NCBI GenBank assembly: GCA_945869675.1
Contig: CAMBPS010000008.1
Location: 1 to 63,754 of the forward strand
Length of the DNA stretch: 63,754 bases
Reading direction: 5' to 3'
Origin: Prosthecobacter debontii
GTDB lineage: Bacteria > Verrucomicrobiota > Verrucomicrobiia > Verrucomicrobiales > Verrucomicrobiaceae
Part shown: one piece after another, positions 1 to 63,754 of the stretch
Layout: each line of letters begins with the position of its first letter
Numbering within the stretch: the stretch's first letter is position 1
Translations under genes and position numbers: made by a program
The notes under the pieces: generated by a model
Database searches by the model: none
Told to the model about the DNA's origin: nothing
Seen by the model: only the letters and a program-made list of their open reading frames with translations

Positions 1-427
1 GGTCCGCTTTCACCTGAGCTGTTACAGGCTCCTTTTCGGCAGGCCAAGGCATGCCTAAAGCGACCCATTTTTCGAGAGCGGCGATTTGGGCAGGCTTTAG
101 CTTGTCGCCCTTTTTGGGCATGGCCTCTACGCCCGCAGTGTGGTTGATGGCCTTGATGAGCTTCGACGTGGCTGGTTTGCCTGCTTCCACGACTTTGCCG
201 TAATCACTGCCGCGCAAGACTGCGCTGTAGATGTCCAAGCGCAGCCCGTTTTCGTGCTTGTGCGCGTTGTGGCAGTCGTAGCAGTGTTCCGCTAAAACAG
301 GGCGCACTTCTTTTTCGAAGAATTCGATCTGCTCTGGGGGGAAGGTGCTCTCGGCCTGTGCAGGCACTGATGGCAGCGCTAATGCGCCCATGAGAAAGCC
401 TAGGGAGAATAAAAGTCGTAGAATCAT
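1..427 (-). CDS. Planctomycete-type cytochrome c domain protein (5' part, cut by window edge)
   Basis: Reading the minus strand from the ATG at 427 gives about 142 residues open to the window edge. A hydrophobic signal peptide (about residues 1-25, ending near PAQA) is followed by one C-x2-C-H heme motif (CYDCH) and then the pattern typical of the planctomycete/verrucomicrobial cytochrome C domain: a GLRLD stretch after the heme, a repeated Gly-Lys-Pro element and an AMPKKGDKL segment before the final helix. In this family the domain usually begins long proteins carrying DUF1549 and DUF1553, exported and thought to act with carbohydrate degradation; that part would lie outside the window. The domain call is strong; the full-length architecture is inference. 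Confidence 0.8.
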   Translation of the reverse strand, partial: MILRLLFSLGFLMGALALPSVPAQAESTFPPEQIEFFEKEVRPVLAEHCYDCHNAHKHENGLRLDIYSAVLRGSDYGKVVEAGKPATSKLIKAINHTAGVEAMPKKGDKLKPAQIAALEKWVALGMPWPAEKEPVTAQVKAD

Positions 428-526
428 CGTGCGGGGGGAAGCAACGTCGAGATGCTATACGTGCACCACCTAAATGATACGCAGCTTTTGGGCCGTTCCT
501 TGCAGCGCTCTCTACGGTGAGAGCTG

Positions 527-1462
527 TTACGCAGTCAATTCAGCCACAGCGGCTTCGAGGCTGGCGACGTCTTTGATAGAGATGACTTTGGCCGCTTTAT
601 CGATCTTGCCCATGAGTCCGGCAAGGGTGGCGTCTGGTCCGAGTTCGATAAAAAGCACATGCCCCTGGGCACGCAGAGCTTGCATGGACTCCACCCAGCG
701 GACGCTGCCGGTGACTTGGCTGGTGAGGGTAGAGCGAATCTCTTCGGGGGTGTTAACGACTCGGGCTTCGAAGTTACACACAACGGGCACTGCCGGTTCT
801 TGGATGGTGGCGGCAGCCAAAGCGGTGGCTAGTTTATCCTGAGCACTTTTCATCAGGCGACTATGATAGGCACCTGCGACGGGAAGGGTGATGGCGCGCT
901 TGATGCCTTTGTCCTTGGCTTTGGCGGCGGCGGCCTCAATGCCTTCGACACTGCCACTGAGAACGATTTGGCCCGGAGCATTCAGATTGGCCACATCGAC
1001 ATCGCATTCTGCGGCCAGATCGCGGATAGCGCTTTCTTCACCGCCGAGCATGGCGACCATGGCACCGCGCGTCTGCTCACAGGCCTCTTCCATGAAGCTG
1101 CCACGCTGAAAAACGAGATCCAGTCCGGTGGCAAAGTCAAAGCTGCCTGCGGCTGCATGGGCGGTGAATTCGCCGAGAGAGAGGCCCGCTGTTGCCGCGA
1201 TCTTCAAGCCAGGCACGCGTTCTTTAAGGACCTCTAACAAAGCCAATCCATGAGCATACAATGCTGGCTGACAGCGGCTGGTTTTCGTCAGATCTTCCAT
1301 TGGGCCTTCAAACATGACCTGACTCAGCGAGTAACCCGAGATCGCTGCATCGGCTTTTTCAAACAGTGCCCGCACGGAAGGGTAGGCCTCAGCGAGATCT
1401 TTTCCCATACCGACTTTTTGAGCACCTTGACCAGCGAAGAGGATGACGACAGATTGAGACAT
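527..1462 (-). CDS. fabD: Malonyl-CoA:ACP transacylase FabD
   Basis: Transfers the malonyl group from CoA to acyl carrier protein, supplying fatty acid elongation in the cytoplasm. The 311-residue length is normal. The N-terminal GQGAQ motif is at residues 11-15, the nucleophile Ser95 lies in GLSLGE (the usual GHSLGE has Leu in place of His here), and the catalytic His200 lies in the GAYHS motif. It is the last gene of a minus-strand run; the usual partners plsX, fabH and fabG are absent, so fabD is separated from the classical fab cluster. The gene ends about 100 bases before the start of the cytochrome gene at 427. Confidence is high. Confidence 0.96.
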   Translation of the reverse strand: MSQSVVILFAGQGAQKVGMGKDLAEAYPSVRALFEKADAAISGYSLSQVMFEGPMEDLTKTSRCQPALYAHGLALLEVLKERVPGLKIAATAGLSLGEFTAHAAAGSFDFATGLDLVFQRGSFMEEACEQTRGAMVAMLGGEESAIRDLAAECDVDVANLNAPGQIVLSGSVEGIEAAAAKAKDKGIKRAITLPVAGAYHSRLMKSAQDKLATALAAATIQEPAVPVVCNFEARVVNTPEEIRSTLTSQVTGSVRWVESMQALRAQGHVLFIELGPDATLAGLMGKIDKAAKVISIKDVASLEAAVAELTA

Positions 1463-1504
1463 AGTTTTAGAAGGAGACGAGTGGCAGCCTTTTTCAGAGC
1501 ACAG

Positions 1505-2632
1505 TCACTGCACGGCTGCAAGTCCTAGCAGCGCCTTAATCTCGGGCAGCGCGCTCTCTGCGGCGGTGGCGAGCAGGGTGCGGGCTTCTAAGATGGCTTG
1601 GGCTAGAGTCATCTTGCTGGGTTTGATGGCGTAAGCGAGGTCAAAGTGAGCGCGGAGGTTTGGTGAGTCGTCGATGCTGCCAGCAAATGCGACAACGGCT
1701 TTGCCAAGGCGGCGTGCCATGAGAGCGACGCCGATGGGGCCTTTGCCATGCAGGGTCTGAGCATCCAAGCGTCCTTCCCCTGTGATGATGAGGTCAGCTT
1801 TGGCGACGCGTTCCTCTAAACCGATCTGCTGTGAGATAAGATCAAATCCGCTGATGAGTTGGGCTCCACAGAAGGTCATGAGTCCATACCCTAGCCCGCC
1901 GGCAGCCCCAGAGCCGGGTATCAGGCGTGGATCGCATCCAAGATCGCGCGCGGCGATGTCGGCTAGCTTTTTGAGGCCATCTTCAAAAAAAGCAAAATCG
2001 GTCACGCCTTTTTGCGGCCCATAGATGCGGGTTGCGCCTTGGGGGCCGAGCAATGGATTGTCCACATCACAAGCGACGAGGATTTCTGGGAAGACGACTG
2101 CAGGCGGGACTATTCGGTTTAATTGATGCAAATGAGCCATGATGGGCTGAATGGCCTGATGCTGTGCATCTAAAAACTGGTATCCGAGGGCCGCAGCCAT
2201 GCCTAATCCTCCATCATTGGTGGCACTGCCGCCGATGCCGATGATGAGTTTTTTGGCCCCGCGATGCATGGCATCCAGGATCATCAAACCCGTCCCCTCA
2301 GTGCTAGCTTGCTGCGGATTGAGTGGCAGATCATTGACTAGAGCCAGTCCGCTAGCGGCACTCATTTCCAGAACAGCTTCCTGTTGATGGGCTATCCAGC
2401 CATAGCGTGCATTGAGTCTGCGTGCTTGGGCATCTAGGGTTTGTGTTTCGATCCATTGGCCGTTGAGGGCCGTGATCATGGCTTCGGTCGTGCCCTCACC
2501 CCCATCTGCTATGGGGCAAAGGTCGATCTCACAGTCTGGTAGACCTGTGATTAGAACCTGACTCAGAGTCTCAGCCACATCTCTAGCGGAGAGAGAGCCT
2601 TTGTATTTATCACTGGCGATCAGTATGCGCAT
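1505..2632 (-). CDS. Glycerate kinase (GarK/GlxK family)
   Basis: Phosphorylates D-glycerate, feeding it into lower glycolysis. The 375-residue length fits the type I glycerate kinase family. The start MRILIASDKYKGSLSA is the family N-terminus. A Gly-rich GGSATNDGG motif lies near residue 135 and TGEGRLDAQT near residue 285, both conserved in these kinases. The product may be 2- or 3-phosphoglycerate; bacterial members of this fold usually give 2-phosphoglycerate, but the sequence does not decide it. Genes of glycolate/tartronate metabolism are not next to it, so the pathway context is unknown. It lies about 40 bases upstream of fabD and may be co-transcribed. Confidence 0.9.
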   Translation of the reverse strand: MRILIASDKYKGSLSARDVAETLSQVLITGLPDCEIDLCPIADGGEGTTEAMITALNGQWIETQTLDAQARRLNARYGWIAHQQEAVLEMSAASGLALVNDLPLNPQQASTEGTGLMILDAMHRGAKKLIIGIGGSATNDGGLGMAAALGYQFLDAQHQAIQPIMAHLHQLNRIVPPAVVFPEILVACDVDNPLLGPQGATRIYGPQKGVTDFAFFEDGLKKLADIAARDLGCDPRLIPGSGAAGGLGYGLMTFCGAQLISGFDLISQQIGLEERVAKADLIITGEGRLDAQTLHGKGPIGVALMARRLGKAVVAFAGSIDDSPNLRAHFDLAYAIKPSKMTLAQAILEARTLLATAAESALPEIKALLGLAAVQ

Positions 2633-2682
2633 TGAATCAGAGTATCGTGCTCATGGAGGCGCCCACGCATTTCACTGATCTT

Positions 2683-3477
2683 TCACTGAACAGGATTCGT
2701 CAGGCTGCCAATGCCCTCGATCTCGATGGTGACACTGTCGCCTGGTTTCATCCAAAGAGGAGGCTTACGCGCCATGCCAACGCCTTGTGGAGTGCCGGTT
2801 AAGATGACTGTTCCTGGAAGTAAGGTTGTGTCTGCGCTCAGGAAGGCGATCAGGGTAGGCACGTCAAAAATCATGTCGTTGGTGTTCCAGTCCTGCACAG
2901 CCTCACCATTGAGGATGGTTTTGATCTTGAGTGCATTTGGATTGGGCAGTTCGTCTGGGGTCACCAGCACAGGACCGAGAGGGCAAAACGTGTCAAAGGT
3001 CTTGCCTCGGCACCATTGGCCGCCGCCGCCATTTCTTTGCCAATCACGGGCGCTGACGTCATTGGCGCAGGTGTAACCCAGGATGTAATCAAAGGCGTCT
3101 TCCTTGCTGACATTGGTGGCTTTTTTGCCGATGATGATTGCTAGTTCACACTCATAGTCCACGCTGTTGCTCTTCAGGTGAGTGGGTAGCAGGATGGGAT
3201 CGCCTGGGTTCTGCACGGCCCCTGGGCTTTTCATGAAAAGTACCGGATTTTCGGGAATAGCCATGCCGCTTTCTTCCGCATGGAACTTGTAGTTCAGGCC
3301 GATGCAGAGGATTGCTCTTGGATCGACGGGCGCCAGTAGTTTGGCCACGTCAGCTTTTCGATCAGTCACAGAGTAGTTGCCAAAAAGATCTCCATCAATG
3401 ACGAGTGCAGAGCCGTCGGCTTGCTGTGCTGCGTAATGGATTTGGCCGGAGGAGTCGGAGTAACGGATAATTTTCAT
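2683..3477 (-). CDS. Fumarylacetoacetate hydrolase family protein
   Basis: The 264-residue protein has a short N-terminal domain and the FAH catalytic fold from about residue 55. The IGLNYKFHAEE segment, the metal-binding YECELAIIIGK segment and the C-terminal TGTPQGVGM / KPGD...IEGIGSL elements are family signatures. Members hydrolyse or decarboxylate small keto acids (for example acylpyruvases, 2-hydroxyhepta-2,4-diene-1,7-dioate isomerases) with a divalent metal held by acidic residues. The substrate cannot be assigned from sequence alone. Its start overlaps the stop of hisA by four bases, which implies translational coupling, although no metabolic link between the two is obvious. Confidence 0.9.
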   Translation of the reverse strand: MKIIRYSDSSGQIHYAAQQADGSALVIDGDLFGNYSVTDRKADVAKLLAPVDPRAILCIGLNYKFHAEESGMAIPENPVLFMKSPGAVQNPGDPILLPTHLKSNSVDYECELAIIIGKKATNVSKEDAFDYILGYTCANDVSARDWQRNGGGGQWCRGKTFDTFCPLGPVLVTPDELPNPNALKIKTILNGEAVQDWNTNDMIFDVPTLIAFLSADTTLLPGTVILTGTPQGVGMARKPPLWMKPGDSVTIEIEGIGSLTNPVQ

Positions 3478-4250
3478 GGGGAGAGGGTTCTACGGTTAAA
3501 GGCCAAGCAATCTGTGTAAAGTACGCCTTTTCCGCCAAATAAATCCAGCGCACTGCCGACGGTGCCGTCCACACGGCCAGAACTGAGATCCTGCATTCGA
3601 TGAAGGTCGGCCATGCAGTGAATACCGCCGGCATAAGTCATGGGGATGGGGCTATGCTGGCCGAGAAAGCTGACGAGGGCTTCATCGATCCCTTCACACT
3701 TGCCTTCCACATCGACGGCATGGATGAGGAATTCTGCGCAGTGACTTGCTAGGTGGCGCAGTGTTTCCGGGGTGACATGAAGGTCGGTTAGCGTTTGCCA
3801 GCGATTCATGGCGACGGTCCATCCGTCGGCGGTGGCTTTGCAACTGAGGTCGATGACGAGACGGTCTTTCCCAGCAGCAGCGACCATTTTTTGCAGGCGT
3901 GTTTCACAAAAGCTGCCATCTGTTTCAAATAAATAACTCGTGACGATCACGTGGCTGGCACCTGCTGTGAGATACTCTTCAGCATTGCAGGGGCGGATAC
4001 CACCACCTAATTGCAGTCCCCCTGGATAGGCAGCTAAAGCTGATTTGGCAGCTAATTCATTGTTAGACCCGAGCATGATGACATGGCCGCCAGGGAGTTC
4101 ATCACGTCGATAAAGCTCGCCATACCAAGCGGCATCACGGTCGCTGACAAAGTTGGTTTTTAATCCTGCGCCATTATCGCTCAGTGTTGATCCGACGATC
4201 TGCTTAACTTGGCCTGAATGAAGATCGATGCAGGGACGAAAACGTGTCAT
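3474..4250 (-). CDS. hisA: ProFAR isomerase HisA, eukaryotic HIS6-like type
   Basis: Catalyses the Amadori rearrangement of ProFAR to PRFAR in histidine biosynthesis. From the chosen ATG at 4250 the protein has 258 residues. Segments CIDLHSGQVKQIVG, KTNFVS, GGHVIMLG, LQLGGGI, VIVTSYLF, VIDLSCK and MNRWQTLTD follow the fungal/plant HIS6 pattern very closely, including the long WQTLTDL element, rather than the HisA of Escherichia coli. An in-frame GTG at 4271 would add seven residues, but it abuts AGGAG with no spacing and the family begins at MT(R/K)F, so the later ATG is preferred. No other his genes are nearby; the gene stands just downstream of tRNA-Gln. Confidence in function is high. Confidence 0.92.
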   Translation of the reverse strand: MTRFRPCIDLHSGQVKQIVGSTLSDNGAGLKTNFVSDRDAAWYGELYRRDELPGGHVIMLGSNNELAAKSALAAYPGGLQLGGGIRPCNAEEYLTAGASHVIVTSYLFETDGSFCETRLQKMVAAAGKDRLVIDLSCKATADGWTVAMNRWQTLTDLHVTPETLRHLASHCAEFLIHAVDVEGKCEGIDEALVSFLGQHSPIPMTYAGGIHCMADLHRMQDLSSGRVDGTVGSALDLFGGKGVLYTDCLAFNRRTLSP

Positions 4251-4302
4251 GGAGGGAGGTCTGTGCCTCACCTCCTGCGGAACTGCTCAGTTGTCTGAAC
4301 AG

Positions 4303-4376
4303 TGGTTACCTCGCAAGGACTCGAACCTTGAACGAGAGAATCAAAATCTCCTGTGTTACCATTACACCACGAGGTA
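4303..4376 (-). tRNA. tRNA-Gln (anticodon TTG)
   Basis: On the minus strand a full cloverleaf can be folded: acceptor TACCTCG pairing with CGAGGTA, D stem GTGT/ACAC, anticodon stem GGAGA/TCTCT around loop TTTTGAT, a 4-base variable loop, and T arm CAAGG-TTCGAGT-CCTTG. Loop positions 34-36 read TTG, decoding CAA glutamine codons. Discriminator A and an encoded CCA (4303-4305) are present. It lies about 50 bases upstream of hisA on the same strand. Confidence 0.95.
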
Positions 4377-4470
4377 ATGCGGTGAGAACTGGTAGTGTAG
4401 AGCATTTTGAAAGCTGTGCAACAAGTGTGCAGACTTTTTTCAATGGTCAACTGACGTGAATTCAAGGTAT

Positions 4471-4510
4471 AAAAAAACCAACCCCGCCAAGCTAACTCGG
4501 CGGGGTTGGT
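4471..4510 (-). terminator. Rho-independent terminator of the Ate-like/DUF177/rpmF operon
   Basis: A perfect 12-bp stem, ACCAACCCCGCC pairing with GGCGGGGTTGGT around a 10-base loop (4478-4510), is followed on the minus strand by seven T residues (4471-4477). It stands about 25 bases past the rpmF stop and separates that operon from tRNA-Gln. Confidence 0.93.
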
Positions 4511-4534
4511 AGAAAATAAAACAGTTAGCGCAGC

Positions 4535-4720
4535 TTATTCAGCAGCGGTCACGGTCAATACCTGGCGGCCTTTGTAGTAGCCACAGGATGGGCAGGCGAC
4601 GTGGCCTGGGATGGATGTGCCGCACTCAGGGCAGGACTTGAGGACGGGTGCGCGCCAGCGGTTCGCTCCTTGACGGAGGCGTTGACGGCTTTTGGATTGT
4701 CTGCGTTTTGGATTGGCCAT
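4535..4720 (-). CDS. rpmF: 50S ribosomal protein L32
   Basis: A 61-residue basic protein with the L32 start MANPKRRQSKSRQRLR and a zinc-ribbon C-x2-C ... C-x2-C (CPECG, CPSCGYYKGR), a complete C+ form of L32. It is a structural protein of the large ribosomal subunit. It follows the DUF177 gene by 16 bases, a gene pair conserved in very many bacteria, and is closed by a strong terminator. Confidence 0.97.
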   Translation of the reverse strand: MANPKRRQSKSRQRLRQGANRWRAPVLKSCPECGTSIPGHVACPSCGYYKGRQVLTVTAAE

Positions 4721-4736
4721 GTTCTGAAGGGGGTCG

Positions 4737-5213
4737 CTATTTCAATTGATCGAGTGCATTCCAAACTCCGCGGTCTGCACCAGGCATTTTAAGAGGCTCT
4801 GATGACTCAGGACTCTCAAAACGACCTTCGGCAGGACAATCGCGCAGATCAACGTTACCATTTTCGCAGCGCGGGAAGTTCGGAAGGGTTAGCAGGATGT
4901 CTTCTCTTATGAGATCTGTCAAGTCCATCGTTGTTTCCTTTTCAATGGGAGCCTCAGTCTGGTATTCGATCATTTCCACACGGAACGCGAAGTGCTCCAA
5001 ACAGCGGCCACACTCTAGACTGAACGTGGCATCTAAGCTGCCAGTGACGATGATGTCTTTCTCATCGCGCTGGATATTTAGGTCGTAAGTCAATGGCGAT
5101 GTGGCGATTGCGCTGTCCTTCTCAGGTAGTTGGAAAAAGCTGGCAGGCAGTGTTCCAGCGACCTGTTTGCCTTCATCAGGCAGGTTGCGGATGTCGAATT
5201 GGAAAGGGTTCAT
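4737..5213 (-). CDS. DUF177 (YceD-type) protein
   Basis: A 158-residue cytoplasmic protein with the family core: a central segment LECGRCLEHF with the two conserved cysteines, a run of acidic residues, and a C-terminal region containing DLTDLIREDILLTLP followed by a Cys-containing loop. DUF177 proteins stand upstream of rpmF almost universally; E. coli YceD and plant homologs have been linked to 23S rRNA accumulation. A role in ribosome assembly here is by family and position. Its ATG overlaps the stop of the upstream Ate-like gene by four bases. Confidence 0.88.
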   Translation of the reverse strand: MNPFQFDIRNLPDEGKQVAGTLPASFFQLPEKDSAIATSPLTYDLNIQRDEKDIIVTGSLDATFSLECGRCLEHFAFRVEMIEYQTEAPIEKETTMDLTDLIREDILLTLPNFPRCENGNVDLRDCPAEGRFESPESSEPLKMPGADRGVWNALDQLK

Positions 5214-5890
5214 GGGGTGTCTGGGTTGATTTTTCTGATGTAATCATCCCACAGGCCGGTCTGCCAGTCCAGCACCTCCAGCCCTTGGAGTTGTTTTTTA
5301 TAATCGTAAGCGCTGGGCTCCAGGGTGGCATAACCCGGGTAATAATAGCGGCTACCGCGCGATTGAGTGTATTCGATCTCCTTGAGCATGGTGAAAATGC
5401 CCAAGCTGCGTTCGCTATGAGCTGGTTCAAACATGCCATACACGGCGGAAGTGCTGGTTTGCCCTAAATCCAAGAAACTCAGAGCAACAAGTTCCTCTCC
5501 GAGATAAACGCGGCACTCCTCGGCGGGGCAGGGGAGCTTGGCTGGACTGGCAGAAAGAAAGGTGTCTAGATCATCGGGCACATTTTCAGAAAAGCGTTCT
5601 TTGTGCCGCTGAAACATCGCCCGCGCTTTGGGTGAGAGGCTGGCTGGCTGGAACTCGCAGCATAAATCAGCGTTTCTCCTCAGCACACGCCGCTGGCTTT
5701 TGCTCAGGCTGAATTTTTCTAAATCCACTCGCAGGGGCGTAATGGTCTTCACGCCATGTTCGTCGATGCTTAAACTGTAACGGAAAAAGGTCTCACCAAA
5801 ATGTCGCCAGCCTACCTCCCAGAGCCGATCCATCATCTCAGGCGGCACGGAGTCGCAAAGGAAAGATTGGTTTAAGGCATCCTGGGACAT
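5210..5890 (-). CDS. Arginyl/leucyl-tRNA-protein transferase-like protein (Ate1/Bpt C-terminal fold)
   Basis: From the ATG at 5890 (chosen because upstream residues are poorly coding) the protein has 226 residues. It carries the GNAT-like C-terminal region of arginyl-tRNA-protein transferases: SKSQRRVLRRN near residue 70, a CRVYLGEELVALSFLDLG strand pair, SSVY/SAVYGMFEP, and YYYPGYA near residue 190. Enzymes of this family attach Arg or Leu to the N-terminus of proteins and mark them for ClpS/ClpAP. The Cys-rich N-terminal half of canonical Ate1/Bpt is missing, so it may have another substrate or be a divergent aminoacyl-transferase. It is the first gene of a three-gene operon with DUF177 and rpmF. 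Confidence 0.75.
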   Translation of the reverse strand: MSQDALNQSFLCDSVPPEMMDRLWEVGWRHFGETFFRYSLSIDEHGVKTITPLRVDLEKFSLSKSQRRVLRRNADLCCEFQPASLSPKARAMFQRHKERFSENVPDDLDTFLSASPAKLPCPAEECRVYLGEELVALSFLDLGQTSTSAVYGMFEPAHSERSLGIFTMLKEIEYTQSRGSRYYYPGYATLEPSAYDYKKQLQGLEVLDWQTGLWDDYIRKINPDTP

Positions 5891-5948
5891 CGTGAGGTTA
5901 AGCTGGCAATGAACAATCGGATGTATAACATAAAAGTGCCCTCTTTGC

Positions 5949-6392
5949 ATGATCCCCGCAGCTCTTCAGGATATCATCGATTTCTTCGAGCCTTTGCCCG
6001 AAGCGGAGCGTCGTGAGAATTTGATCCACTATGCCGAGTCTTCGGCGGCTCAGGCCAGGAAGCCTGGGTTGATTTATGACCTGGAAGAAGTGCGGAAGGA
6101 TCAGGAGTGTTCAGACACGGTTGGCGTCTTTGTTTACCTGGATGGGGAAGGTTGTGTGCATTTCGCTATTGAGCTCGGGCCCAAAATTCAGACACTGACA
6201 AGAGCTATGACGACCATTCTTTGTCGTGGGCTCAATGGCAGTCTGCCATTGGAAATCCTTGAGATGACGGCTGACTTTGTGCCGCGAATTGTTGGTGCGG
6301 ATTTGGTGCGACTGCGCAGTCAGACAATTTATTACATTTTGGGTCGCATGCAGACAGCGGTAAGGACATTGATGCTGCAGAGTTGTCTTTAG
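5949..6392 (+). CDS. sufE: SufE family Fe-S assembly protein
   Basis: A 147-residue protein with the SufE fold: LQDIIDFFEPLPEAERRENLIHYAE at the N-terminus, a loop with the likely sulfur-accepting Cys (residues near 57, context QECSD instead of the usual GCQS), then VFVYLDGEGCVHFAIE and the C-terminal helices containing RGLNG and RLRSQTIYYILGRMQ. SufE accepts persulfide sulfur from the cysteine desulfurase SufS. No sufS, sufB, sufC or sufD lies in the window, so it works in trans. Transcribed divergently from the Ate-like gene and convergently with phoH. Confidence 0.85.
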   Translation: MIPAALQDIIDFFEPLPEAERRENLIHYAESSAAQARKPGLIYDLEEVRKDQECSDTVGVFVYLDGEGCVHFAIELGPKIQTLTRAMTTILCRGLNGSLPLEILEMTADFVPRIVGADLVRLRSQTIYYILGRMQTAVRTLMLQSCL

Positions 6393-6395
6393 AAC

Positions 6396-6434
6396 AGAAA
6401 AACCGTTGGCTAAGCCTAGGCTCGGCCAACGGTT
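6396..6434 (-). terminator. Terminator between convergent sufE and phoH
   Basis: A perfect 10-bp inverted repeat, AACCGTTGGC and GCCAACGGTT (6401-6434), sits in the 58-base gap between the converging genes. A T-run follows it on the minus strand (from the A-run at 6396-6402), so it best serves the phoH transcript; for sufE it would act only as a stem without a T-run. Confidence 0.75.
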
Positions 6435-6450
6435 CATCCTCGGTCGCTGT

Positions 6451-8007
6451 TTAAAGCAGACGCGCACCAGCTTCAGCCAAGGGGCTGCGCTCGCCTTTGG
6501 CCAGAGGCACATGCGCGGCGAAGGGTTGACCTCTCATGCGTTGGCGGGTGTAAACGAGGCCATTGCTGCGGCTGTCCACATAAGGGTTGTCGATCTGAGC
6601 CGGATCGCCGACGAGAACAAGCTTGGAGCCGCGTGACATACGAGTGACGACGGTTTTGGCTTCTAACGGCGTGAGCTGTTGGGCCTCATCGAGCACGAAG
6701 AAACGATCGGGGATGGAGCGTCCGCGGATGTAGCAGAGCGCTTCGATCTCGATCACTCCTTGTTGGATGAGTGGATCGTAGGGGGCGGCGACTTCTGGTT
6801 TGGCTGCCGGGCGATCAGGGAGGAAGCGATTCTTTTTCCGCTGCGGTCCCTGAATGTTTTCTACAGGGCGCATCAGCAGATCCAGTGCGTCATAGACGGG
6901 CTGCAGCCAGGGGCGCATTTTTTCTTGAAGCGTGCCGGGAAGAAAGCCCACGGTCTGACCCATGGCGACGATGGGACGACTAATCGTCATGCCATTGTAG
7001 GTGCGGCCAAACACTTGCGAAAGGCCTGCTGCCACGGCTAGCAACGTTTTACCCGTGCCAGCTTGTCCATAACAGGTAACAAGGCTGATCTCCGGATCGA
7101 GTAGCGCATCGAGCAGGCAGGTTTGGCCTAGGTTCATAGGCTTGATGCTGCGGCCCTGCCCAACTTTGAGAGATTCAGGCGTCTGCATGAGTCTGACCAA
7201 ATCTCCCTGAGCATTCATTTTGGCTGGCATGGAGGTTTTATCACCTGACATGAGGAGAATGTAATCATTGGTCATGACATCGCCGACTCGGTTCGCCGGA
7301 ATGCTGAGACGTCCGCTGCTGGCGAAGCGTTGAAGTTCATGGCTACTGACATCGATTCTAGCGATGTCGAAGTTAGAAACTTCACGCTGTTCGACTTTAT
7401 CATGCAGGTAATCCTCGCACTCGATCCCCACAGCCCGGGCTTTGAGCTGCATGTTGAGGTCTTTGCTGACGAGGATGACCGGTGGGCTAACCTGATCACG
7501 AAGCAGCAGCGCAGCCGCCAAGATGCGATGATCGATCTTCCCGCTCTCCGGGAAGATGCGCTGAAACTCGGCAATGCTCGGGATGCGGTTGGCTGCATCT
7601 GGATCGTAGGTCAGGAGGCGTATTTTGCCTCCACCTAGAGTTTTGACGCCATCTAAGACGGAGGCATCAGGTGCCGAGAAAATTTTGGTCAGGGCGCGGT
7701 GGGCTTCGCGCGCATTGGCACCACGTTCGGTCATCTCATTTTTAAAGCGATCTAGCTCGCTCAGAACATCCACAGGAATGCAAACTTCATGTTCGGCGAA
7801 TTTTTGCAACGACGCCGGATCATGCAAAAGAACATTGGTATCCAGAATGAACGTTTTGGTGCCAACTGGGGCCGTCGAAGCCCTGTGACTGGTGGCAGAT
7901 TTTCGCTTCTTGGGCGTAACAGCCGACCTAGTGGATGATTTCAGTCCGAGGTCGAGGTGGCTGATCAGGGTGGAGGCGTGGCTAGCTGGGTGGTCGTCGC
8001 GGTCCAT
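6451..8007 (-). CDS. PIN domain-PhoH family ATPase
   Basis: A 518-residue two-domain protein. Residues about 50-190 form a PIN nuclease domain (FILDTNVLLHDP with the first metal-binding Asp, then DVLSELDRFK). A PhoH ATPase domain occupies roughly 290-510 with Walker A GQAGTGKT near residue 315 and Walker B VLDEAQQL near 442. Such PIN-PhoH fusions (YlaK type in Bacillus, PhoH2 in mycobacteria) couple RNA cleavage to an ATP-driven helicase. The first about 45 residues are rich in Ser/Thr/Lys and likely disordered. It is monocistronic, with a convergent terminator downstream. Confidence 0.93.
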   Translation of the reverse strand: MDRDDHPASHASTLISHLDLGLKSSTRSAVTPKKRKSATSHRASTAPVGTKTFILDTNVLLHDPASLQKFAEHEVCIPVDVLSELDRFKNEMTERGANAREAHRALTKIFSAPDASVLDGVKTLGGGKIRLLTYDPDAANRIPSIAEFQRIFPESGKIDHRILAAALLLRDQVSPPVILVSKDLNMQLKARAVGIECEDYLHDKVEQREVSNFDIARIDVSSHELQRFASSGRLSIPANRVGDVMTNDYILLMSGDKTSMPAKMNAQGDLVRLMQTPESLKVGQGRSIKPMNLGQTCLLDALLDPEISLVTCYGQAGTGKTLLAVAAGLSQVFGRTYNGMTISRPIVAMGQTVGFLPGTLQEKMRPWLQPVYDALDLLMRPVENIQGPQRKKNRFLPDRPAAKPEVAAPYDPLIQQGVIEIEALCYIRGRSIPDRFFVLDEAQQLTPLEAKTVVTRMSRGSKLVLVGDPAQIDNPYVDSRSNGLVYTRQRMRGQPFAAHVPLAKGERSPLAEAGARLL

Positions 8008-8176
8008 GGCTGTGGGTTGTTGGGTTTAGGGTGAGTCCGAGTTTCGGCATTGAGGGGTGGTAATCCCTGCTTGGCTTAAGTTTGCTGCCAAGATTGCCGT
8101 TCCATGTTCAGTTTTTTGTGAAGTACTCAATGGATGATTAAACACTGTCGAAATCATAAGCAGGCTACAAGCCAAT

Positions 8177-8204
8177 TATTCACAATCTTGGGTGATTGTG
8201 AATA
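8177..8204. terminator. 11-bp inverted repeat after the antiporter gene
   Basis: TATTCACAATC and GATTGTGAATA are separated by six bases in the 231-base gap between the antiporter stop and the PhoH start. It could be a weak terminator of the antiporter transcript, although no T-run follows, or an operator for the PhoH gene. The arms are exact complements; the role is not decided. Confidence 0.45.
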
Positions 8205-8238
8205 TTCTTTCGTGACGCTCTTGTCAGTTAGCAGGCGC

Positions 8239-9933
8239 TTAGCTGTCCCCTTGCATGATAATGGCGCTTTCGACGATGGACTTCGCTGCCTCAAGCTCAT
8301 CATTGACGACGACTGCTGCCCCCAGCCTTTTTAGCCGTTCGACATCTGAGGCAAAGCGCGCTCTAGCTAGGACTGGCATCTCAGGTTTTAGTTCGCGAAC
8401 GATGGAGAGAGCTTCTGCGGTGATTGGCGCATCAGGAAAGGTAAAGGCCACCATGCGTGCTTGATCCAGTCGGGTCAGTTCCCAGGTTTCCAGATGGGCG
8501 GCATCGGCGAAAAGCACTGGTTGACCCTGGCGCTTTAAATGCCGAACAGTCTCGGCATTGAGATCAATAACCAAGGTGGGAATCCCTTGATCGAGCAATG
8601 CCTTATTAAGGCGCTCACCCACAGGGCCATGACCAACAATGATGGCATGGCCAGTCATCTGCTTTATTTTCTGTCGGAGGACATCAGATTCTGGCAGCTT
8701 TGGCTTACGTCTGCCCCAGCCTGTTTTCTCTAGCCAGGCACCAAAAGGCTCTGCCATCTTCATCAGTCCAGGTAGAAGTCCCATGCTCAGCGCACAACTG
8801 GCCACAAGAATTTGCTGGGCCCCGGTGCTCCATAAGCCAAGGGGTCCAACTTTTTGCAGTAGCACCAGAGAGAACTCCCCCGCACTGCACAGGCCGATTC
8901 CGGCCATCAAAGCCTGTCGATGCACCAGTCCCAGCCGACGTGCGATTACTGTAATGAGGCCTGCTTTGATGAGCATTAAGCCGGCTGTGAGTGCGATAAT
9001 CGGCTGCCAGTAAACGATGGCCATGCGCACATCCACCATGAGGCCCACAGAAACAAAGAACAGTGTCAAAAACAGATCCTTAATGGGCATCACATCTGCC
9101 AGAATACGCGGTTTAAAGATCGACTCGCTGACTGCCAAACCAGCGACGAAAGCTCCCAGCGCTAATCCCAATTGCAATAGGCCGCCGACAAAAGCTAGTC
9201 CGATGCAGCAGCCAACGATGGAAAGGGTGAATAGCTCCCGATTGCGTGTTCGGGTTACGGCATTCAGCAATGCTGGGATGATCCAGCGTGCGCTGACTCC
9301 TGCGAGGATGACAAATAGCCCACCGCGACCAAGCAGTGAGCCGACGCGGGCTAGCAGGCTGTCTTTATTACCAGCCTCTATCGGCAATAAGAGCGGTAAC
9401 ACCAGAAAAAAAACGATGATGAAAAGATCCTGGAATATGGCTACGGCCAAAGCCATGCGGGCGCCTGGACTAGACTCATGACCGAGTTCTTGAAATGACT
9501 TTAAACTCACGGCCGTGGAGCTCATCGCCAAAGCCACTGCAACGATCACGGCGGCTGCCCATGGAAACTGCATCAGGAGTGCTCCTGCTCCTGCTAATGT
9601 GATGCAAAGTCCCATCTGCCAGCCGCCCCCGACAAAGGCTAGCCGACGAACATACTTGAGATCACTGAGGGAAAACTCCAATCCCAAGGTGAACATTAGC
9701 AACATGACCCCGAACTCTGACATCTGACGGATCCCTGTATGAGAGTGACCACCACCGAGAAGCTCCAGAACGCCGCTATTGACGATCATGACACCGCAAA
9801 GAAAATAGCCTGCAAGCAGCGACTGTTGTAACTTTAGCGAAAGCAGCGAAACTACCACCACCGCCATTAGCATGACTGCCAGTAATATGAAAAGCGGCGG
9901 TAGGCTTTCAGCGGTGGCAAGAAGGAGCGGCAT
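8239..9933 (-). CDS. Kef-type monovalent cation:proton antiporter (CPA2) with TrkA-N domain
   Basis: A 564-residue inner-membrane protein. About twelve hydrophobic segments span residues 1-395 in the CPA2 pattern, with GVMLLMFTLGLEFSL near residue 75 and the SSTAVSLKSF element near 140. A cytosolic Rossmann nucleotide-binding TrkA-N domain starts near residue 428 (AIIVGHGPVGERLNKALLDQG). It resembles YbaL/KefB-type exchangers that move K+ or Na+ against protons and are gated by NAD(H)-type ligands. A stem-loop is placed directly upstream of its ATG (see 9942-9969). Confidence 0.92.
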   Translation of the reverse strand: MPLLLATAESLPPLFILLAVMLMAVVVVSLLSLKLQQSLLAGYFLCGVMIVNSGVLELLGGGHSHTGIRQMSEFGVMLLMFTLGLEFSLSDLKYVRRLAFVGGGWQMGLCITLAGAGALLMQFPWAAAVIVAVALAMSSTAVSLKSFQELGHESSPGARMALAVAIFQDLFIIVFFLVLPLLLPIEAGNKDSLLARVGSLLGRGGLFVILAGVSARWIIPALLNAVTRTRNRELFTLSIVGCCIGLAFVGGLLQLGLALGAFVAGLAVSESIFKPRILADVMPIKDLFLTLFFVSVGLMVDVRMAIVYWQPIIALTAGLMLIKAGLITVIARRLGLVHRQALMAGIGLCSAGEFSLVLLQKVGPLGLWSTGAQQILVASCALSMGLLPGLMKMAEPFGAWLEKTGWGRRKPKLPESDVLRQKIKQMTGHAIIVGHGPVGERLNKALLDQGIPTLVIDLNAETVRHLKRQGQPVLFADAAHLETWELTRLDQARMVAFTFPDAPITAEALSIVRELKPEMPVLARARFASDVERLKRLGAAVVVNDELEAAKSIVESAIIMQGDS

Positions 9934-9941
9934 GATTGATG

Positions 9942-9969
9942 CGAGAAGGATGACTATTGATCCTTCTCG
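9942..9969 (-). promoter_or_regulatory. Stem-loop in the leader of the antiporter gene
   Basis: CGAGAAGGAT and ATCCTTCTCG form a perfect 10-bp stem around an 8-base loop, ending 8 bases before the antiporter ATG (9933) and starting a few bases after the CcsA stop. No T-run follows in either direction. One arm contains an AGAAGGA purine stretch that could serve as ribosome-binding sequence, so the hairpin may tune translation; it may equally be a weak terminator or RNA-processing site. Confidence 0.5.
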
Positions 9970-9972
9970 TCT

Positions 9973-11922
9973 CTAAGCCAAGGTCCTTTTCGCAGCACGC
10001 TCACTCCACCAGAAGCAGAGGCAGACAAACATGAAGATGAATTTAATGCTGTAACCAGTGTTCAGGGCCAATGAGATGCCGGCGGTGAAGCCGTAACTAT
10101 GCAGGCCGACACCGAGTTGATTGACACCGAACCAGCTAAACAGAGTGATAGCTCCCAGTAACAAGGAAAGCGCGTGCAAGCCGATCTCACGAATGTAGCC
10201 ACCCAGCCGGGCATGGAGGATAATGAGGCCCATGAGCACAATCATGAGAGCTCCATTTTCTTTTGGGTCCCAGCCCCAGAAGCGTCCCCAGCTATCGTTG
10301 GCCCAAATACCACCCAGGACAGTTCCAACAAGCGCAAAGAGAACACCAAAACAAACGATGCCATAAACAATCCGCGTGAGCAGCTTTCTGGATTCGATCA
10401 CCAGCTCACCACGAGCGAAAAGGCGATAAATCACATAAACCATGGAGGTGATAGAACCAAGCATGGCCCCAGCATAGCCGATGTTGATACAGGTCACATG
10501 CGTGGCGAGCCAGAAGTTGGTGATCAAGACAGCTTCAAGGGTGGGCATGGTGTCTCGGGCATCCAGAGCCATGAAGCGATTGGCGGCAAACATGCCCAGG
10601 GCCCCCACAAAGCCTGCAACGACTAGGCCGATGCCCTGACGGGTAAAGCGCTCGATGAATAGACCGACAATGGCGACAACTCCCGTGATGAAAAGAATCG
10701 TTTCATAGAGTGTGGCAATCGGTGGGCGTTCATTGATGATGCAACGCTGAGTGATCCCCCAAACATTGTAACCCACGGCGAGCAGGATGCTGATCCAGGC
10801 AATGCGCGCGGACCACTTGGCAAGAGACGTTTTGGGTGCAATAAGGCTGATGAAGGCGACCAGGAAGCCCAGCAGATACCAAACAAGCGCGTAGGTGAAG
10901 TAGTCGTTCTTATGATAGCTGATTTCGCGGTCCACGTGTTTCAGTTCGCCACGCTTTTCAGCAGCTGCACGAACATCGGAGACTAACGTTTTGACGGCAG
11001 GACCAAAGGTATCTGCCTTCAGGCTGGCTGTATAGAGAGCGTCCTTGGCTTTGGAGATGCGTAGTTCACCCTCTGGGATTTTACCTTCTTTCATGAGGCT
11101 GGTGACTGTCTGCTCGACTTGTAACCAGGTGTCATTTTTAGCGTCATCGGGTGGGATGAAGGCGAGGGTCTTGCCGGGTCGTAGGGTGGTGTTGATGAAG
11201 AGTTCCAAGAGCTTCGCTCGGGGTTCCTCACCCAGAGCGGTCATCTTTTCTGGATTGCGGATCAGATCACCGAGCTTCACGGCCAAATCCCAGACTTCCC
11301 TGTAGCCTGACATTTCTTTGGCCAACTCAGGCGGTAGAATGGCTGAAATTTCTTTGGGCCAATCAGTGCGCGCCGCTGTCATGAAATCGCTCACTGCATC
11401 GTAGTCGAAAAAGTTGCGCGCCAGATCGATGACGTTGCGCTGCACGCCTGTTAATTGGTCGGTTTCCAGTTCGCCGTAGGATTGAGCACGTTTGATCAGC
11501 TCTTCCTTGCCCTTGACGATTTCATTCCAGGAGTAGCGGTCACGTAGACTTTTCGGGTCCACACCGATTTCGCCAACAGCTTGAGAGTTATCCACCACAA
11601 AAAGTGGTAGATCCCGCGCAATGTCTGGGCGGAACCAAGATAGCAGTAGCCACTCGATAGCCTTTAATTTCTTCACGTCTGGCAGCTGCGGATGATCGAC
11701 AGAGATGCTTTGTTTGCCATGCAGACGTAGGAGCAAAAATCGCGCATAAGTATCCAGCGGCTTGATGCGCCCACCTTCCTGGACAGGCAACGATTGAAAG
11801 CTGGTAACGATGTCCTTATCACGCAAAAGAGCGGGATTAGGAAGCTGAGCGAATAGCGAGCTAGCCAGAAAGCTAAGCGCGAGAATGAAGGTTTTCATGG
11901 CAGAGGACAAAAAGGAAAGCAA
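9973..11922 (-). CDS. ccsA: Cytochrome c biogenesis protein CcsA/ResC (system II), long form
   Basis: A 649-residue protein. A signal-like N-terminus is followed by a large extracytoplasmic region (about 25-345) and then about eight membrane segments carrying the CcsA signature WGRFWGWDPKE near residue 550, the heme-handling WWD-type motif. Conserved flanking His residues (WLATHVTC, LHARLGGYI, GLHSYGF) fit heme ligation. With ResB it forms the synthase that exports heme and attaches it to CxxCH apocytochromes outside the membrane. The gene lies 15 bases after resB and serves the several c-type cytochromes encoded next to it. Confidence 0.93.
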   Translation of the reverse strand: MLSFLSSAMKTFILALSFLASSLFAQLPNPALLRDKDIVTSFQSLPVQEGGRIKPLDTYARFLLLRLHGKQSISVDHPQLPDVKKLKAIEWLLLSWFRPDIARDLPLFVVDNSQAVGEIGVDPKSLRDRYSWNEIVKGKEELIKRAQSYGELETDQLTGVQRNVIDLARNFFDYDAVSDFMTAARTDWPKEISAILPPELAKEMSGYREVWDLAVKLGDLIRNPEKMTALGEEPRAKLLELFINTTLRPGKTLAFIPPDDAKNDTWLQVEQTVTSLMKEGKIPEGELRISKAKDALYTASLKADTFGPAVKTLVSDVRAAAEKRGELKHVDREISYHKNDYFTYALVWYLLGFLVAFISLIAPKTSLAKWSARIAWISILLAVGYNVWGITQRCIINERPPIATLYETILFITGVVAIVGLFIERFTRQGIGLVVAGFVGALGMFAANRFMALDARDTMPTLEAVLITNFWLATHVTCINIGYAGAMLGSITSMVYVIYRLFARGELVIESRKLLTRIVYGIVCFGVLFALVGTVLGGIWANDSWGRFWGWDPKENGALMIVLMGLIILHARLGGYIREIGLHALSLLLGAITLFSWFGVNQLGVGLHSYGFTAGISLALNTGYSIKFIFMFVCLCFWWSERAAKRTLA

Positions 11923-11937
11923 AGGTGGGGTAAGATT

Positions 11938-13116
11938 TCAGGCGGTCTTCGTTTTGAGGGGCCTTTTCAAAAACCGAATCAGATGTCCGAGAAACGTGAT
12001 GATAAGACCAATGGCGACGGCGACGCAGCTCCAGAGTGGCCATTGGTCTGATGGGTTGGTGACGACGGTGAAGACGGACTGTTCGCCACTGCTGCCTTCG
12101 CTAAAGCTGGCTTGATAGACCACGTAACCCTGATCACGAACGGGAACGTTCATGGTCACGACTTTGGGTTCTTCTTTGCCATCGCTGCTGATCTTGGTGA
12201 CATGGCTGGTGAATTTTTTGGCCTTCATGGTTCCGGGATGAAGCTCGCGGACGAAGTCGTTCAGACGAATGGCAAACGGCAGTTTCCACTTCATACGACT
12301 GAGAGAGATAGCATAGGAGATGTCTCCCACTTTGACCGTGAAGGGTTCTTGAGCACGCTCCCAGAGGATGGCCTTTTGCTCGGCTCCATCTTTAGATTTT
12401 ACGGCGATTTCGACAGCAGAGACGTTGCCTTCATCTTCCTTGGCGTTTTTGACAGGCTGTATGCGATAGCCATCGATAGCGGTTTTGTCACCTTCTTCAG
12501 CCTGCATGACGTTGGCGTTGCGTTGGTAACCTGTGACGAGGATTTCAAAGGGCAGATCTTTGGCAAAGAAAGTGCGCGCTTTCCCAGGATCAAGATCGGC
12601 AAAGTGCTTCATGGGAATGATCAGCGCTTTGTCGTCGCCCTTACCTGTGGCATCATAGCGATGCACTTCCAGAGTCCGTTCGTGATAGCTCTGATACTGG
12701 TCACTGGCTTGACCTTCGAAGAGTGGCATGGCACCTTCCGTCTTGTAGAGAAAGCTCACGAAGCCTGCGGCTAGCATGAACAGGATGGCTAGATGAGAAA
12801 TTAAGTTACCCATCGTGCGCCAACCTTTTCTCATGCGGATCACTGCGCCACAGAGCATGTTAAAAAAGAGAATGACCATGAGTAGCCCACCTCCAGGAAG
12901 AGGCAGAGGAATCAGGGTGCCGCCAAGATTGACGTCATGGATCAACCACCATGAATCAAAGTAAATGCGCTGACTGTCGAGCAGGCCGATGTCTTTTTGT
13001 GAGATGGTGCCAAGGAAGGTATCTATGAGCAAGAAGCTCAGGACCGTGATCGCTAGCCCATAGGAGGACAGGATGGCAAAGAGTTGACCGGGTAGGCTGG
13101 TGGGCTTGGCAGACAT
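11938..13116 (-). CDS. resB: ResB-like cytochrome c biogenesis protein
   Basis: A 392-residue protein with the ResB layout: three hydrophobic segments in the first 130 residues (AILSSYGLAITVLSFLLIDTFLG type start, then two more), a large extracytoplasmic domain with LNDFVRELHPGTMKAKKFTSHV near residue 275, and a last membrane segment near 365-385. It is the partner of CcsA in system II cytochrome c maturation. The two genes are adjacent in the usual order and spaced for co-translation. It is shorter than the fused ResBC forms of epsilonproteobacteria. Confidence 0.88.
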   Translation of the reverse strand: MSAKPTSLPGQLFAILSSYGLAITVLSFLLIDTFLGTISQKDIGLLDSQRIYFDSWWLIHDVNLGGTLIPLPLPGGGLLMVILFFNMLCGAVIRMRKGWRTMGNLISHLAILFMLAAGFVSFLYKTEGAMPLFEGQASDQYQSYHERTLEVHRYDATGKGDDKALIIPMKHFADLDPGKARTFFAKDLPFEILVTGYQRNANVMQAEEGDKTAIDGYRIQPVKNAKEDEGNVSAVEIAVKSKDGAEQKAILWERAQEPFTVKVGDISYAISLSRMKWKLPFAIRLNDFVRELHPGTMKAKKFTSHVTKISSDGKEEPKVVTMNVPVRDQGYVVYQASFSEGSSGEQSVFTVVTNPSDQWPLWSCVAVAIGLIITFLGHLIRFLKRPLKTKTA

Positions 13117-13137
13117 GGGTGTAAATGGGAAAAACGG

Positions 13138-13761
13138 TTACTGCTGCTGGGTGCGCAGTTTCAGCGAGGCGACGAATTGATCAAAAGCTGCCGTGTTTGC
13201 CTCAACGAGAGCTTTTGGGCCAACCATTTTCACGAACAATCCTGCCTCGCCAAGTGAAGCCACAATGCCTTGCAATCGTTGATCGGGCTTGGATTCAGCT
13301 GCGCCAACATTGGTATATGCTCCATCGACGGTGACATAGACGCCTTGGATACCCATAAGTGTTTTTTGTGGTAGCTTGGCCAAATCTTCCTCCGTGAGTT
13401 CAGGCTGAGCCATTTGTTTCCTCCAACGATTTACATTGGCTAATACACCACCAGCACCTCCAGGCAACATGGCTAGATAGCACTCGCCCTCTTTATTGGG
13501 GCCAAAGGTCAGGTTCACTGGGCGCATCTGGCTGCGCTCAGCCTGGGCCCAGCCTGCAGGTGTTTCCCAGCGCAGGCGCTCGTCACCAAAGCGCTCTTGC
13601 GGATAGGCATTCAGCTTGGGTTTGGCCTCATAGGTGGAAATGTCGCGCGTTTGCTTGATCTCCATCCGCTCTGACACGCGGTCACAACTGGAAAATGCGA
13701 GGGATAAAAGGAAACAAAGGTGCGCGAGGCTTGCCTTGAGTCTTGAAGCGGATGTGGACAT
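13138..13761 (-). CDS. Putative lipoprotein upstream of resB
   Basis: A 207-residue protein with a hydrophobic N-terminus ending in LAFSSC, a plausible lipobox with Cys26 as the lipidated residue. The mature part has segments LRWETPAGW, RPVNLTFGP and KMVGPKALVEAN, a pattern seen in exported proteins of Verrucomicrobia and Planctomycetes, but I do not recognise a named family. It lies 21 bases upstream of resB and so probably belongs to the cytochrome maturation operon. Function is unknown. Confidence 0.7.
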   Translation of the reverse strand: MSTSASRLKASLAHLCFLLSLAFSSCDRVSERMEIKQTRDISTYEAKPKLNAYPQERFGDERLRWETPAGWAQAERSQMRPVNLTFGPNKEGECYLAMLPGGAGGVLANVNRWRKQMAQPELTEEDLAKLPQKTLMGIQGVYVTVDGAYTNVGAAESKPDQRLQGIVASLGEAGLFVKMVGPKALVEANTAAFDQFVASLKLRTQQQ

Positions 13762-13858
13762 GTCAGTGGGGGAAACGAATGAATGCCGTCTTACCTAGGG
13801 ACTTAAGTAAGGCGGCTTCCAAGATATGAAACGCGATGAAGCGCTTGGCTAGCTTCAA

Positions 13859-15640
13859 TTATTTTACTGCAGTTGCAGGTGCAGGCTTGACCTCAGGCTT
13901 GGCTGGTGCAGCTGGTGTTGAGGCTGGCTTTGCGGCCGGTTTCGCAGGGGTTTGGGTGGCCTCGGCTTTTTTGGGCGCTTCTTTTTTGGCTGGAGCAGGT
14001 GGCGGCGCTGGCGGTGGTGTGGTGAGCTTGGCGATCTCGGCGTCACTGAGCCCGACATTGACCTTAAGACCTGGGATTTGTCCTTCAAGCGCGGTGGCTG
14101 CGGCCCTTGTGACGCCGGTCTGCCAGACGAAGACTTTTTTCAGGGACTTGATACCAGAAAGTTTGGTCAAGCCTGCATCAGTGGTTTTGGTGCCGTAGAG
14201 ATTGATGTATTCCAACGCTTTGAGAGAGCTAAACCCAGCAAGAGCGACATCGGTGATTTTGGTGTTTTCCAAGTGTAAACGTTCTAGGTTTACCAGCTTG
14301 GCTAGCGTAGCGCTAGCCGCATCTGTGATCTGACTGCGGGCTAGATCGACCCAGATGATTTGAGTCGCAATTGGTTCCAGCATGGCGAGTTCCTTATCAC
14401 CAAATTTATCGGCTGCATTGATCACGCTCAGTCGCAGTTGCTCTGTATCCTGAGCCAGGGGCATCAGACTGGCGTTTAAAGCCTGCATTTTAGCTGAAAT
14501 TTCAGCGACTTGTTTCTTCTCGGCGTCCGAAAGTGGCTTGGCTTTTGGCTTCTCTACTTTAGGCGCGGCAGCATGAGTGTCAGCGGCTTTGGCTAATCCT
14601 TTGCCTAGCATGGCAGCAAGGGCTGCTTCGACTTCTGGGGTGGGTTTAGTGGCTGCGACGGTAGCGCTATCAGAGGCACCCGTTTCGATCCACCATTTGA
14701 GTAGCGCCAATTCTTCCTTAGTAACCTGAGGTTCGTCGCTCGGCGGCATGTGTTCGTCGTCATCACTGGCCAGATTGATGCGGGTAAGCATGAGGCTGTC
14801 CTTGGTATTTTTGGGGATGACCGTGGTGGCTCCGTCGCCGCCTCCTTTCATGATCGCCGCAAATTCATGCAACTGTAGTTTCCCCTTCTTTTTCTCAGCT
14901 CCATGGCAGGAAACACATTTGGCCTGCATGATCGGGGCGATGACGTCTTTATAAACGATCGCCTTTGCAGCGATGACAGGGTCCAGCTTTCCACCTGCAG
15001 TAGGCGCTGCAGCGGGAGCAGTTGCAGGAGCAGTCGCCGGTTTTGCCGCAGGAGCGGGGGCTGCCGCGGCCGTCGCTACTGGTTTGGCATCATCTTCAGC
15101 GCTCCAACCAGTGTTGATGTGAGCACCGCTGAGTTTGCCTTTTAATGCAGCGACACCTGCCTTGGTCACACCTGTCTGCCAGAGGTAGAGGGACTTCATT
15201 TTGGTCAACCCAGTCAGTTTTGAAAGTCCTGCATCGGTGACCTTGGTGTTGTAGAGATTCAAATATTCTAGCGAGGTTAGCCCTTTGAGATGATCCAGCC
15301 CTGCATCGCTGATGCCGGTGCCTTCGAGGTGCAATTCTTTGAGGTTTTTATATCCAGCCAAAGCTTTTAAGCCTGCATCCGTGACTTTTGTTTTGGCCAG
15401 ATCTAGTGAGGATATTTTTGCTGCGATTGGGGCCAGTGGGGCTAGTCCTGCATCGACGAACTCTTTGGCTACGTTCAAGGCGGTGAATCGATAGGTTTGA
15501 CCATCGGCGGAGACTGGCATCAGGGAGGCTCCCGTTGCGTTGACTTGATCCAAAGTGGCTTTGAGCGCCGGATCAGCCACGGGCTGGTCCGCAGCCATCA
15601 GTGGCAAAGCTAGAAGTGAGATGAGGATGGCGTGTTTCAT
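13859..15640 (-). CDS. Exported LRR-cytochrome c-LRR protein
   Basis: A 593-residue exported protein with signal peptide (about 1-16). Residues about 25-180 form a leucine-rich block (TDAGLKAL, LKELHLEGTGISDAGL, LEYLNLYNTKVTDAGL). After an Ala/Pro linker comes a planctomycete-type cytochrome c domain with one CVSCHG heme motif near residue 240, followed by the conserved MPP segment. A second LRR block (about 375-535) repeats the first one feature by feature, down to the closing WQTGVT motif. The tail is a long Ala/Pro/Lys-rich segment. The symmetrical layout implies an internal duplication. It probably binds a partner while carrying one heme; function is unknown. Confidence 0.85.
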   Translation of the reverse strand: MKHAILISLLALPLMAADQPVADPALKATLDQVNATGASLMPVSADGQTYRFTALNVAKEFVDAGLAPLAPIAAKISSLDLAKTKVTDAGLKALAGYKNLKELHLEGTGISDAGLDHLKGLTSLEYLNLYNTKVTDAGLSKLTGLTKMKSLYLWQTGVTKAGVAALKGKLSGAHINTGWSAEDDAKPVATAAAAPAPAAKPATAPATAPAAAPTAGGKLDPVIAAKAIVYKDVIAPIMQAKCVSCHGAEKKKGKLQLHEFAAIMKGGGDGATTVIPKNTKDSLMLTRINLASDDDEHMPPSDEPQVTKEELALLKWWIETGASDSATVAATKPTPEVEAALAAMLGKGLAKAADTHAAAPKVEKPKAKPLSDAEKKQVAEISAKMQALNASLMPLAQDTEQLRLSVINAADKFGDKELAMLEPIATQIIWVDLARSQITDAASATLAKLVNLERLHLENTKITDVALAGFSSLKALEYINLYGTKTTDAGLTKLSGIKSLKKVFVWQTGVTRAAATALEGQIPGLKVNVGLSDAEIAKLTTPPPAPPPAPAKKEAPKKAEATQTPAKPAAKPASTPAAPAKPEVKPAPATAVK

Positions 15641-15675
15641 GTGTAAAAGAGTAGTTTTGTCGGTAAGGAAGTTCG

Positions 15676-16836
15676 TTACTGAGGCAGGGCTTCTTTCGCG
15701 TCAGCGGGGAATTGTGCGTCGCTGACCTTTTGGGTAGCACTAGCACCGGCCTGAACCCAGTATCGGATGGCTGAGATTTCGGCTGGCGTGAGCTGATCTT
15801 TACCCTCTGGTGGCATGTGAACATCGTCGTCGATCGGAGCGACAATGGACTGAATGGTCAGGCTCTCGTCAGGCTTGCCTGGGACAATGTTGTTTTTCTT
15901 TTCTGCGGCGTTTTCACCGCCAATCAGGAGGCTTTCAAAGGTGTCCATGCGCAGATCGCCTTTTTGCTTTTCCTCGCCATGACACTTGTTGCACTTGGCG
16001 GCAAAGATCGGCAGGATCACATCTTGGAAGACGAGTTTATCCTTCCCACTTGGCACAGAAGCTGGTGGAAGGTTCGGATTTGGCGCTGGCAGGGTCTTAG
16101 AAGGTGGGGCTTCGACACTGGTCGCAGGTGCTGGCTTCGGTGCAGGAGTGACCGGCTCTACGGCTGGCTGAGCTTTTGATTCATTGGCAGACGCTTTGGG
16201 TGGTTCCACCATGCTGAGCATCCATTTCTCCAGGGTGATCATTTGACTCTTCATCGGCTCTGGCGCGTGTTCGGTCAGGAACTTGCTGCCATGGCTCATA
16301 TTGCCACCAAAGTGCGCACCCAGGCTCATGAGACCGAAACTGCCAAAAAACACGGCTCGGTAAGCATGCATCAGTTCACGATTCTGCTGTCCCATGGCAT
16401 AAAGACGGAGGCACAGGGCAAGGAGGACACCTGCAGTGCCCACTAACGCCAACGTCTGATGCAGCGTGAAGTTACCTCCCGTGTAGCCGCCTTCACGCGA
16501 AAGCATGATGCCTGCTAAAACCGCCAGCACAGAGCCAGCTGCTCCGATCCAGAGGGTCAAAAGTGCAGCTGATCCAAATCTGTATTCACCAGTGCTGGTC
16601 AGGCAGGCCAATTCCATGATGGACAGAACAATCAGGGCTCCGACTGGTAGATGCAGCAAAATGGGGTGAAAGCGCCCAATGAAAAGAACCGTGCTGGCGG
16701 CTTCACCTTTCGGTGCCTCATACAAGGGCGGGAAAATAAGTAGACCGATCACAAAGCTGAGGATCAGCAATACCGTTGCTGTCCAGACAACGGTGTTTGA
16801 CTTAGACTCGTCGTATTCTTGTGGGGGGTAAGACAT
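15676..16836 (-). CDS. Membrane-anchored planctomycete-type cytochrome c protein
   Basis: A 386-residue protein with about five hydrophobic segments in the first 190 residues (one at 20-40, then a DUF2231-like set beginning FHPILLHLPVGALIVLS), a Pro/Ala-rich linker (about 215-265) and a C-terminal cytochrome domain with KCNKCHGE near residue 283 and the HMPPEGKDQLT segment near 345. It is probably an electron-transfer protein facing the periplasm. It lies 35 bases upstream of the LRR-cytochrome gene; the two and the CcsA/ResB genes form one functional block. Confidence 0.85.
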   Translation of the reverse strand: MSYPPQEYDESKSNTVVWTATVLLILSFVIGLLIFPPLYEAPKGEAASTVLFIGRFHPILLHLPVGALIVLSIMELACLTSTGEYRFGSAALLTLWIGAAGSVLAVLAGIMLSREGGYTGGNFTLHQTLALVGTAGVLLALCLRLYAMGQQNRELMHAYRAVFFGSFGLMSLGAHFGGNMSHGSKFLTEHAPEPMKSQMITLEKWMLSMVEPPKASANESKAQPAVEPVTPAPKPAPATSVEAPPSKTLPAPNPNLPPASVPSGKDKLVFQDVILPIFAAKCNKCHGEEKQKGDLRMDTFESLLIGGENAAEKKNNIVPGKPDESLTIQSIVAPIDDDVHMPPEGKDQLTPAEISAIRYWVQAGASATQKVSDAQFPADAKEALPQ

Positions 16837-16936
16837 AGAGTTGAAGGGATGGTTGATAGTCCCAAAGATACCAACGCTGATCTGAATTCAAATCGTTCAT
16901 TCTTCCCATACCGGATTCTAGCAGAGGCATGTCGAA

Positions 16937-18064
16937 TTACGCCCGGCCTAGGCGGACATCCATCCAAACCGCTGCCAGCAGCACGCTGCCGCGGACCATG
17001 AGCTTGTATTCAGGTGACACTGCCATCAGCGTCATGCCATTGAGGAGAGTGGCCATAATCAGTGCTCCAGCCAATACTCCTAGAACCGTTCCGCGGCCAC
17101 CGCGCAGGCTGACTCCGCCGATGACACAAGCCGCGACAGCGTCCAGTTCCATCCACTCGCCAATGTCCGTGGTGCTGTTGCCTGTGTAAGAGGTCAGCAT
17201 AAAGCCCGTGATTGCCACCAGCCCGCCCATAATGGCAAAGGCTACGATGACTACCCGGCTCACTGGCACGCCAGAGACTAGGGCAGCCTCGGCATTTCCA
17301 CCGATAGCATATAAATACCTGCCAAAAGGCGTATGCTGAGTCAGCACATGAATCACCAGCGCGACGGTGGAAAAAATCAGTGCTGGTAGCGGAATGCCAC
17401 GAAATTGGTTCGTCACGACCACAAACAGCAAGACTGCCTGTGAAGCCACAAAAACCCGCATAAAAGCCAGCTCTCCATCCTCGCCTTCGAGGCCATGGCT
17501 GGCTTTCTGTTTACGCGCTGAGAGAGTAAATAGCGCCATCGCAGTGATGATCGCTACCGCTAGTCCGTAGCCAGCCATCGGCGGTAGATACCAAGTGCTG
17601 ATCTGTGAGTAAAGATTCGTCTGTCCGCCTGCTACCACAGGCACCGTTTGATTTTGAATGACCAGCCAAAACAATCCACGAAAGATTAACATGCCAGCCA
17701 GTGTCACGATAAAGGCTGGGATACGCTCTTTTACAATGAGGACCCCCTTGCACCACCAAAGAATCAAGCCCACGATCAATCCGATGCTTAATGCTAGTGG
17801 CGCAGGCAGTCCAGCTTTGGTCGTCAGCACTGTTGCGATCCCGCTTAGTAGAGCCAGCCCACTGCCGACAGAGAGATCAATGTGGCCTGGCAAAATGACC
17901 AGTAGCATTCCCACTGCCAGTGTTGCTGTGATAGAAAGCTCCGTCATCAACAGAGACAGATTCCGTGAGTCGAGAAACTTCGGCTCAACAACGCCAAAAA
18001 AAACGCAGATCCCTAACAGCGTTAGGGCGATGGAATAGTCACGGAGTGAAAACGAGCGGGACAT
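16937..18064 (-). CDS. Sugar ABC transporter permease (XylH/RbsC family), orphan
   Basis: A 375-residue polytopic membrane protein with the branched sugar-permease signature GHIDLSVGSGLALLSG near residue 80 and GGNAEAALVSGVPV near 255, plus the VIGGVSLRGGRGTVLG segment near 320. These permeases form the channel of ribose/xylose-type ABC importers. The ATPase (RbsA/XylG) and the substrate-binding protein normally encoded beside it are absent; the neighbouring ABC gene is an exporter of another class. It must work with components encoded elsewhere or is a remnant, although the frame is intact. Confidence 0.88.
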   Translation of the reverse strand: MSRSFSLRDYSIALTLLGICVFFGVVEPKFLDSRNLSLLMTELSITATLAVGMLLVILPGHIDLSVGSGLALLSGIATVLTTKAGLPAPLALSIGLIVGLILWWCKGVLIVKERIPAFIVTLAGMLIFRGLFWLVIQNQTVPVVAGGQTNLYSQISTWYLPPMAGYGLAVAIITAMALFTLSARKQKASHGLEGEDGELAFMRVFVASQAVLLFVVVTNQFRGIPLPALIFSTVALVIHVLTQHTPFGRYLYAIGGNAEAALVSGVPVSRVVIVAFAIMGGLVAITGFMLTSYTGNSTTDIGEWMELDAVAACVIGGVSLRGGRGTVLGVLAGALIMATLLNGMTLMAVSPEYKLMVRGSVLLAAVWMDVRLGRA

Positions 18065-18120
18065 AAGTCAAAGCTAAGCCTTAGCAAGGAACAGCAGTCA
18101 TTGTCACGGATAATCATTCA

Positions 18121-20001
18121 TCACGTTTCCTTGAACTGTAGGGCATTCAGATTCTGATAGAGTTCACTAGTCGCCAAAAGCTCCGCGTGAGTGCCCACCG
18201 CCTGAATTCGCCCCTCACGCATCACCACGATCTGGTCCGCCTCCATGATGGTGGAGAGGCGGTGAGCAATAGCGATGACCGTTTTACCCTCAGATAGTTG
18301 GTGGATCGCATCCTGAATGATCCGTTCTGTCTCCGTATCCAGTGCCGAGGTCGCCTCATCCAGCAATAGGATTGGAGCATTCCTAAGCACCGCTCGGGCG
18401 ATGGATAGACGCTGCTTTTGTCCGCCTGAGAGATTGCAGCCAGCATCACCCACCACGGTATCGTAGCCCTTGCTCTGCGCCATGATGAAGTCATGCGCAT
18501 GAGACTTCTTCGCTGCTGCGACAATTTCCTCTTCTGTGGCATTTAGCCGTCCATAGCGGATATTTTCCCGGATCGTGTCGTGAAACAAAAACGTGTCCTG
18601 GCTCACGATGCCTATATTATCCCTCAAGCTGTCTTGGGTTACTGTTCGGATATCGATCCCGTCCATGAGCACGCGGCCCTGATCAGGATCATAAAACCGC
18701 AATAGCATCGAGAAGAGGGTGCTCTTTCCTGCACCGCTTGGTCCTACAAACGCATAAAATCGGCCTGGTTCTAGAGCGAGTTGAATATCGCTGACAGCTG
18801 GTGTCTCTAGCAGGGTACCGTCTGGCTTGCGGTAACTGAAGCTGACGTTATCAAAAAGGATAGATCCTTCAATCCTCGGAAGTTTAGGTGCCTTCGGTGG
18901 GTCTTGGATGTCAGGTTTACGATCCAGCAGTCCAACAACATTATTCACGGCATAGGTTGTTTTTTGCAGGAGCAGACTCACTTTGCTCAGCTCCTTCGCC
19001 GGTGGATAAATGCGCGTCAGAGTGAAAATGACGGTGATGAATTTGTCTGCTTCCCAGTCCTTATACCACCAGTAGATGAGACCTGCGGCGATGCCTAACG
19101 AGGCCACTGATTCGACGATCGGTCCCACCATTTCCATGGCACGCTGCCAGCGGATTGAGTTGTGGCTCATGGCCGCATTGGCCCGTTCGAAGCGGGCCAC
19201 CTCGTAATCTTCACGCGCATAAGCTTTCACCAGCCGGATGCCTGTAAAAGACTCATGCATGGAGGTCATCATGGCACCCGTTTCCAGTTCTTCATTTTTG
19301 CCTGACTTTTTCACCCGCCTCCCCAGAGCAATGATGGGCCAGATGCACAGCGGGAAAACAAACAAACTCATCCCTGTAAAAAAGGGATATTGAGAAAATA
19401 GCGTCGCCAGAATGACAATGATCGTCAGCGGACGATTTGTCACCAACTGAACCAATTGCACCGCATTGGTCTGAGCTACTCGCGATTGATTAAAGACCGT
19501 CTGCATCAACTCTCCCGCGCGGGAAGTGGCGAAGAAGCCCGGAGATTGTCGAAGAATGCTGCGGAAAACATCATTTCGGATCGCAAACAGCATCCGATTA
19601 CCTACCCATGCCAGGCAGTATTTATTCAGGTATTCTAGGAAGCCATTGGTGAACAGAAGAACTGGAATAAATGCACAAGCAATGATCACCCCCGTTAACC
19701 CTACCGGCGTGTCCGCAGCTAAACCTAGACTATCTGCCAGATTAAAATGAATCCCAAAAGGCAAATCGATGGTTTTTCCCAAGGTGGTGGACTGTCCCCG
19801 CAAAACGAGAGAAAAGATCACCTGAAAAGACATCAGCAAAACCGCATTAAACCCAGCTGCAGCCACCCCCAGTGCTATTCCCAAAATAAAACGCCCTTTC
19901 AAAGGCTTCAAGTAGGGCAGCATCCGCCGATAGAGCAGTGGACTATCTTCTTGAGGAGAATTGGGCGTCTGGCGGGTAGGAGGCGGGTCGGCTTTGGCCA
20001 T
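18121..20001 (-). CDS. MsbA-like ABC exporter (fused membrane and ATPase domains)
   Basis: A 626-residue half-transporter. A six-helix type-1 exporter membrane domain spans about 35-350, and a nucleotide-binding domain spans about 380-620 with Walker A GPSGAGKST, signature LSGGQKQR, Walker B ILLLDEATSALD and the switch His in IAHRLSTI. It resembles MsbA/lipid A exporters and multidrug exporters and would act as a homodimer in the inner membrane. The substrate is not decided by sequence. It lies about 55 bases upstream of the sugar permease, but that spacing does not imply a shared function. Confidence 0.92.
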   Translation of the reverse strand: MAKADPPPTRQTPNSPQEDSPLLYRRMLPYLKPLKGRFILGIALGVAAAGFNAVLLMSFQVIFSLVLRGQSTTLGKTIDLPFGIHFNLADSLGLAADTPVGLTGVIIACAFIPVLLFTNGFLEYLNKYCLAWVGNRMLFAIRNDVFRSILRQSPGFFATSRAGELMQTVFNQSRVAQTNAVQLVQLVTNRPLTIIVILATLFSQYPFFTGMSLFVFPLCIWPIIALGRRVKKSGKNEELETGAMMTSMHESFTGIRLVKAYAREDYEVARFERANAAMSHNSIRWQRAMEMVGPIVESVASLGIAAGLIYWWYKDWEADKFITVIFTLTRIYPPAKELSKVSLLLQKTTYAVNNVVGLLDRKPDIQDPPKAPKLPRIEGSILFDNVSFSYRKPDGTLLETPAVSDIQLALEPGRFYAFVGPSGAGKSTLFSMLLRFYDPDQGRVLMDGIDIRTVTQDSLRDNIGIVSQDTFLFHDTIRENIRYGRLNATEEEIVAAAKKSHAHDFIMAQSKGYDTVVGDAGCNLSGGQKQRLSIARAVLRNAPILLLDEATSALDTETERIIQDAIHQLSEGKTVIAIAHRLSTIMEADQIVVMREGRIQAVGTHAELLATSELYQNLNALQFKET

Positions 20002-20112
20002 AATTGAAAGGAAAAACGGCCCAAAAAGTTTCGATTGGAAGGTCTTGAACGGCCAGTTATATCGCTAACACGTTAACAAGAGAGCGTCGAGCCAGATTTC
20101 AGCAACGACAGA

Positions 20113-20451
20113 CTAGCGTCCGAAACGCACCCTCATGCGATCTACCTCGGCTCGGCCCATTTCCATTTCGCGCTCGATCGTGGTTTTATCGCGTCGAGCT
20201 TCAAGGACCTCGACCACGGTCCAATAGAAACAGCTGCTAGAGACTGCAAGTAGCATGACAAAGAGAAGCATTAGCATCCAAGACAGTTGGCGTTCTTGAG
20301 CCTTCCGTAAGTTACGGTTCAAGTCCATCTCCATGACACCCAGCAGATCCATCCAGAGTAGACGCCATGTTCTTGAATCTCCTGCCATTCGCAGGCAGGC
20401 GATGCACAAGGCAAGACTTAAAATAGCAGAAATGGCTAAAGTAATCGTCAT
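20113..20451 (-). CDS. Small two-helix membrane protein (paralog 1)
   Basis: A 112-residue protein with two hydrophobic segments (about 2-24 and 58-80) and a charged C-terminal segment with a heptad-like pattern (EVLEARRDKTTIEREMEMGRAEVDRM). It is a close paralog of the protein encoded at 20950-21288: both share TLAISAI, the IACLR(M/L)AG segment, WMDL, the SCFYWT motif at the end of the second helix, and the closing R-F-x-R. The family is not recognised. The likely topology has both termini in the cytoplasm. Confidence 0.7.
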   Translation of the reverse strand: MTITLAISAILSLALCIACLRMAGDSRTWRLLWMDLLGVMEMDLNRNLRKAQERQLSWMLMLLFVMLLAVSSSCFYWTVVEVLEARRDKTTIEREMEMGRAEVDRMRVRFGR

Positions 20452-20949
20452 TAAATTATGGATTTGCTTATAATTACAAAATAATTAATGTGGCTTTGAA
20501 AAGTCAATCCTATTATTTTTAATTCGACTTAATCTTAAAGCGGGATTGGCTGACCGCCGATTTGCATTCGTCATTAATTCCACAAGTATTTTCGCCTCTC
20601 GGGCGGTGTCACCCAAGACACAACCGCTTCGAGTCGAAGAAGCCTTGTGAAACCAAGCCCTAGCGCAACTCAACAATCTTCCATTCCCGTTTTAAGGATT
20701 AACTCTCAGCCGCACATGATTGCATGTTTGCTGCAGTTCGGTGCGCTTTCATAAGTTTTGCCTTTGTTGCCTTTGATTAGGCATGGGTCTTTCATCCACG
20801 AAAGGAATGAGGCGTGCGCACAGCACTCAGAGTGGCCTTGGCTGGAAATTCAGAAGATTTCAGACCAGAGGCTATGCAGAAGAAAGCTTGCCTAGGTCAA
20901 AGACTCTAGAAGCACCCTCGTTGGACTGCATCGAGTTCCATTTCAGTCT
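20452..20949. other. Gene-free stretch between the two small paralogs
   Basis: This 498-base gap holds interspersed repeat copy A (20541-20690), a GGATTAACTC sequence at 20696-20705 that resembles the motif found near the H-NOX genes, and no convincing gene. The 63-residue frame at 20485-20676 lies inside the repeat and recurs wherever the repeat does. The rest, 20706-20949, shows nothing I can name. Confidence 0.6.
20541..20690 (-). repeat. Interspersed palindromic repeat, copy A
   Basis: About 150 bases closely matching copies at 26140, 42730 and 47797. It contains the core palindrome CTTCGAGTCGAAG, the pair TGTC/GACA around ACCCAA, the arm GCCTTGTGAAA (its opposite arm here is degenerate, CCACAAGTA), and the end CCATTCCCGTTTTAAGG. 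The minus-strand orientation is defined by the shared open frame that includes CARAWFHK. Confidence 0.85.
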
Positions 20950-21288
20950 TTAACGAGAAAAACGTTGTGCCATTTTATCGACCTCCAAACGTCCGGACTC
21001 TAATTCACGTTCAAGTGTCGTTTTCTCACGTCTCATTTCTTTGATTTCCAGGATGGTCCAGTAAAAGCAGCTTCCGCTGAATGCAAATAGAAGGATAAAT
21101 ATCAAACTAAGCATTAAGGTGAAGTGCCGCTCCTGACTTCGACGATGATCTTCATTCAAGGTTAAGTCCATACCGCCTGCCAAATCCATCCACTGAAGTC
21201 TTGCTCTTTCACCATTGCCAGCTAAGCGTAGGCAGGCGATGCCTAAAGCTAGACTAATGATGGCTGAGATGGCTAATGTAGTCGGCAT
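20950..21288 (-). CDS. Small two-helix membrane protein (paralog 2)
   Basis: From the ATG at 21288, chosen because MPTTLAISAI aligns with the start MTITLAISAI of the paralog at 20113-20451, this gives 112 residues, the same length. It has two hydrophobic segments, the same SCFYWT motif, and a charged tail ending QRFSR. Upstream in-frame codons (to 21411) would add 41 residues with no counterpart in the paralog. It lies divergently from the efflux lipoprotein gene. Function is unknown; the tandem copies are separated only by repeat A. Confidence 0.68.
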   Translation of the reverse strand: MPTTLAISAIISLALGIACLRLAGNGERARLQWMDLAGGMDLTLNEDHRRSQERHFTLMLSLIFILLFAFSGSCFYWTILEIKEMRREKTTLERELESGRLEVDKMAQRFSR

Positions 21289-21477
21289 AAAAATACAAGT
21301 GGTTAACCTTAACATAAAGGACATCCTTAGAGAAAGTTCGTCAAACTCTTTTTCCTCAATCAGTCCCAATTCATAGCAAATGAGCAGGTTGCCTGCCAAG
21401 GTTCGCCCCAATTGCAGGTGTTTTGCCTCTCTTACCTATTGCCGAACTCTGATCTTTCATCTTGTGAGATTCCCTTC

Positions 21478-22914
21478 ATGACTGCATTCTGCGGACTTGT
21501 GTCTAGGCTCCTTTTTGTTCTCCTGCTCCCCCTCGTTTGTGTCCACCTCGCGGCCTGTGGTCTTTTGCCGCCGTTGGGAACGAAACGGATGTCGGCTGAT
21601 GTAACCCAGCTGCGTGAGATCGCAGCAGAGAAATGGACAGCTCTGCCAAAACTGCCTGCTAAGGCTTCGACTGGCTGGTTGGCTGATTTTTCCAGCCCGA
21701 TACTGAAGCAACTGGTCGAGCGCGCCATCATCGCGAATCCCAATCTTAAAGCAGCCGCTGCCAGAGTTGATCAGGCGCGAGCCGAGACTGTTCAGGCAGG
21801 GGCTGACATGCTGCCTTCCATTGCCACAAATTTTAGCGCTAGTCGCACACAGGCCCCTGGAGATCAGCGTTTCTCAGGACTGGGACAAATCAATAATCGC
21901 TTCCGCTTGCCACTGAATGTGAGCTGGGAGATCGATTTTTGGGGGCGGGTGGCCGATCAACGCGGATCAGCCAAAGCACGCCGCTTTGCCGCAGAGGAAG
22001 ATTTTCACTCAGCAAGGCTTTCATTGGCGGCCACGACCGTTCGCACGGCCATCTCGCTGGCTGAATCGCAGGCACTGCTTTCTTTGGCTGAGCAGAATGT
22101 GCAGACTCGGCGTGTGCAGCTGGGCATCCTAGATCGGCAGATGGCACGCGGGCTGGACCCTGACCGTGCGGCCTTAGACCTTTCACTCAGCAGTGCCGAT
22201 CTAGCCCGTGCGGAATCCACCATCCAGCAGCGGCGGGCGGCCGTGGATCAGACTCGACGGGCCCTTGAAGTGCTGATGGGCGGTTATCCGGCAGGATTAG
22301 AGCGCGGGCTGAGCAGTCTACCCACGCTAAGGCGTGAAATTCCTGTAGGACTACCGTCGGAATTATTACTTAGGCGTCCAGATTTACGGGCTGCAGAGCG
22401 TCGATTGGAGGCAGCGCTGCGAACAGAAAGCGCTGCAAAAAAAGCCTTCCTACCCAGCATTCGTCTGACGGGTGAAAATGGTCGCACCTCACAGGATGTC
22501 GATGATTTACTGGACCCCCAAGCAGCGATATGGAATATCGCCAGCAACATCACTCAGAGCTTGTTTCAGGGGGGGCGCCTCCTTGCGACTACCCAGCAGA
22601 CCAAGGCCCGTTACGAGGAGCAGCTGCAAACCTACACCAACAGCGCGCTAACTGCTTTTCGCGAGGTTGAGACCGCTTTGGCGGCAGATGGTTTCTACCG
22701 CGAGCAAGCCACGGCCCTCGATCAAGCCGCTAGGGAGGCCGAGCGTGCCGAGAGCCTAGCTCAGGGCCAGTATGAAAAAGGTCTGTCTGAGGTGCTGACT
22801 CTGTTAGACGCCCGCCAGCGTGCTTTTGATGCCCGCAGCAGCCTCATCACCGTGCGTGCCCTACGCCTGAGAAACCGCGCCGACCTACACCTGGCGTTGG
22901 GAGGTGAGTTTTAA
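21478..22914 (+). CDS. NodT/TolC-family outer membrane efflux lipoprotein
   Basis: From the ATG at 21478 the protein has 478 residues, starting with a signal peptide and lipobox LAAC. Two OEP domains follow with the family marks AAARVDQARAE, the amphipathic FWGRV element, PSELLLRRPDLRAAERRLEAA near residue 295, and the C-terminal YEKGLSEVLTLLDARQ. It forms a trimeric outer-membrane channel for RND or MFS efflux pumps. No inner-membrane pump or adaptor gene is adjacent, so the partner is encoded elsewhere; the MsbA-like exporter at 18121 is the only nearby candidate. Confidence 0.92.
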   Translation: MTAFCGLVSRLLFVLLLPLVCVHLAACGLLPPLGTKRMSADVTQLREIAAEKWTALPKLPAKASTGWLADFSSPILKQLVERAIIANPNLKAAAARVDQARAETVQAGADMLPSIATNFSASRTQAPGDQRFSGLGQINNRFRLPLNVSWEIDFWGRVADQRGSAKARRFAAEEDFHSARLSLAATTVRTAISLAESQALLSLAEQNVQTRRVQLGILDRQMARGLDPDRAALDLSLSSADLARAESTIQQRRAAVDQTRRALEVLMGGYPAGLERGLSSLPTLRREIPVGLPSELLLRRPDLRAAERRLEAALRTESAAKKAFLPSIRLTGENGRTSQDVDDLLDPQAAIWNIASNITQSLFQGGRLLATTQQTKARYEEQLQTYTNSALTAFREVETALAADGFYREQATALDQAAREAERAESLAQGQYEKGLSEVLTLLDARQRAFDARSSLITVRALRLRNRADLHLALGGEF

Positions 22915-22954
22915 TCAGAGAAACAGCATTGGCCTCGCTCTTCGTCAGCAGCAT

Positions 22955-24877
22955 ATGAAAGATCGAACTCAATCAGGCTATTTTCTGGAGATAGAAGGTC
23001 TTCGGGCTTTAGCCATTGTGGCGGTCTTGTTGTTTCACCTAAATTCCGCATGGCTGCCTGGAGGCTTCTTTGGGGTGGACGTTTTTTTCGTGATTTCAGG
23101 ATTCTTAATCACCCGCTTAATTCTACCTCAAATCGATGCCGGTAGTTTTAGCTTTCGTCAATTCTATCTGCGTAGGGCCAAGCGGCTACTGCCAGTGTTT
23201 TTAGTCATGTTAATGCTGACGTGGATCGCCGCCTGGCAGTTGTTTTTTCCAGCTGGCCTACAAAGCTTATCCAGAGCCTCTTTTGCTGCTGTTCTATCAT
23301 TTGCGAATTATGAGTTTGCTAAGCAGCTCGACTACTTTGCATCTGGTTCAGAGGCTAATCCACTGCTGCATACCTGGTCGCTCGCAGTGGAGGAGCAGTT
23401 TTATTTTCTCTTTCCGCTTATCCTCGTTCTTACTCGGCATTGCCGAATCTCTGAAAAATGGCTCTGGATTGGGGGTGGCTGCGTCACTATTCTCTTTTTT
23501 TCTTTTTCATGCCTACTGACACAGTTGAAACCAAATCAGGCTTTTTACGTTCTTGAAGCTCGAGCCTGGGAGTTAGGCCTCGGCTGTCTGACGGCAATCC
23601 TGTTTGAGAAGATACAGCTTTCTGGTGCCCTACGCACGACTCTTAGCTGGTCGGGTTTGGCTCTCTGTATCGCCTCATTTACCATGATCGGAGAAAGTGC
23701 TTTTATTCCCTCGCCGACAGCACTCATCCCGACACTTGGCTCTGCTCTCTTGATCCTGTGCCGCTGTGGTGGTGCGCAGTCCCCTCTCTATCGAATGGCC
23801 ATCTGGGCACCTGCTCGATACCTTGGGCGTCTTTCGTACTCCCTCTATCTTTTCCATTGGCCTGTGATCGTGTTTTATAAGGCAGCTTCGAGTCACTGGG
23901 GGCTGCAAGAGCAGCTTTACTGCGCAGCCTTATCCATGTTCCTGGCCATCATGGTTCATTACACCGTTGAAAACCCCATCCGTTTTAGCAAGAATCCAAT
24001 GCTTTTGCGGAAACTTGCTTATCTTGGCCTAACAACCGTGCTGATCTTGACCCTTGGTTCCAAAGGCGTCCGCTTTGCGGATGGTTACATAGGAGCCCCT
24101 CATGAAGCTTGGTTACGCCGTGTCCACCCTGACTGTGATCAAAGTAAGCCGACTGCGGCCAAACTCCTCCCAGCAGGTGTCAAAGATCGTCCTGCTGAGA
24201 TTATTTTGATCGGAGATAGTCATGCCCAATGCCTAGTCCATGCCTTTGATGAGGCTTTGACAAAAGCAGCTCAAAGTGGTGCCTACTGGGTCGCCCCAGG
24301 CACCGTGCCAGCCATGGGAGTTCATACCTCGGAATACAGTGAAAGTTTTGTCAAAATCTTGCCAAAAATCGCGCAACAGAATGCCCGCATCGTCGTGATC
24401 TGCGCCAGCTGGCCTGTTTACTTCAACCAATCTAAAAATGGCCTAAGCCAGCAGGAATCTGATCAAGTCGTCGTGGGTGGACTCTCAGCGACCATTCAAA
24501 CGCTAGTCAAAGCTGGCAAGCGCGTAATTTTGATGCATTCCATTCCGCGGATGGATCGTCATGTGCCAGAATACATGGCTCGCACACTAAAAGCTGGGCA
24601 GCCTCTTTTATCTCACTTGGTCACGACGCCAGAATACCTGAAATCGACACAGTCTATTTCCGACCTGCTCTCAAAACTGAGTGCATCCGAAAACGTCATT
24701 CACGTGTACCCGAAAGATTGGCTGAGTGAATCCGATCGGATTTTATATCAGGAGGCAGGATTGGCATTCTACGCTGATAGCAATCACGTGACGGTTACCG
24801 GTGCTCGGCGCATCATTCCAGGGCTTTTAAAGGCAGCTTGGCCAGAGTCCAAGGCACCTCAAGAACAAAGCCGGTAG
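22955..24877 (+). CDS. Acyltransferase-3 / SGNH O-acetyltransferase (OafA type)
   Basis: Taken from the ATG at 22955 (an upstream in-frame GTG at 22904 overlaps the previous gene) the protein has 640 residues. An acyltransferase-3 membrane domain with about ten helices opens with EIEGLRALAIVAVLLFH, and FFGVDVFFVISGFLI and the SWSLAVEEQFY motif are present. A C-terminal periplasmic SGNH domain starts with IILIGDSHAQCL and ends with DSNHVT, giving the Ser and the Asp/His of the triad. Such proteins O-acetylate LPS or other surface glycans. The acceptor is unknown. Confidence 0.93.
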   Translation: MKDRTQSGYFLEIEGLRALAIVAVLLFHLNSAWLPGGFFGVDVFFVISGFLITRLILPQIDAGSFSFRQFYLRRAKRLLPVFLVMLMLTWIAAWQLFFPAGLQSLSRASFAAVLSFANYEFAKQLDYFASGSEANPLLHTWSLAVEEQFYFLFPLILVLTRHCRISEKWLWIGGGCVTILFFSFSCLLTQLKPNQAFYVLEARAWELGLGCLTAILFEKIQLSGALRTTLSWSGLALCIASFTMIGESAFIPSPTALIPTLGSALLILCRCGGAQSPLYRMAIWAPARYLGRLSYSLYLFHWPVIVFYKAASSHWGLQEQLYCAALSMFLAIMVHYTVENPIRFSKNPMLLRKLAYLGLTTVLILTLGSKGVRFADGYIGAPHEAWLRRVHPDCDQSKPTAAKLLPAGVKDRPAEIILIGDSHAQCLVHAFDEALTKAAQSGAYWVAPGTVPAMGVHTSEYSESFVKILPKIAQQNARIVVICASWPVYFNQSKNGLSQQESDQVVVGGLSATIQTLVKAGKRVILMHSIPRMDRHVPEYMARTLKAGQPLLSHLVTTPEYLKSTQSISDLLSKLSASENVIHVYPKDWLSESDRILYQEAGLAFYADSNHVTVTGARRIIPGLLKAAWPESKAPQEQSR

Positions 24878-25026
24878 GGGGTAGAAGATGTTTAGCCTGA
24901 GAATCTTTGCTCTGGAGATAAAAATCGCTTCTGTTTTGGCATGGCCTGTGCTTTTTCATTGCCTACTTTCGCGGGTGGATCATCTCCAAACGCGAAGCTT
25001 CAAAACCCAAGTCACACATTACAACC

Positions 25027-26043
25027 ATGGCCAAATACAAACTCGAATACATCTGGCTGGACGGCTATCAGCCAGTCCGCAATCTGCGTAGCAAGACTCA
25101 GCTCAAAGACTTCGCTAGCTTTCCGAAGCTCGAAGAACTTCCGAACTGGGGTTTTGATGGCAGTTCTACCCAGCAGGCTCCTGGCGGCAGCTCTGACTGC
25201 GTCCTGAAACCAGTGGCTGTCTTTCCAGATAGCACTCGTAAAAATGGCGTCCTCGTCATGTGCGAAGTTTACAATGCTGATGGCACGCCTCACGCCTCCA
25301 ATGATCGCGCAACCATCATCGACGACGCAGACACTTGGTTTGGTTATGAGCAGGAATACTTCTTCTATCAAGACGGCCGCCCGCTTGGTTTCCCAGAAAA
25401 TGGTTATCCAGCCCCACAAGGACCTTACTACACAGGCGTTGGTTACAAAAACGTCGGTGACGTGGCCCGTCAGATCGTCGAAGAGCATCTTGAAATCTGC
25501 CTCGATGCTGGCATCAACCATGAAGGCATCAATGCTGAAGTGGCTAAGGGTCAGTGGGAATTCCAAATCTTTGGCAAAGGCTCCAAGACCTGTGCTGACC
25601 AGATCTGGGTCGCTCGATACATCCTCAATCGCCTTACTGAAAAGTACGGTATCGACGTTGAATATCATTGCAAGCCTTTGGGCGCGACCGATTGGAACGG
25701 TTCAGGCATGCATTGCAACTTCTCCACCAAGTTTATGCGTGAAGTCGGTGGTGAGGCTTATTTCCTTGCGCTGATGGCTGCTTTTGAGAAGAACTGCGCT
25801 GAGCACATTGCCGTCTATGGCCCAGACAATCACATGCGCCTTACCGGTCTGCATGAGACTCAGTCCATCGACCAGTTCTCCTGGGGTATTGCTGACCGTG
25901 GAGCCTCCATCCGTGTTCCGCACAGCTTCAAGAACAATGGCTGGAAGGGCTACCTCGAAGACCGTCGTCCAAACAGCCAAGGCTGCCCTTACGCCATCTC
26001 GAGCCGTGTGCTCAAGACCATCGCTGAAGTGCCACTGCCGTAA
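25027..26043 (+). CDS. glnA: Glutamine synthetase, GSII type
   Basis: Makes glutamine from glutamate, ammonium and ATP. The 338-residue length and the start KYKLEYIWLDGYQPVRNLRSKT, the NWGFDGSST segment, GYEQEYFF, NHEGINAEVAKGQWEFQ, the NGSGMHCNFST motif and SIRVP follow the eukaryotic-like GSII family rather than the about 470-residue bacterial GSI. GSII is not adenylylated, so control must be at expression or by feedback. The gene is monocistronic and closed by a strong terminator. GSII occurs in rhizobia, Streptomyces, Bacteroidetes and Verrucomicrobia. Confidence in function is high. Confidence 0.95.
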   Translation: MAKYKLEYIWLDGYQPVRNLRSKTQLKDFASFPKLEELPNWGFDGSSTQQAPGGSSDCVLKPVAVFPDSTRKNGVLVMCEVYNADGTPHASNDRATIIDDADTWFGYEQEYFFYQDGRPLGFPENGYPAPQGPYYTGVGYKNVGDVARQIVEEHLEICLDAGINHEGINAEVAKGQWEFQIFGKGSKTCADQIWVARYILNRLTEKYGIDVEYHCKPLGATDWNGSGMHCNFSTKFMREVGGEAYFLALMAAFEKNCAEHIAVYGPDNHMRLTGLHETQSIDQFSWGIADRGASIRVPHSFKNNGWKGYLEDRRPNSQGCPYAISSRVLKTIAEVPLP

Positions 26044-26076
26044 GCTTTCTGGAATCTCAAACCAGTTCTCCCAGAG

Positions 26077-26106
26077 ACGCCGCCTCGAAACAGGCGGCGT
26101 TTTTTA
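26077..26106 (+). terminator. Terminator of glnA
   Basis: ACGCCGCCT and AGGCGGCGT form a 9-bp GC-rich stem around CGAAAC, followed by a T-run, 33 bases past the glnA stop. Confidence 0.95.
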
Positions 26107-26352
26107 GTTTCTAACGCTCCTCACCGAATCTCGGCACTTGGGGCATCCAAGACATAGCCGCTTGGAGTCGAAGAATCCTTGTGAAACCAAGCCCTAGCGC
26201 AACTCAACGATCTTCCATACCCGTTTGAAGGCATAGTTATTCAGCAGCTTGAAGGGAGATGCTGCCAATACACTCCGTCTTTCCAAAACCTGCTTGACTG
26301 GCCAATGCTGGCTTGTCCGTCATCTCCCGACTGCATAGATGGACGGCATCGG
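26107..26352. other. Gene-free stretch with repeat copy B
   Basis: Together with the glnA terminator this makes a 309-base gap. Repeat copy B occupies 26140-26229. The remainder up to the end of the DMT permease gene shows no gene or RNA I can support. Confidence 0.6.
26140..26229 (-). repeat. Interspersed palindromic repeat, copy B (truncated)
   Basis: About 90 bases matching the right part of copies A and D: the core CTTGGAGTCGAAG (one change from the palindrome), CCTTGTGAAACC, GCGCAACTCAACGATC and the end CCATACCCGTTTGAAGG. The left third, including the GCCGATTTGC block, is absent. Confidence 0.8.
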
Positions 26353-27249
26353 CTAGCTCCCATCAGACACCTGAAGGTTTTTTTTCGGAGCAGGCCTCTC
26401 TTTGAATGCGGTCCAAAGAACCGAACCACAGATCAGGGCACCACCACATAGCGTTCTCGTGCTTGGTAACTCCTGCAGCAGCAGCCAGGCAAAGATAACG
26501 CCATACACGGGTTCCATCCCATAGGCCACGCCAACCGTCTGAGCGCGCAGATGTCTAAGGCTGGCCACTGCTAGCCCCTGGGCAAGCCCGGTGAAGATTA
26601 CGCCAAGAATGACCAGTAAACCCAGATCACGACCGCTGATAGAGCTCTGCCAGCACAGTGCAAAAGGCAGCGCACACAGCGCCGCAAAAGCCTGCTGATA
26701 AAAAGCCACCGTTACAGTGGGGTATATTCGCACATACCATCGGCTCATCAGTGAAAGTAGCGCATAAGTGAACGCTGAAGCGCCCCCCCATAGGACCCCC
26801 TGTGTCAGATGATTACTTAGATCCCAGCTCGGCGTTACTAGGATCAGGCCTAGCACCACCAGCACCGCTGTGATCACATCCTTTCCCCGCAGCTTCTCCT
26901 GAAAAATCAATGGCTCAAGAAAGGTCACAAACAATGGAAAGGACGAGAAAGCCAGTAGCCCTATAGCCACTGTAGAAACGCGGATCGCCACAAAAAAGGA
27001 AAACCAATGCATCGCCAAAATGACACCCGAAAGAGCCAACATGATCAGGTCTTTCCAGCAGCGCACACGCAGCTCTGATTGGATCAAAAACGCCAATAGG
27101 GCCAGCGCCGCACTACCAAACAGCGTTCTTCCACAAGTGATCACCGCGGGACTTGTTTCGACAAATTTTGCAAACAGCCCAGCCCCACCCGCTAACAACA
27201 CGGATATATGCAGTTGAATCAGACTAAGCCGAGAGGAAGACATGGGCAT
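26353..27249 (-). CDS. DMT-superfamily EamA transporter
   Basis: A 298-residue protein with about ten membrane segments in the two-EamA-repeat layout (repeats roughly 10-140 and 155-285), typical of drug/metabolite transporters, most of which export amino acids or related metabolites. The first repeat holds AVITCGRTLFGSAALALLAFL, the second ALCALPFALCW and GLAQGLAVASLRHLRAQTVGVAYGMEPV. The substrate cannot be assigned. The gene stands alone between repeat copy B and the ClC channel. Confidence 0.88.
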   Translation of the reverse strand: MPMSSSRLSLIQLHISVLLAGGAGLFAKFVETSPAVITCGRTLFGSAALALLAFLIQSELRVRCWKDLIMLALSGVILAMHWFSFFVAIRVSTVAIGLLAFSSFPLFVTFLEPLIFQEKLRGKDVITAVLVVLGLILVTPSWDLSNHLTQGVLWGGASAFTYALLSLMSRWYVRIYPTVTVAFYQQAFAALCALPFALCWQSSISGRDLGLLVILGVIFTGLAQGLAVASLRHLRAQTVGVAYGMEPVYGVIFAWLLLQELPSTRTLCGGALICGSVLWTAFKERPAPKKNLQVSDGS

Positions 27250-27579
27250 TGCTAGCCATGCTGGCGCTTATCCACTAAATATCCAGTGGCTGCTGCGTGG
27301 TTGATGAACCCCTCCTTCTAGTTCGCGCCCGGCTTGTGCAAGCGGTTTAGGTTGTCGGTGAGCCATCTGCCGCGCACCGAACTAGCGAGCTTTGGTGAAA
27401 GTGTAGGACGAGATTGTGCTTGGCTAAAGCCCAGTGATGCGGCCGAGAAAGAACGACCTCAACTTACGGTTAAGAAGCTCCATGGGAGACACTTTCGCAT
27501 TCATGGGGTGTTGGGGTACAACCTCGCCAGACGAGTCTTATGGTGGCGTATGGGCATTCGTGAGTTAGGATAAAGCTTC
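27250..27579. other. 330-base gap between the DMT transporter and ClC channel
   Basis: A 79-codon frame (27334-27573) is open here but its composition (scattered Arg, Trp, Cys and His, no recognisable segment) and lack of a ribosome-binding site argue against a gene. The end of the gap provides the leader of the ClC gene. Nothing else is recognised. Confidence 0.4.
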
Positions 27580-28875
27580 ATGTTTCCCTCTCGCTCATTG
27601 ATTCGATCAGGTTTATCCAAGGTTTCAGGCTGGCTTACGCTGTCTGTTCCCGTGGGGCTCTTGGTTGGATCCGTGACCGCATGCTTTTTGTGGTCGTTGG
27701 ATGTGGTGATTAAGCTTTATTGGGCGCATCCAGGTCTGCTCTGGTTACTTCCCATGGGCGGAGTTGCCGTTGGGTTGCTTTATCACTGGGTGGGTAAGGG
27801 CTCTGATAAAGGTCATAATTTGCTTATCGATGAAATTCATCAGCCTGGTGGCGGCGTGCCTGCTCGGATGACTCCGCTGGTTTTGATTGGCACTTTGGTA
27901 ACGCATCTTTTAGGCGGCTCCTCAGGCCGAGAGGGCACCGCTGTGCAGATGGGAGGCAGTCTAGCTGGGTTGTTGGCAAGAGGGTTTCGCCTCGGGAGGG
28001 GGCGCCAGGGACTTATGCTGATGTGTGGCATTGCGGCAGGTTTTGGGGCGGTCTTTGGTACGCCTTTGGCTGGTGCTATTTTTGCCATGGAGGTGCTCGT
28101 GGTCGGGCACTTGCAGTATGCGGCTGTGATACCGCTTTTGTTAGCCAGTGCGGTGGGTGATTTTACCTGTATGGCATGGGGGACTCGTCATACCGATTAT
28201 GCTTTTGAGATGGAAGGAATCAGGGCTTTCAATGTTATCCTGCTTTTGAAGGCCGCGATTGCAGGTCTTGCATTTGGTTTGGCTGCGCGAATGTATGTGG
28301 AGCTGGCTCATCGGATTCAGCACCTCATTGGGCAAGCGATTGCTTATGCTCCATTGAGACCTGCATTGGGAGGACTAGTCGTGATAGCGATGGCCTATGC
28401 TTTGGGCACGCGCGACTACTTGGGTTTGGGTGTTGATCCCTCTCCCGGTGGTCAGGTTTCTATTGTGGACTCCTTTCATGTGGGGGGAGCGACGCCATGG
28501 AGTTGGCTGTGGAAAATACTTTTTACGGCAGTAACTGCTGGTGCTGGTTTTAAGGGTGGAGAAGTGACGCCCTTATTTTTCATTGGCGCCACTTTGGGCC
28601 ATTCTGTTGCCATTCTGTTCCATGAACCGGTGGCACTCTTCGCTGCGTTTGGTTTTATCGCCGTGTTTGCAGGGGCTGCGAATACTCCGCTGTGCTGCAC
28701 GGTGATGGGTATGGAGCTTTTTGGCGCACAGTTCGCACTCTATTTTGCGGTGGTCTGTTATGTGGCCCTTTATGCGAGCGGGAAGTCAAGCATCTATTTA
28801 TCCCAGCGTCTAGGCAGAACAGGGTGCACTCTAAGGGAGTTACGAGCGATGAAGCCTAAGTCGTCGTCATTATAG
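27580..28875 (+). CDS. ClC-family chloride channel/transporter
   Basis: A 431-residue membrane protein with about ten hydrophobic segments. It carries the ClC signatures in modified form: GGGVPARM in place of GSGIPE, GSSGREGTAVQMGG for the GREGP filter region, and FKGGEVTPLFFIGATLG for the GxFxP region. The central glutamate of GREG is kept, which in exchangers gates chloride/proton coupling. The shorter form without CBS domains resembles bacterial ClCs of the less studied YfeO-like branch. Its stop overlaps the convergent Gfo/Idh gene by six bases. Confidence 0.9.
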   Translation: MFPSRSLIRSGLSKVSGWLTLSVPVGLLVGSVTACFLWSLDVVIKLYWAHPGLLWLLPMGGVAVGLLYHWVGKGSDKGHNLLIDEIHQPGGGVPARMTPLVLIGTLVTHLLGGSSGREGTAVQMGGSLAGLLARGFRLGRGRQGLMLMCGIAAGFGAVFGTPLAGAIFAMEVLVVGHLQYAAVIPLLLASAVGDFTCMAWGTRHTDYAFEMEGIRAFNVILLLKAAIAGLAFGLAARMYVELAHRIQHLIGQAIAYAPLRPALGGLVVIAMAYALGTRDYLGLGVDPSPGGQVSIVDSFHVGGATPWSWLWKILFTAVTAGAGFKGGEVTPLFFIGATLGHSVAILFHEPVALFAAFGFIAVFAGAANTPLCCTVMGMELFGAQFALYFAVVCYVALYASGKSSIYLSQRLGRTGCTLRELRAMKPKSSSL

Positions 28876-30159
28876 CGCCTTGTCGTAGATCTTCTCAAAG
28901 ACGGCCGTTGGTCCCTCATCGATTCGATTGGCATCGATGATGGTAATGCCGTCTGGACCAAAACGAGCCGTGACAGTGGCTCCCTTGCCCTGACTCATGT
29001 ATTTGAAATTAAGATCGCGCACTCTTGCGGCGGCATCGACGAGCGCGCAGGTAATCCGTGCATCCTCAGCTGTGGGGTAAAGATGGGCGACGGCTTCCAG
29101 CGTGGCTTGGGCAAACTTGATCTGACAAATGGCGACAAGTCCGACAGTGAGACTATCGACTCCGTAACCAATGTAGCCTTTACTTCCGTCGGGCCGGGTG
29201 ACTTCGCGCGTAAAGTGGTTGTTACTTGTGCGTGAGCCGCCGCCTTGGTTCCACCAGCGAAAGCCACGATACTGCTGATCACTCTCCACTTTACCATCAG
29301 CACCGACGATTTCGTGGCCTTGATTCACAGGGCCTTCGAAGTCGGCCGGCGTAACCCAGTTGTTGTGAAAGTTGATGCTCATGCCGTTTTCAAAATCGAC
29401 GCGTACCTGCACAGCGTCATATGCATTGATGCCATCGCGAATAAGGCGCTTCTTTTGACCGACAGCCGTGAGTGAGACAGGTTTACTGCGATAGTAGCTC
29501 CAGATTAAATCTGTCCAATGCGGGCCGACGTAACTAAAAGGATCACTCGATTCGACCCATTTAAAGGTACTGGTGCTTACTTCAAGAGGCTCTTCTAAAT
29601 ACGCAGTGCCATAGAGTGGCGCGCCGATGCGATTCTGGATGTCATCTCGGATGCGTAGATGATCAGGGTCATAACGCTTATGCATGTCCACAGCGACCAC
29701 GCAGTTTTTAGAGCGGGCGAGCTGGATGATTTCATCGGCCTCTTGGATGGTCAAACACATGGGCTTTTCAGTCAGCACATGCACGCCTTTGGCTAAGGCA
29801 GCTAGGATAGGCTGTGTGTGGAGGTGGTCTGGTGTTGCCACGGCCATGACATCTAGGTCCGGGAAATCGCGGAGTATATCGATCCAAGGGGCTTCTCCGA
29901 AATAGGCAAGTGGCGCATGTCCTGTAAGCTCCTCGAAAGCTAGGGCAGCTTTTTGAGCAGATTTTTCAGAGCGTGTGGCTACAGCAACGAGGTCAAACTG
30001 AACAGCTGCCAATTCACGTGAATACTCATCTAAACCAACGCGTGCTAATTGACCTGCGATGCCAAAGCGCTGCAGGTCTGCATAGGCTCGTGCGTGTACG
30101 TCTCCTCCAAACATTCCAGCTCCGACGAGGGCGATTTTGATACAGCGTGATTCTTCCAT
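28870..30159 (-). CDS. Gfo/Idh/MocA family oxidoreductase
   Basis: A 429-residue NAD(P)-binding protein. The N-terminal Rossmann fold begins IALVGAGMFGGDVHARAY; the EKP motif is in VLTEKPMCL near residue 132 with the downstream H/D residues of the catalytic region. The C-terminal alpha/beta domain holds FHNNWVTPADFEGP near residue 275. Family members oxidise or reduce sugars and cyclitols. Verrucomicrobia and Planctomycetes hold dozens of these; the substrate is unknown. It is not in an operon. Confidence 0.9.
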   Translation of the reverse strand: MEESRCIKIALVGAGMFGGDVHARAYADLQRFGIAGQLARVGLDEYSRELAAVQFDLVAVATRSEKSAQKAALAFEELTGHAPLAYFGEAPWIDILRDFPDLDVMAVATPDHLHTQPILAALAKGVHVLTEKPMCLTIQEADEIIQLARSKNCVVAVDMHKRYDPDHLRIRDDIQNRIGAPLYGTAYLEEPLEVSTSTFKWVESSDPFSYVGPHWTDLIWSYYRSKPVSLTAVGQKKRLIRDGINAYDAVQVRVDFENGMSINFHNNWVTPADFEGPVNQGHEIVGADGKVESDQQYRGFRWWNQGGGSRTSNNHFTREVTRPDGSKGYIGYGVDSLTVGLVAICQIKFAQATLEAVAHLYPTAEDARITCALVDAAARVRDLNFKYMSQGKGATVTARFGPDGITIIDANRIDEGPTAVFEKIYDKAL

Positions 30160-30666
30160 GGATGAAGATCAGTCAAAGCTTGCCGGGGCGTGGAAGCAAG
30201 GCCTCAGGTAGGTATCTGAGTGATCAACTTTGGTTTCAGAATGACCTCTTAAGAAAAAGAACAGGAAGCTTGATTTTCTTCAGGCTGTTCAAAAGAACTT
30301 ACATCTGAGTCTCATTTTCTCATGAATAATAGAAAAAACAGAATTCTATGGTTGATGTGAGTTTCGATTCTATGTATTAAAGTAATCTTAATTATCTGTG
30401 GTTTGGAACCTTTTCTGCTACCAAGTTATCTATAATTAGTGCCACTCTCACGAAAAGCCATGTTTTATACCAGTGCCCAATCGCCTACTCAGGTGCCTCG
30501 CCTCTCGGATTTGGGCGCTGCGTTTGCGGGGTCATGGAAAGCTGTTCTGGAGGCATTCCAAGTAGGAGTTTGGCCTTGGTTTGGAGCGTCTGATGCGATG
30601 GATGATTTAATGCCTTGGGGACGTGGGTCTCTCACTAAAAGACCTTCTAAAAATGAGAGCACCGGT
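30160..30666. other. Leader region of the dcw cluster
   Basis: AT-rich sequence, with TATAATT at 30430-30436, that should hold the promoter of the cell-wall cluster. No mraZ gene or mraZ-box-like repeat was seen. The frame of rsmH is open back to 30439, so either the enzyme has a 76-residue extension or translation starts at 30667. Confidence 0.45.
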
Positions 30667-31626
30667 ATGGAACCACCCGAAGAACCCCCGCAAACACGCA
30701 GCCTTCCTTTTTATCATTTGCCGGTGCTCATGCAGGAGGTTCTGGACATGCTCCAACCGGCTCCCGGCAAACTGATCTTTGATGGCACCCTCGGCGGTGG
30801 TGGTCATACGGAAGCCATTTTGCACGCAGGTGCCAGAGTGGTGGCGATGGATCAGGATGACGATGCTTTACGTTATGCTGGAGAGCGTATGAAGCCTTAT
30901 GCGGATCGCTTTTGCGCTTTGAAAGGAAACTTTCGCGATTTTCCTGCAGTGCTGGGAGAAGCCGGTGTGACAGGCTTAGACGGTATGTTGATCGACATCG
31001 GTGTGAGCAGTCATCACCTCGATGACGCCGAGCGCGGTTTCTCCTTTGCTAAAGATGGTCCTTTGGATATGCGCATGAATACGAGTGCACCTTTGACCGC
31101 TGCAGATGTGGTGAATACCTACCCGCAGGAGGAGTTGGAGCGCATCTTCTTTGAATATGGTGAAGAACCTCAGGCACGCCGCATCGCTCGTGCCATTGTC
31201 AATGACCGTATTCAGTTGCAGTTCACCCGGACATTGCAGCTCGCCGAGATGATTTCTCGTGTCTGCCCAAAATATAGCAAAAAGCATCCAGCTACCTTAG
31301 TGTTTCAGGCTCTGCGTTGCGAGGTCAATCAAGAGTATCAAGCTTTACGTGAGTTTTTGGCAGCAGCACCGCGATGGCTGAAACCAGGCGGTCGTCTTGT
31401 GGTGATTAGCTTTCATTCCATCGAAGACCGCATCGTTAAACAGGTCTTCCAACACCAAAGTGCTCCTTTTGTTGATCGCCCCGAGTGGCCGGAAGCCAAG
31501 AGAAATCCTGATTGCACCTTGCGTGTGTTAACCAAGAAACCACTCGAAGCGACCGAGAATGAGCTTGCGCTCAATCCACGAGCTCGGAGTGCGCGTCTGC
31601 GTGCAGCCGAACGTCTGAATTCATGA
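30667..31626 (+). CDS. rsmH: 16S rRNA (cytosine1402-N4)-methyltransferase RsmH
   Basis: Methylates N4 of C1402 in 16S rRNA. From the ATG at 30667 (319 residues, the normal family size) the start MEPPEEPPQTRSLPFYHLPVL leads into the family core YHLPVLMQEVLDML, the SAM-binding FDGTLGGGGHTEA, AMDQDDDAL, LIDIGVSSHHLD and the C-terminal VISFHSIEDRIVKQ. The open frame extends to 30439 with an unrelated Ser/Trp-rich stretch; I prefer the shorter form but the extension is not excluded. First gene of the dcw cluster, overlapping ftsL by four bases. Confidence 0.93.
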   Translation: MEPPEEPPQTRSLPFYHLPVLMQEVLDMLQPAPGKLIFDGTLGGGGHTEAILHAGARVVAMDQDDDALRYAGERMKPYADRFCALKGNFRDFPAVLGEAGVTGLDGMLIDIGVSSHHLDDAERGFSFAKDGPLDMRMNTSAPLTAADVVNTYPQEELERIFFEYGEEPQARRIARAIVNDRIQLQFTRTLQLAEMISRVCPKYSKKHPATLVFQALRCEVNQEYQALREFLAAAPRWLKPGGRLVVISFHSIEDRIVKQVFQHQSAPFVDRPEWPEAKRNPDCTLRVLTKKPLEATENELALNPRARSARLRAAERLNS

Positions 31627-31979
31627 AACGCAATCAATACCGTAACGCAATTGGGCTGCCGGTTCTCACCGCAGTTTTTATTGTTTGTAGCGCTGTCTTA
31701 CTGGTGGCTCTGAGCGTGGTCGTGAATAAGAATCGCATCACCGCCATGGCTGAACAGCAGCGTCAGGTCGAGCAGGAGATGAAGTTATTAAACTTTGAGA
31801 TTGTCAGCCTGGATCGAAAGATCGACCAACTTCTGGATGGTGCGCGAGTGCAGCCGCTCTTGGAGTCTAAAGGCACGTGGCTTCAAAAGATCAATCCAGA
31901 TGCGCAAGTGATCATTCATTTGAAGTCCATTCGTGCGGCTAAAACCGTTGCTCAACTGGAGGGATCTGCATTGCCATGA
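31623..31979 (+). CDS. ftsL: FtsL-like divisome protein
   Basis: A 118-residue bitopic membrane protein: a short basic N-terminus, one hydrophobic segment (about 12-33) and a coiled-coil-like helix (about 38-75, AEQQRQVEQEMKLLNFEIVSLDRKIDQL split by residues), then a short domain. FtsL is poorly conserved, so the call rests on the size, topology and position between rsmH and ftsI, where ftsL always sits. It would recruit and activate FtsWI in septal synthesis. ATGA overlaps join it to both neighbours. Confidence 0.75.
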   Translation: MKRNQYRNAIGLPVLTAVFIVCSAVLLVALSVVVNKNRITAMAEQQRQVEQEMKLLNFEIVSLDRKIDQLLDGARVQPLLESKGTWLQKINPDAQVIIHLKSIRAAKTVAQLEGSALP

Positions 31980-33865
31980 TGCCGACACCTAAGCAAGCCC
32001 AGATCCGTCGTGATCGTCCCGTCTGCCATCGCATGATGGTAGTGACATGCTTGCTAATGCTCGGGTTTTCAATTGTGGCTTGGCGCTTGTATGACCTGCA
32101 TTTAAAAAGCGGACCAAAGTTCGCAGAGAAAGCGTCTGAGAAGTTCCGTGAAGAGCGAATTCTGCCTGCCCAGCGTGGATCGATCAAGGATCATGGTGGT
32201 CGCTATCTAGCCTATGATGAAGAGATCTTTGATCTCAGCACGAATCGTGTTCATCTCAATGAACTACCAACTATTAAGCCCTGTTTGGCCCGTGTTCGAG
32301 GAATGAAGCTTCGTGATATGACCCGAGTCATGACCGATGCTGAGATTCGCAATGCCTATCACGCTCATGTTGCTCAGGCTTTGAGTGTTAAGCTTGGCCG
32401 CCCTTTGGATGAGGCGCTGGCTGCGGTGAAATCGAATGAGCAGGTGCTGGTGCTTGCTGATAAAATGAATGAAGAGCAGGCCAAGGACTGGCGCGACTAT
32501 TTGACGAAACAAAACATCAAAGGAGTCTATGTGAAGTCTTCTGTTCGTCGCCATTATCCGACTGAGAATCGTCTGGCCTTAATCGTCGGCGGAGTTGAAA
32601 ATGGCAAAGGCGGCGTGCGTGGTGTCGAGATGACGTATGAGCAAACGCTTGGCGGTATTGCAGGTAGCGTCATTGTTGAGCATGATAAGTATGGGCGTGA
32701 GATGCCGATGTATCGTGGAGAGATTAAAGAGCCGATTCATGGTCGTGATATCCAGCTTACTATTGATATGCCTCTGCAAGATGCAGTGGACCAGATCGTG
32801 GAAAAAGCAGATGTCCTTTGGAAACCAAGTAAAATCATGGTGGTTGTCACGGAGGTGGCTACAGGATCGGTGTTGGCCATGAGCTTCCGTCCAAGTCATG
32901 ACCGCAACAATTTAGCCGAAACCAATTGGAAAAATTTGGCTATCTATGAGCCGTATGAACCTGGATCGACCTTCAAAGTTGTTGCCTTCACCGCAGCTTT
33001 GGATCAAGATAAAATAAGTCCTCAGTCGATGATTGATTGCGAATTGGGGCAATACACAGACCCTCTTCTAAAGGCCAAATTGACGGATATAAAGGCATTG
33101 GGAATGGCGCCTGCTCATGATATTTTGCGTTATTCCAGCAACATCGGCACCTACAAGATTTTTAAACGTGTCGGCCAAGATGGTTTTGTAGATTACGTCA
33201 AACGTTTTGGATTCGGACGCCGCACCGACATTGCCCTCAATGGAGAAAGCCGTGGCTACATCAATGAGAAGGAATGGTCTAACACGACTTTTTCCAGATT
33301 TCCGATTGGTTACGAGGTGAATGTCACTCCGATTCAAATGGCGATGGCCTATGGCGCCTTGGCCAATGGCGGCATTCTTATGCGTCCACGTTTGGTCGAT
33401 CGTATTGTCAGTGAAGGTGGTCGTAAGATCGAGATTGCTCCACCAGAGGTGGTTGGCCAAGTATGTTCAGGTAAGACGGCTGAGACCATGCGTAATCTAT
33501 TGAAGGAAGTCGTTGCTGAAGGCACGGGAAGCCGTGCTCAGCTTGAGGGCATTGAAGTCGCTGGGAAAACCGGCACCTCTCGGCGCTATGACTCTGAATA
33601 TGTTTATCGCGATGATAAAGGGAAAAAACACAAAGGTGGTTATCCTCCGAATCAGTGGATCACTTCATTCGCCGGATTTGCGCCTGCTAATGATCCGAAA
33701 ATTGCTTGTGTTGTTGTTTTGGATTATCCGAAAGCTGCAGATCCACAGGCTATTGGTGGCGGTAAAGTGGCCGCTCCAATCTTCGGCGAAATCGTCGCTG
33801 AAACTCTCAAACAACTTTCTGTTCGTCCCCAGCGTCCGCTGGCTCTCCAAGGAACCCAACCATGA
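31976..33865 (+). CDS. ftsI: Septal peptidoglycan transpeptidase FtsI/PBP3
   Basis: A 629-residue class B penicillin-binding protein. After one N-terminal membrane helix (about 18-42) and the dimerisation domain containing RGSIKDHGGRYLAYD, the transpeptidase domain shows STFK near residue 330 (EPGSTFK), SSN near 386 and KTGTS near 530, the three acyl-serine motifs in order and spacing. It cross-links septal peptidoglycan together with FtsW. Position between ftsL and murE supports ftsI rather than a spoVD-like paralog; no PASTA domain is present. Confidence 0.96.
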   Translation: MMPTPKQAQIRRDRPVCHRMMVVTCLLMLGFSIVAWRLYDLHLKSGPKFAEKASEKFREERILPAQRGSIKDHGGRYLAYDEEIFDLSTNRVHLNELPTIKPCLARVRGMKLRDMTRVMTDAEIRNAYHAHVAQALSVKLGRPLDEALAAVKSNEQVLVLADKMNEEQAKDWRDYLTKQNIKGVYVKSSVRRHYPTENRLALIVGGVENGKGGVRGVEMTYEQTLGGIAGSVIVEHDKYGREMPMYRGEIKEPIHGRDIQLTIDMPLQDAVDQIVEKADVLWKPSKIMVVVTEVATGSVLAMSFRPSHDRNNLAETNWKNLAIYEPYEPGSTFKVVAFTAALDQDKISPQSMIDCELGQYTDPLLKAKLTDIKALGMAPAHDILRYSSNIGTYKIFKRVGQDGFVDYVKRFGFGRRTDIALNGESRGYINEKEWSNTTFSRFPIGYEVNVTPIQMAMAYGALANGGILMRPRLVDRIVSEGGRKIEIAPPEVVGQVCSGKTAETMRNLLKEVVAEGTGSRAQLEGIEVAGKTGTSRRYDSEYVYRDDKGKKHKGGYPPNQWITSFAGFAPANDPKIACVVVLDYPKAADPQAIGGGKVAAPIFGEIVAETLKQLSVRPQRPLALQGTQP

Positions 33866-35415
33866 CTCTGCGTGAACTCATCTCCCATCTCGACAAGCCC
33901 GTGGTAAGCGGCAGCTTGGACACCACTATCAAGAGTCTGACATACGACTCACGAAAGGCGACCAAGGGCACAGCCTTTGTCGCTCTTCGTGGCAGTAAAT
34001 CGGATGGTCACGATTTTATTCTGGCTGCCATTGAAGCTGGTGCCTCGGCGATCATTGCAGAGCAGGCGCCGCCAGATGATGTGTCGGTGCCTTGGGTGCA
34101 TGTGAAATTTACTCGCGTAGCCCTGGCTCAGGCGGCGGCCGTCCTTGAAGGCAATCCTGCCTCAACCTTGGCTATTGCAGGTGTGACTGGCACGAATGGT
34201 AAAACAACAACTGTTTACCTGATTCATCATTTGCTCAATCAGGGGCAAAAACGTGCCGGATTGCTGGGCACTGTGACCTATGATTTGGGTGGTGGAAAAC
34301 AGGTGCCAGCCACGCATACGACACCTGAATCGCTAGAGATTCAGAGTTTGCTAAGCCAAATGCGCGACAATGGCTGCCGGGCCTGCGCTATGGAGGTAAG
34401 TTCTCATGCCTTGGATCAAGAGCGTGTTCATGGATTGCCTTTTTCAGCAGCTGTTTTTACTAACTTGACTCAGGATCATCTTGATTATCACCAGTCGATG
34501 GAAGAGTACTTTGCAGTGAAATCACGTCTCTTCGAAATGATCGCAGTTCAACCCAGAGGCCAGATGATCATCAATAGTGATGATGCGTGGGGGCGGAAAC
34601 TTATTCAGCGTTTTGAAGATACTGGTCGCGTGACCAAATTTGGTTATGGCGTTCACGCTGATTTCCGTGCGGTCAATGTTCGCTATGATTTTACAGGTAC
34701 AAGTTTTGAGCTGGAAGTGAATGGCCGCGCCTTCCTTGTGCGGTCGCCTCTGATTGGTGATTTCAATGTTTACAATGCCCTTGGTGCCTTGGCTGCAGCC
34801 CATGCACTCGGCCTGAATTTGCGTGAAAGTGTGACAAACCTCAAGAACGCTCCGCAAGTCCCCGGCCGCCTTGAGCGCGTGACAGAAAATGCGACTCGAT
34901 TCCAAGTCTTTGTTGATTATGCGCATACGCCAGATGCTCTGGAAAATGTGCTGCGAACGCTGAAAGCTTTGCGTCCTAGTCGCATCATCACAGTCTTTGG
35001 TTGTGGCGGCGATCGTGACCGTGCCAAGCGGCCTATTATGGCTGCTGCCGCTGAGGCTGGCAGTGACATTTGTATTGTGACCAGTGACAATCCTCGCAGT
35101 GAGTCACCTGAGTCCATTATTGCTGATGCAGCTAAAGGCTTCACACGTCCAAAGAATCATGCATCGATTGTGGATCGCCGCGAGGCTATTCGCGGGGCCC
35201 TTGAAAATGCAAAGCAGGGAGACATTGTCCTGATTGCTGGTAAGGGTCATGAAGATTATCAGGAAATTCAAGGTAAGAAGCATCCTTTCGACGATCGGCG
35301 TGTGGTCAGGCAACTCATGACGGAAATGTATAGTTCGCGGGATGCTGTCCGTGCTGAGCGAGAGGCTGAACGTGAATTCCGTAAAGCTGAGGGAAGGCGG
35401 CCTTATGATTCATGA
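33862..35415 (+). CDS. murE: UDP-MurNAc-tripeptide synthetase MurE (meso-DAP type)
   Basis: A 517-residue Mur ligase. ATP-binding GTNGKTTT is near residue 112, the carbamylated-Lys region precedes the HLDYH segment, and the DNPRSESP motif near 408 marks the meso-diaminopimelate-specific MurE subgroup (DNP-R), as opposed to Lys-specific enzymes with DDNPA/D. It adds the third residue of the stem peptide. The C-terminus carries a charged extension (EREAEREFRKAEGRR). Overlaps ftsI and murF by four bases. Confidence 0.96.
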   Translation: MTLRELISHLDKPVVSGSLDTTIKSLTYDSRKATKGTAFVALRGSKSDGHDFILAAIEAGASAIIAEQAPPDDVSVPWVHVKFTRVALAQAAAVLEGNPASTLAIAGVTGTNGKTTTVYLIHHLLNQGQKRAGLLGTVTYDLGGGKQVPATHTTPESLEIQSLLSQMRDNGCRACAMEVSSHALDQERVHGLPFSAAVFTNLTQDHLDYHQSMEEYFAVKSRLFEMIAVQPRGQMIINSDDAWGRKLIQRFEDTGRVTKFGYGVHADFRAVNVRYDFTGTSFELEVNGRAFLVRSPLIGDFNVYNALGALAAAHALGLNLRESVTNLKNAPQVPGRLERVTENATRFQVFVDYAHTPDALENVLRTLKALRPSRIITVFGCGGDRDRAKRPIMAAAAEAGSDICIVTSDNPRSESPESIIADAAKGFTRPKNHASIVDRREAIRGALENAKQGDIVLIAGKGHEDYQEIQGKKHPFDDRRVVRQLMTEMYSSRDAVRAEREAEREFRKAEGRRPYDS

Positions 35416-36779
35416 AACCCATTTCGCTACAAACTCTCGCTGGCTTTGTGAATGGAAGCCTTTCCGCTACATCGAACCCGCTTCTCTCACGTGTCACGAC
35501 TGACTCACGGAAGGTCGGCCTCGGAGATGCGTTTGTGGTGCTGAAAGGCGATAAATTTGATGCGCATGATTTCATTCCACGGGTCATTTCAGCAGGTGCC
35601 GCTGCAGTGGTGGTGAGTCGTATTGATGCTAGTTGGCAGACAGACAACTGTGCTGTGATTCATGCCGACGATACTCTAGTGGCACTTCAGCAAATGGCCC
35701 GCGGGTATCGTAGTTGGCATCAGCCTCTGGTCATCGGATTGACTGGCAGCAATGGTAAGACGTCCACGAAGGACCTGACCAATATCATCATGGCGCGGAA
35801 GTTCCAAACGCGTGCCACGTTTGGTAATTTGAACAATCACATTGGTCTTCCTCTCACACTTCTTAGCCTTGAAGACGGTGACGAATGTTCGGTCGTGGAG
35901 ATGGGCATGAATCACGCTGGAGAGATCAAAGCATTGGTGGACATTGCTTTACCCGATGCAGCGATTGTAACCAATGTTGGTATGGCTCACATTGAGCATT
36001 TAGGGTCTCAGGAGGCAATCGCTTGGGAAAAAGGCACTTTACCCGCAAATGTTCACGGAGATGGTATCGTTGTATTAAATGCCAACGATCCTTACAGTGA
36101 CCTCATTGCTCGTCACTGCCAAGCTACGGTTTATCGTGCAGGCACTCAGATGGGCGATGTTCGCGCCTTTGACCTGCGTGCTTCTTCAGAGGGTACCGCC
36201 TTCAAACTTGATTTTAGCGGAGAAATTGTCGAGACATTCTTGCCTGTCATTGGTGATCACATGGTCGGCAATGCTGCTTTGGCCGCTTGCATGGGCTGGG
36301 CCAACGGCATCTCACCTGATGACATTGCCGATGCCTTGTGCACAGCCAAACTCACCAGTGGTCGCATGGAGACCAAAGCGGTAGGTGGCATACATTTTAT
36401 TGACGATTCTTACAATGCTAATCCAGACTCGATGAAGGCAGGTCTAAGTGCATTAGCAGCCTTAGGAACTTCTGGTCGAAAGGTAGCTGTGCTAGGGCTT
36501 ATGGGTGAACTCGGTTCTTATGCTCTAGAGGGACATCGTCAAGTTGGCATTCATGCTGCAACTCTTGGATTAAGTGCTGTATACACTGTGGGTGACGAAG
36601 CTGCTTTAATCAGTGATGCGGCGAGTGCATCTGGACTTTCTGAGACGCAAAATTTTCAGAACCATCAAGCCTGTGCAGTTCATCTGAAAGAGATTCTCCA
36701 GAAAGGTGATGCCGTACTCTTAAAAGGCAGTCGCTCTGCTGGTATGGAGAAGGTTCTCATTCATTTTCAAACCCTATGA
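35412..36779 (+). CDS. murF: UDP-MurNAc-pentapeptide synthetase MurF
   Basis: A 455-residue Mur ligase adding D-Ala-D-Ala. It has the ATP-binding GSNGKTSTKD near residue 112, the NNHIGLPLTLL segment, EMGMNHAGEI and IDDSYNANPDSM, all typical of MurF. It lies in the normal order after murE with four-base overlaps on both sides. No ddl gene, which would provide its D-Ala-D-Ala substrate, lies in the window. Confidence 0.96.
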   Translation: MKPISLQTLAGFVNGSLSATSNPLLSRVTTDSRKVGLGDAFVVLKGDKFDAHDFIPRVISAGAAAVVVSRIDASWQTDNCAVIHADDTLVALQQMARGYRSWHQPLVIGLTGSNGKTSTKDLTNIIMARKFQTRATFGNLNNHIGLPLTLLSLEDGDECSVVEMGMNHAGEIKALVDIALPDAAIVTNVGMAHIEHLGSQEAIAWEKGTLPANVHGDGIVVLNANDPYSDLIARHCQATVYRAGTQMGDVRAFDLRASSEGTAFKLDFSGEIVETFLPVIGDHMVGNAALAACMGWANGISPDDIADALCTAKLTSGRMETKAVGGIHFIDDSYNANPDSMKAGLSALAALGTSGRKVAVLGLMGELGSYALEGHRQVGIHAATLGLSAVYTVGDEAALISDAASASGLSETQNFQNHQACAVHLKEILQKGDAVLLKGSRSAGMEKVLIHFQTL

Positions 36780-37921
36780 TCTACTGGCTCTACGAACTAC
36801 GACAATGGCTTGAAGCCCATCACTGGATCAGTGATGATGCGTTCCTTTATAAGTTGCTGAATATTTTTAAATACCACACCTTTCGTGCGGGTGGTGCGGC
36901 AATTACGGCTTTTGCATTATCTTTGATCTATGGAAATTGGGTGATTCGAAAACTGATCTCACTCAAGCTCGGCCAGCCTATTCGCACAGCAGAGGAAGTT
37001 GGGAAGCTCTTTGAGCTGCAAGGTAAAAAAGTGGGCACTCCAACTATGGGCGGCGTGTTGATTTTATCTTCGATTCTGATTTCGACACTGCTTTGGGCTA
37101 AGCTGGACAATATCATGGTCTGGATCATCCTCTTTACCACGGTTGGGCTGGGCGGTCTTGGTTTTTACGATGACTTTTTGAAGGTCAGTAAAAAGAACTC
37201 CAAAGGTGCCAGCGCTCGGGTTAAACTACTGTGGCAAACGGGTGTGGCTGTGGTTGCCGGAATCTTATTTGCCTATGCAGTGCCGCCAGATGAAGGAGTG
37301 ACTTTGCGCGCTTTGTATGTGCCCTTTTTTAAGGATGCCGTAATCGCTGATATGGGCCTTTTCTCGGTGGCCTTGTTCACGTTGATTATTGTTGGGTCAT
37401 CCAATGCGGTGAATTTGACAGATGGTTTGGATGGCTTGGCTACGGGTTGCTCGCTGACCACAGCCATTACTTATGCTGCCTTTGGATACATTTGTGGCAA
37501 CGCGAATTACTCTGATTATTTGGGCGTGGCGCATCATAGTTTGGCTAATGAGTTGCCGATCGTGGCCATGGCACTGGCTGGCGCTTGTGTGGGCTTTCTT
37601 TGGTTCAATGCCCACCCAGCAAAAATGTTCATGGGAGATACTGGTTCCCTTGCCCTAGGTGGTTGCATCGCAACACTGGCTATTGGCTGTAAACAGGAGA
37701 TTGTTTTGGCGCTGGTCGGTGGTGTGTTTGTGATGGAGGCAATGAGTGTCATCATTCAAGTGATCAGCTTTAAGAAGCGCGGTAAGCGCGTTTTCCGCAT
37801 GGCTCCTATCCATCATCATTTTGAATTGGGAGGTTGGCATGAAAATCAGGTCATCGTCCGCTTTTGGATACTTTCCCTGCTATTTGCTATGCTTGGTCTA
37901 GCGACTCTGAAACTTCGTTAA
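36776..37921 (+). CDS. mraY: Phospho-MurNAc-pentapeptide translocase MraY
   Basis: A 381-residue membrane enzyme that links phospho-MurNAc-pentapeptide to undecaprenyl phosphate, giving lipid I. It shows GTPTMGGVLIL, the DDFLKVSKK motif with the catalytic Asp pair, NLTDGLDGLATG and the C-terminal PIHHHFELGGW, with about ten membrane segments. It is slightly longer than the E. coli enzyme owing to an insertion (about 190-210 and 240-255). Gene order and overlaps match the dcw cluster. Confidence 0.97.
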   Translation: MIYWLYELRQWLEAHHWISDDAFLYKLLNIFKYHTFRAGGAAITAFALSLIYGNWVIRKLISLKLGQPIRTAEEVGKLFELQGKKVGTPTMGGVLILSSILISTLLWAKLDNIMVWIILFTTVGLGGLGFYDDFLKVSKKNSKGASARVKLLWQTGVAVVAGILFAYAVPPDEGVTLRALYVPFFKDAVIADMGLFSVALFTLIIVGSSNAVNLTDGLDGLATGCSLTTAITYAAFGYICGNANYSDYLGVAHHSLANELPIVAMALAGACVGFLWFNAHPAKMFMGDTGSLALGGCIATLAIGCKQEIVLALVGGVFVMEAMSVIIQVISFKKRGKRVFRMAPIHHHFELGGWHENQVIVRFWILSLLFAMLGLATLKLR

Positions 37922-37922
37922 A

Positions 37923-39254
37923 ATGTTACGCTTTAAAGGACAACACTTTGCCATTCTCGGTGCGGGTCGCAGCGGCCTGGGTGCTGCTCGTTTGGCGCGC
38001 CTACATGGAGCAGAGGTGACCCTTTTTGATGAAGGTGATCCGCAGAAAATGAAAGGCTCTCTGGATCAATTGCAGGCTGAATCCTTTGAAGCTGTGTGTG
38101 GTCAAAAGGCGCGCGATTTGCTGGTGAAGGCTGGGGATTTTCAGCGCGTCATCATGAGCCCAGGGCTTGATGCTGGTTGGCCATTGCCCAGAAAATTCAC
38201 GGATGCAGGTGTGCCATTAGACGGTGAGATGGAGTTTGCCTTTAATCTTACCGACACACCTATGATTTCGATCACTGGGACCAATGGTAAGAGCACCTGT
38301 ACAGAACTCATTTCACATATTCTTAATGCTTGTGGGTTAAAGTCCGTGCCTTGTGGAAATCATGGAATGTCGTTAAGCGAAGTTGTCTCAAGCGGTAACG
38401 TTTACGACGTCCTGGCTCTCGAGGTGAGTAGTTTCCAGTTAGAGACTATCAAGCATTTCCGAACCAAAGTCAGTCTATGGTTGAACTTTGCGCCGGATCA
38501 TTTGGATCGTTATCCCGGCATGGACGAATACTATGCTGCTAAGTCACGAATCTTTGAAAATGTGACGGCTGATGACGTTGCCATTGTACGGGCTGGAGAA
38601 TCTGTTTCTTCAGGGGCGGCCAGGCGGTTAACTTTCTCTGGTTATGGTTGTGATGCAGATGCAGCCTATTCGGCGGGCCAATTCTTCATCAACGGGGAGA
38701 GGATCGGTGACGCATCTTCACTACGCCTACGTGGCAAGCATAATATGGAAAACGTCTTGGCAGCCATGATGGCCTGTGGCGTTTTTGGCCTTACTTTTTC
38801 TCAGATGCTTAAAGCCATAGAAAGCTACGAGCCGCCAGCTCATCGCTGTGAACTGGTGCGTGAGTTGAATGAGCGTGAATACATCAATGATTCCAAGGCT
38901 ACCAATCTGCATGCCTTGCAGGCATGCATTGGTTCCATGGAGCGTCCCATCGTTTTGATTGCAGGCGGGAAAGACAAGCAGCTCGATTACTCTCCCCTGA
39001 GATCTTCCTTGAATGGACAAGTGCGTGCCATGGTCTGTCTTGGGGAGATCCGCCAGTCTTTGCACAAGATGTTCTGCGACCTAGTGCCATGTCATGAAGC
39101 CATAGACATGGCGGATGCGGTGCGGATTGCGACCTCTATTTCTCAACTGGGTGATAGCATCATCCTGAGTCCAGGAACATCGTCGTTCGACATGTACACA
39201 GGTTATGGACAACGCGGAGAAGCCTTTCGTGCAGCGGTCAATGCTCTTATTTAA
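37923..39254 (+). CDS. murD: UDP-MurNAc-L-Ala:D-Glu ligase MurD
   Basis: A 443-residue Mur ligase adding D-Glu. It has an N-terminal Rossmann domain with ILGAGRSGLGAARLA, the ATP-binding GTNGKSTC near residue 119, EVSSFQLE near 165, NDSKATN near 320 and the SPGTSSFDMYTGYGQRGE closing motif. It starts one base after mraY stops. Confidence 0.96.
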   Translation: MLRFKGQHFAILGAGRSGLGAARLARLHGAEVTLFDEGDPQKMKGSLDQLQAESFEAVCGQKARDLLVKAGDFQRVIMSPGLDAGWPLPRKFTDAGVPLDGEMEFAFNLTDTPMISITGTNGKSTCTELISHILNACGLKSVPCGNHGMSLSEVVSSGNVYDVLALEVSSFQLETIKHFRTKVSLWLNFAPDHLDRYPGMDEYYAAKSRIFENVTADDVAIVRAGESVSSGAARRLTFSGYGCDADAAYSAGQFFINGERIGDASSLRLRGKHNMENVLAAMMACGVFGLTFSQMLKAIESYEPPAHRCELVRELNEREYINDSKATNLHALQACIGSMERPIVLIAGGKDKQLDYSPLRSSLNGQVRAMVCLGEIRQSLHKMFCDLVPCHEAIDMADAVRIATSISQLGDSIILSPGTSSFDMYTGYGQRGEAFRAAVNALI

Positions 39255-39280
39255 ATCACATAACAAAACATAACAACATC

Positions 39281-40381
39281 ATGAAAAAGCCCAAAACAGA
39301 TAAGATGATCCTCAATCTCCTTGAGGGTGAAAAGCACAAACACCGTGTCGCGATGGTGAATGAAGAAGCGGTATGGAATCAGCATGAACCAAATTCAAAC
39401 ATGGCACGCATGTTCGTGGTCATGCTTTTGATTCACGTTGTTGTGATAGGTGGCATCATTGTTTATGACATGATGAATGATTCAGAGGTGCAGTCTACGG
39501 CTCTGATTAGCGCAGGTACTCCATCTAGCCCACTGAGTTCACTGCCATCGCCGTCAGCTAGGGTTGAAGCTTCGAGTAATCCTATTCCAATCGAGGAGTG
39601 CGCGACCTATGAGTGGCGTTCTGGTGACTCGATAGGCAGTGTTTCGAAAAAACTTGGAGTCACTGAGGCTGTTCTAATTAAAATGAATATGCTGGATAAA
39701 GGCACCCAGTTAGAGGCTAATTCCATTATTCGTTATCCCAAGCAGCCTGTCGTGAAAGCTGTCGGTATCAGTGTGGCTGGTGCTAATGGCGAGATCGCCA
39801 CAGCCGCTCTTCCTGCTGCTAGCATTGCCGCAGCAAAAGATACAATGCCTCTTGTTGCCCCTGGTGAACAATCATTTTCCTTCCAGCCCACCATTGCGGG
39901 TGAGCTGGCCCCGACTCCTGGTGAAGTGCCCGTCATTCCAATGGTTCAGGACTCACCGCCAGAAGCAGTGAGTGTCGCGGCTACTGGTATGTCTGCAGTC
40001 GTTGAAGCTAAGAAGGAAGAGTTGACTCCAATGATTGAAGAGACTGCCCCAGCTCCAAAGTTGGAAAGTCCAAAAGTAAGTGCGGTGAATACGTCAAAAG
40101 CTGAATTACTCGATGAAGATGAGGTGCCAAAAGCACTACCAGTGAAGCGCTACACAGCACCTGCCGTGAACAAGCCTGTCGCCAAGAAAATCGCTGAAGC
40201 CGCTCCTGTAAAAAAGGAAGCTGCTAAGATTTCACGTTCCCACACCGTCAAATCGGGCGAGACTCTGTATAGCATCGCTGCACGCAATGGAGTCAGTGTT
40301 AAATCTTTGCAGGCGGCTAATAAAATCGTCAAACCTGAGAGTCTCCGAGATGGCTTGAAGCTGGTTATTCCAGCTCATTGA
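39281..40381 (+). CDS. Membrane-anchored protein with two LysM domains
   Basis: A 366-residue protein. A cytoplasmic N-terminus is followed by one membrane helix (about 43-63). A first, divergent LysM (about 107-150, with YEWRSGDSIGSVSKKLGV) and a C-terminal classical LysM (about 320-364, with HTVKSGETLYSIAARNGVS) flank a long Ala/Pro/Val-rich linker. LysM binds GlcNAc-containing polymers such as peptidoglycan. Its place between murD and ftsW is not a standard dcw position, which suggests a role in septal or envelope growth for this lineage; that is inference from position. Confidence 0.85.
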   Translation: MKKPKTDKMILNLLEGEKHKHRVAMVNEEAVWNQHEPNSNMARMFVVMLLIHVVVIGGIIVYDMMNDSEVQSTALISAGTPSSPLSSLPSPSARVEASSNPIPIEECATYEWRSGDSIGSVSKKLGVTEAVLIKMNMLDKGTQLEANSIIRYPKQPVVKAVGISVAGANGEIATAALPAASIAAAKDTMPLVAPGEQSFSFQPTIAGELAPTPGEVPVIPMVQDSPPEAVSVAATGMSAVVEAKKEELTPMIEETAPAPKLESPKVSAVNTSKAELLDEDEVPKALPVKRYTAPAVNKPVAKKIAEAAPVKKEAAKISRSHTVKSGETLYSIAARNGVSVKSLQAANKIVKPESLRDGLKLVIPAH

Positions 40382-40412
40382 TCCATAGCTTCACCCTTTT
40401 ACCTCCCCAATC

Positions 40413-41588
40413 ATGGCTAAGCGCTCTGTTCTCTTTTTGCTGCTTGCGGTGGCATTGCTGATCGGATTAGGCATTACGATGCTGGCTAGCACGAGCTTTT
40501 TCACCAAAGAAGGTGGTGGCGAAGAATATGTGACTGTGTGGAAGCAAGTGCTGTGGATGGGAGTTGCGTTTGTAGCCTGTATCGTGATGGCTTTGATAGA
40601 TTTTAATCTTTGGTATCGCTGGCGCTGGCATTTGTTTAGTCTAGCTGTCTTTGGGCTTTTGCTTTGTTATGAATCACATCTGGCTACACTGATCGGCTAT
40701 AAGCCGCTCATTGCGGCCAAAGTGAATGGCGCTGCGCGTTGGATTGGTGTGGGTTCATTTCGCGTTCAACCCTCAGAGTTTGCCAAGATCTTTTTAATCA
40801 TCGCCATGGCGGGTTGGTTTACCACGCATGAAACGCTGGAGAGGACTTTAAAACATGGTCTTATTCTTCCAGGTGCAGTGCTTGGACTTATTGTGGCTAT
40901 GATCGGCGGTGAGGTCGATCTTGGGAATGCAACGGTGGCCGCCTCCGTGGGGGCAGGCATCATGTTTGTGGCTGGCACTCGACTTCGTTACCTAGCAATC
41001 CTTTTTGGCTCAGGTATGGCAGCCTTAGTCATGGGGATCTTCCTAGCACCAAACCGCTTTGAGCGTGTCATGGCGATTACACATCTTGAAGAGGTCAAAG
41101 ATGGCATTGGACTTCAGCAGTGGGTTTCCTGGCTGGCCTTTGGGTCTGGCGGCTTGCATGGGCGTGGATTGGGAGAGGGGCGCATGAAGCTTTCTTATCT
41201 TCCGGAAGCTCACACTGACTTTATTTTCCCCATGGTGGGAGAAGAGCTAGGTTTATGGGGTGTCTTAGGCACACTGTCTGCCTTTATCGCGCTGCTTTTT
41301 GCTGGTATGTGTATCAGCAGTTATGCGCCTAATCGATTCGGAAAGCTTCTGGGTTTTGGATTGACCTTCTTACTTTCTTTCGAAGCGCTCTTGAACATGG
41401 GTGTAACCACTGCTCTTTTGCCAAATAAGGGTCTTCCGCTCCCCTTCGTATCTTACGGAGGCTCGAGTCTTTTAGCCGCCATGGTGGCGGTGGGAATCCT
41501 GATTAATATTCATCGTCAAGGAGTGCATTTAAGCTGGGATCAGTTACCTGTGATCCGGAGAACGCGCCGCTGGACGCCAGAACTCTAA
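40413..41588 (+). CDS. ftsW: Septal glycosyltransferase FtsW
   Basis: A 391-residue SEDS-family membrane protein polymerising lipid II at the septum with FtsI. About ten hydrophobic segments are present, with GAARWIGVGSFRVQPSEFAKI near residue 110, the DFIFPMVGEELG motif near 270 and the closing LPFVSYGGSSLL near 350. An acidic residue after FRVQPSE is in the catalytic area of SEDS enzymes. Position before murG supports FtsW over RodA. Confidence 0.95.
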   Translation: MAKRSVLFLLLAVALLIGLGITMLASTSFFTKEGGGEEYVTVWKQVLWMGVAFVACIVMALIDFNLWYRWRWHLFSLAVFGLLLCYESHLATLIGYKPLIAAKVNGAARWIGVGSFRVQPSEFAKIFLIIAMAGWFTTHETLERTLKHGLILPGAVLGLIVAMIGGEVDLGNATVAASVGAGIMFVAGTRLRYLAILFGSGMAALVMGIFLAPNRFERVMAITHLEEVKDGIGLQQWVSWLAFGSGGLHGRGLGEGRMKLSYLPEAHTDFIFPMVGEELGLWGVLGTLSAFIALLFAGMCISSYAPNRFGKLLGFGLTFLLSFEALLNMGVTTALLPNKGLPLPFVSYGGSSLLAAMVAVGILINIHRQGVHLSWDQLPVIRRTRRWTPEL

Positions 41589-41593
41589 TTTTC

Positions 41594-42730
41594 GTGAAAT
41601 CCAAATCTCAAAAATCCATCCATGTCTTGATTGCATGCGGTGGCACTGGGGGACATCTGTTTCCTGGCATCGCTGTGGCTGAAGTGCTCAAAGCTCAAGG
41701 TCATCAAGTCACTATTCTCATTAGCGAAAAAAAGATCGACGCTATAGCTGCCTCCGGGCATAAGGATTTGACCTTCGAAAAAATGCCCTTTTTGGCCATG
41801 CCAAAACCCTGGTCTCCCAAGATGTTCGGTTTCCTAAGCGGCTTATGGAAAGGCATGAAACAGTGCCGAAAGATCATCCGTGATAAGAAGGTGGACGTCG
41901 TTTTAGGGATGGGGGGATTTACCTCCTTTATTCCACTCTATTCTGGTCGGAAAGAAAAGTGCCGCACACTGATTCATGAAAGCAATGCCATTCCAGGAAA
42001 GTCGAATAAACTCAACGCACGCTATTCGGATATCGTTCTTTGTGGATTAGAGGCCTGTAAACAGCATTTCTTGGAGCATCCAGACATACGTGTCGTCGGC
42101 ACACCTGTCCGTAACTCTATGCGTAAGACGGGCAGTGAAGACCCCTATGCCTTTTTCAAACTAGAGAAGAACCGAAAGACCCTGTTGATCATGGGCGGCA
42201 GCCAAGGCGCACGTGGTGTCAATCGTGTGGTGGGTATGACCTTGGAGCAATTTGAAAAAATGGGCATTCAGGTTCTGCACATTGCTGGTCCAACGGATTA
42301 TGAAGAAGTGATCGATGTTTATGCTAAGCATCCGCTTTTAACTCAGCATGTCGCGGCTTTCTGCCATCGCATGGATCTGGCCTATCGCGTTGCCGATTTA
42401 GCCGTCGCACGCAGTGGCGCTTCCTCCATGTCAGAATTGGCCTATTTTGGCGTGCCCAGTCTTTTGGTTCCTTACCCGACGGCTGCAGAAGATCACCAAA
42501 CACGAAATGCCGAAATCTTTGACCGCGCAGGTGCTGCCCGTTTGCTGACGGAAAAGGATCTGAATGCCAATGTGCTGGCCGATGCTGTCAGAGACATTCT
42601 TTTCAATCCAGCCGAAGGCAAGGCCATGAAAGCCGCGGCTAACTCGATGGCTTCCCGCGACTCCGCTGAAAAGATCGCTAAGTTGATTGTGGAGCAAGCC
42701 AGACTTCCTCAAATAGCTGCTAAGCCTTGA
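41594..42730 (+). CDS. murG: UDP-GlcNAc:lipid I GlcNAc transferase MurG
   Basis: A 378-residue GT-B enzyme making lipid II on the cytoplasmic face of the membrane. It has CGGTGGHLFPGIAVAE near residue 15, GMGGFTS near 105, ESNAIPGKSN near 130, the GGSQGARGVN loop near 205 and RSGASSMSELA near 275. The start is a GTG at 41594, five bases after the ftsW stop; an ATG is not available nearby. It is the last cell-wall gene; the stop lies at the left edge of repeat copy C. Confidence 0.95.
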   Translation: MKSKSQKSIHVLIACGGTGGHLFPGIAVAEVLKAQGHQVTILISEKKIDAIAASGHKDLTFEKMPFLAMPKPWSPKMFGFLSGLWKGMKQCRKIIRDKKVDVVLGMGGFTSFIPLYSGRKEKCRTLIHESNAIPGKSNKLNARYSDIVLCGLEACKQHFLEHPDIRVVGTPVRNSMRKTGSEDPYAFFKLEKNRKTLLIMGGSQGARGVNRVVGMTLEQFEKMGIQVLHIAGPTDYEEVIDVYAKHPLLTQHVAAFCHRMDLAYRVADLAVARSGASSMSELAYFGVPSLLVPYPTAAEDHQTRNAEIFDRAGAARLLTEKDLNANVLADAVRDILFNPAEGKAMKAAANSMASRDSAEKIAKLIVEQARLPQIAAKP

Positions 42731-42888
42731 AACGGGAATGGAAGGCCGTTGAGTTGCGCTAGGGCTTGGTTTCACAAGGATTCTTTGACTCGAAGCGGCT
42801 GTGTCTTGGGTGACACCGCCCGAGAGACGAAAAGCCTTGTGGAATCAATGACGGATGCAAATTGGCGGTCAGCCATTCCTGAATCTAG
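42730..42888 (+). repeat. Interspersed palindromic repeat, copy C
   Basis: About 159 bases in the opposite orientation to copies A, B and D. It starts directly at the murG stop with AACGGGAATGG and ends CCATTCCTGAATCTAGG. It contains GGTTTCACAAGG, GACTCGAAGC, GTGTC/GACAC arms around TTGGGT, and ATTGGCGGTCAGCCATTCC. The far arm of the nested inverted repeat (GCCTTGTGG) is one base off the perfect form. Confidence 0.85.
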
Positions 42889-43126
42889 GCTAAATTGGAG
42901 GTGCGGGGTCGTTGTGGGATGTGATCTGCTGCTCACGCAGTTCATCGCGTGTCAGTGAATCCAACCTGCTGAAGGATGAACTGGCTAACTGGCGCTGCTT
43001 GGGGGTGGAGTCCCTGCAGCTGACTTTGGCATGATAAGACCCGTCAGAAGCCTTCGTGATCCGAGCAGGCTAAGTTCTGGCAGAAATGGCGCGCAATGTT
43101 TTCCCACCAGTGTATGAAATCGATTC
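42889..43126. other. Gap between repeat copy C and the LysR gene
   Basis: Together with repeat C this makes a 396-base gene-free stretch after murG. It must contain the LysR gene promoter. No coding frame with family features, RNA or terminator was seen. Confidence 0.5.
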
Positions 43127-44029
43127 ATGCAGCAAGCTCTCGATACCCGACAACTCCGCGCCTTTGTTAGTTTAGCTAGAAGGAGTAGTTTCACTAAGGC
43201 TGGACGTGAGCTTTTTCTCACGCAGAGTGCCATCAGTCATGCGATCAAGGCTTTGGAATTAGATCTGGGCTGCCAGTTATTTCATCGTCAGGGGAAAAGC
43301 GTGCATCTGACTCAGGCTGGACGTGAACTGCTACCGCATGCGGAAACAATCCTGCAAGTCATGGGCCAAGCACGGGCTACTCTTGGCACACTCGATGAGG
43401 CACCAAAGGGCAAGCTGCGTATCGCCTGCACTGACGCAGCGGCACAGTTCATTTTACCGACCGTGCTGCGAGAGTTTAAGGAGTCCTTCGAGTTGTATAA
43501 AATCCAAGTTTTTTGTGGGGAAACGCCTGCCACGATTGATCAATTAATGGAGGGTGGAGTGGATCTAGCGGTGAGCCTGCGGCCTCTGGATGTCTCAAGG
43601 TTGGATTGTCATCCGATCTTTGATGATGAACTCGAGTTTCTTGTTTCACCTCTTCACCCTTGGGCGTCGCGCGCGCCTAAGCTAAAAGAGGTAGGTCATG
43701 AGACCTTCATCGTAGCCAGTCGAAATAGTCTGAATTTTACGCTGATTCAGGAGTTTTTCTTGAAGCTTGGGCTGCGGTTGAACTCATTCATCGAGCTAGG
43801 CAGCTCTGAGGCGACTAAGGAATTGGCTAAATTGGGCATTGGTGTCGCCATCGCCGCGCGCTGGATTGCGCGTCAGGAGATTGAGGCTGGGCAGTTGGTG
43901 GCGGTGCCAATGCCAAAGACAAAACTGCGGCGTAGTTGGATCGTCTCCTCACTTAAAGGGCGGGTTCTCAACCTCCCTGAACGCACGTTTATCGGACTCT
44001 GTGAGGAGGTTGGGCGTAGGATGAAGTGA
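43127..44029 (+). CDS. LysR-type transcriptional regulator
   Basis: A 300-residue regulator with an N-terminal winged HTH (about 5-65, RQLRAFVSLARRSSFTKAGRELFLTQSAISHAI split here by description only: the recognition part is TQSAISHAIKALE) and a two-lobed inducer-binding domain from about residue 90 (GKLRIACTDAAAQFILP). LysR proteins usually control a divergent neighbouring operon; here the neighbours are murG/repeat C upstream and a helicase downstream, so no target is apparent. Confidence 0.9.
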   Translation: MQQALDTRQLRAFVSLARRSSFTKAGRELFLTQSAISHAIKALELDLGCQLFHRQGKSVHLTQAGRELLPHAETILQVMGQARATLGTLDEAPKGKLRIACTDAAAQFILPTVLREFKESFELYKIQVFCGETPATIDQLMEGGVDLAVSLRPLDVSRLDCHPIFDDELEFLVSPLHPWASRAPKLKEVGHETFIVASRNSLNFTLIQEFFLKLGLRLNSFIELGSSEATKELAKLGIGVAIAARWIARQEIEAGQLVAVPMPKTKLRRSWIVSSLKGRVLNLPERTFIGLCEEVGRRMK

Positions 44030-44178
44030 GAAAAGACGGTTAAAAGCGACTTGAATACGTGATTGGCGTTTTTTCTGAAAAATTGCCTGCATTGTTTCAA
44101 GACACTTCTGGCGCAAGTCGAAGAGGTGTGCTATGCGGTTCAGTTCCCCAGATGCTGTGCGCATATGGGTCAAGTCGT

Positions 44179-47100
44179 ATGACAGATCTCATTTCCCAAC
44201 TGCCCATTCTCCTCGCCGCTTTCGAATCCCGCATCCTTAAAGAGGCTGAGCAATTGGTTGCGGATGATGCAGTCCGCGGCCTGGATATTGTCGAAGATGA
44301 AGCTTTAGCAGAGGTGCGTATGGATGACTCCAGCGTGAATACTCGCTGGGCTTTTGAAGAAGGGGAATGGCGTGGCGATACGGACAGTGAGGATACGGTG
44401 CTTCATCAGCTTGCCCTGTGTACGGCCCTTTTGGCCATCCAGCGCCGTGTTGCCCGTGAACCGACGACGATTCATACCGAGATTTTGGAAGAGCCCTTTC
44501 AGGTCGTCGTTGAACGGCGTCTGGCTCGGCAGCTCACGGCCGATGAAGAAGCTTATCTAGGTAAGTTGGATAAACGTTTCCAGCGTGTGCAGCAAAGTGG
44601 ACAGATTTTTGATCAAGATATGGTTCGGTTGCATCCGAAATGGAGCATCCAGACTGTTGAGCCATTGCCACTCTGGCCAGAGGCACCGGTGACGTTACGT
44701 GAGTTTTGGGATTACGTGGCACTGGCTCTCGGCGAGAGGTCGCTGACGATCCCCACTTTCCTAAGAGGTATGGTCGACATGGATGCAGTGCGTGAGCGTC
44801 TGCGTGAGTGGCGCCAGGAGCGCACGGTGCCCATGTGGCGTGAGCGTATCCGCCGAGTGGTCCTCGATGAGTCGGGGCCTCCGATGCACCGCCGAAGTGC
44901 TGATTTTCGTCTGCTGATTACGCCGGCTGAGGCTCGTTTGCAGGTGCATTTTTTCGACGAGGAAAAATTCCGCCCGGTTGGCAATTCAGAACTCAATGAT
45001 CTGGGGGAGGCGCAGGCTCAAGGCGCGCTAATCCTGCCTGCTGAGGCTGAGTTACTCCTTTTATCCAGCCTTTCGCAGATCACTCCGAGTCAGAGCGATG
45101 TCTGCCGCTTTGACTTAGAGTCTCATGGCAGTTGGTTGGGGTCACTTTTTGAGCAGCCAGCCTTGGCTACTCGCCTGGTCACTCTGGATGAGCTGCCTTT
45201 TCGCCGCTCGGAGGATACTCTGATCTGGCAGGGCAGGGAAGATGTTGAGTCCATGCAGCTGCACCTGACTCTGATTACGCCAGACGGCGGGCCTGCTCCG
45301 CTACCTCTACGGATGATGCATGGAGCTCGAACGCTCTATCTTGCCTCCGACACGCTCTTTGTTGGGCCGCGATGGTTTCCCGAAGAAACGCGCATGGAGA
45401 CGTCAGTGACCATTCCGCTGAATGCGCTGGCCACTCAAGACGGTATCGCTTTCTTGGAACGAATCGCCGTGCCGCTGCCGGATCATATTTCCAGTCGTGT
45501 GCGACATGAAGCTCTCAATGTAGAGCTGCGTGCTAACTGCCTACCTCGTGTGGGTAATTCAGGCGCTGAATTCACCATTTTTAAAGCTGAAGCGATAGGC
45601 GCTGACGGTCGCCTGCGGGAAAGGCTGGGTCCGTCGGGCTGGGAGCCTTTGAGGCACCCGGATGACGCGACAAATACCGACATTATTTGCCGCGACCGCA
45701 GTGCCTTGGCGCTCACCGATAAGGCACTGGATGAACTGCGCCCCGTATGGGACATTGAGCAGCAGGGCTACCGCGTGCGCTTGACGAAGAATTTCCCTGA
45801 TCAGTTCAATGCTTGGGCCAATAGTTTGCCAGAGCGTGTGACCATGACCACGGACGCCAGGTTGCAGACGATCTTGGCTGATCCATTGATCGCTCGAGTC
45901 AGAATCGAAGCCTCACAGACTGCTACGATCGACTGGTTTGATCTGAAGATGATCTTCGAAATCGAAGGTGCTGACCTGAAGCCTGCAGACATCCGCAAGC
46001 TCGTCGCAGCTAAAGGCGGTTTCGTTCAGCTGGCCGATGGCACCTGGCGTAGGGTGAAACTGGAGCTTACCGAAGAACAGCAGATTCTTATGGATCAACT
46101 TGGCATTGATCTTGATGAGCATGGTGATGAACTGCACCGCTTGCATTGGCGTCAGCTCACGGGTCAGGCTGGTAAGGAGATCATCAATCCGCGTGCCTGG
46201 CAAAACATCACCCAACGCATGGAAGAGGCACGTTTGGACGAACGTCCAGCTGTGCCTGAAACACTTGGCGTGACTTTGCGTCCCTATCAGGAAGAGGGCT
46301 TCCATTTCCTTGCCTATTTAAGTGTGAACAAATTTGGTGGCATCCTAGCCGATGACATGGGGCTCGGAAAGACGATCCAGAGCATCACCTGGATTCTGTG
46401 GCTGCGCACCCGCTACCGCCAAGCATGGCCTTGCCTTGTTGTCTGCCCGAAGTCGGTCCTGGACGTCTGGGCCACAGAGTTTGCTAAAGCTGCGCCGACT
46501 CTGCGCGTTCAAGTTTTACGCGATAAAGAAGAGCTGGATCTCGCAAGCCTCCAAAAAGACTACGATGTGCTCGTCATGAATTACGCTCAGATGCGTGGTT
46601 GCGCCGAGTTACTAGATGCTATGAAGTGGCTGGCTGTCATCCTGGATGAAGGGCAACACATCAAGAACCCAGACTCCAAAGCCGCCAAGGCAGCCCGCCA
46701 ACTCAAGTCGGAAAATCGGCTGGTCCTTACAGGAACACCTTTGGAAAATCGTTTGTTGGACCTCTGGAGTCTCATGACATTCGCCACTCCGGGCGCTCTG
46801 GGTGACCGTGCTTACTTCACGCGTAATTTTGATCGTCGTAAAGACGGGCAGGCCAGTGACCGTCTCGGGGCGCGCCTGCGTCCGTTCATGCTGCGCCGAA
46901 CCAAGTCTCAGGTGGCCAAAGACCTGCCTTCCCGCAGTGAAGAGGCCATGGTCTGTGAGATGAATGACACCCAAGCCAAGCTTTATCGCGAAGAACTCGC
47001 ACGCGCTCAGCAGATGGTCCTCACTGCTAGCGGCTTTGAGGTGCTAACACGGAAACGTTTTGCCATTCTTCAGGCGCTTACCCGCCTGCGCCAGATCTGC

Positions 47101-47682
47101 TGTCACCCGAATCTCATCGATAAAAACAGTGGTAAAGAGCACGACAGCGCCAAGCTCACGGCCACCTTGGAATTGATCGAAGAACTCCACGCTGGAGGAC
47201 ACAAAGTGCTGCTCTTTTCTCAATTTGTGACCATGCTCGATATCATTCGTGATAAATTAACCGAGATGAGTATCCCCTACTACTGGCTCACGGGTAGCAC
47301 AAATAATCGCTCCGAAGTCGTGGATCAGTTTCAAAACGATGCCGATCCCTGTGTCTTCCTGCTTTCCCTGAAGGCCGGTGGTAGCGGACTGAACCTCACC
47401 GCCGCCAGCTACGTCATCCTTTACGACCCTTGGTGGAACCCAGCTGTGGAAGCGCAAGCCATTGACCGTGCTCATCGTATCGGCCAAACGCAGCCCGTCA
47501 TGGCCTATCGAATGATCACTAAAGACACGATTGAAGAAAAAATCATGCTGCTTCAGCAAAAGAAACAGCTCATGTCTGTGAACATTCTCGGTGAGGGCGG
47601 GTTTGCCAGAACGTTGGAAAAGACAGACTTCGAGTTCCTCTTTGGCCTAGAAGCCGAAGAAAAACTGCGTCAAGACGACTAG
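44179..47682 (+). CDS. SNF2-family DNA translocase/helicase
   Basis: From the ATG at 44179 the protein has 1167 residues (an open frame runs back to 44059 but has poor coding character). About 700 N-terminal residues form a divergent region seen in large bacterial SNF2 proteins. The ATPase then shows LRPYQEEGFHFL, Walker A DDMGLGKTIQ near residue 728, box II DEGQ (DEGQHIKNP, Gln for His), VLTGTPLENR, and the second lobe with LLFSQFVTMLD, GGSGLNLTAASYVI and HRIGQTQPV. It probably remodels protein-DNA complexes; its target is unknown. Neighbouring genes show no restriction or defence partner. Confidence 0.9.
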   Translation: MTDLISQLPILLAAFESRILKEAEQLVADDAVRGLDIVEDEALAEVRMDDSSVNTRWAFEEGEWRGDTDSEDTVLHQLALCTALLAIQRRVAREPTTIHTEILEEPFQVVVERRLARQLTADEEAYLGKLDKRFQRVQQSGQIFDQDMVRLHPKWSIQTVEPLPLWPEAPVTLREFWDYVALALGERSLTIPTFLRGMVDMDAVRERLREWRQERTVPMWRERIRRVVLDESGPPMHRRSADFRLLITPAEARLQVHFFDEEKFRPVGNSELNDLGEAQAQGALILPAEAELLLLSSLSQITPSQSDVCRFDLESHGSWLGSLFEQPALATRLVTLDELPFRRSEDTLIWQGREDVESMQLHLTLITPDGGPAPLPLRMMHGARTLYLASDTLFVGPRWFPEETRMETSVTIPLNALATQDGIAFLERIAVPLPDHISSRVRHEALNVELRANCLPRVGNSGAEFTIFKAEAIGADGRLRERLGPSGWEPLRHPDDATNTDIICRDRSALALTDKALDELRPVWDIEQQGYRVRLTKNFPDQFNAWANSLPERVTMTTDARLQTILADPLIARVRIEASQTATIDWFDLKMIFEIEGADLKPADIRKLVAAKGGFVQLADGTWRRVKLELTEEQQILMDQLGIDLDEHGDELHRLHWRQLTGQAGKEIINPRAWQNITQRMEEARLDERPAVPETLGVTLRPYQEEGFHFLAYLSVNKFGGILADDMGLGKTIQSITWILWLRTRYRQAWPCLVVCPKSVLDVWATEFAKAAPTLRVQVLRDKEELDLASLQKDYDVLVMNYAQMRGCAELLDAMKWLAVILDEGQHIKNPDSKAAKAARQLKSENRLVLTGTPLENRLLDLWSLMTFATPGALGDRAYFTRNFDRRKDGQASDRLGARLRPFMLRRTKSQVAKDLPSRSEEAMVCEMNDTQAKLYREELARAQQMVLTASGFEVLTRKRFAILQALTRLRQICCHPNLIDKNSGKEHDSAKLTATLELIEELHAGGHKVLLFSQFVTMLDIIRDKLTEMSIPYYWLTGSTNNRSEVVDQFQNDADPCVFLLSLKAGGSGLNLTAASYVILYDPWWNPAVEAQAIDRAHRIGQTQPVMAYRMITKDTIEEKIMLLQQKKQLMSVNILGEGGFARTLEKTDFEFLFGLEAEEKLRQDD

Positions 47683-47995
47683 CCTAGAAAGCCCCCGCTT
47701 TATCCCATCACGCTCAGTTTCAATTCACGCATCGAGTAGAGTCGTTCATCCTTCGTTGATCCCCGCTTCATGCGTCGTGCGGTTTTGCGTTTTTATCCTA
47801 GATTCAGGAATGGCTGACTGCCGATTTGCATCCGTCATTGATTTCACAAGGCTTTTCGCCTCTCGGGCAGTGTCACCCAAGACACAGCCGCTTCGAGTCG
47901 AAGAAGCCTTGTGAAACCAAGCCCTGGCGCAACTCAACGATCTTCCATTCCCGGATCTAGGTTTATCCCAATCGTTCTTTGAAACGGGTGCAGTC
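47683..47995. other. Gap between the SNF2 gene and the NlpC/P60-like gene
   Basis: The 313-base gap between convergent genes is filled mostly by repeat copy D (47797-47961). The sequence before the repeat (47683-47796) and the 34 bases after it show nothing I can name. Confidence 0.6.
47797..47961 (-). repeat. Interspersed palindromic repeat, copy D (best preserved)
   Basis: The 165-base unit begins CCTAGATTCAGGAATGG and ends CCATTCCCGGATCTAGG; these ends are inverted repeats matching at 15 of 17 positions. Inside are an exact 11-bp inverted pair TTTCACAAGGC/GCCTTGTGAAA, then TGTC/GACA, then the central CTTCGAGTCGAAG. A TTTATCC string lies on both sides (47792-47798 and 47962-47968) and could be a target duplication or chance, because the left one overlaps the repeat by two bases. 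Confidence 0.88.
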
Positions 47996-48544
47996 TCACA
48001 AGCCCGCAATGGAGCGCTGCTGAAAGCCACTGAAATTCCGAGGCGTCGTTCGCCAGCGAGGCCCTTCATGGAAGACGGTTCCCGACGTATCATAACGAAG
48101 GCCACACACGGTCATAAAAACATGCTCGCCAGGCTTGACATAAAGCGTCATATATCTTCCCGGTCCTGGGTTGCCATATTGCGCGAATTGAACCGACGTC
48201 AGCGGAGTGGTCAGCAAGCCAGAACGGTACAAGATATAAGAAATACTTCCGGAGCAATCATACCCGTCGTCCAATAGCTGTTTGTGTCCCCCGCCTAGCT
48301 TATAAGGAAGGTGCGCCAAGGAATTCGCGTGTGACACAATATGATGAATGTAGATCGGATGGAAGCCTGTAGCATACGCATGCCGTCCATCGAAAAAGAG
48401 TGCGGGCAATGATCTGGAATTCCCAAGGTTAGACGGAGCCTGTGCTCCTGCATTTTGAACTGCCATACTTCCAATACCGGCAAAGCCCAGTAGACGTAGT
48501 AGCCTTCTGCGCGATACATGGTAGCTCCGATTTAATGCATTCAA
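47996..48544 (-). CDS. Tat-exported NlpC/P60-like peptidase
   Basis: A 182-residue protein with a twin-arginine type signal (SRRRLLRLLG near residue 11, then a hydrophobic stretch ending NAGAQA). The mature part carries an NlpC/P60-like active site: YDCSGSISYILY with the nucleophile Cys near residue 94, and EHVFMTV with the likely His near 140. Such enzymes cleave peptidoglycan stem peptides. It is smaller than typical members and the third residue is not obvious. It is transcribed divergently from the HTH gene at 48731, with three GGGTTAAC-type palindromes between them. Confidence 0.75.
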   Translation of the reverse strand: MNALNRSYHVSRRRLLRLLGFAGIGSMAVQNAGAQAPSNLGNSRSLPALFFDGRHAYATGFHPIYIHHIVSHANSLAHLPYKLGGGHKQLLDDGYDCSGSISYILYRSGLLTTPLTSVQFAQYGNPGPGRYMTLYVKPGEHVFMTVCGLRYDTSGTVFHEGPRWRTTPRNFSGFQQRSIAGL

Positions 48545-48591
48545 CTCAGATTAATATTTAGGCTTAACAAATAATTTAAAAGGCTACAAAT

Positions 48592-48666
48592 GGGTTAACT
48601 CAAGGGTTAACCCAAAAAAGACTCTTCGCCGAATTTAGCCTCAAATACAGCCTTTTGGGTTAACTC
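48592..48666. promoter_or_regulatory. Cluster of three GGGTTAACYC palindromes
   Basis: GGGTTAACTC at 48592-48601, GGGTTAACCC at 48604-48613 and GGGTTAACTC at 48657-48666 lie in the divergent promoter region of the NlpC/P60-like gene and the HTH gene. The middle copy is a perfect 10-base palindrome. Related sequences lie upstream of the H-NOX gene and other genes of this region, so an operator is likely; the regulator is unknown, the HTH protein next to it being the first candidate. Confidence 0.65.
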
Positions 48667-48730
48667 AGTGTAATCAATGCGTTTAGCGAAATGATGAGGT
48701 ATATAATTTCTGTTATAATTCATTATTACC

Positions 48731-49030
48731 ATGATTAACTCCAATCAACAAACCTCTAATCATAACTTGATGACCGTTAAGGAGACGTCAGAATTATTGC
48801 GTATACCGATTCCCACGGTGTATTACCACATCAAAAAAGGCACCTTTCCCACGATTAGAATTGGAGGCCGGTGGCGGATTCTACGGGACCGTCTGAATTC
48901 AGAATTTTTAAAAATCGTTCCAGATGATCAGGTTGATATGAAGCAGACAAATGATGAGCAAGAATTCATCAATGCGATGGTGGACAAAGTTATTCAGGCT
49001 TTAAGATTAAAAATCTTGCAAAGAAACTGA
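48731..49030 (+). CDS. Excisionase/HTH_17-type DNA-binding protein
   Basis: A 99-residue protein. Residues about 14-56 form the MerR/excisionase-type helix-turn-helix (LMTVKETSELLRIPI, VYYHIKKGTFPTIRIGGRWR), the fold of short DNA-binding proteins used in phage excision and as transcription regulators. No integrase or other mobile gene lies nearby, which favours a regulator. A second possible start is the ATG at 48770. The cluster of palindromes directly upstream could be its own binding sites. Confidence 0.82.
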   Translation: MINSNQQTSNHNLMTVKETSELLRIPIPTVYYHIKKGTFPTIRIGGRWRILRDRLNSEFLKIVPDDQVDMKQTNDEQEFINAMVDKVIQALRLKILQRN

Positions 49031-49181
49031 TCCCTCGGCGCTCTGGCGAGTCAGACGAGTGGACAAGACAAGGATCCTTCCGGAAACACGCTTTACAGAA
49101 TCTAACTTCCGGATAATAAGTTCATTTGTAATTCACTTCAGCGACTTCAAGCAAAAATTGCGAGCCTATGATCCAGCGTAA

Positions 49182-49190
49182 GGATTAACC
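49182..49190. promoter_or_regulatory. GGATTAACC directly before the response regulator start
   Basis: GGATTAACC abuts the ATG at 49191. It matches the GGRTTAACYC motif at nine positions, but as a single short hit it could be chance or part of the ribosome-binding region (AAGGA). Confidence 0.35.
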
Positions 49191-49880
49191 ATGAATTTAC
49201 CGCTAAATTCAGCCCCCAAGTCCTTCCATAAATCTCCGCTGCGCATCGCTCTAATCGAAGACGACCTTGTTTATCGTGCTTATATGGTGGGCTTGCTCAA
49301 AAGGTCCCCCGACGTGGAAGTCGTTCACGCTTGGGATAGCGCCGAAGCCATGCTGGCCGATACTCGGTTTCTTCTGGTTGAACTGCTCTTTGTGGACTTG
49401 GAACTTCCCAGCATGAGTGGCTTGGAGCTGATTTCCCGCTTGAGCAAGCTCCCAGATCCTCCGAGTTGCGTAGTCCTCACTAACTCTCTTAAATTTGAGG
49501 ACCTCATGGCAGCCATACGCTGTGGTGCTTCAGGCTACCTGGTCAAGACTTCGGATGCGCAAACTTTTCTGGAGAACTTGCGGCAGGTGATCATGGATGG
49601 CGTTAGTCTAAGTCCGCTGATTACTCGCGTATTGATTGACGAATTTCGCTGTTTGCCAGCGCCGTCAGCTGTTCGGCATCTGCAGATGGAAACACTCACC
49701 ATCCGCGAGCGTCAGGTTCTCGAAAGTATGGCTAGAAATACCAGCGCGAAGGATATGGGTGAGGCTCTGGGGCTCAGCCATGAGACCGTGCGCGTTCACA
49801 TGAAAAAAATCTATCAAAAGCTGCGCGTGAAGTCGAAGTCTGAAGCGCTGGCGATTCTGGCGCAGCAGATCCTGAGATGA
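49191..49880 (+). CDS. NarL/FixJ-type response regulator 1
   Basis: A 229-residue regulator with an N-terminal receiver (acidic pocket EDD near 23-25, phospho-accepting Asp69 in FVDLELP, Lys near 118 in VKTSD) and a C-terminal LuxR-type HTH (ETLTIRERQVLESMA, then LGLSHETVRVHMKKIYQKLRVKSKSEA). It is convergent with the hybrid kinase at 49882, the stop codons lying one base apart. The kinase ends in an Hpt domain, so this regulator and its paralog at 57851 are the natural phosphate acceptors. Confidence 0.93.
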   Translation: MNLPLNSAPKSFHKSPLRIALIEDDLVYRAYMVGLLKRSPDVEVVHAWDSAEAMLADTRFLLVELLFVDLELPSMSGLELISRLSKLPDPPSCVVLTNSLKFEDLMAAIRCGASGYLVKTSDAQTFLENLRQVIMDGVSLSPLITRVLIDEFRCLPAPSAVRHLQMETLTIRERQVLESMARNTSAKDMGEALGLSHETVRVHMKKIYQKLRVKSKSEALAILAQQILR

Positions 49881-49881
49881 T

Positions 49882-54848
<4,967 letters not shown>

Positions 54849-54864
<16 letters not shown>

Positions 54865-55400
54865 GCGACGTGGAATATATCATGATCGGCCCCTTGGTCC
54901 AACTGTTCCTCATGGGTAATGGTAACTTGGACCTTAAACATTTCCCCAAGCCCCTCCAGCAGTCCAACCACGAAGGCCGAAAGTCCGCGGCGATGGCTGC
55001 GGTAGTGCAGTCGCAGTTCATTTGGTCCCATATCGGAACACTCAAACGTTGGCGGCTGCAGCGCTGGAAACATCATCACGACTCTCGTGTGAAAGTTTGG
55101 CAGGTTATTCAGGAATTCCCCGAGTGTCCGTCCGCCGTATTTCATCAGATGACCATAGTTGTTGAGTGCTGTGTCGAGCACCCACCAGCGGCCGAATTGT
55201 ATGAGAATCTCACCCGCTGGCTGATTGAGCACCTCAGACGCGGCGCCTACCAGTTTGTAAGTCATCTCATCCGGGTAAGCCTCATTGGAGATGAAAATTT
55301 CATCCTCGACACCTGCCTTTAATTTTACCTGCTGCCACGTCTCCTCCCCATGCGTCGCCACAATGAGATCCATAATTGCGCTGTTGACCATTCCGTACAT
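54849..55400 (-). CDS. H-NOX heme-based NO sensor
   Basis: From the ATG at 55400 (start MYGMVNSAIMDLIV, the canonical H-NOX start) the protein has 183 residues, the normal domain length. The proximal heme ligand is His104 (NLPNFHTRV) and the propionate-binding YxSxR motif is Y133-S135-R137 (HYRSHRRGL). Aligned without gaps to guanylate cyclase beta (YYSEREGLQDIV), the distal position that is Tyr140 in O2-binding H-NOX is non-polar (Phe143), so an NO-selective heme is predicted. An extension to 55472 has no H-NOX counterpart. The stop overlaps the kinase start, implying co-translation of sensor and kinase. Confidence 0.95.
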
Positions 55401-55437
55401 AATTAAATAGGGGGTTGTTGTTAAAAAAAGTAAGAGA

Positions 55438-55447
55438 GGGTTAACCC
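55438..55447. promoter_or_regulatory. GGGTTAACCC palindrome in the H-NOX/DUF3050 divergent promoter
   Basis: A perfect 10-base palindrome 38 bases upstream of the H-NOX ATG and about 95 bases before the DUF3050 start, placed to act on both divergent genes. It is identical to the middle site at 48604-48613. Confidence 0.65.
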
Positions 55448-55541
55448 AACTTAAAACTCGGCTCCTTGTCAAGAGACCTCTTTCTTTGAGGTAGGGTGCT
55501 CAGGAGAATCTTGGCCATCTCAAATGGATTTTAAAACGTAG

Positions 55542-56366
55542 ATGGCTTGGATGTTAGAATTATTGAGTAACGTATTAAAAACAACGAAGGTAAGTGATTT
55601 TCAAAAAAGCTTGTCCGCGGCCATTGCTGACGATCGCCGGGCGCTGCTCGAACATCGGCTGTATGGTCAGCTGCGAACGTTGGAGAACCTGAATGCTTTC
55701 ATGGAGCAGCATGTGTTTGCGGTTTGGGATTTCATGTCTCTGCTCAAGGCGCTGCAGATGCATCTCACTTGTGTTAGCCTGCCATGGCGGCCAGTTGGGA
55801 ATGCCCAAGTCCGTCGGCTGGTCAATGAGATCGTGCTTGCTGAAGAGAGTGATGCATTGCCCACGGGAGCTGCTGCGAGTCATTTCGAACTTTATTTGCA
55901 TGCCATGCAGGAGACAGGTGCCAAAACTGACCCAATCAAGCAGTTCATTCAGTCGCTGGAATCTGGGAAGACTGTAGCGGAGGCGCTCGAACAAGGCAGG
56001 GTATCGGCTACCGTGGCGGTGTTTATTCGACAAACTTTTGAGCTCATTGAGCGGGGGCGTCCGCATGAAATTGCCGCATCATTCACCTATGGGCGCGAGG
56101 ATTTGATTCCAGACATGTTCACCCAGCTCGTGCAAGGGCTGGAGCGGCAATTCCCGGACAAGGTGGCCACCCTGCGTTACTACTTGGACCGCCACATTGC
56201 CTTGGACGGCGACGAGCACGGGGAAATGGGCCGTCAGATGGTGGCACTGCTGTGTGATGGGGACGCCCGCCGAGAGCAGGAGGCCACGCAGGCGGCGTTA
56301 GATGCGCTGCGATCCCGCATCAGGCTCTGGGACGGCATTGCGCAGGCCATGGAACTGCCGGCCTAG
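55542..56366 (+). CDS. DUF3050 protein (heme-oxygenase-like fold)
   Basis: A 274-residue helical protein recognised as DUF3050 by FMEQHVFAVWDFMSLLKALQ near residue 53, NEIVLAEESD near 95, SHFELYLHAM near 113 and YYLDRHIALDGDEHGEMG near 213. The fold is of the heme-oxygenase type, which includes diiron oxygenases and oxidases. Repeated acidic and His residues on successive helices (E55, H57, E96, H114, H219, D224, H226) make a metal site plausible, but I cannot align them to a proven member here. It is divergent from H-NOX with a shared promoter, and convergent (four-base overlap) with the HExxH gene. The reaction is unknown. Confidence 0.85.
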   Translation: MAWMLELLSNVLKTTKVSDFQKSLSAAIADDRRALLEHRLYGQLRTLENLNAFMEQHVFAVWDFMSLLKALQMHLTCVSLPWRPVGNAQVRRLVNEIVLAEESDALPTGAAASHFELYLHAMQETGAKTDPIKQFIQSLESGKTVAEALEQGRVSATVAVFIRQTFELIERGRPHEIAASFTYGREDLIPDMFTQLVQGLERQFPDKVATLRYYLDRHIALDGDEHGEMGRQMVALLCDGDARREQEATQAALDALRSRIRLWDGIAQAMELPA

Positions 56367-57397
56367 TCGCCCGCCTGAGACATTAAAGAATCAAGCAGCT
56401 TTTGACCGCCGTTGGTGGGTTTCATAAACTCTTTCAAGACCGCTAGGCCAGCTGCATACTGAGTCTTAAACTCCTGCAAAGCCTCGCCAAGATGGAGCTC
56501 AGGAAATTGAACATGCAGACGCTCATGCACCCGCTTGTTGCGGGACAGCACAAAGGTGGCGTGAAGCACCTGAAACATGGGCCGCGGATCGGGCCGGATG
56601 GGCGAGCGATTGATTTCATTCGGGTTCTTCAACAGGGGGTCAAAAGCCATCATGGCGTTCAGATGCAAATGTGAGCACTCATGCACCAGATGCTCCAGGA
56701 ACCAGGCCAGGGCTTTTTCGTGACCAGGAGCATTTAACCAGATGGCTCCAAAGGCTTTGGGGGTGCTCAGTCCTTCAATGCCGCGTCCATTAAACAGCTT
56801 GACCATGCCGACATGGGTTTGGATTTCGCTGTGCATGTCTGGATCCACTTGTTGAATGAGATCCAGCGCCTGCTTCAAAGCGGCCCGATAAGGGCTTAAA
56901 TCCTCTTCCAGCAGCGGAAACACCTCCAAGCCGGCGACACCCGCCACCTGAGTGCCTCTGATTTCTCGAAGCAACGGCCCCTCCCAGTCCTGCGTCGCCA
57001 CAGATTCCAAAAGACACTCGTCAAGATACCACTGTTCTGGCTTATCACTGATCCATGCCTGCAGGGAGTCATAGGCGCCATAACCGTCCTCATTCGACAT
57101 GGCATCCATCAGCGCCGCAAGGCGGGCAACCATCCGCGGTGACAGTCTGCGGTGAAGATCCAGTTGATCCACACGCTTCAAGATTCCGTCAATGCTTTGA
57201 TTCATCCCCTCTGCGGCAGCCTCGAGCGCCATTTTCGACTGCTTTTGCCAGAATTGCCTCCAGGTCTTGGCCAGGGCAGCGGCGGTTTGGGCTGAAGGTT
57301 CACAGGTAAACCAGTGATCAACCTTTTCTGAGGCAGATAAGGGCTGACCCGATGAGGCAATCATCGGAACGGAGGAGTAATTTGAAACCATGCTCAT
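56363..57397 (-). CDS. HExxH-motif putative peptide-modification protein
   Basis: A 344-residue protein. The HExxH motif is H239-E240-C241-S242-H243 (LVHECSHLHLNA), followed by the FDPLL element, then SPIRPDPRP (265-273) and His279 in VLHATFVLS. This order, HExxH then R-x-D-P-R-P then H, is the pattern of the family named in databases as HEXXH motif-containing putative peptide modification protein (often beside radical SAM enzymes in RiPP clusters). The N-terminal 230 residues are helical and not recognised. No radical SAM gene lies in the window. The motif and family resemblance are seen; a peptide substrate is inference. Confidence 0.75.
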   Translation of the reverse strand: MSMVSNYSSVPMIASSGQPLSASEKVDHWFTCEPSAQTAAALAKTWRQFWQKQSKMALEAAAEGMNQSIDGILKRVDQLDLHRRLSPRMVARLAALMDAMSNEDGYGAYDSLQAWISDKPEQWYLDECLLESVATQDWEGPLLREIRGTQVAGVAGLEVFPLLEEDLSPYRAALKQALDLIQQVDPDMHSEIQTHVGMVKLFNGRGIEGLSTPKAFGAIWLNAPGHEKALAWFLEHLVHECSHLHLNAMMAFDPLLKNPNEINRSPIRPDPRPMFQVLHATFVLSRNKRVHERLHVQFPELHLGEALQEFKTQYAAGLAVLKEFMKPTNGGQKLLDSLMSQAGD

Positions 57398-57850
57398 AGC
57401 TTAAATCAATGTATGTTGCGGACGTATCTTGAGGAATTTGCTTTTTAATCTGATGAAAGCAGCTGGGGAGGCAGAATGGCCTTTTAAATCCGTTCTCTGT
57501 TTCGACCTATCTCGTCACCTAAGAATCCGAAGGCATTCTTCACAGCAGGCCTGTTGAAAGAAACATTGCAGGAAATTTAAATGAAGACAGAAAGACTCAT
57601 TGAAATCTCTTTGGCTATTCTTTTCAGATAATCTCAATATGTGGTTTCTATAGTTAGATGCAAATTTAACTTTGGTTTACTGAGATTCTATTTCAGCACC
57701 TGCGCGACATGGGCCAGCAGAGTTCGATCGAGGGTCTAGATGGCTCAGTTAGGCCCTTTGGGTCAACTGAGAACTGCTGCACAGGACCTTGTTTGTTACC
57801 CAGCCGTTCCTTGTGGCTGGAGCGACTCGATCAACTAGCCTGTTGGATCG
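57398..57850. other. 453-base gap between the HExxH gene and response regulator 2
   Basis: AT-rich near the HExxH start, where its promoter should lie. A hairpin is at 57744-57781. No coding frame with family features was found. Confidence 0.5.
57744..57781. terminator. Hairpin downstream of response regulator 2
   Basis: CTCAGTT and AACTGAG flank a near-palindrome GGCCC-TTT-GGGTC, giving an extended stem about 70 bases after the regulator stop on the minus strand. No T-run follows, so it may be a weak terminator or a regulatory palindrome. Confidence 0.4.
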
Positions 57851-58534
57851 TCAGACGAGTCTTTTCGGAGCTGGGCTACTTTCGATGACGTAAAGCCCCA
57901 CAGCAGCCTCTCGTGTTTTAACGTGCAGCTTCTGATAGATTTTTTTCAAATGGGCACGCACGGTTTCGTAGCTCAGCCCGAGGTCATTTGCGATATCTTT
58001 GGGAGACTGCCCTGTTGCCAAGTTTTGCAGGATTCCCATTTCCCGCTCGGTTAAGACATTCAGACTTGGCTTTTTAGCCTCAACGACAGAGACTTGGCGA
58101 AACTCATCCACCAAAAAGCGTGCTACGAGCGGACTAAGAACAGCGCCATCCTTGGCGGCTGTGCGGATGCCGTCCAGCAGTTCTTCCGGAGTCGTGTCTT
58201 TGACCAAGTAACCTGACGCCCCTTGACGCAAGCATTGGAACACATCCTGAGGATTACACGAGGCGGTGAGAACAACGCAGGTGAGATTGGGTCTATCCCG
58301 CTTGATTCGGAAGATCAATGATCCGCCATCTTCCTCGGGCAGATCAAGATCGATAAGCAGGAGATCTGCGTAGACATCCCTGCCATCCTTCCAAAATTCC
58401 TCCGCACTTCCCCAATGCCCTATAAATTCTAGCTCCTCTTGACGATTGATCATCTCAACGAGGAGCATGCGCGTGATTCGGTCATCTTCGACAATACCGA
58501 TTTTGACTTTTTTGGGGGACTGCGCGGTGCTCAT
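57851..58534 (-). CDS. NarL/FixJ-type response regulator 2
   Basis: A 227-residue paralog of the regulator at 49191. The receiver has acidic pocket EDD (16-18), phospho-Asp62 in LLIDLDLP and Lys near 112 (VKDTT). The LuxR-type HTH contains LNVLTEREMGILQNLA and LGLSYETVRAHLKKIYQKLHVKTREAA. The recognition helices of the two paralogs are almost the same (LS[HY]ETVR[VA]H[ML]KKIYQKL), so they may bind related sites. It lies between the HExxH gene and the double-CxxC gene on the same strand. Confidence 0.93.
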   Translation of the reverse strand: MSTAQSPKKVKIGIVEDDRITRMLLVEMINRQEELEFIGHWGSAEEFWKDGRDVYADLLLIDLDLPEEDGGSLIFRIKRDRPNLTCVVLTASCNPQDVFQCLRQGASGYLVKDTTPEELLDGIRTAAKDGAVLSPLVARFLVDEFRQVSVVEAKKPSLNVLTEREMGILQNLATGQSPKDIANDLGLSYETVRAHLKKIYQKLHVKTREAAVGLYVIESSPAPKRLV

Positions 58535-58604
58535 TATTGGTAAATCCTAAACTGCACTGTCTAGACTAGCTATTTAGAAACTAACGCAGATATGTCCGGC
58601 AGCG

Positions 58605-59459
58605 TCAACCCTCAACTTTGTGATTACCGCAGCATTCATGGCATAATGTGTGGGTGTAATTGACATGGCCTAAGCGACTGATGTAACTGTCCCAGCGAAC
58701 CCAGTTCCCGGCCTCGGTTCTCAGATGTTCGCAAATGGCACAGACGTCGATACAACCACCATGGTCGGGTGAATTAAACAGGGAATGTTGGTCTGCGGAC
58801 AAATGAGGCGTCCCATTTTTGGCTGCGGTGCATTCGGTATAGTGAAGGCCCGCACAAGCGTTGCAGATGGTATGGCTCAGCCTTGCACCGCTCTGGCGCA
58901 TCAAAAACTCGTCCCAGCGCAGCCATTGATCGGTGGCGTATTGCAGGTTTTCACAAATCAAACAGGTCTTCAGTCCTGATTGTTCAGCAAACCTTGTAAA
59001 ATAGGCAGACTGTTTTTGATAATAGTCCAGGGCCACAGCAATGTCATTGAGGATGTCTTGCAGCAAACTCACTGCATGGTGACTCATTTGCCGCGTCGCC
59101 GGAAGAAGGACGATCAGGCGAGCATGGGTGCAGATCCCTTTCTTTGATTGATGGATCAGCGTGCCTACCGAGAGACAAAGAACGGGACTCATCCCGATGA
59201 TTTTGACGTTGCAGGCGGTCTTCCCCGGCAAAAAGGGTTCATTTTTAAACTCATCAACGATCCTCACTGCCAGTGCTTTGGCGATGCGGTGGCAGCCTTT
59301 GAACTGAGGGTTACCTCCATTCACCTGCGTCATGAAAACAGCCCCATAAGCCTCAGTCACTTCACAACTCTTGCGCAGCAGGAACTGAAGGCTCCATGGA
59401 GAGCTTTGCAGCGCCTCCACAGGCTCGTTCTTTGATGGCAGTTTAAGTGTCGTTGGCAT
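58605..59459 (-). CDS. Protein with GAF-like N-terminus and two C-x2-C/W/H-x2-C modules
   Basis: A 284-residue protein. Residues about 15-150 look like a divergent GAF domain (FLLRKSCEVTEAYGAVFM, then ILNDIAVALDYY). Two copies of a small Cys/His module follow: C166-C169-W179-H196-C199-C202 and C240-C243-W253-H270-C273-C276, with identical spacing. The module resembles the short C-terminal extension of many PAS/GAF sensor proteins (C-x2-C ... W ... Y[IL] ... SHxxCxxC) and likely binds Zn or another metal. No enzymatic domain is present. It lies on the same strand as response regulator 2, so a partner role in the same signalling path is likely. Confidence 0.7.
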   Translation of the reverse strand: MPTTLKLPSKNEPVEALQSSPWSLQFLLRKSCEVTEAYGAVFMTQVNGGNPQFKGCHRIAKALAVRIVDEFKNEPFLPGKTACNVKIIGMSPVLCLSVGTLIHQSKKGICTHARLIVLLPATRQMSHHAVSLLQDILNDIAVALDYYQKQSAYFTRFAEQSGLKTCLICENLQYATDQWLRWDEFLMRQSGARLSHTICNACAGLHYTECTAAKNGTPHLSADQHSLFNSPDHGGCIDVCAICEHLRTEAGNWVRWDSYISRLGHVNYTHTLCHECCGNHKVEG

Positions 59460-59589
59460 GCTGGATCGTCTGTGATGAATCGCGTTAAAAAAGTCTCAGG
59501 AAGTGCAGAGGTGTGATAATTTGACTGATTTTGTTGGTTCTGATGAGTCGATAAAAATTCAGCACAGTGATTAAATTTAATTTTAAATC

Positions 59590-59682
59590 GGGTTATCCTG
59601 GCTGATTAACTCCATCGCCATTTTAATAAGTATAAAACTTAAGTATTTAACCTGAAAGTCCAGTTTCAAGCAGGATTAACCC
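59590..59682. promoter_or_regulatory. Degenerate GGRTTAACYC sites upstream of the double-CxxC gene
   Basis: GGGTTATCC at 59590-59598, GATTAACTC at 59604-59612 and GGATTAACCC at 59673-59682 lie in the AT-rich leader 130-225 bases upstream of the gene at 58605-59459. The last matches the H-NOX palindrome at 9 of 10 positions. Confidence 0.45.
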
Positions 59683-59688
59683 AAGTGG

Positions 59689-60393
59689 TTAATTGCCCTT
59701 TCTCGGAAACATTCGGTGAAGGTGCTCATGCCGTTCTCGCAGCCTCATCAGCACTTGGGCTTTGGATTGAGTTGCCTGATTGGCGGTGTCCGCTTCTAAG
59801 GCGCCTGTGTCAGAGGTAGGCTGCCCTGGTTTGGCAAGACTACTTTCAAAAGTGTTACTTGCGCTCAGGATCACGCCGGAACGCAGGTTGGCTGCACGAG
59901 AGTCAACCGTGGTCGGGGCCTGCACTCCTCCGGCAGCTTGTTGGGATAACTGTTGAATCGGTGTCTCCGGTGGCGGTTCTACCGAATCCGTTTGTTGGTT
60001 GATCCAGGCCTGCTGCCCGTTGAGGTCGACGAGCACGCGAGCCTCGAGAAGACTATCCGCGTTTTCAACTTCGACGAACTGCATCACTCCAGCCTCAGCC
60101 GGCTCGTCTTGCTGCAAGATGAAGGTCTGGTCTGTATCGGTGCGGTAAATGTAAACAGAAAGCCGGCCGTCCAATTCAGACCATCCTGCGAGTTGTAAAT
60201 TAGCCGCCCAGTCCGCGTTCTCAACGACTGTGACCTCAGATTTGGTCTCATGAGTGGTGAACATCGAGCGCTCCCACAGGGGTTGATACTCATTGAGGGG
60301 TTTGAATGAGACGGGAGACTTCTCGGGCTCTTGGGCAGGCAATAAGCCAGCCGTGAGAGCAATCAGCAGAGGAATGGAAAATCGGGAGATCAT
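59689..60393 (-). CDS. Exported protein of unknown function
   Basis: From the ATG at 60393 (start MISRFSIPLLIALTAGLLPAQ, a clear signal peptide) the protein has 234 residues; upstream residues are non-coding in character. The mature part contains LNEYQPLWERSMFTTHE, two beta-rich segments (LQLAGWSELDGRLSVYIY and LLEARVLVDLNGQQAW), then a Gln/Thr/Ser-rich tail ending in a basic helix (LRERHEHLHRMF). The Y-x-P-L-W/F element before short beta repeats is vaguely reminiscent of GspC-like periplasmic domains, but this is weak. Last gene of the exported-protein run. Confidence 0.65.
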   Translation of the reverse strand: MISRFSIPLLIALTAGLLPAQEPEKSPVSFKPLNEYQPLWERSMFTTHETKSEVTVVENADWAANLQLAGWSELDGRLSVYIYRTDTDQTFILQQDEPAEAGVMQFVEVENADSLLEARVLVDLNGQQAWINQQTDSVEPPPETPIQQLSQQAAGGVQAPTTVDSRAANLRSGVILSASNTFESSLAKPGQPTSDTGALEADTANQATQSKAQVLMRLRERHEHLHRMFPRKGN

Positions 60394-60458
60394 GCAGAGT
60401 GCAAATGGAATAGTTTCAGGCAGACGGGCAAGCACGGAGCCACGACCGCATCTTGGGG

Positions 60459-61418
60459 TTAGGGGATCTGATCGGGATCGGCAGATGCAATCGCGCTTTC
60501 GATTTCGCTGGTGCCATTGAAGGTGACCATGACCGCCTGAAGATGGACGGGTAGCGTGCCGAGCACCTGATCGGTCGTTGGTGCCGTGGTGGCTTTGTAA
60601 GTCCACACGCCGAATTGGGGCTCAACGCCATCTGGAATGGCGATGGCATTGCCAAGCAGTGTGCGGACAGCGCCATCCACGCGGTAGATGCGAATGGTCG
60701 GCAACACACCGCCAAGGGAATGGTAGAAGCCACGCATGTCCACATCGTCTCCACGGGTCGCATTCGGCCCACGCTCGCGGGTCTGGGCACGCATGATGTT
60801 GATCTGGGAATTGGGGTTGACAAGGGGGAAGTTCCCGGCCAGCTCCAGCGCGAAGGCATTGAAAACGCCGCCGGCATAATAGCCAGCCGCTGCTGCGGCT
60901 GTTCCCACGGGAATTGCCGGAGTTTTGATTTCAAAGCTGAATTGGTTCACCGCGCTGTAGGGAATGCGAGCATCACTGATGGGGACGACCTCGCTGTTCA
61001 GGATCCGCAAGGGCGAAGACTGAGTGACGACGCCGATGAGCACATTCTCCGCTGGCTCCACATCCATGCTAGTAGCGGTGAAGCTACCTGTGGCTACATC
61101 CACCACGCCATTGATCAGGGCGGTGCCGCCCAAGAATCCTGGCTCAGTCCGCCCTGCCAGCCTTGTGCGCAGGCAGAGCTGACGCACAGTCAAGGCGCGG
61201 GTGGGCGAGTGCACGGGGGTTCCCACAGGAACTTTGACCGTCACTCCAATGACCGTCATGATGGCACTGCCATCCGGCTGCAGGACGATGTTGTTGATGG
61301 GGCCTTCGGTGTAACCGGGAATCGTTGTAGGTGTAGGCGCTGGAGGCACCTGGCCAAGAGAAGATTGGGTGGTCAGTGAGAGTGCCAGAAGGCTGATTAA
61401 TAAGCAGAGGGTTTTCAT
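60459..61418 (-). CDS. Exported beta-rich protein of unknown function
   Basis: From the ATG at 61418 (start MKTLCLLISLLALSL, signal peptide ending near SSLGQ) the protein has 319 residues. The mature part is rich in short beta strands (NNIVLQPDGSAIMTVIGVTVKVPVG, FSFEIKTPAIPVG) and ends acidic (ASADPDQIP). An RGDDVD element is near residue 235. No family was recognised. It lies about 40 bases after the repeat-protein gene and about 65 before the gene at 59689, consistent with one operon. Confidence 0.65.
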   Translation of the reverse strand: MKTLCLLISLLALSLTTQSSLGQVPPAPTPTTIPGYTEGPINNIVLQPDGSAIMTVIGVTVKVPVGTPVHSPTRALTVRQLCLRTRLAGRTEPGFLGGTALINGVVDVATGSFTATSMDVEPAENVLIGVVTQSSPLRILNSEVVPISDARIPYSAVNQFSFEIKTPAIPVGTAAAAAGYYAGGVFNAFALELAGNFPLVNPNSQINIMRAQTRERGPNATRGDDVDMRGFYHSLGGVLPTIRIYRVDGAVRTLLGNAIAIPDGVEPQFGVWTYKATTAPTTDQVLGTLPVHLQAVMVTFNGTSEIESAIASADPDQIP

Positions 61419-61459
61419 CTTGAGGGTGGGTTTTGGCTGTTGGGATTGGGTGGGTTCAA

Positions 61460-63031
61460 TTAGCGGAGAGCGGAGCTGGTCCAATAAACCTGACGGGTGC
61501 TTGAAACCGCTGTGCCGGAATCATCCAAGGTTGTGACTTGCGGTCCGTAGATCTGAATGACCTTGCCACGCAGGAATTTGTCATTGAGCTCAGGCATGCG
61601 ATCGCTGTTGAGGAAGAGGCCGTGAATGCAGCCCTGGGCGTCTTTGCCGGATTGGTCGTCCCAAGTGATGATGCCTGTCTCAGAGGTGGTTACGGCCTGA
61701 TCTTCGCGCGTATCCTGAGCAGAAGCTTGGGCCCAAAGAGCGGCTGCAGCCTGTGCCTGCTGGGTGTTCGCATAGAGGGAGAAACGCAGGCGCTCTTTGT
61801 TGGGCAGATTGCCGATGGTTTCGCCGTTTTCGAGATCAGCTGTGCTTGTGCTAGGGGCCTTGCTAAAGCCTTTGACCGCTACGTTCAGAACGTGGTTCTT
61901 GCCTTGGCTGCTTTGGATGGCCATGGGGCTGAGTCCTGCCGTCTGTGCCTGCTGGGAGGCGCGGAAAATCACCTTCTTCTGTCGGCCACTGGTGGTCGAT
62001 GCAGCCTGTGCTTTGGCCACTTCGGTCGTGATTTGACCTCTGAACTGCGTTCCAGTCGCTGCAGGTGCAGTTATGGCCGCCAGGGTTGGAACCAGAGCAC
62101 CGGTAGATGCGACGATGTCATCCGCACCGCGGCCTTGGCGGATGTCAGGGGTTGCTGTAGCCGTAACGATGTCGTCAGCACCGCGACCTTGGCGGACGTC
62201 AGGGGTTGCTGTAGCCGTAACGATGTCATCAGCGCCGCGACCTTGGCGGACATCCGGCGTTGCGGTTGTTACCACGTCATCAGCACCGCGACCTTGGCGG
62301 ACGTCAGGGGTTGCTGTAGCCGTAACGATGTCATCAGCGCCGCGTCCTTGGCGGACGTCTGGGGTTGCTGTAGCTGTGACGATGTCGTCAGCGCCGCGAC
62401 CTTGGCGGAGGTCAGGGGTTGCCGCGGCAGTGTTGGTTCCAAAACCGAGGGTTGTGGTAACAAAATTGATCAGCGTGGCAACAATGCCGCGATCTTCGGT
62501 CGCCACAGCAGCCACGTCATCAGCGCCACGTCCTTGGCGGACGTCTGGGGTTGCTGTAGCTGTAACGATGTCATCAGCACCACGTCCTTGGCGGACGTCT
62601 GGGGTTGTTGTAGCTGTGACGATGTCATCAGCGCCACGTCCTTGGCGCACGTCTGGGGTTGTTGTAGCTGTAACGAGGTCATCAGCGCCGCGTCCTTGGC
62701 GGACGTCTGGGGTTGTTGTAGCTGTGACGAGGTCATCAGCGCCACGACCTTGGCGAACGTCGGGGGTTGCTGTAGCTGTGGCGAGGTCATCAGCACCGCG
62801 GCCTTGGCGAACGTCTGGGGTTGTTGTAGCTGTGGCGAGGTCATCAGCACCGCGTCCTTGGCGAACGTCTGAGGTTGTTGTGACTGCGTCATTAGCACCG
62901 CGTGCCTGGCGCTCATTTTTGACGGAAAGAGGACGGCGAATTTCGACTTCGGCTTCTTTGGCAGCGAGTGTTAAAGCTTGGCTGCTGAGCAACGCAGCGG
63001 CAGTGAGAATGGCAGAAGATTTAGGTGCCAT
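61460..63031 (-). CDS. Exported protein with thirteen RQGRGADD repeats
   Basis: From the ATG at 63031 the protein has 523 residues (earlier in-frame codons to 63127 are unlikely). A signal peptide (about 1-24, ending LTLAA) is followed by one degenerate (RQARGAND) and thirteen exact RQGRGADD octapeptides. The period is 18 residues, TPDVRQGRGADD plus a hydrophobic/Thr linker of the type (L/I/V)(V/A)TAT(T/A). A hydrophobic insertion (about 176-205, with LINFVTTTLGFG) interrupts the array after seven copies. The C-terminal about 215 residues form a separate beta-rich domain with a WDDQSGKDAQG segment. Function is unknown. The invariant octapeptide amid variable linkers suggests a binding or processing unit. 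Confidence 0.8.
   Translation of the reverse strand: MAPKSSAILTAAALLSSQALTLAAKEAEVEIRRPLSVKNERQARGANDAVTTTSDVRQGRGADDLATATTTPDVRQGRGADDLATATATPDVRQGRGADDLVTATTTPDVRQGRGADDLVTATTTPDVRQGRGADDIVTATTTPDVRQGRGADDIVTATATPDVRQGRGADDVAAVATEDRGIVATLINFVTTTLGFGTNTAAATPDLRQGRGADDIVTATATPDVRQGRGADDIVTATATPDVRQGRGADDVVTTATPDVRQGRGADDIVTATATPDVRQGRGADDIVTATATPDIRQGRGADDIVASTGALVPTLAAITAPAATGTQFRGQITTEVAKAQAASTTSGRQKKVIFRASQQAQTAGLSPMAIQSSQGKNHVLNVAVKGFSKAPSTSTADLENGETIGNLPNKERLRFSLYANTQQAQAAAALWAQASAQDTREDQAVTTSETGIITWDDQSGKDAQGCIHGLFLNSDRMPELNDKFLRGKVIQIYGPQVTTLDDSGTAVSSTRQVYWTSSALR
62111..62914 (-). repeat. 54-bp tandem repeat array inside the RQGRGADD gene
   Basis: Fourteen units of about 54 bases (18 codons) encode the RQGRGADD octapeptide plus linker, with an interruption near 62415-62505. 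Most sequence changes are in the linker (L/I/V then A/V) and at third positions; one unit is three bases shorter. The array is protein-coding, not CRISPR: there is no unique spacer between units. Confidence 0.92.
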
Positions 63032-63289
63032 TTTTTTATTGGTTTTAATGAATCTAGTATTTATAAATCGAGGGCTGAGGACTCCCCAAAATTCGGGGTA
63101 GGGTGTGCTAGCGGCTTCGGAGCCCAAGCACGATCAGGTCAGAACCAGACTCAGGCACCGCGACGACCATCCTCTTGAAGTCGTCGAAATAGCGGGCTGA
63201 GTTCATGCTGGTGCTGGCGAGATCGTAGCCTTTGATTCAGGACGTTGTGCAAACGATTACGGAAGGCAGATCGGAAAAGAGGAGGAAAT

Positions 63290-63331
63290 TGCGGCAGAGG
63301 CAGGCCAGAACAGTGGACCACCCCTGCCGCA
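63290..63331 (-). terminator. Stem-loop after the PEP-CTERM gene
   Basis: TGCGGCAG and CTGCCGCA form an 8-bp stem six bases past the stop at 63337. A pyrimidine-rich tract (AATTTCCTCCTC) follows on the minus strand. It is plausible as terminator, though without a clean T-run. Confidence 0.55.
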
Positions 63332-63336
63332 TGGTT

Positions 63337-63754
63337 TCACCCAACAGCCAGTGGAGATGAAAGGGTTTGAGGACGGCGGCGGCGCAGCATCAAGAGAGCA
63401 CTACTTAACATGAGCAGGGCGGATCCTGGCTCTGGAACTGGCGCGGTGGTAAAGTCTCCGACGTAAATGTCTTTCACCCAGATGTTTCCGTTGGTCTCAC
63501 GCAGAGCAAAGCTGGAGACGTTGGTGTCAAAGCCCATTTTTGAATTGAAGTAGGCAAAGTCCACGTAGCCGTTTTCTGCTCCTGCGATGGAGCCGTCCAC
63601 AAAGAAGCTGGTAGCTATTTCCATTTCCTGCTCGGTGATGCTGAAAATGCCGTTACTGGTGTTGAACCAGAGCATGGGATCGTCACCGCTGAGATTGAAG
63701 CCTTGGCCGTAAGCAGAGGTGCCATAGTTGAGTCCGCTAATGGTCAGTGCCAGA
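63337..63754 (-). CDS. PEP-CTERM exported protein (3' part, cut by window edge)
   Basis: The frame is open to the window end; about 138 C-terminal residues are visible. The end has the PEP-CTERM sorting signal: VPEPGSALL, a hydrophobic helix of about 12 residues, and RRRR. The body is beta-rich and ends with a WVKDIYVGDF segment. PEP-CTERM proteins are processed by an exosortase and placed at the cell surface or in exopolysaccharide. No exosortase gene is in the window. Confidence 0.88.
   Translation of the reverse strand, partial: LALTISGLNYGTSAYGQGFNLSGDDPMLWFNTSNGIFSITEQEMEIATSFFVDGSIAGAENGYVDFAYFNSKMGFDTNVSSFALRETNGNIWVKDIYVGDFTTAPVPEPGSALLMLSSALLMLRRRRPQTLSSPLAVG

Follow-up and report, generated by a model that had tools for sequence, protein, structure and literature searches.

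A secreted tandem-repeat protein as a candidate substrate of an aKG-HExxH peptide hydroxylase on a copper-redox island

Oxygenases of the aKG-HExxH type have been recognised as a family only recently. The residues hydroxylated by published members are His, Asp, Phe, Gln and Pro (PMC13060819); two of these enzymes act in this way on runs of Gln and also break the backbone ahead of a motif that contains Ala (PMC12636437). In the RiPP systems described with such an enzyme (ChlH; PflC/PosC; BpmH/BipH; PesO) the precursors are short peptides with a leader and a core, none of them a secreted protein above 400 aa, and the accompanying genes encode radical SAM, MNIO or similar RiPP enzymes. The locus considered here lies in a window of 63,754 nucleotides, the whole stretch of DNA that was analysed. 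It resembles those systems in having a TIGR04267 enzyme encoded close to a ribosomal product in which Gln and Asp recur, but the candidate substrate is a secreted repeat protein of 522 amino acids on a copper-oxidase island. While the enzyme family, and the general kind of pairing of a peptide-modifying enzyme with a repeated ribosomal substrate, are already known, it would be new for the candidate substrate to be a large secreted repeat protein on such an island.

Sec-exported modified precursors, and repeats of about 17 residues, exist in the bufferin/oxazolin group (PMC12452194). The present protein is like bufferins and Buf_EGKCG/oxazolins, which are MNIO-modified and copper-binding, in having a Sec signal and not a classical leader, in the variable number of its repeats, which are about 17 residues long and share a short conserved motif, and in its copper setting (PMC12452194). 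Those groups, however, depend on Cys and on an MNIO, whereas here the enzyme is of the aKG-HExxH type, the repeats are without Cys (zero to one per whole protein) and no MNIO is present among the scanned neighbour genes of the island; the shared Sec signal and variable repeat number notwithstanding, membership by Cys motifs and MNIO was rejected.

Thiovarsolin-type precursors have YcaO/TfuA partner enzymes. Tandem short cores are a likeness to these multi-core precursors (NF033878), and two relatives of the present protein have whole-protein scores of 46.7 and 38.8 against that model (curated cut-off 35). The single-domain score is only 24, below the cut-off, the window's own protein gives no match, there is no APR core and none of the 7 carrier genomes has a YcaO, and this assignment too was rejected. 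RTX repeat proteins have tandem GGxGxDxUx nonapeptides and leave the cell by type I secretion without an N-terminal signal peptide. The GxGxD motif and, in this genome, the 18-residue period are shared with them; unlike them the present protein has variable spacing, one motif per rung (one per 12-19 residues), an N-terminal signal peptide and no Pfam match, so that RTX family membership was set aside and the likeness is kept as a functional rival.

The repeat protein and its unit

The features needed for what follows are these.

56363..57397, (-), aKG-HExxH-type peptide beta-hydroxylase (TIGR04267, by profile match), the proposed modifying enzyme and end gene of the island
57851..58534, (-), NarL-type response regulator, which most carriers have inside the island
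58605..59459, (-), conserved protein, no family match, in which two C..C motifs read as zinc-finger-like
59689..60606, (-), secreted protein cl4 (SMFTTHE..), no known family, conserved operon partner
60459..61418, (-), secreted protein cl1 (EGPINNIVLQPDG..), no known family, conserved operon partner
61460..63031, (-), repeat protein gene, ATG start, 522 aa: signal peptide, 14 units and C-terminal domain
61463..62095, (-), C-terminal domain of about 210 residues, no known family
62117..62863, (-), the array: 13 perfect copies of RQGRGADD, repeating every 18 residues apart from one period of 17 and one break
62408..62515, (-), the break, an insertion of 36 residues that follows the 7th perfect copy (VAAVATEDRGIVATLINFVTTTLGFGTNTAAATPDL)
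62888..62911, (-), degenerate unit RQARGAND, ahead of the array
62933..62959, (-), conserved leader-like segment KEAEVEIRR, directly after the signal peptide
62960..63031, (-), residues 1-24, Sec signal peptide as predicted by eye from the sequence (MAPKSSAILTAAALLSSQALTLAA)
63337..63753, (-), PEP-CTERM protein with which the upstream part of the island begins, truncated where the contig stops

The first-pass annotation had described 61460-63031 as a secreted protein with thirteen identical copies of RQGRGADD, and a pattern count gives thirteen perfect copies; the signal peptide is predicted by eye. A degenerate DNA pattern for the octapeptide has exactly 13 matches genome-wide, all in the repeat gene; over the whole genome it has none on the other strand, and a reversed control pattern has none. 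Unit-to-unit spacing is 18 residues, the exceptions being one of 16, one of 17 and one of 44 (at the break), and the linkers are rich in Thr and Ala and end in TPDV. Between the 13 copies the unit varies in the third base of its codons (pS 0.35, pN 0), and for the ten 18-spaced linkers pS is 0.23 and pN 0.078. Such synonymous divergence with zero amino-acid differences, against the replacements in the linkers, means that the identity of the unit is not chance and is more than recent duplication. Constraint falls on the unit, not on the linker or the whole array, as had been proposed, and the unit is conserved in related species. Long open frames opposite the array, 61538-62872 (+) and 62073-63101 (+), are a by-product of high-GC repeats with no evidence that they are genes.

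When 68 genomes of Verrucomicrobiaceae were searched for the C-terminal domain or the repeats, relatives of the repeat protein were found in five other genomes, all of the same genus (G039, G041, G051, G056 and G059). The C-terminal domain is in none of the other 383 of the 384 sampled genomes of the class, and a weak paralogue of it is present in a downstream secreted protein of relatives. The octapeptide is invariant, as claimed, within this genome but not across its relatives, where the 97 units of six genomes follow R-Q-[GAS]-[RQ]-G-[AT]-D-[DN]. By position there are R in 97, Q in 92, G in 70 with A in 16 and S in 11, R in 69 with Q in 26, G in 96, A in 93, D in 95, and D in 86 with N in 8, so that R1, Q2, G5, A6 and D7 are nearly invariant; the form in G059 is RQARGADN.

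The relatives mostly have a spacing of 16 where this genome has 18; blocks of 19 also occur, and G059 has two of 12. Fully assembled arrays have 10-23 units. The break keeps the pattern E-[DE]-R-G-[IV]-...-F-...-L-G-[FL] in five of the six genomes, is duplicated in G056, and is modestly amphipathic (hydrophobic moment 0.30-0.39). All six N-termini have a signal peptide, judged by eye, and behind it an E-[IV]-R-R-[AP] segment.

An array of this sort could be a disordered repeat of the surface or matrix that carries no modification (a spacer, adhesin or polyampholyte), acting with PEP-CTERM proteins and oxidases and kept alike by gene conversion and mild selection, the HExxH enzyme then being a passenger or acting elsewhere. 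The low-complexity Thr/Ala linkers, the varying copy number, the homogenisation of the unit between genomes and the PEP-CTERM neighbours are all consistent with this, as is the low pLDDT throughout the AlphaFold2 model (pLDDT 40; Foldseek with that poor model gave no significant match). Homogenisation alone, though, leaves unexplained both the synonymous-only differences and the position-specific conservation over six genomes, and the confinement of the enzyme to the same islands also goes unexplained; this reading is considered rather improbable.

The other possibility for an unmodified protein is a one-sided RTX-like beta-solenoid, with a potential site for Ca2+ or another metal at each GxGxD turn, between adjacent rungs. 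QGRGADDIV fits GGxGxDxUx except for its first residue, a complete rung of a beta-roll takes up 18 residues, there are weak matches to the calcium-binding repeat models NF046115 (E 5.7e-9) and NF033943 (E 2.3e-5), and the low-confidence model puts strands on both sides of GRGAD. Searches of the repeat arrays against plasmids by tblastn gave low-complexity or RTX-type matches only, the similarity to RTX-type proteins reaching E values down to 1e-7. Yet the NCBIfam scores are far below cut-off, no Pfam RTX match appears at E up to 1 for seven sequences, and the Foldseek search, with its poor model, gave nothing significant. Spacing of 16, 19 or 12 in relatives, with the motif in only one half of each rung, fits a regular solenoid badly, as does replacement of the first Gly by Ala or Ser in some units (throughout the RQARGADN form, for instance), and an N-terminal Sec-like signal is not that of a type I secretion protein. 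A solenoid of this kind is therefore held to be unlikely.

The HExxH enzyme and its shared distribution

That the repeat protein might be the substrate of an HExxH protein encoded about 4 kb away had been put forward as speculation. The protein at 56363-57397 scores 74.8 bits against TIGR04267 (curated cut-off 40) and so belongs to the family, as does its G059 homologue at 81.1 bits (cut-off 40). Invariant in six homologues are HECSH and S-P-x-R-x-D-P-R-P-M-F-Q-V-L-H-A-T-F-V, and an HExxH plus S-P-x-R-x-D-x-R-P...LHA.FV motif is common to the enzyme and ChlH, which has been crystallised (8s5f), the aligned residues 251-301 being a weak match (E 0.76). The AlphaFold2 model has a pLDDT of 43 and, poor as it is, gave no significant Foldseek match. 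From its sequence the enzyme appears to be cytoplasmic, with no signal peptide. It was found in none of the other genomes among the 338 sampled of the phylum; plasmid homologues with 24-36% identity occur in Pantoea, Xenorhabdus and Streptomyces, with no repeat protein listed adjoining them and one of them with a YcaO. Two of the four HExxH-gene genomes that match Verrucomicrobiaceae MAG contigs carry a pond label.

Among the 68 family genomes the enzyme is in six (G000, G039, G040, G041, G056 and G059), the repeat protein in six and both in five, a co-occurrence with a hypergeometric p of 3.4e-6 if the genomes are taken as independent; in a test of independent pairs four of four point in the same direction (p 0.125). 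Both mismatches have assembly excuses. G051, with the repeat and without the enzyme, is a MAG of 78% completeness, with a contig that breaks off within the array, and in G040, with the enzyme and without the repeat, contigs end in PEP-CTERM b and cl4, the assembly gap being the exact place of the repeat gene. G053 has the core copper operon with neither gene, and so has G041 in a second copy of it. By family membership and shared distribution the pairing has gained ground since it was proposed, and the repeat protein remains a candidate substrate.

As both genes are on one mobile island, their co-occurrence may reflect linkage, and the enzyme could instead modify another island product (PEP-CTERM b, cl1, cl4 or an unannotated small peptide) with the repeat protein merely sharing the island. 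PEP-CTERM b and the second cl1 copy occur only where the repeat gene does, and the enzyme and repeat genes are not adjacent, the distance between them being 4 kb here and about 6 kb in G059. Against this, no conserved small ORF is seen by eye in the gaps flanking the HExxH gene, and PEP-CTERM b, cl1 and cl4 read like ordinary folded secreted proteins without a short repeated motif. Another product as the target has a low probability, below that given to either form of unmodified repeat protein.

A possible role as multi-site substrate

The reading tentatively preferred, though at somewhat less than even confidence, makes the repeat protein a dedicated substrate that the aKG-HExxH peptide beta-hydroxylase of the same island would modify at multiple sites and that would then be exported, in the manner of Sec-exported RiPP-like metallophores. 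That the repeat gene travels on the same patchy island as a hydroxylase that is nearly absent from the rest of the phylum suggests that the unit is what the enzyme modifies. Gln2 and Asp7 are nearly invariant in the unit, and Gln and Asp are known target types of the enzyme family. Like a RiPP precursor, the repeat protein is encoded with a peptide-modifying enzyme (same island, shared distribution) that is presumably dedicated to it.

The precursor would be made with its Sec signal and the conserved EIRRA segment, which may act as a leader. Judging from the chemistry of the family and the conservation of the unit, the cytoplasmic enzyme would then hydroxylate Gln2 and/or Asp7/Asp8 in each R-Q-x-x-G-A-D-[DN] unit, and the modified chain would be exported by Sec to act outside the inner membrane. 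There it would most plausibly be a flexible metal-binding or crosslinkable polymer, and might serve the copper-redox enzymes of the island, namely the multicopper oxidases, SCO1, the HMA protein and the di-haem peroxidases. It is from the neighbours only that a role involving copper or another metal is suggested.

More doubtful than the substrate role itself is the wider proposal of a new class, an exported poly-hydroxylated repeat protein whose 10-23 units would make a multivalent hydroxy-Asp/hydroxy-Gln polymer serving a copper-oxidase surface island. If it is right, peptide-modification chemistry would here yield a structural or metal-handling biopolymer and not a small natural product. The substrate role by itself, if borne out, would show the aKG-HExxH family acting on full-size exported proteins. 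It would also offer a ready multi-copy substrate for finding the recognition rule of the enzyme, and a function for a patchy copper-redox island of freshwater Verrucomicrobiaceae whose small secreted proteins mostly match no known family.

The copper-redox island and its surroundings

The conserved island of the carriers has a di-haem cytochrome c peroxidase/MauG-type protein, one or more multicopper oxidases, SCO1/SenC, an HMA-domain protein and PEP-CTERM proteins, together with cl1, cl4, the repeat protein, a regulator pair in most carriers and the HExxH gene at the end. It is only partly in the window because the contig ends at 63754; in relatives the upstream part has MCO, SCO1, HMA and di-haem peroxidase genes. 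At the loci L035 and L038 tandem multicopper oxidases, SCO1/SenC (two matched SCO1 stretches), HMA, MauG/MbnH-like di-haem proteins and PEP-CTERM proteins are conserved and patchy. The cl1 family ('EGPISSI..DGSLIMTVIGV'; also at L090 and L092) has no Pfam or NCBIfam match and often has two copies per island. Peculiar to the G059 island is a 490-aa secreted protein between cl1 and cl4 (L039:10583-12052), and in that island a second MauG-like gene stands immediately ahead of the HExxH gene.

The closest relative, G036 (97% MraY identity), is without the island. There an unrelated gene comes next after the histidine kinase, H-NOX and DUF3050 genes, from which it follows that the island begins at the HExxH gene. 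On the MraY tree the carriers are scattered, and supported branches force at least 5 gains or losses. The island of G059 does not have the regulators, DUF3050 and H-NOX beside it, and the HExxH gene is still its end gene.

In the window, 49882-56366 (and likewise L146) has an H-NOX beside a large PAS/GAF-type hybrid histidine kinase, with a NarL-type regulator and DUF3050, which is haem-oxygenase-like. The H-NOX, histidine kinase and DUF3050 were considered as partners and rejected, since DUF3050 is in 12 genomes including non-carriers, is elsewhere in G059, and in G036 the trio is present without the island. With the NarL-type regulator they are likely to be a nitric-oxide sensing module independent of the repeat island, and in G036 this module stands alone, marking the empty island site. 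The sole Rfam match in the window is a tRNA gene at 4306-4376 (-).
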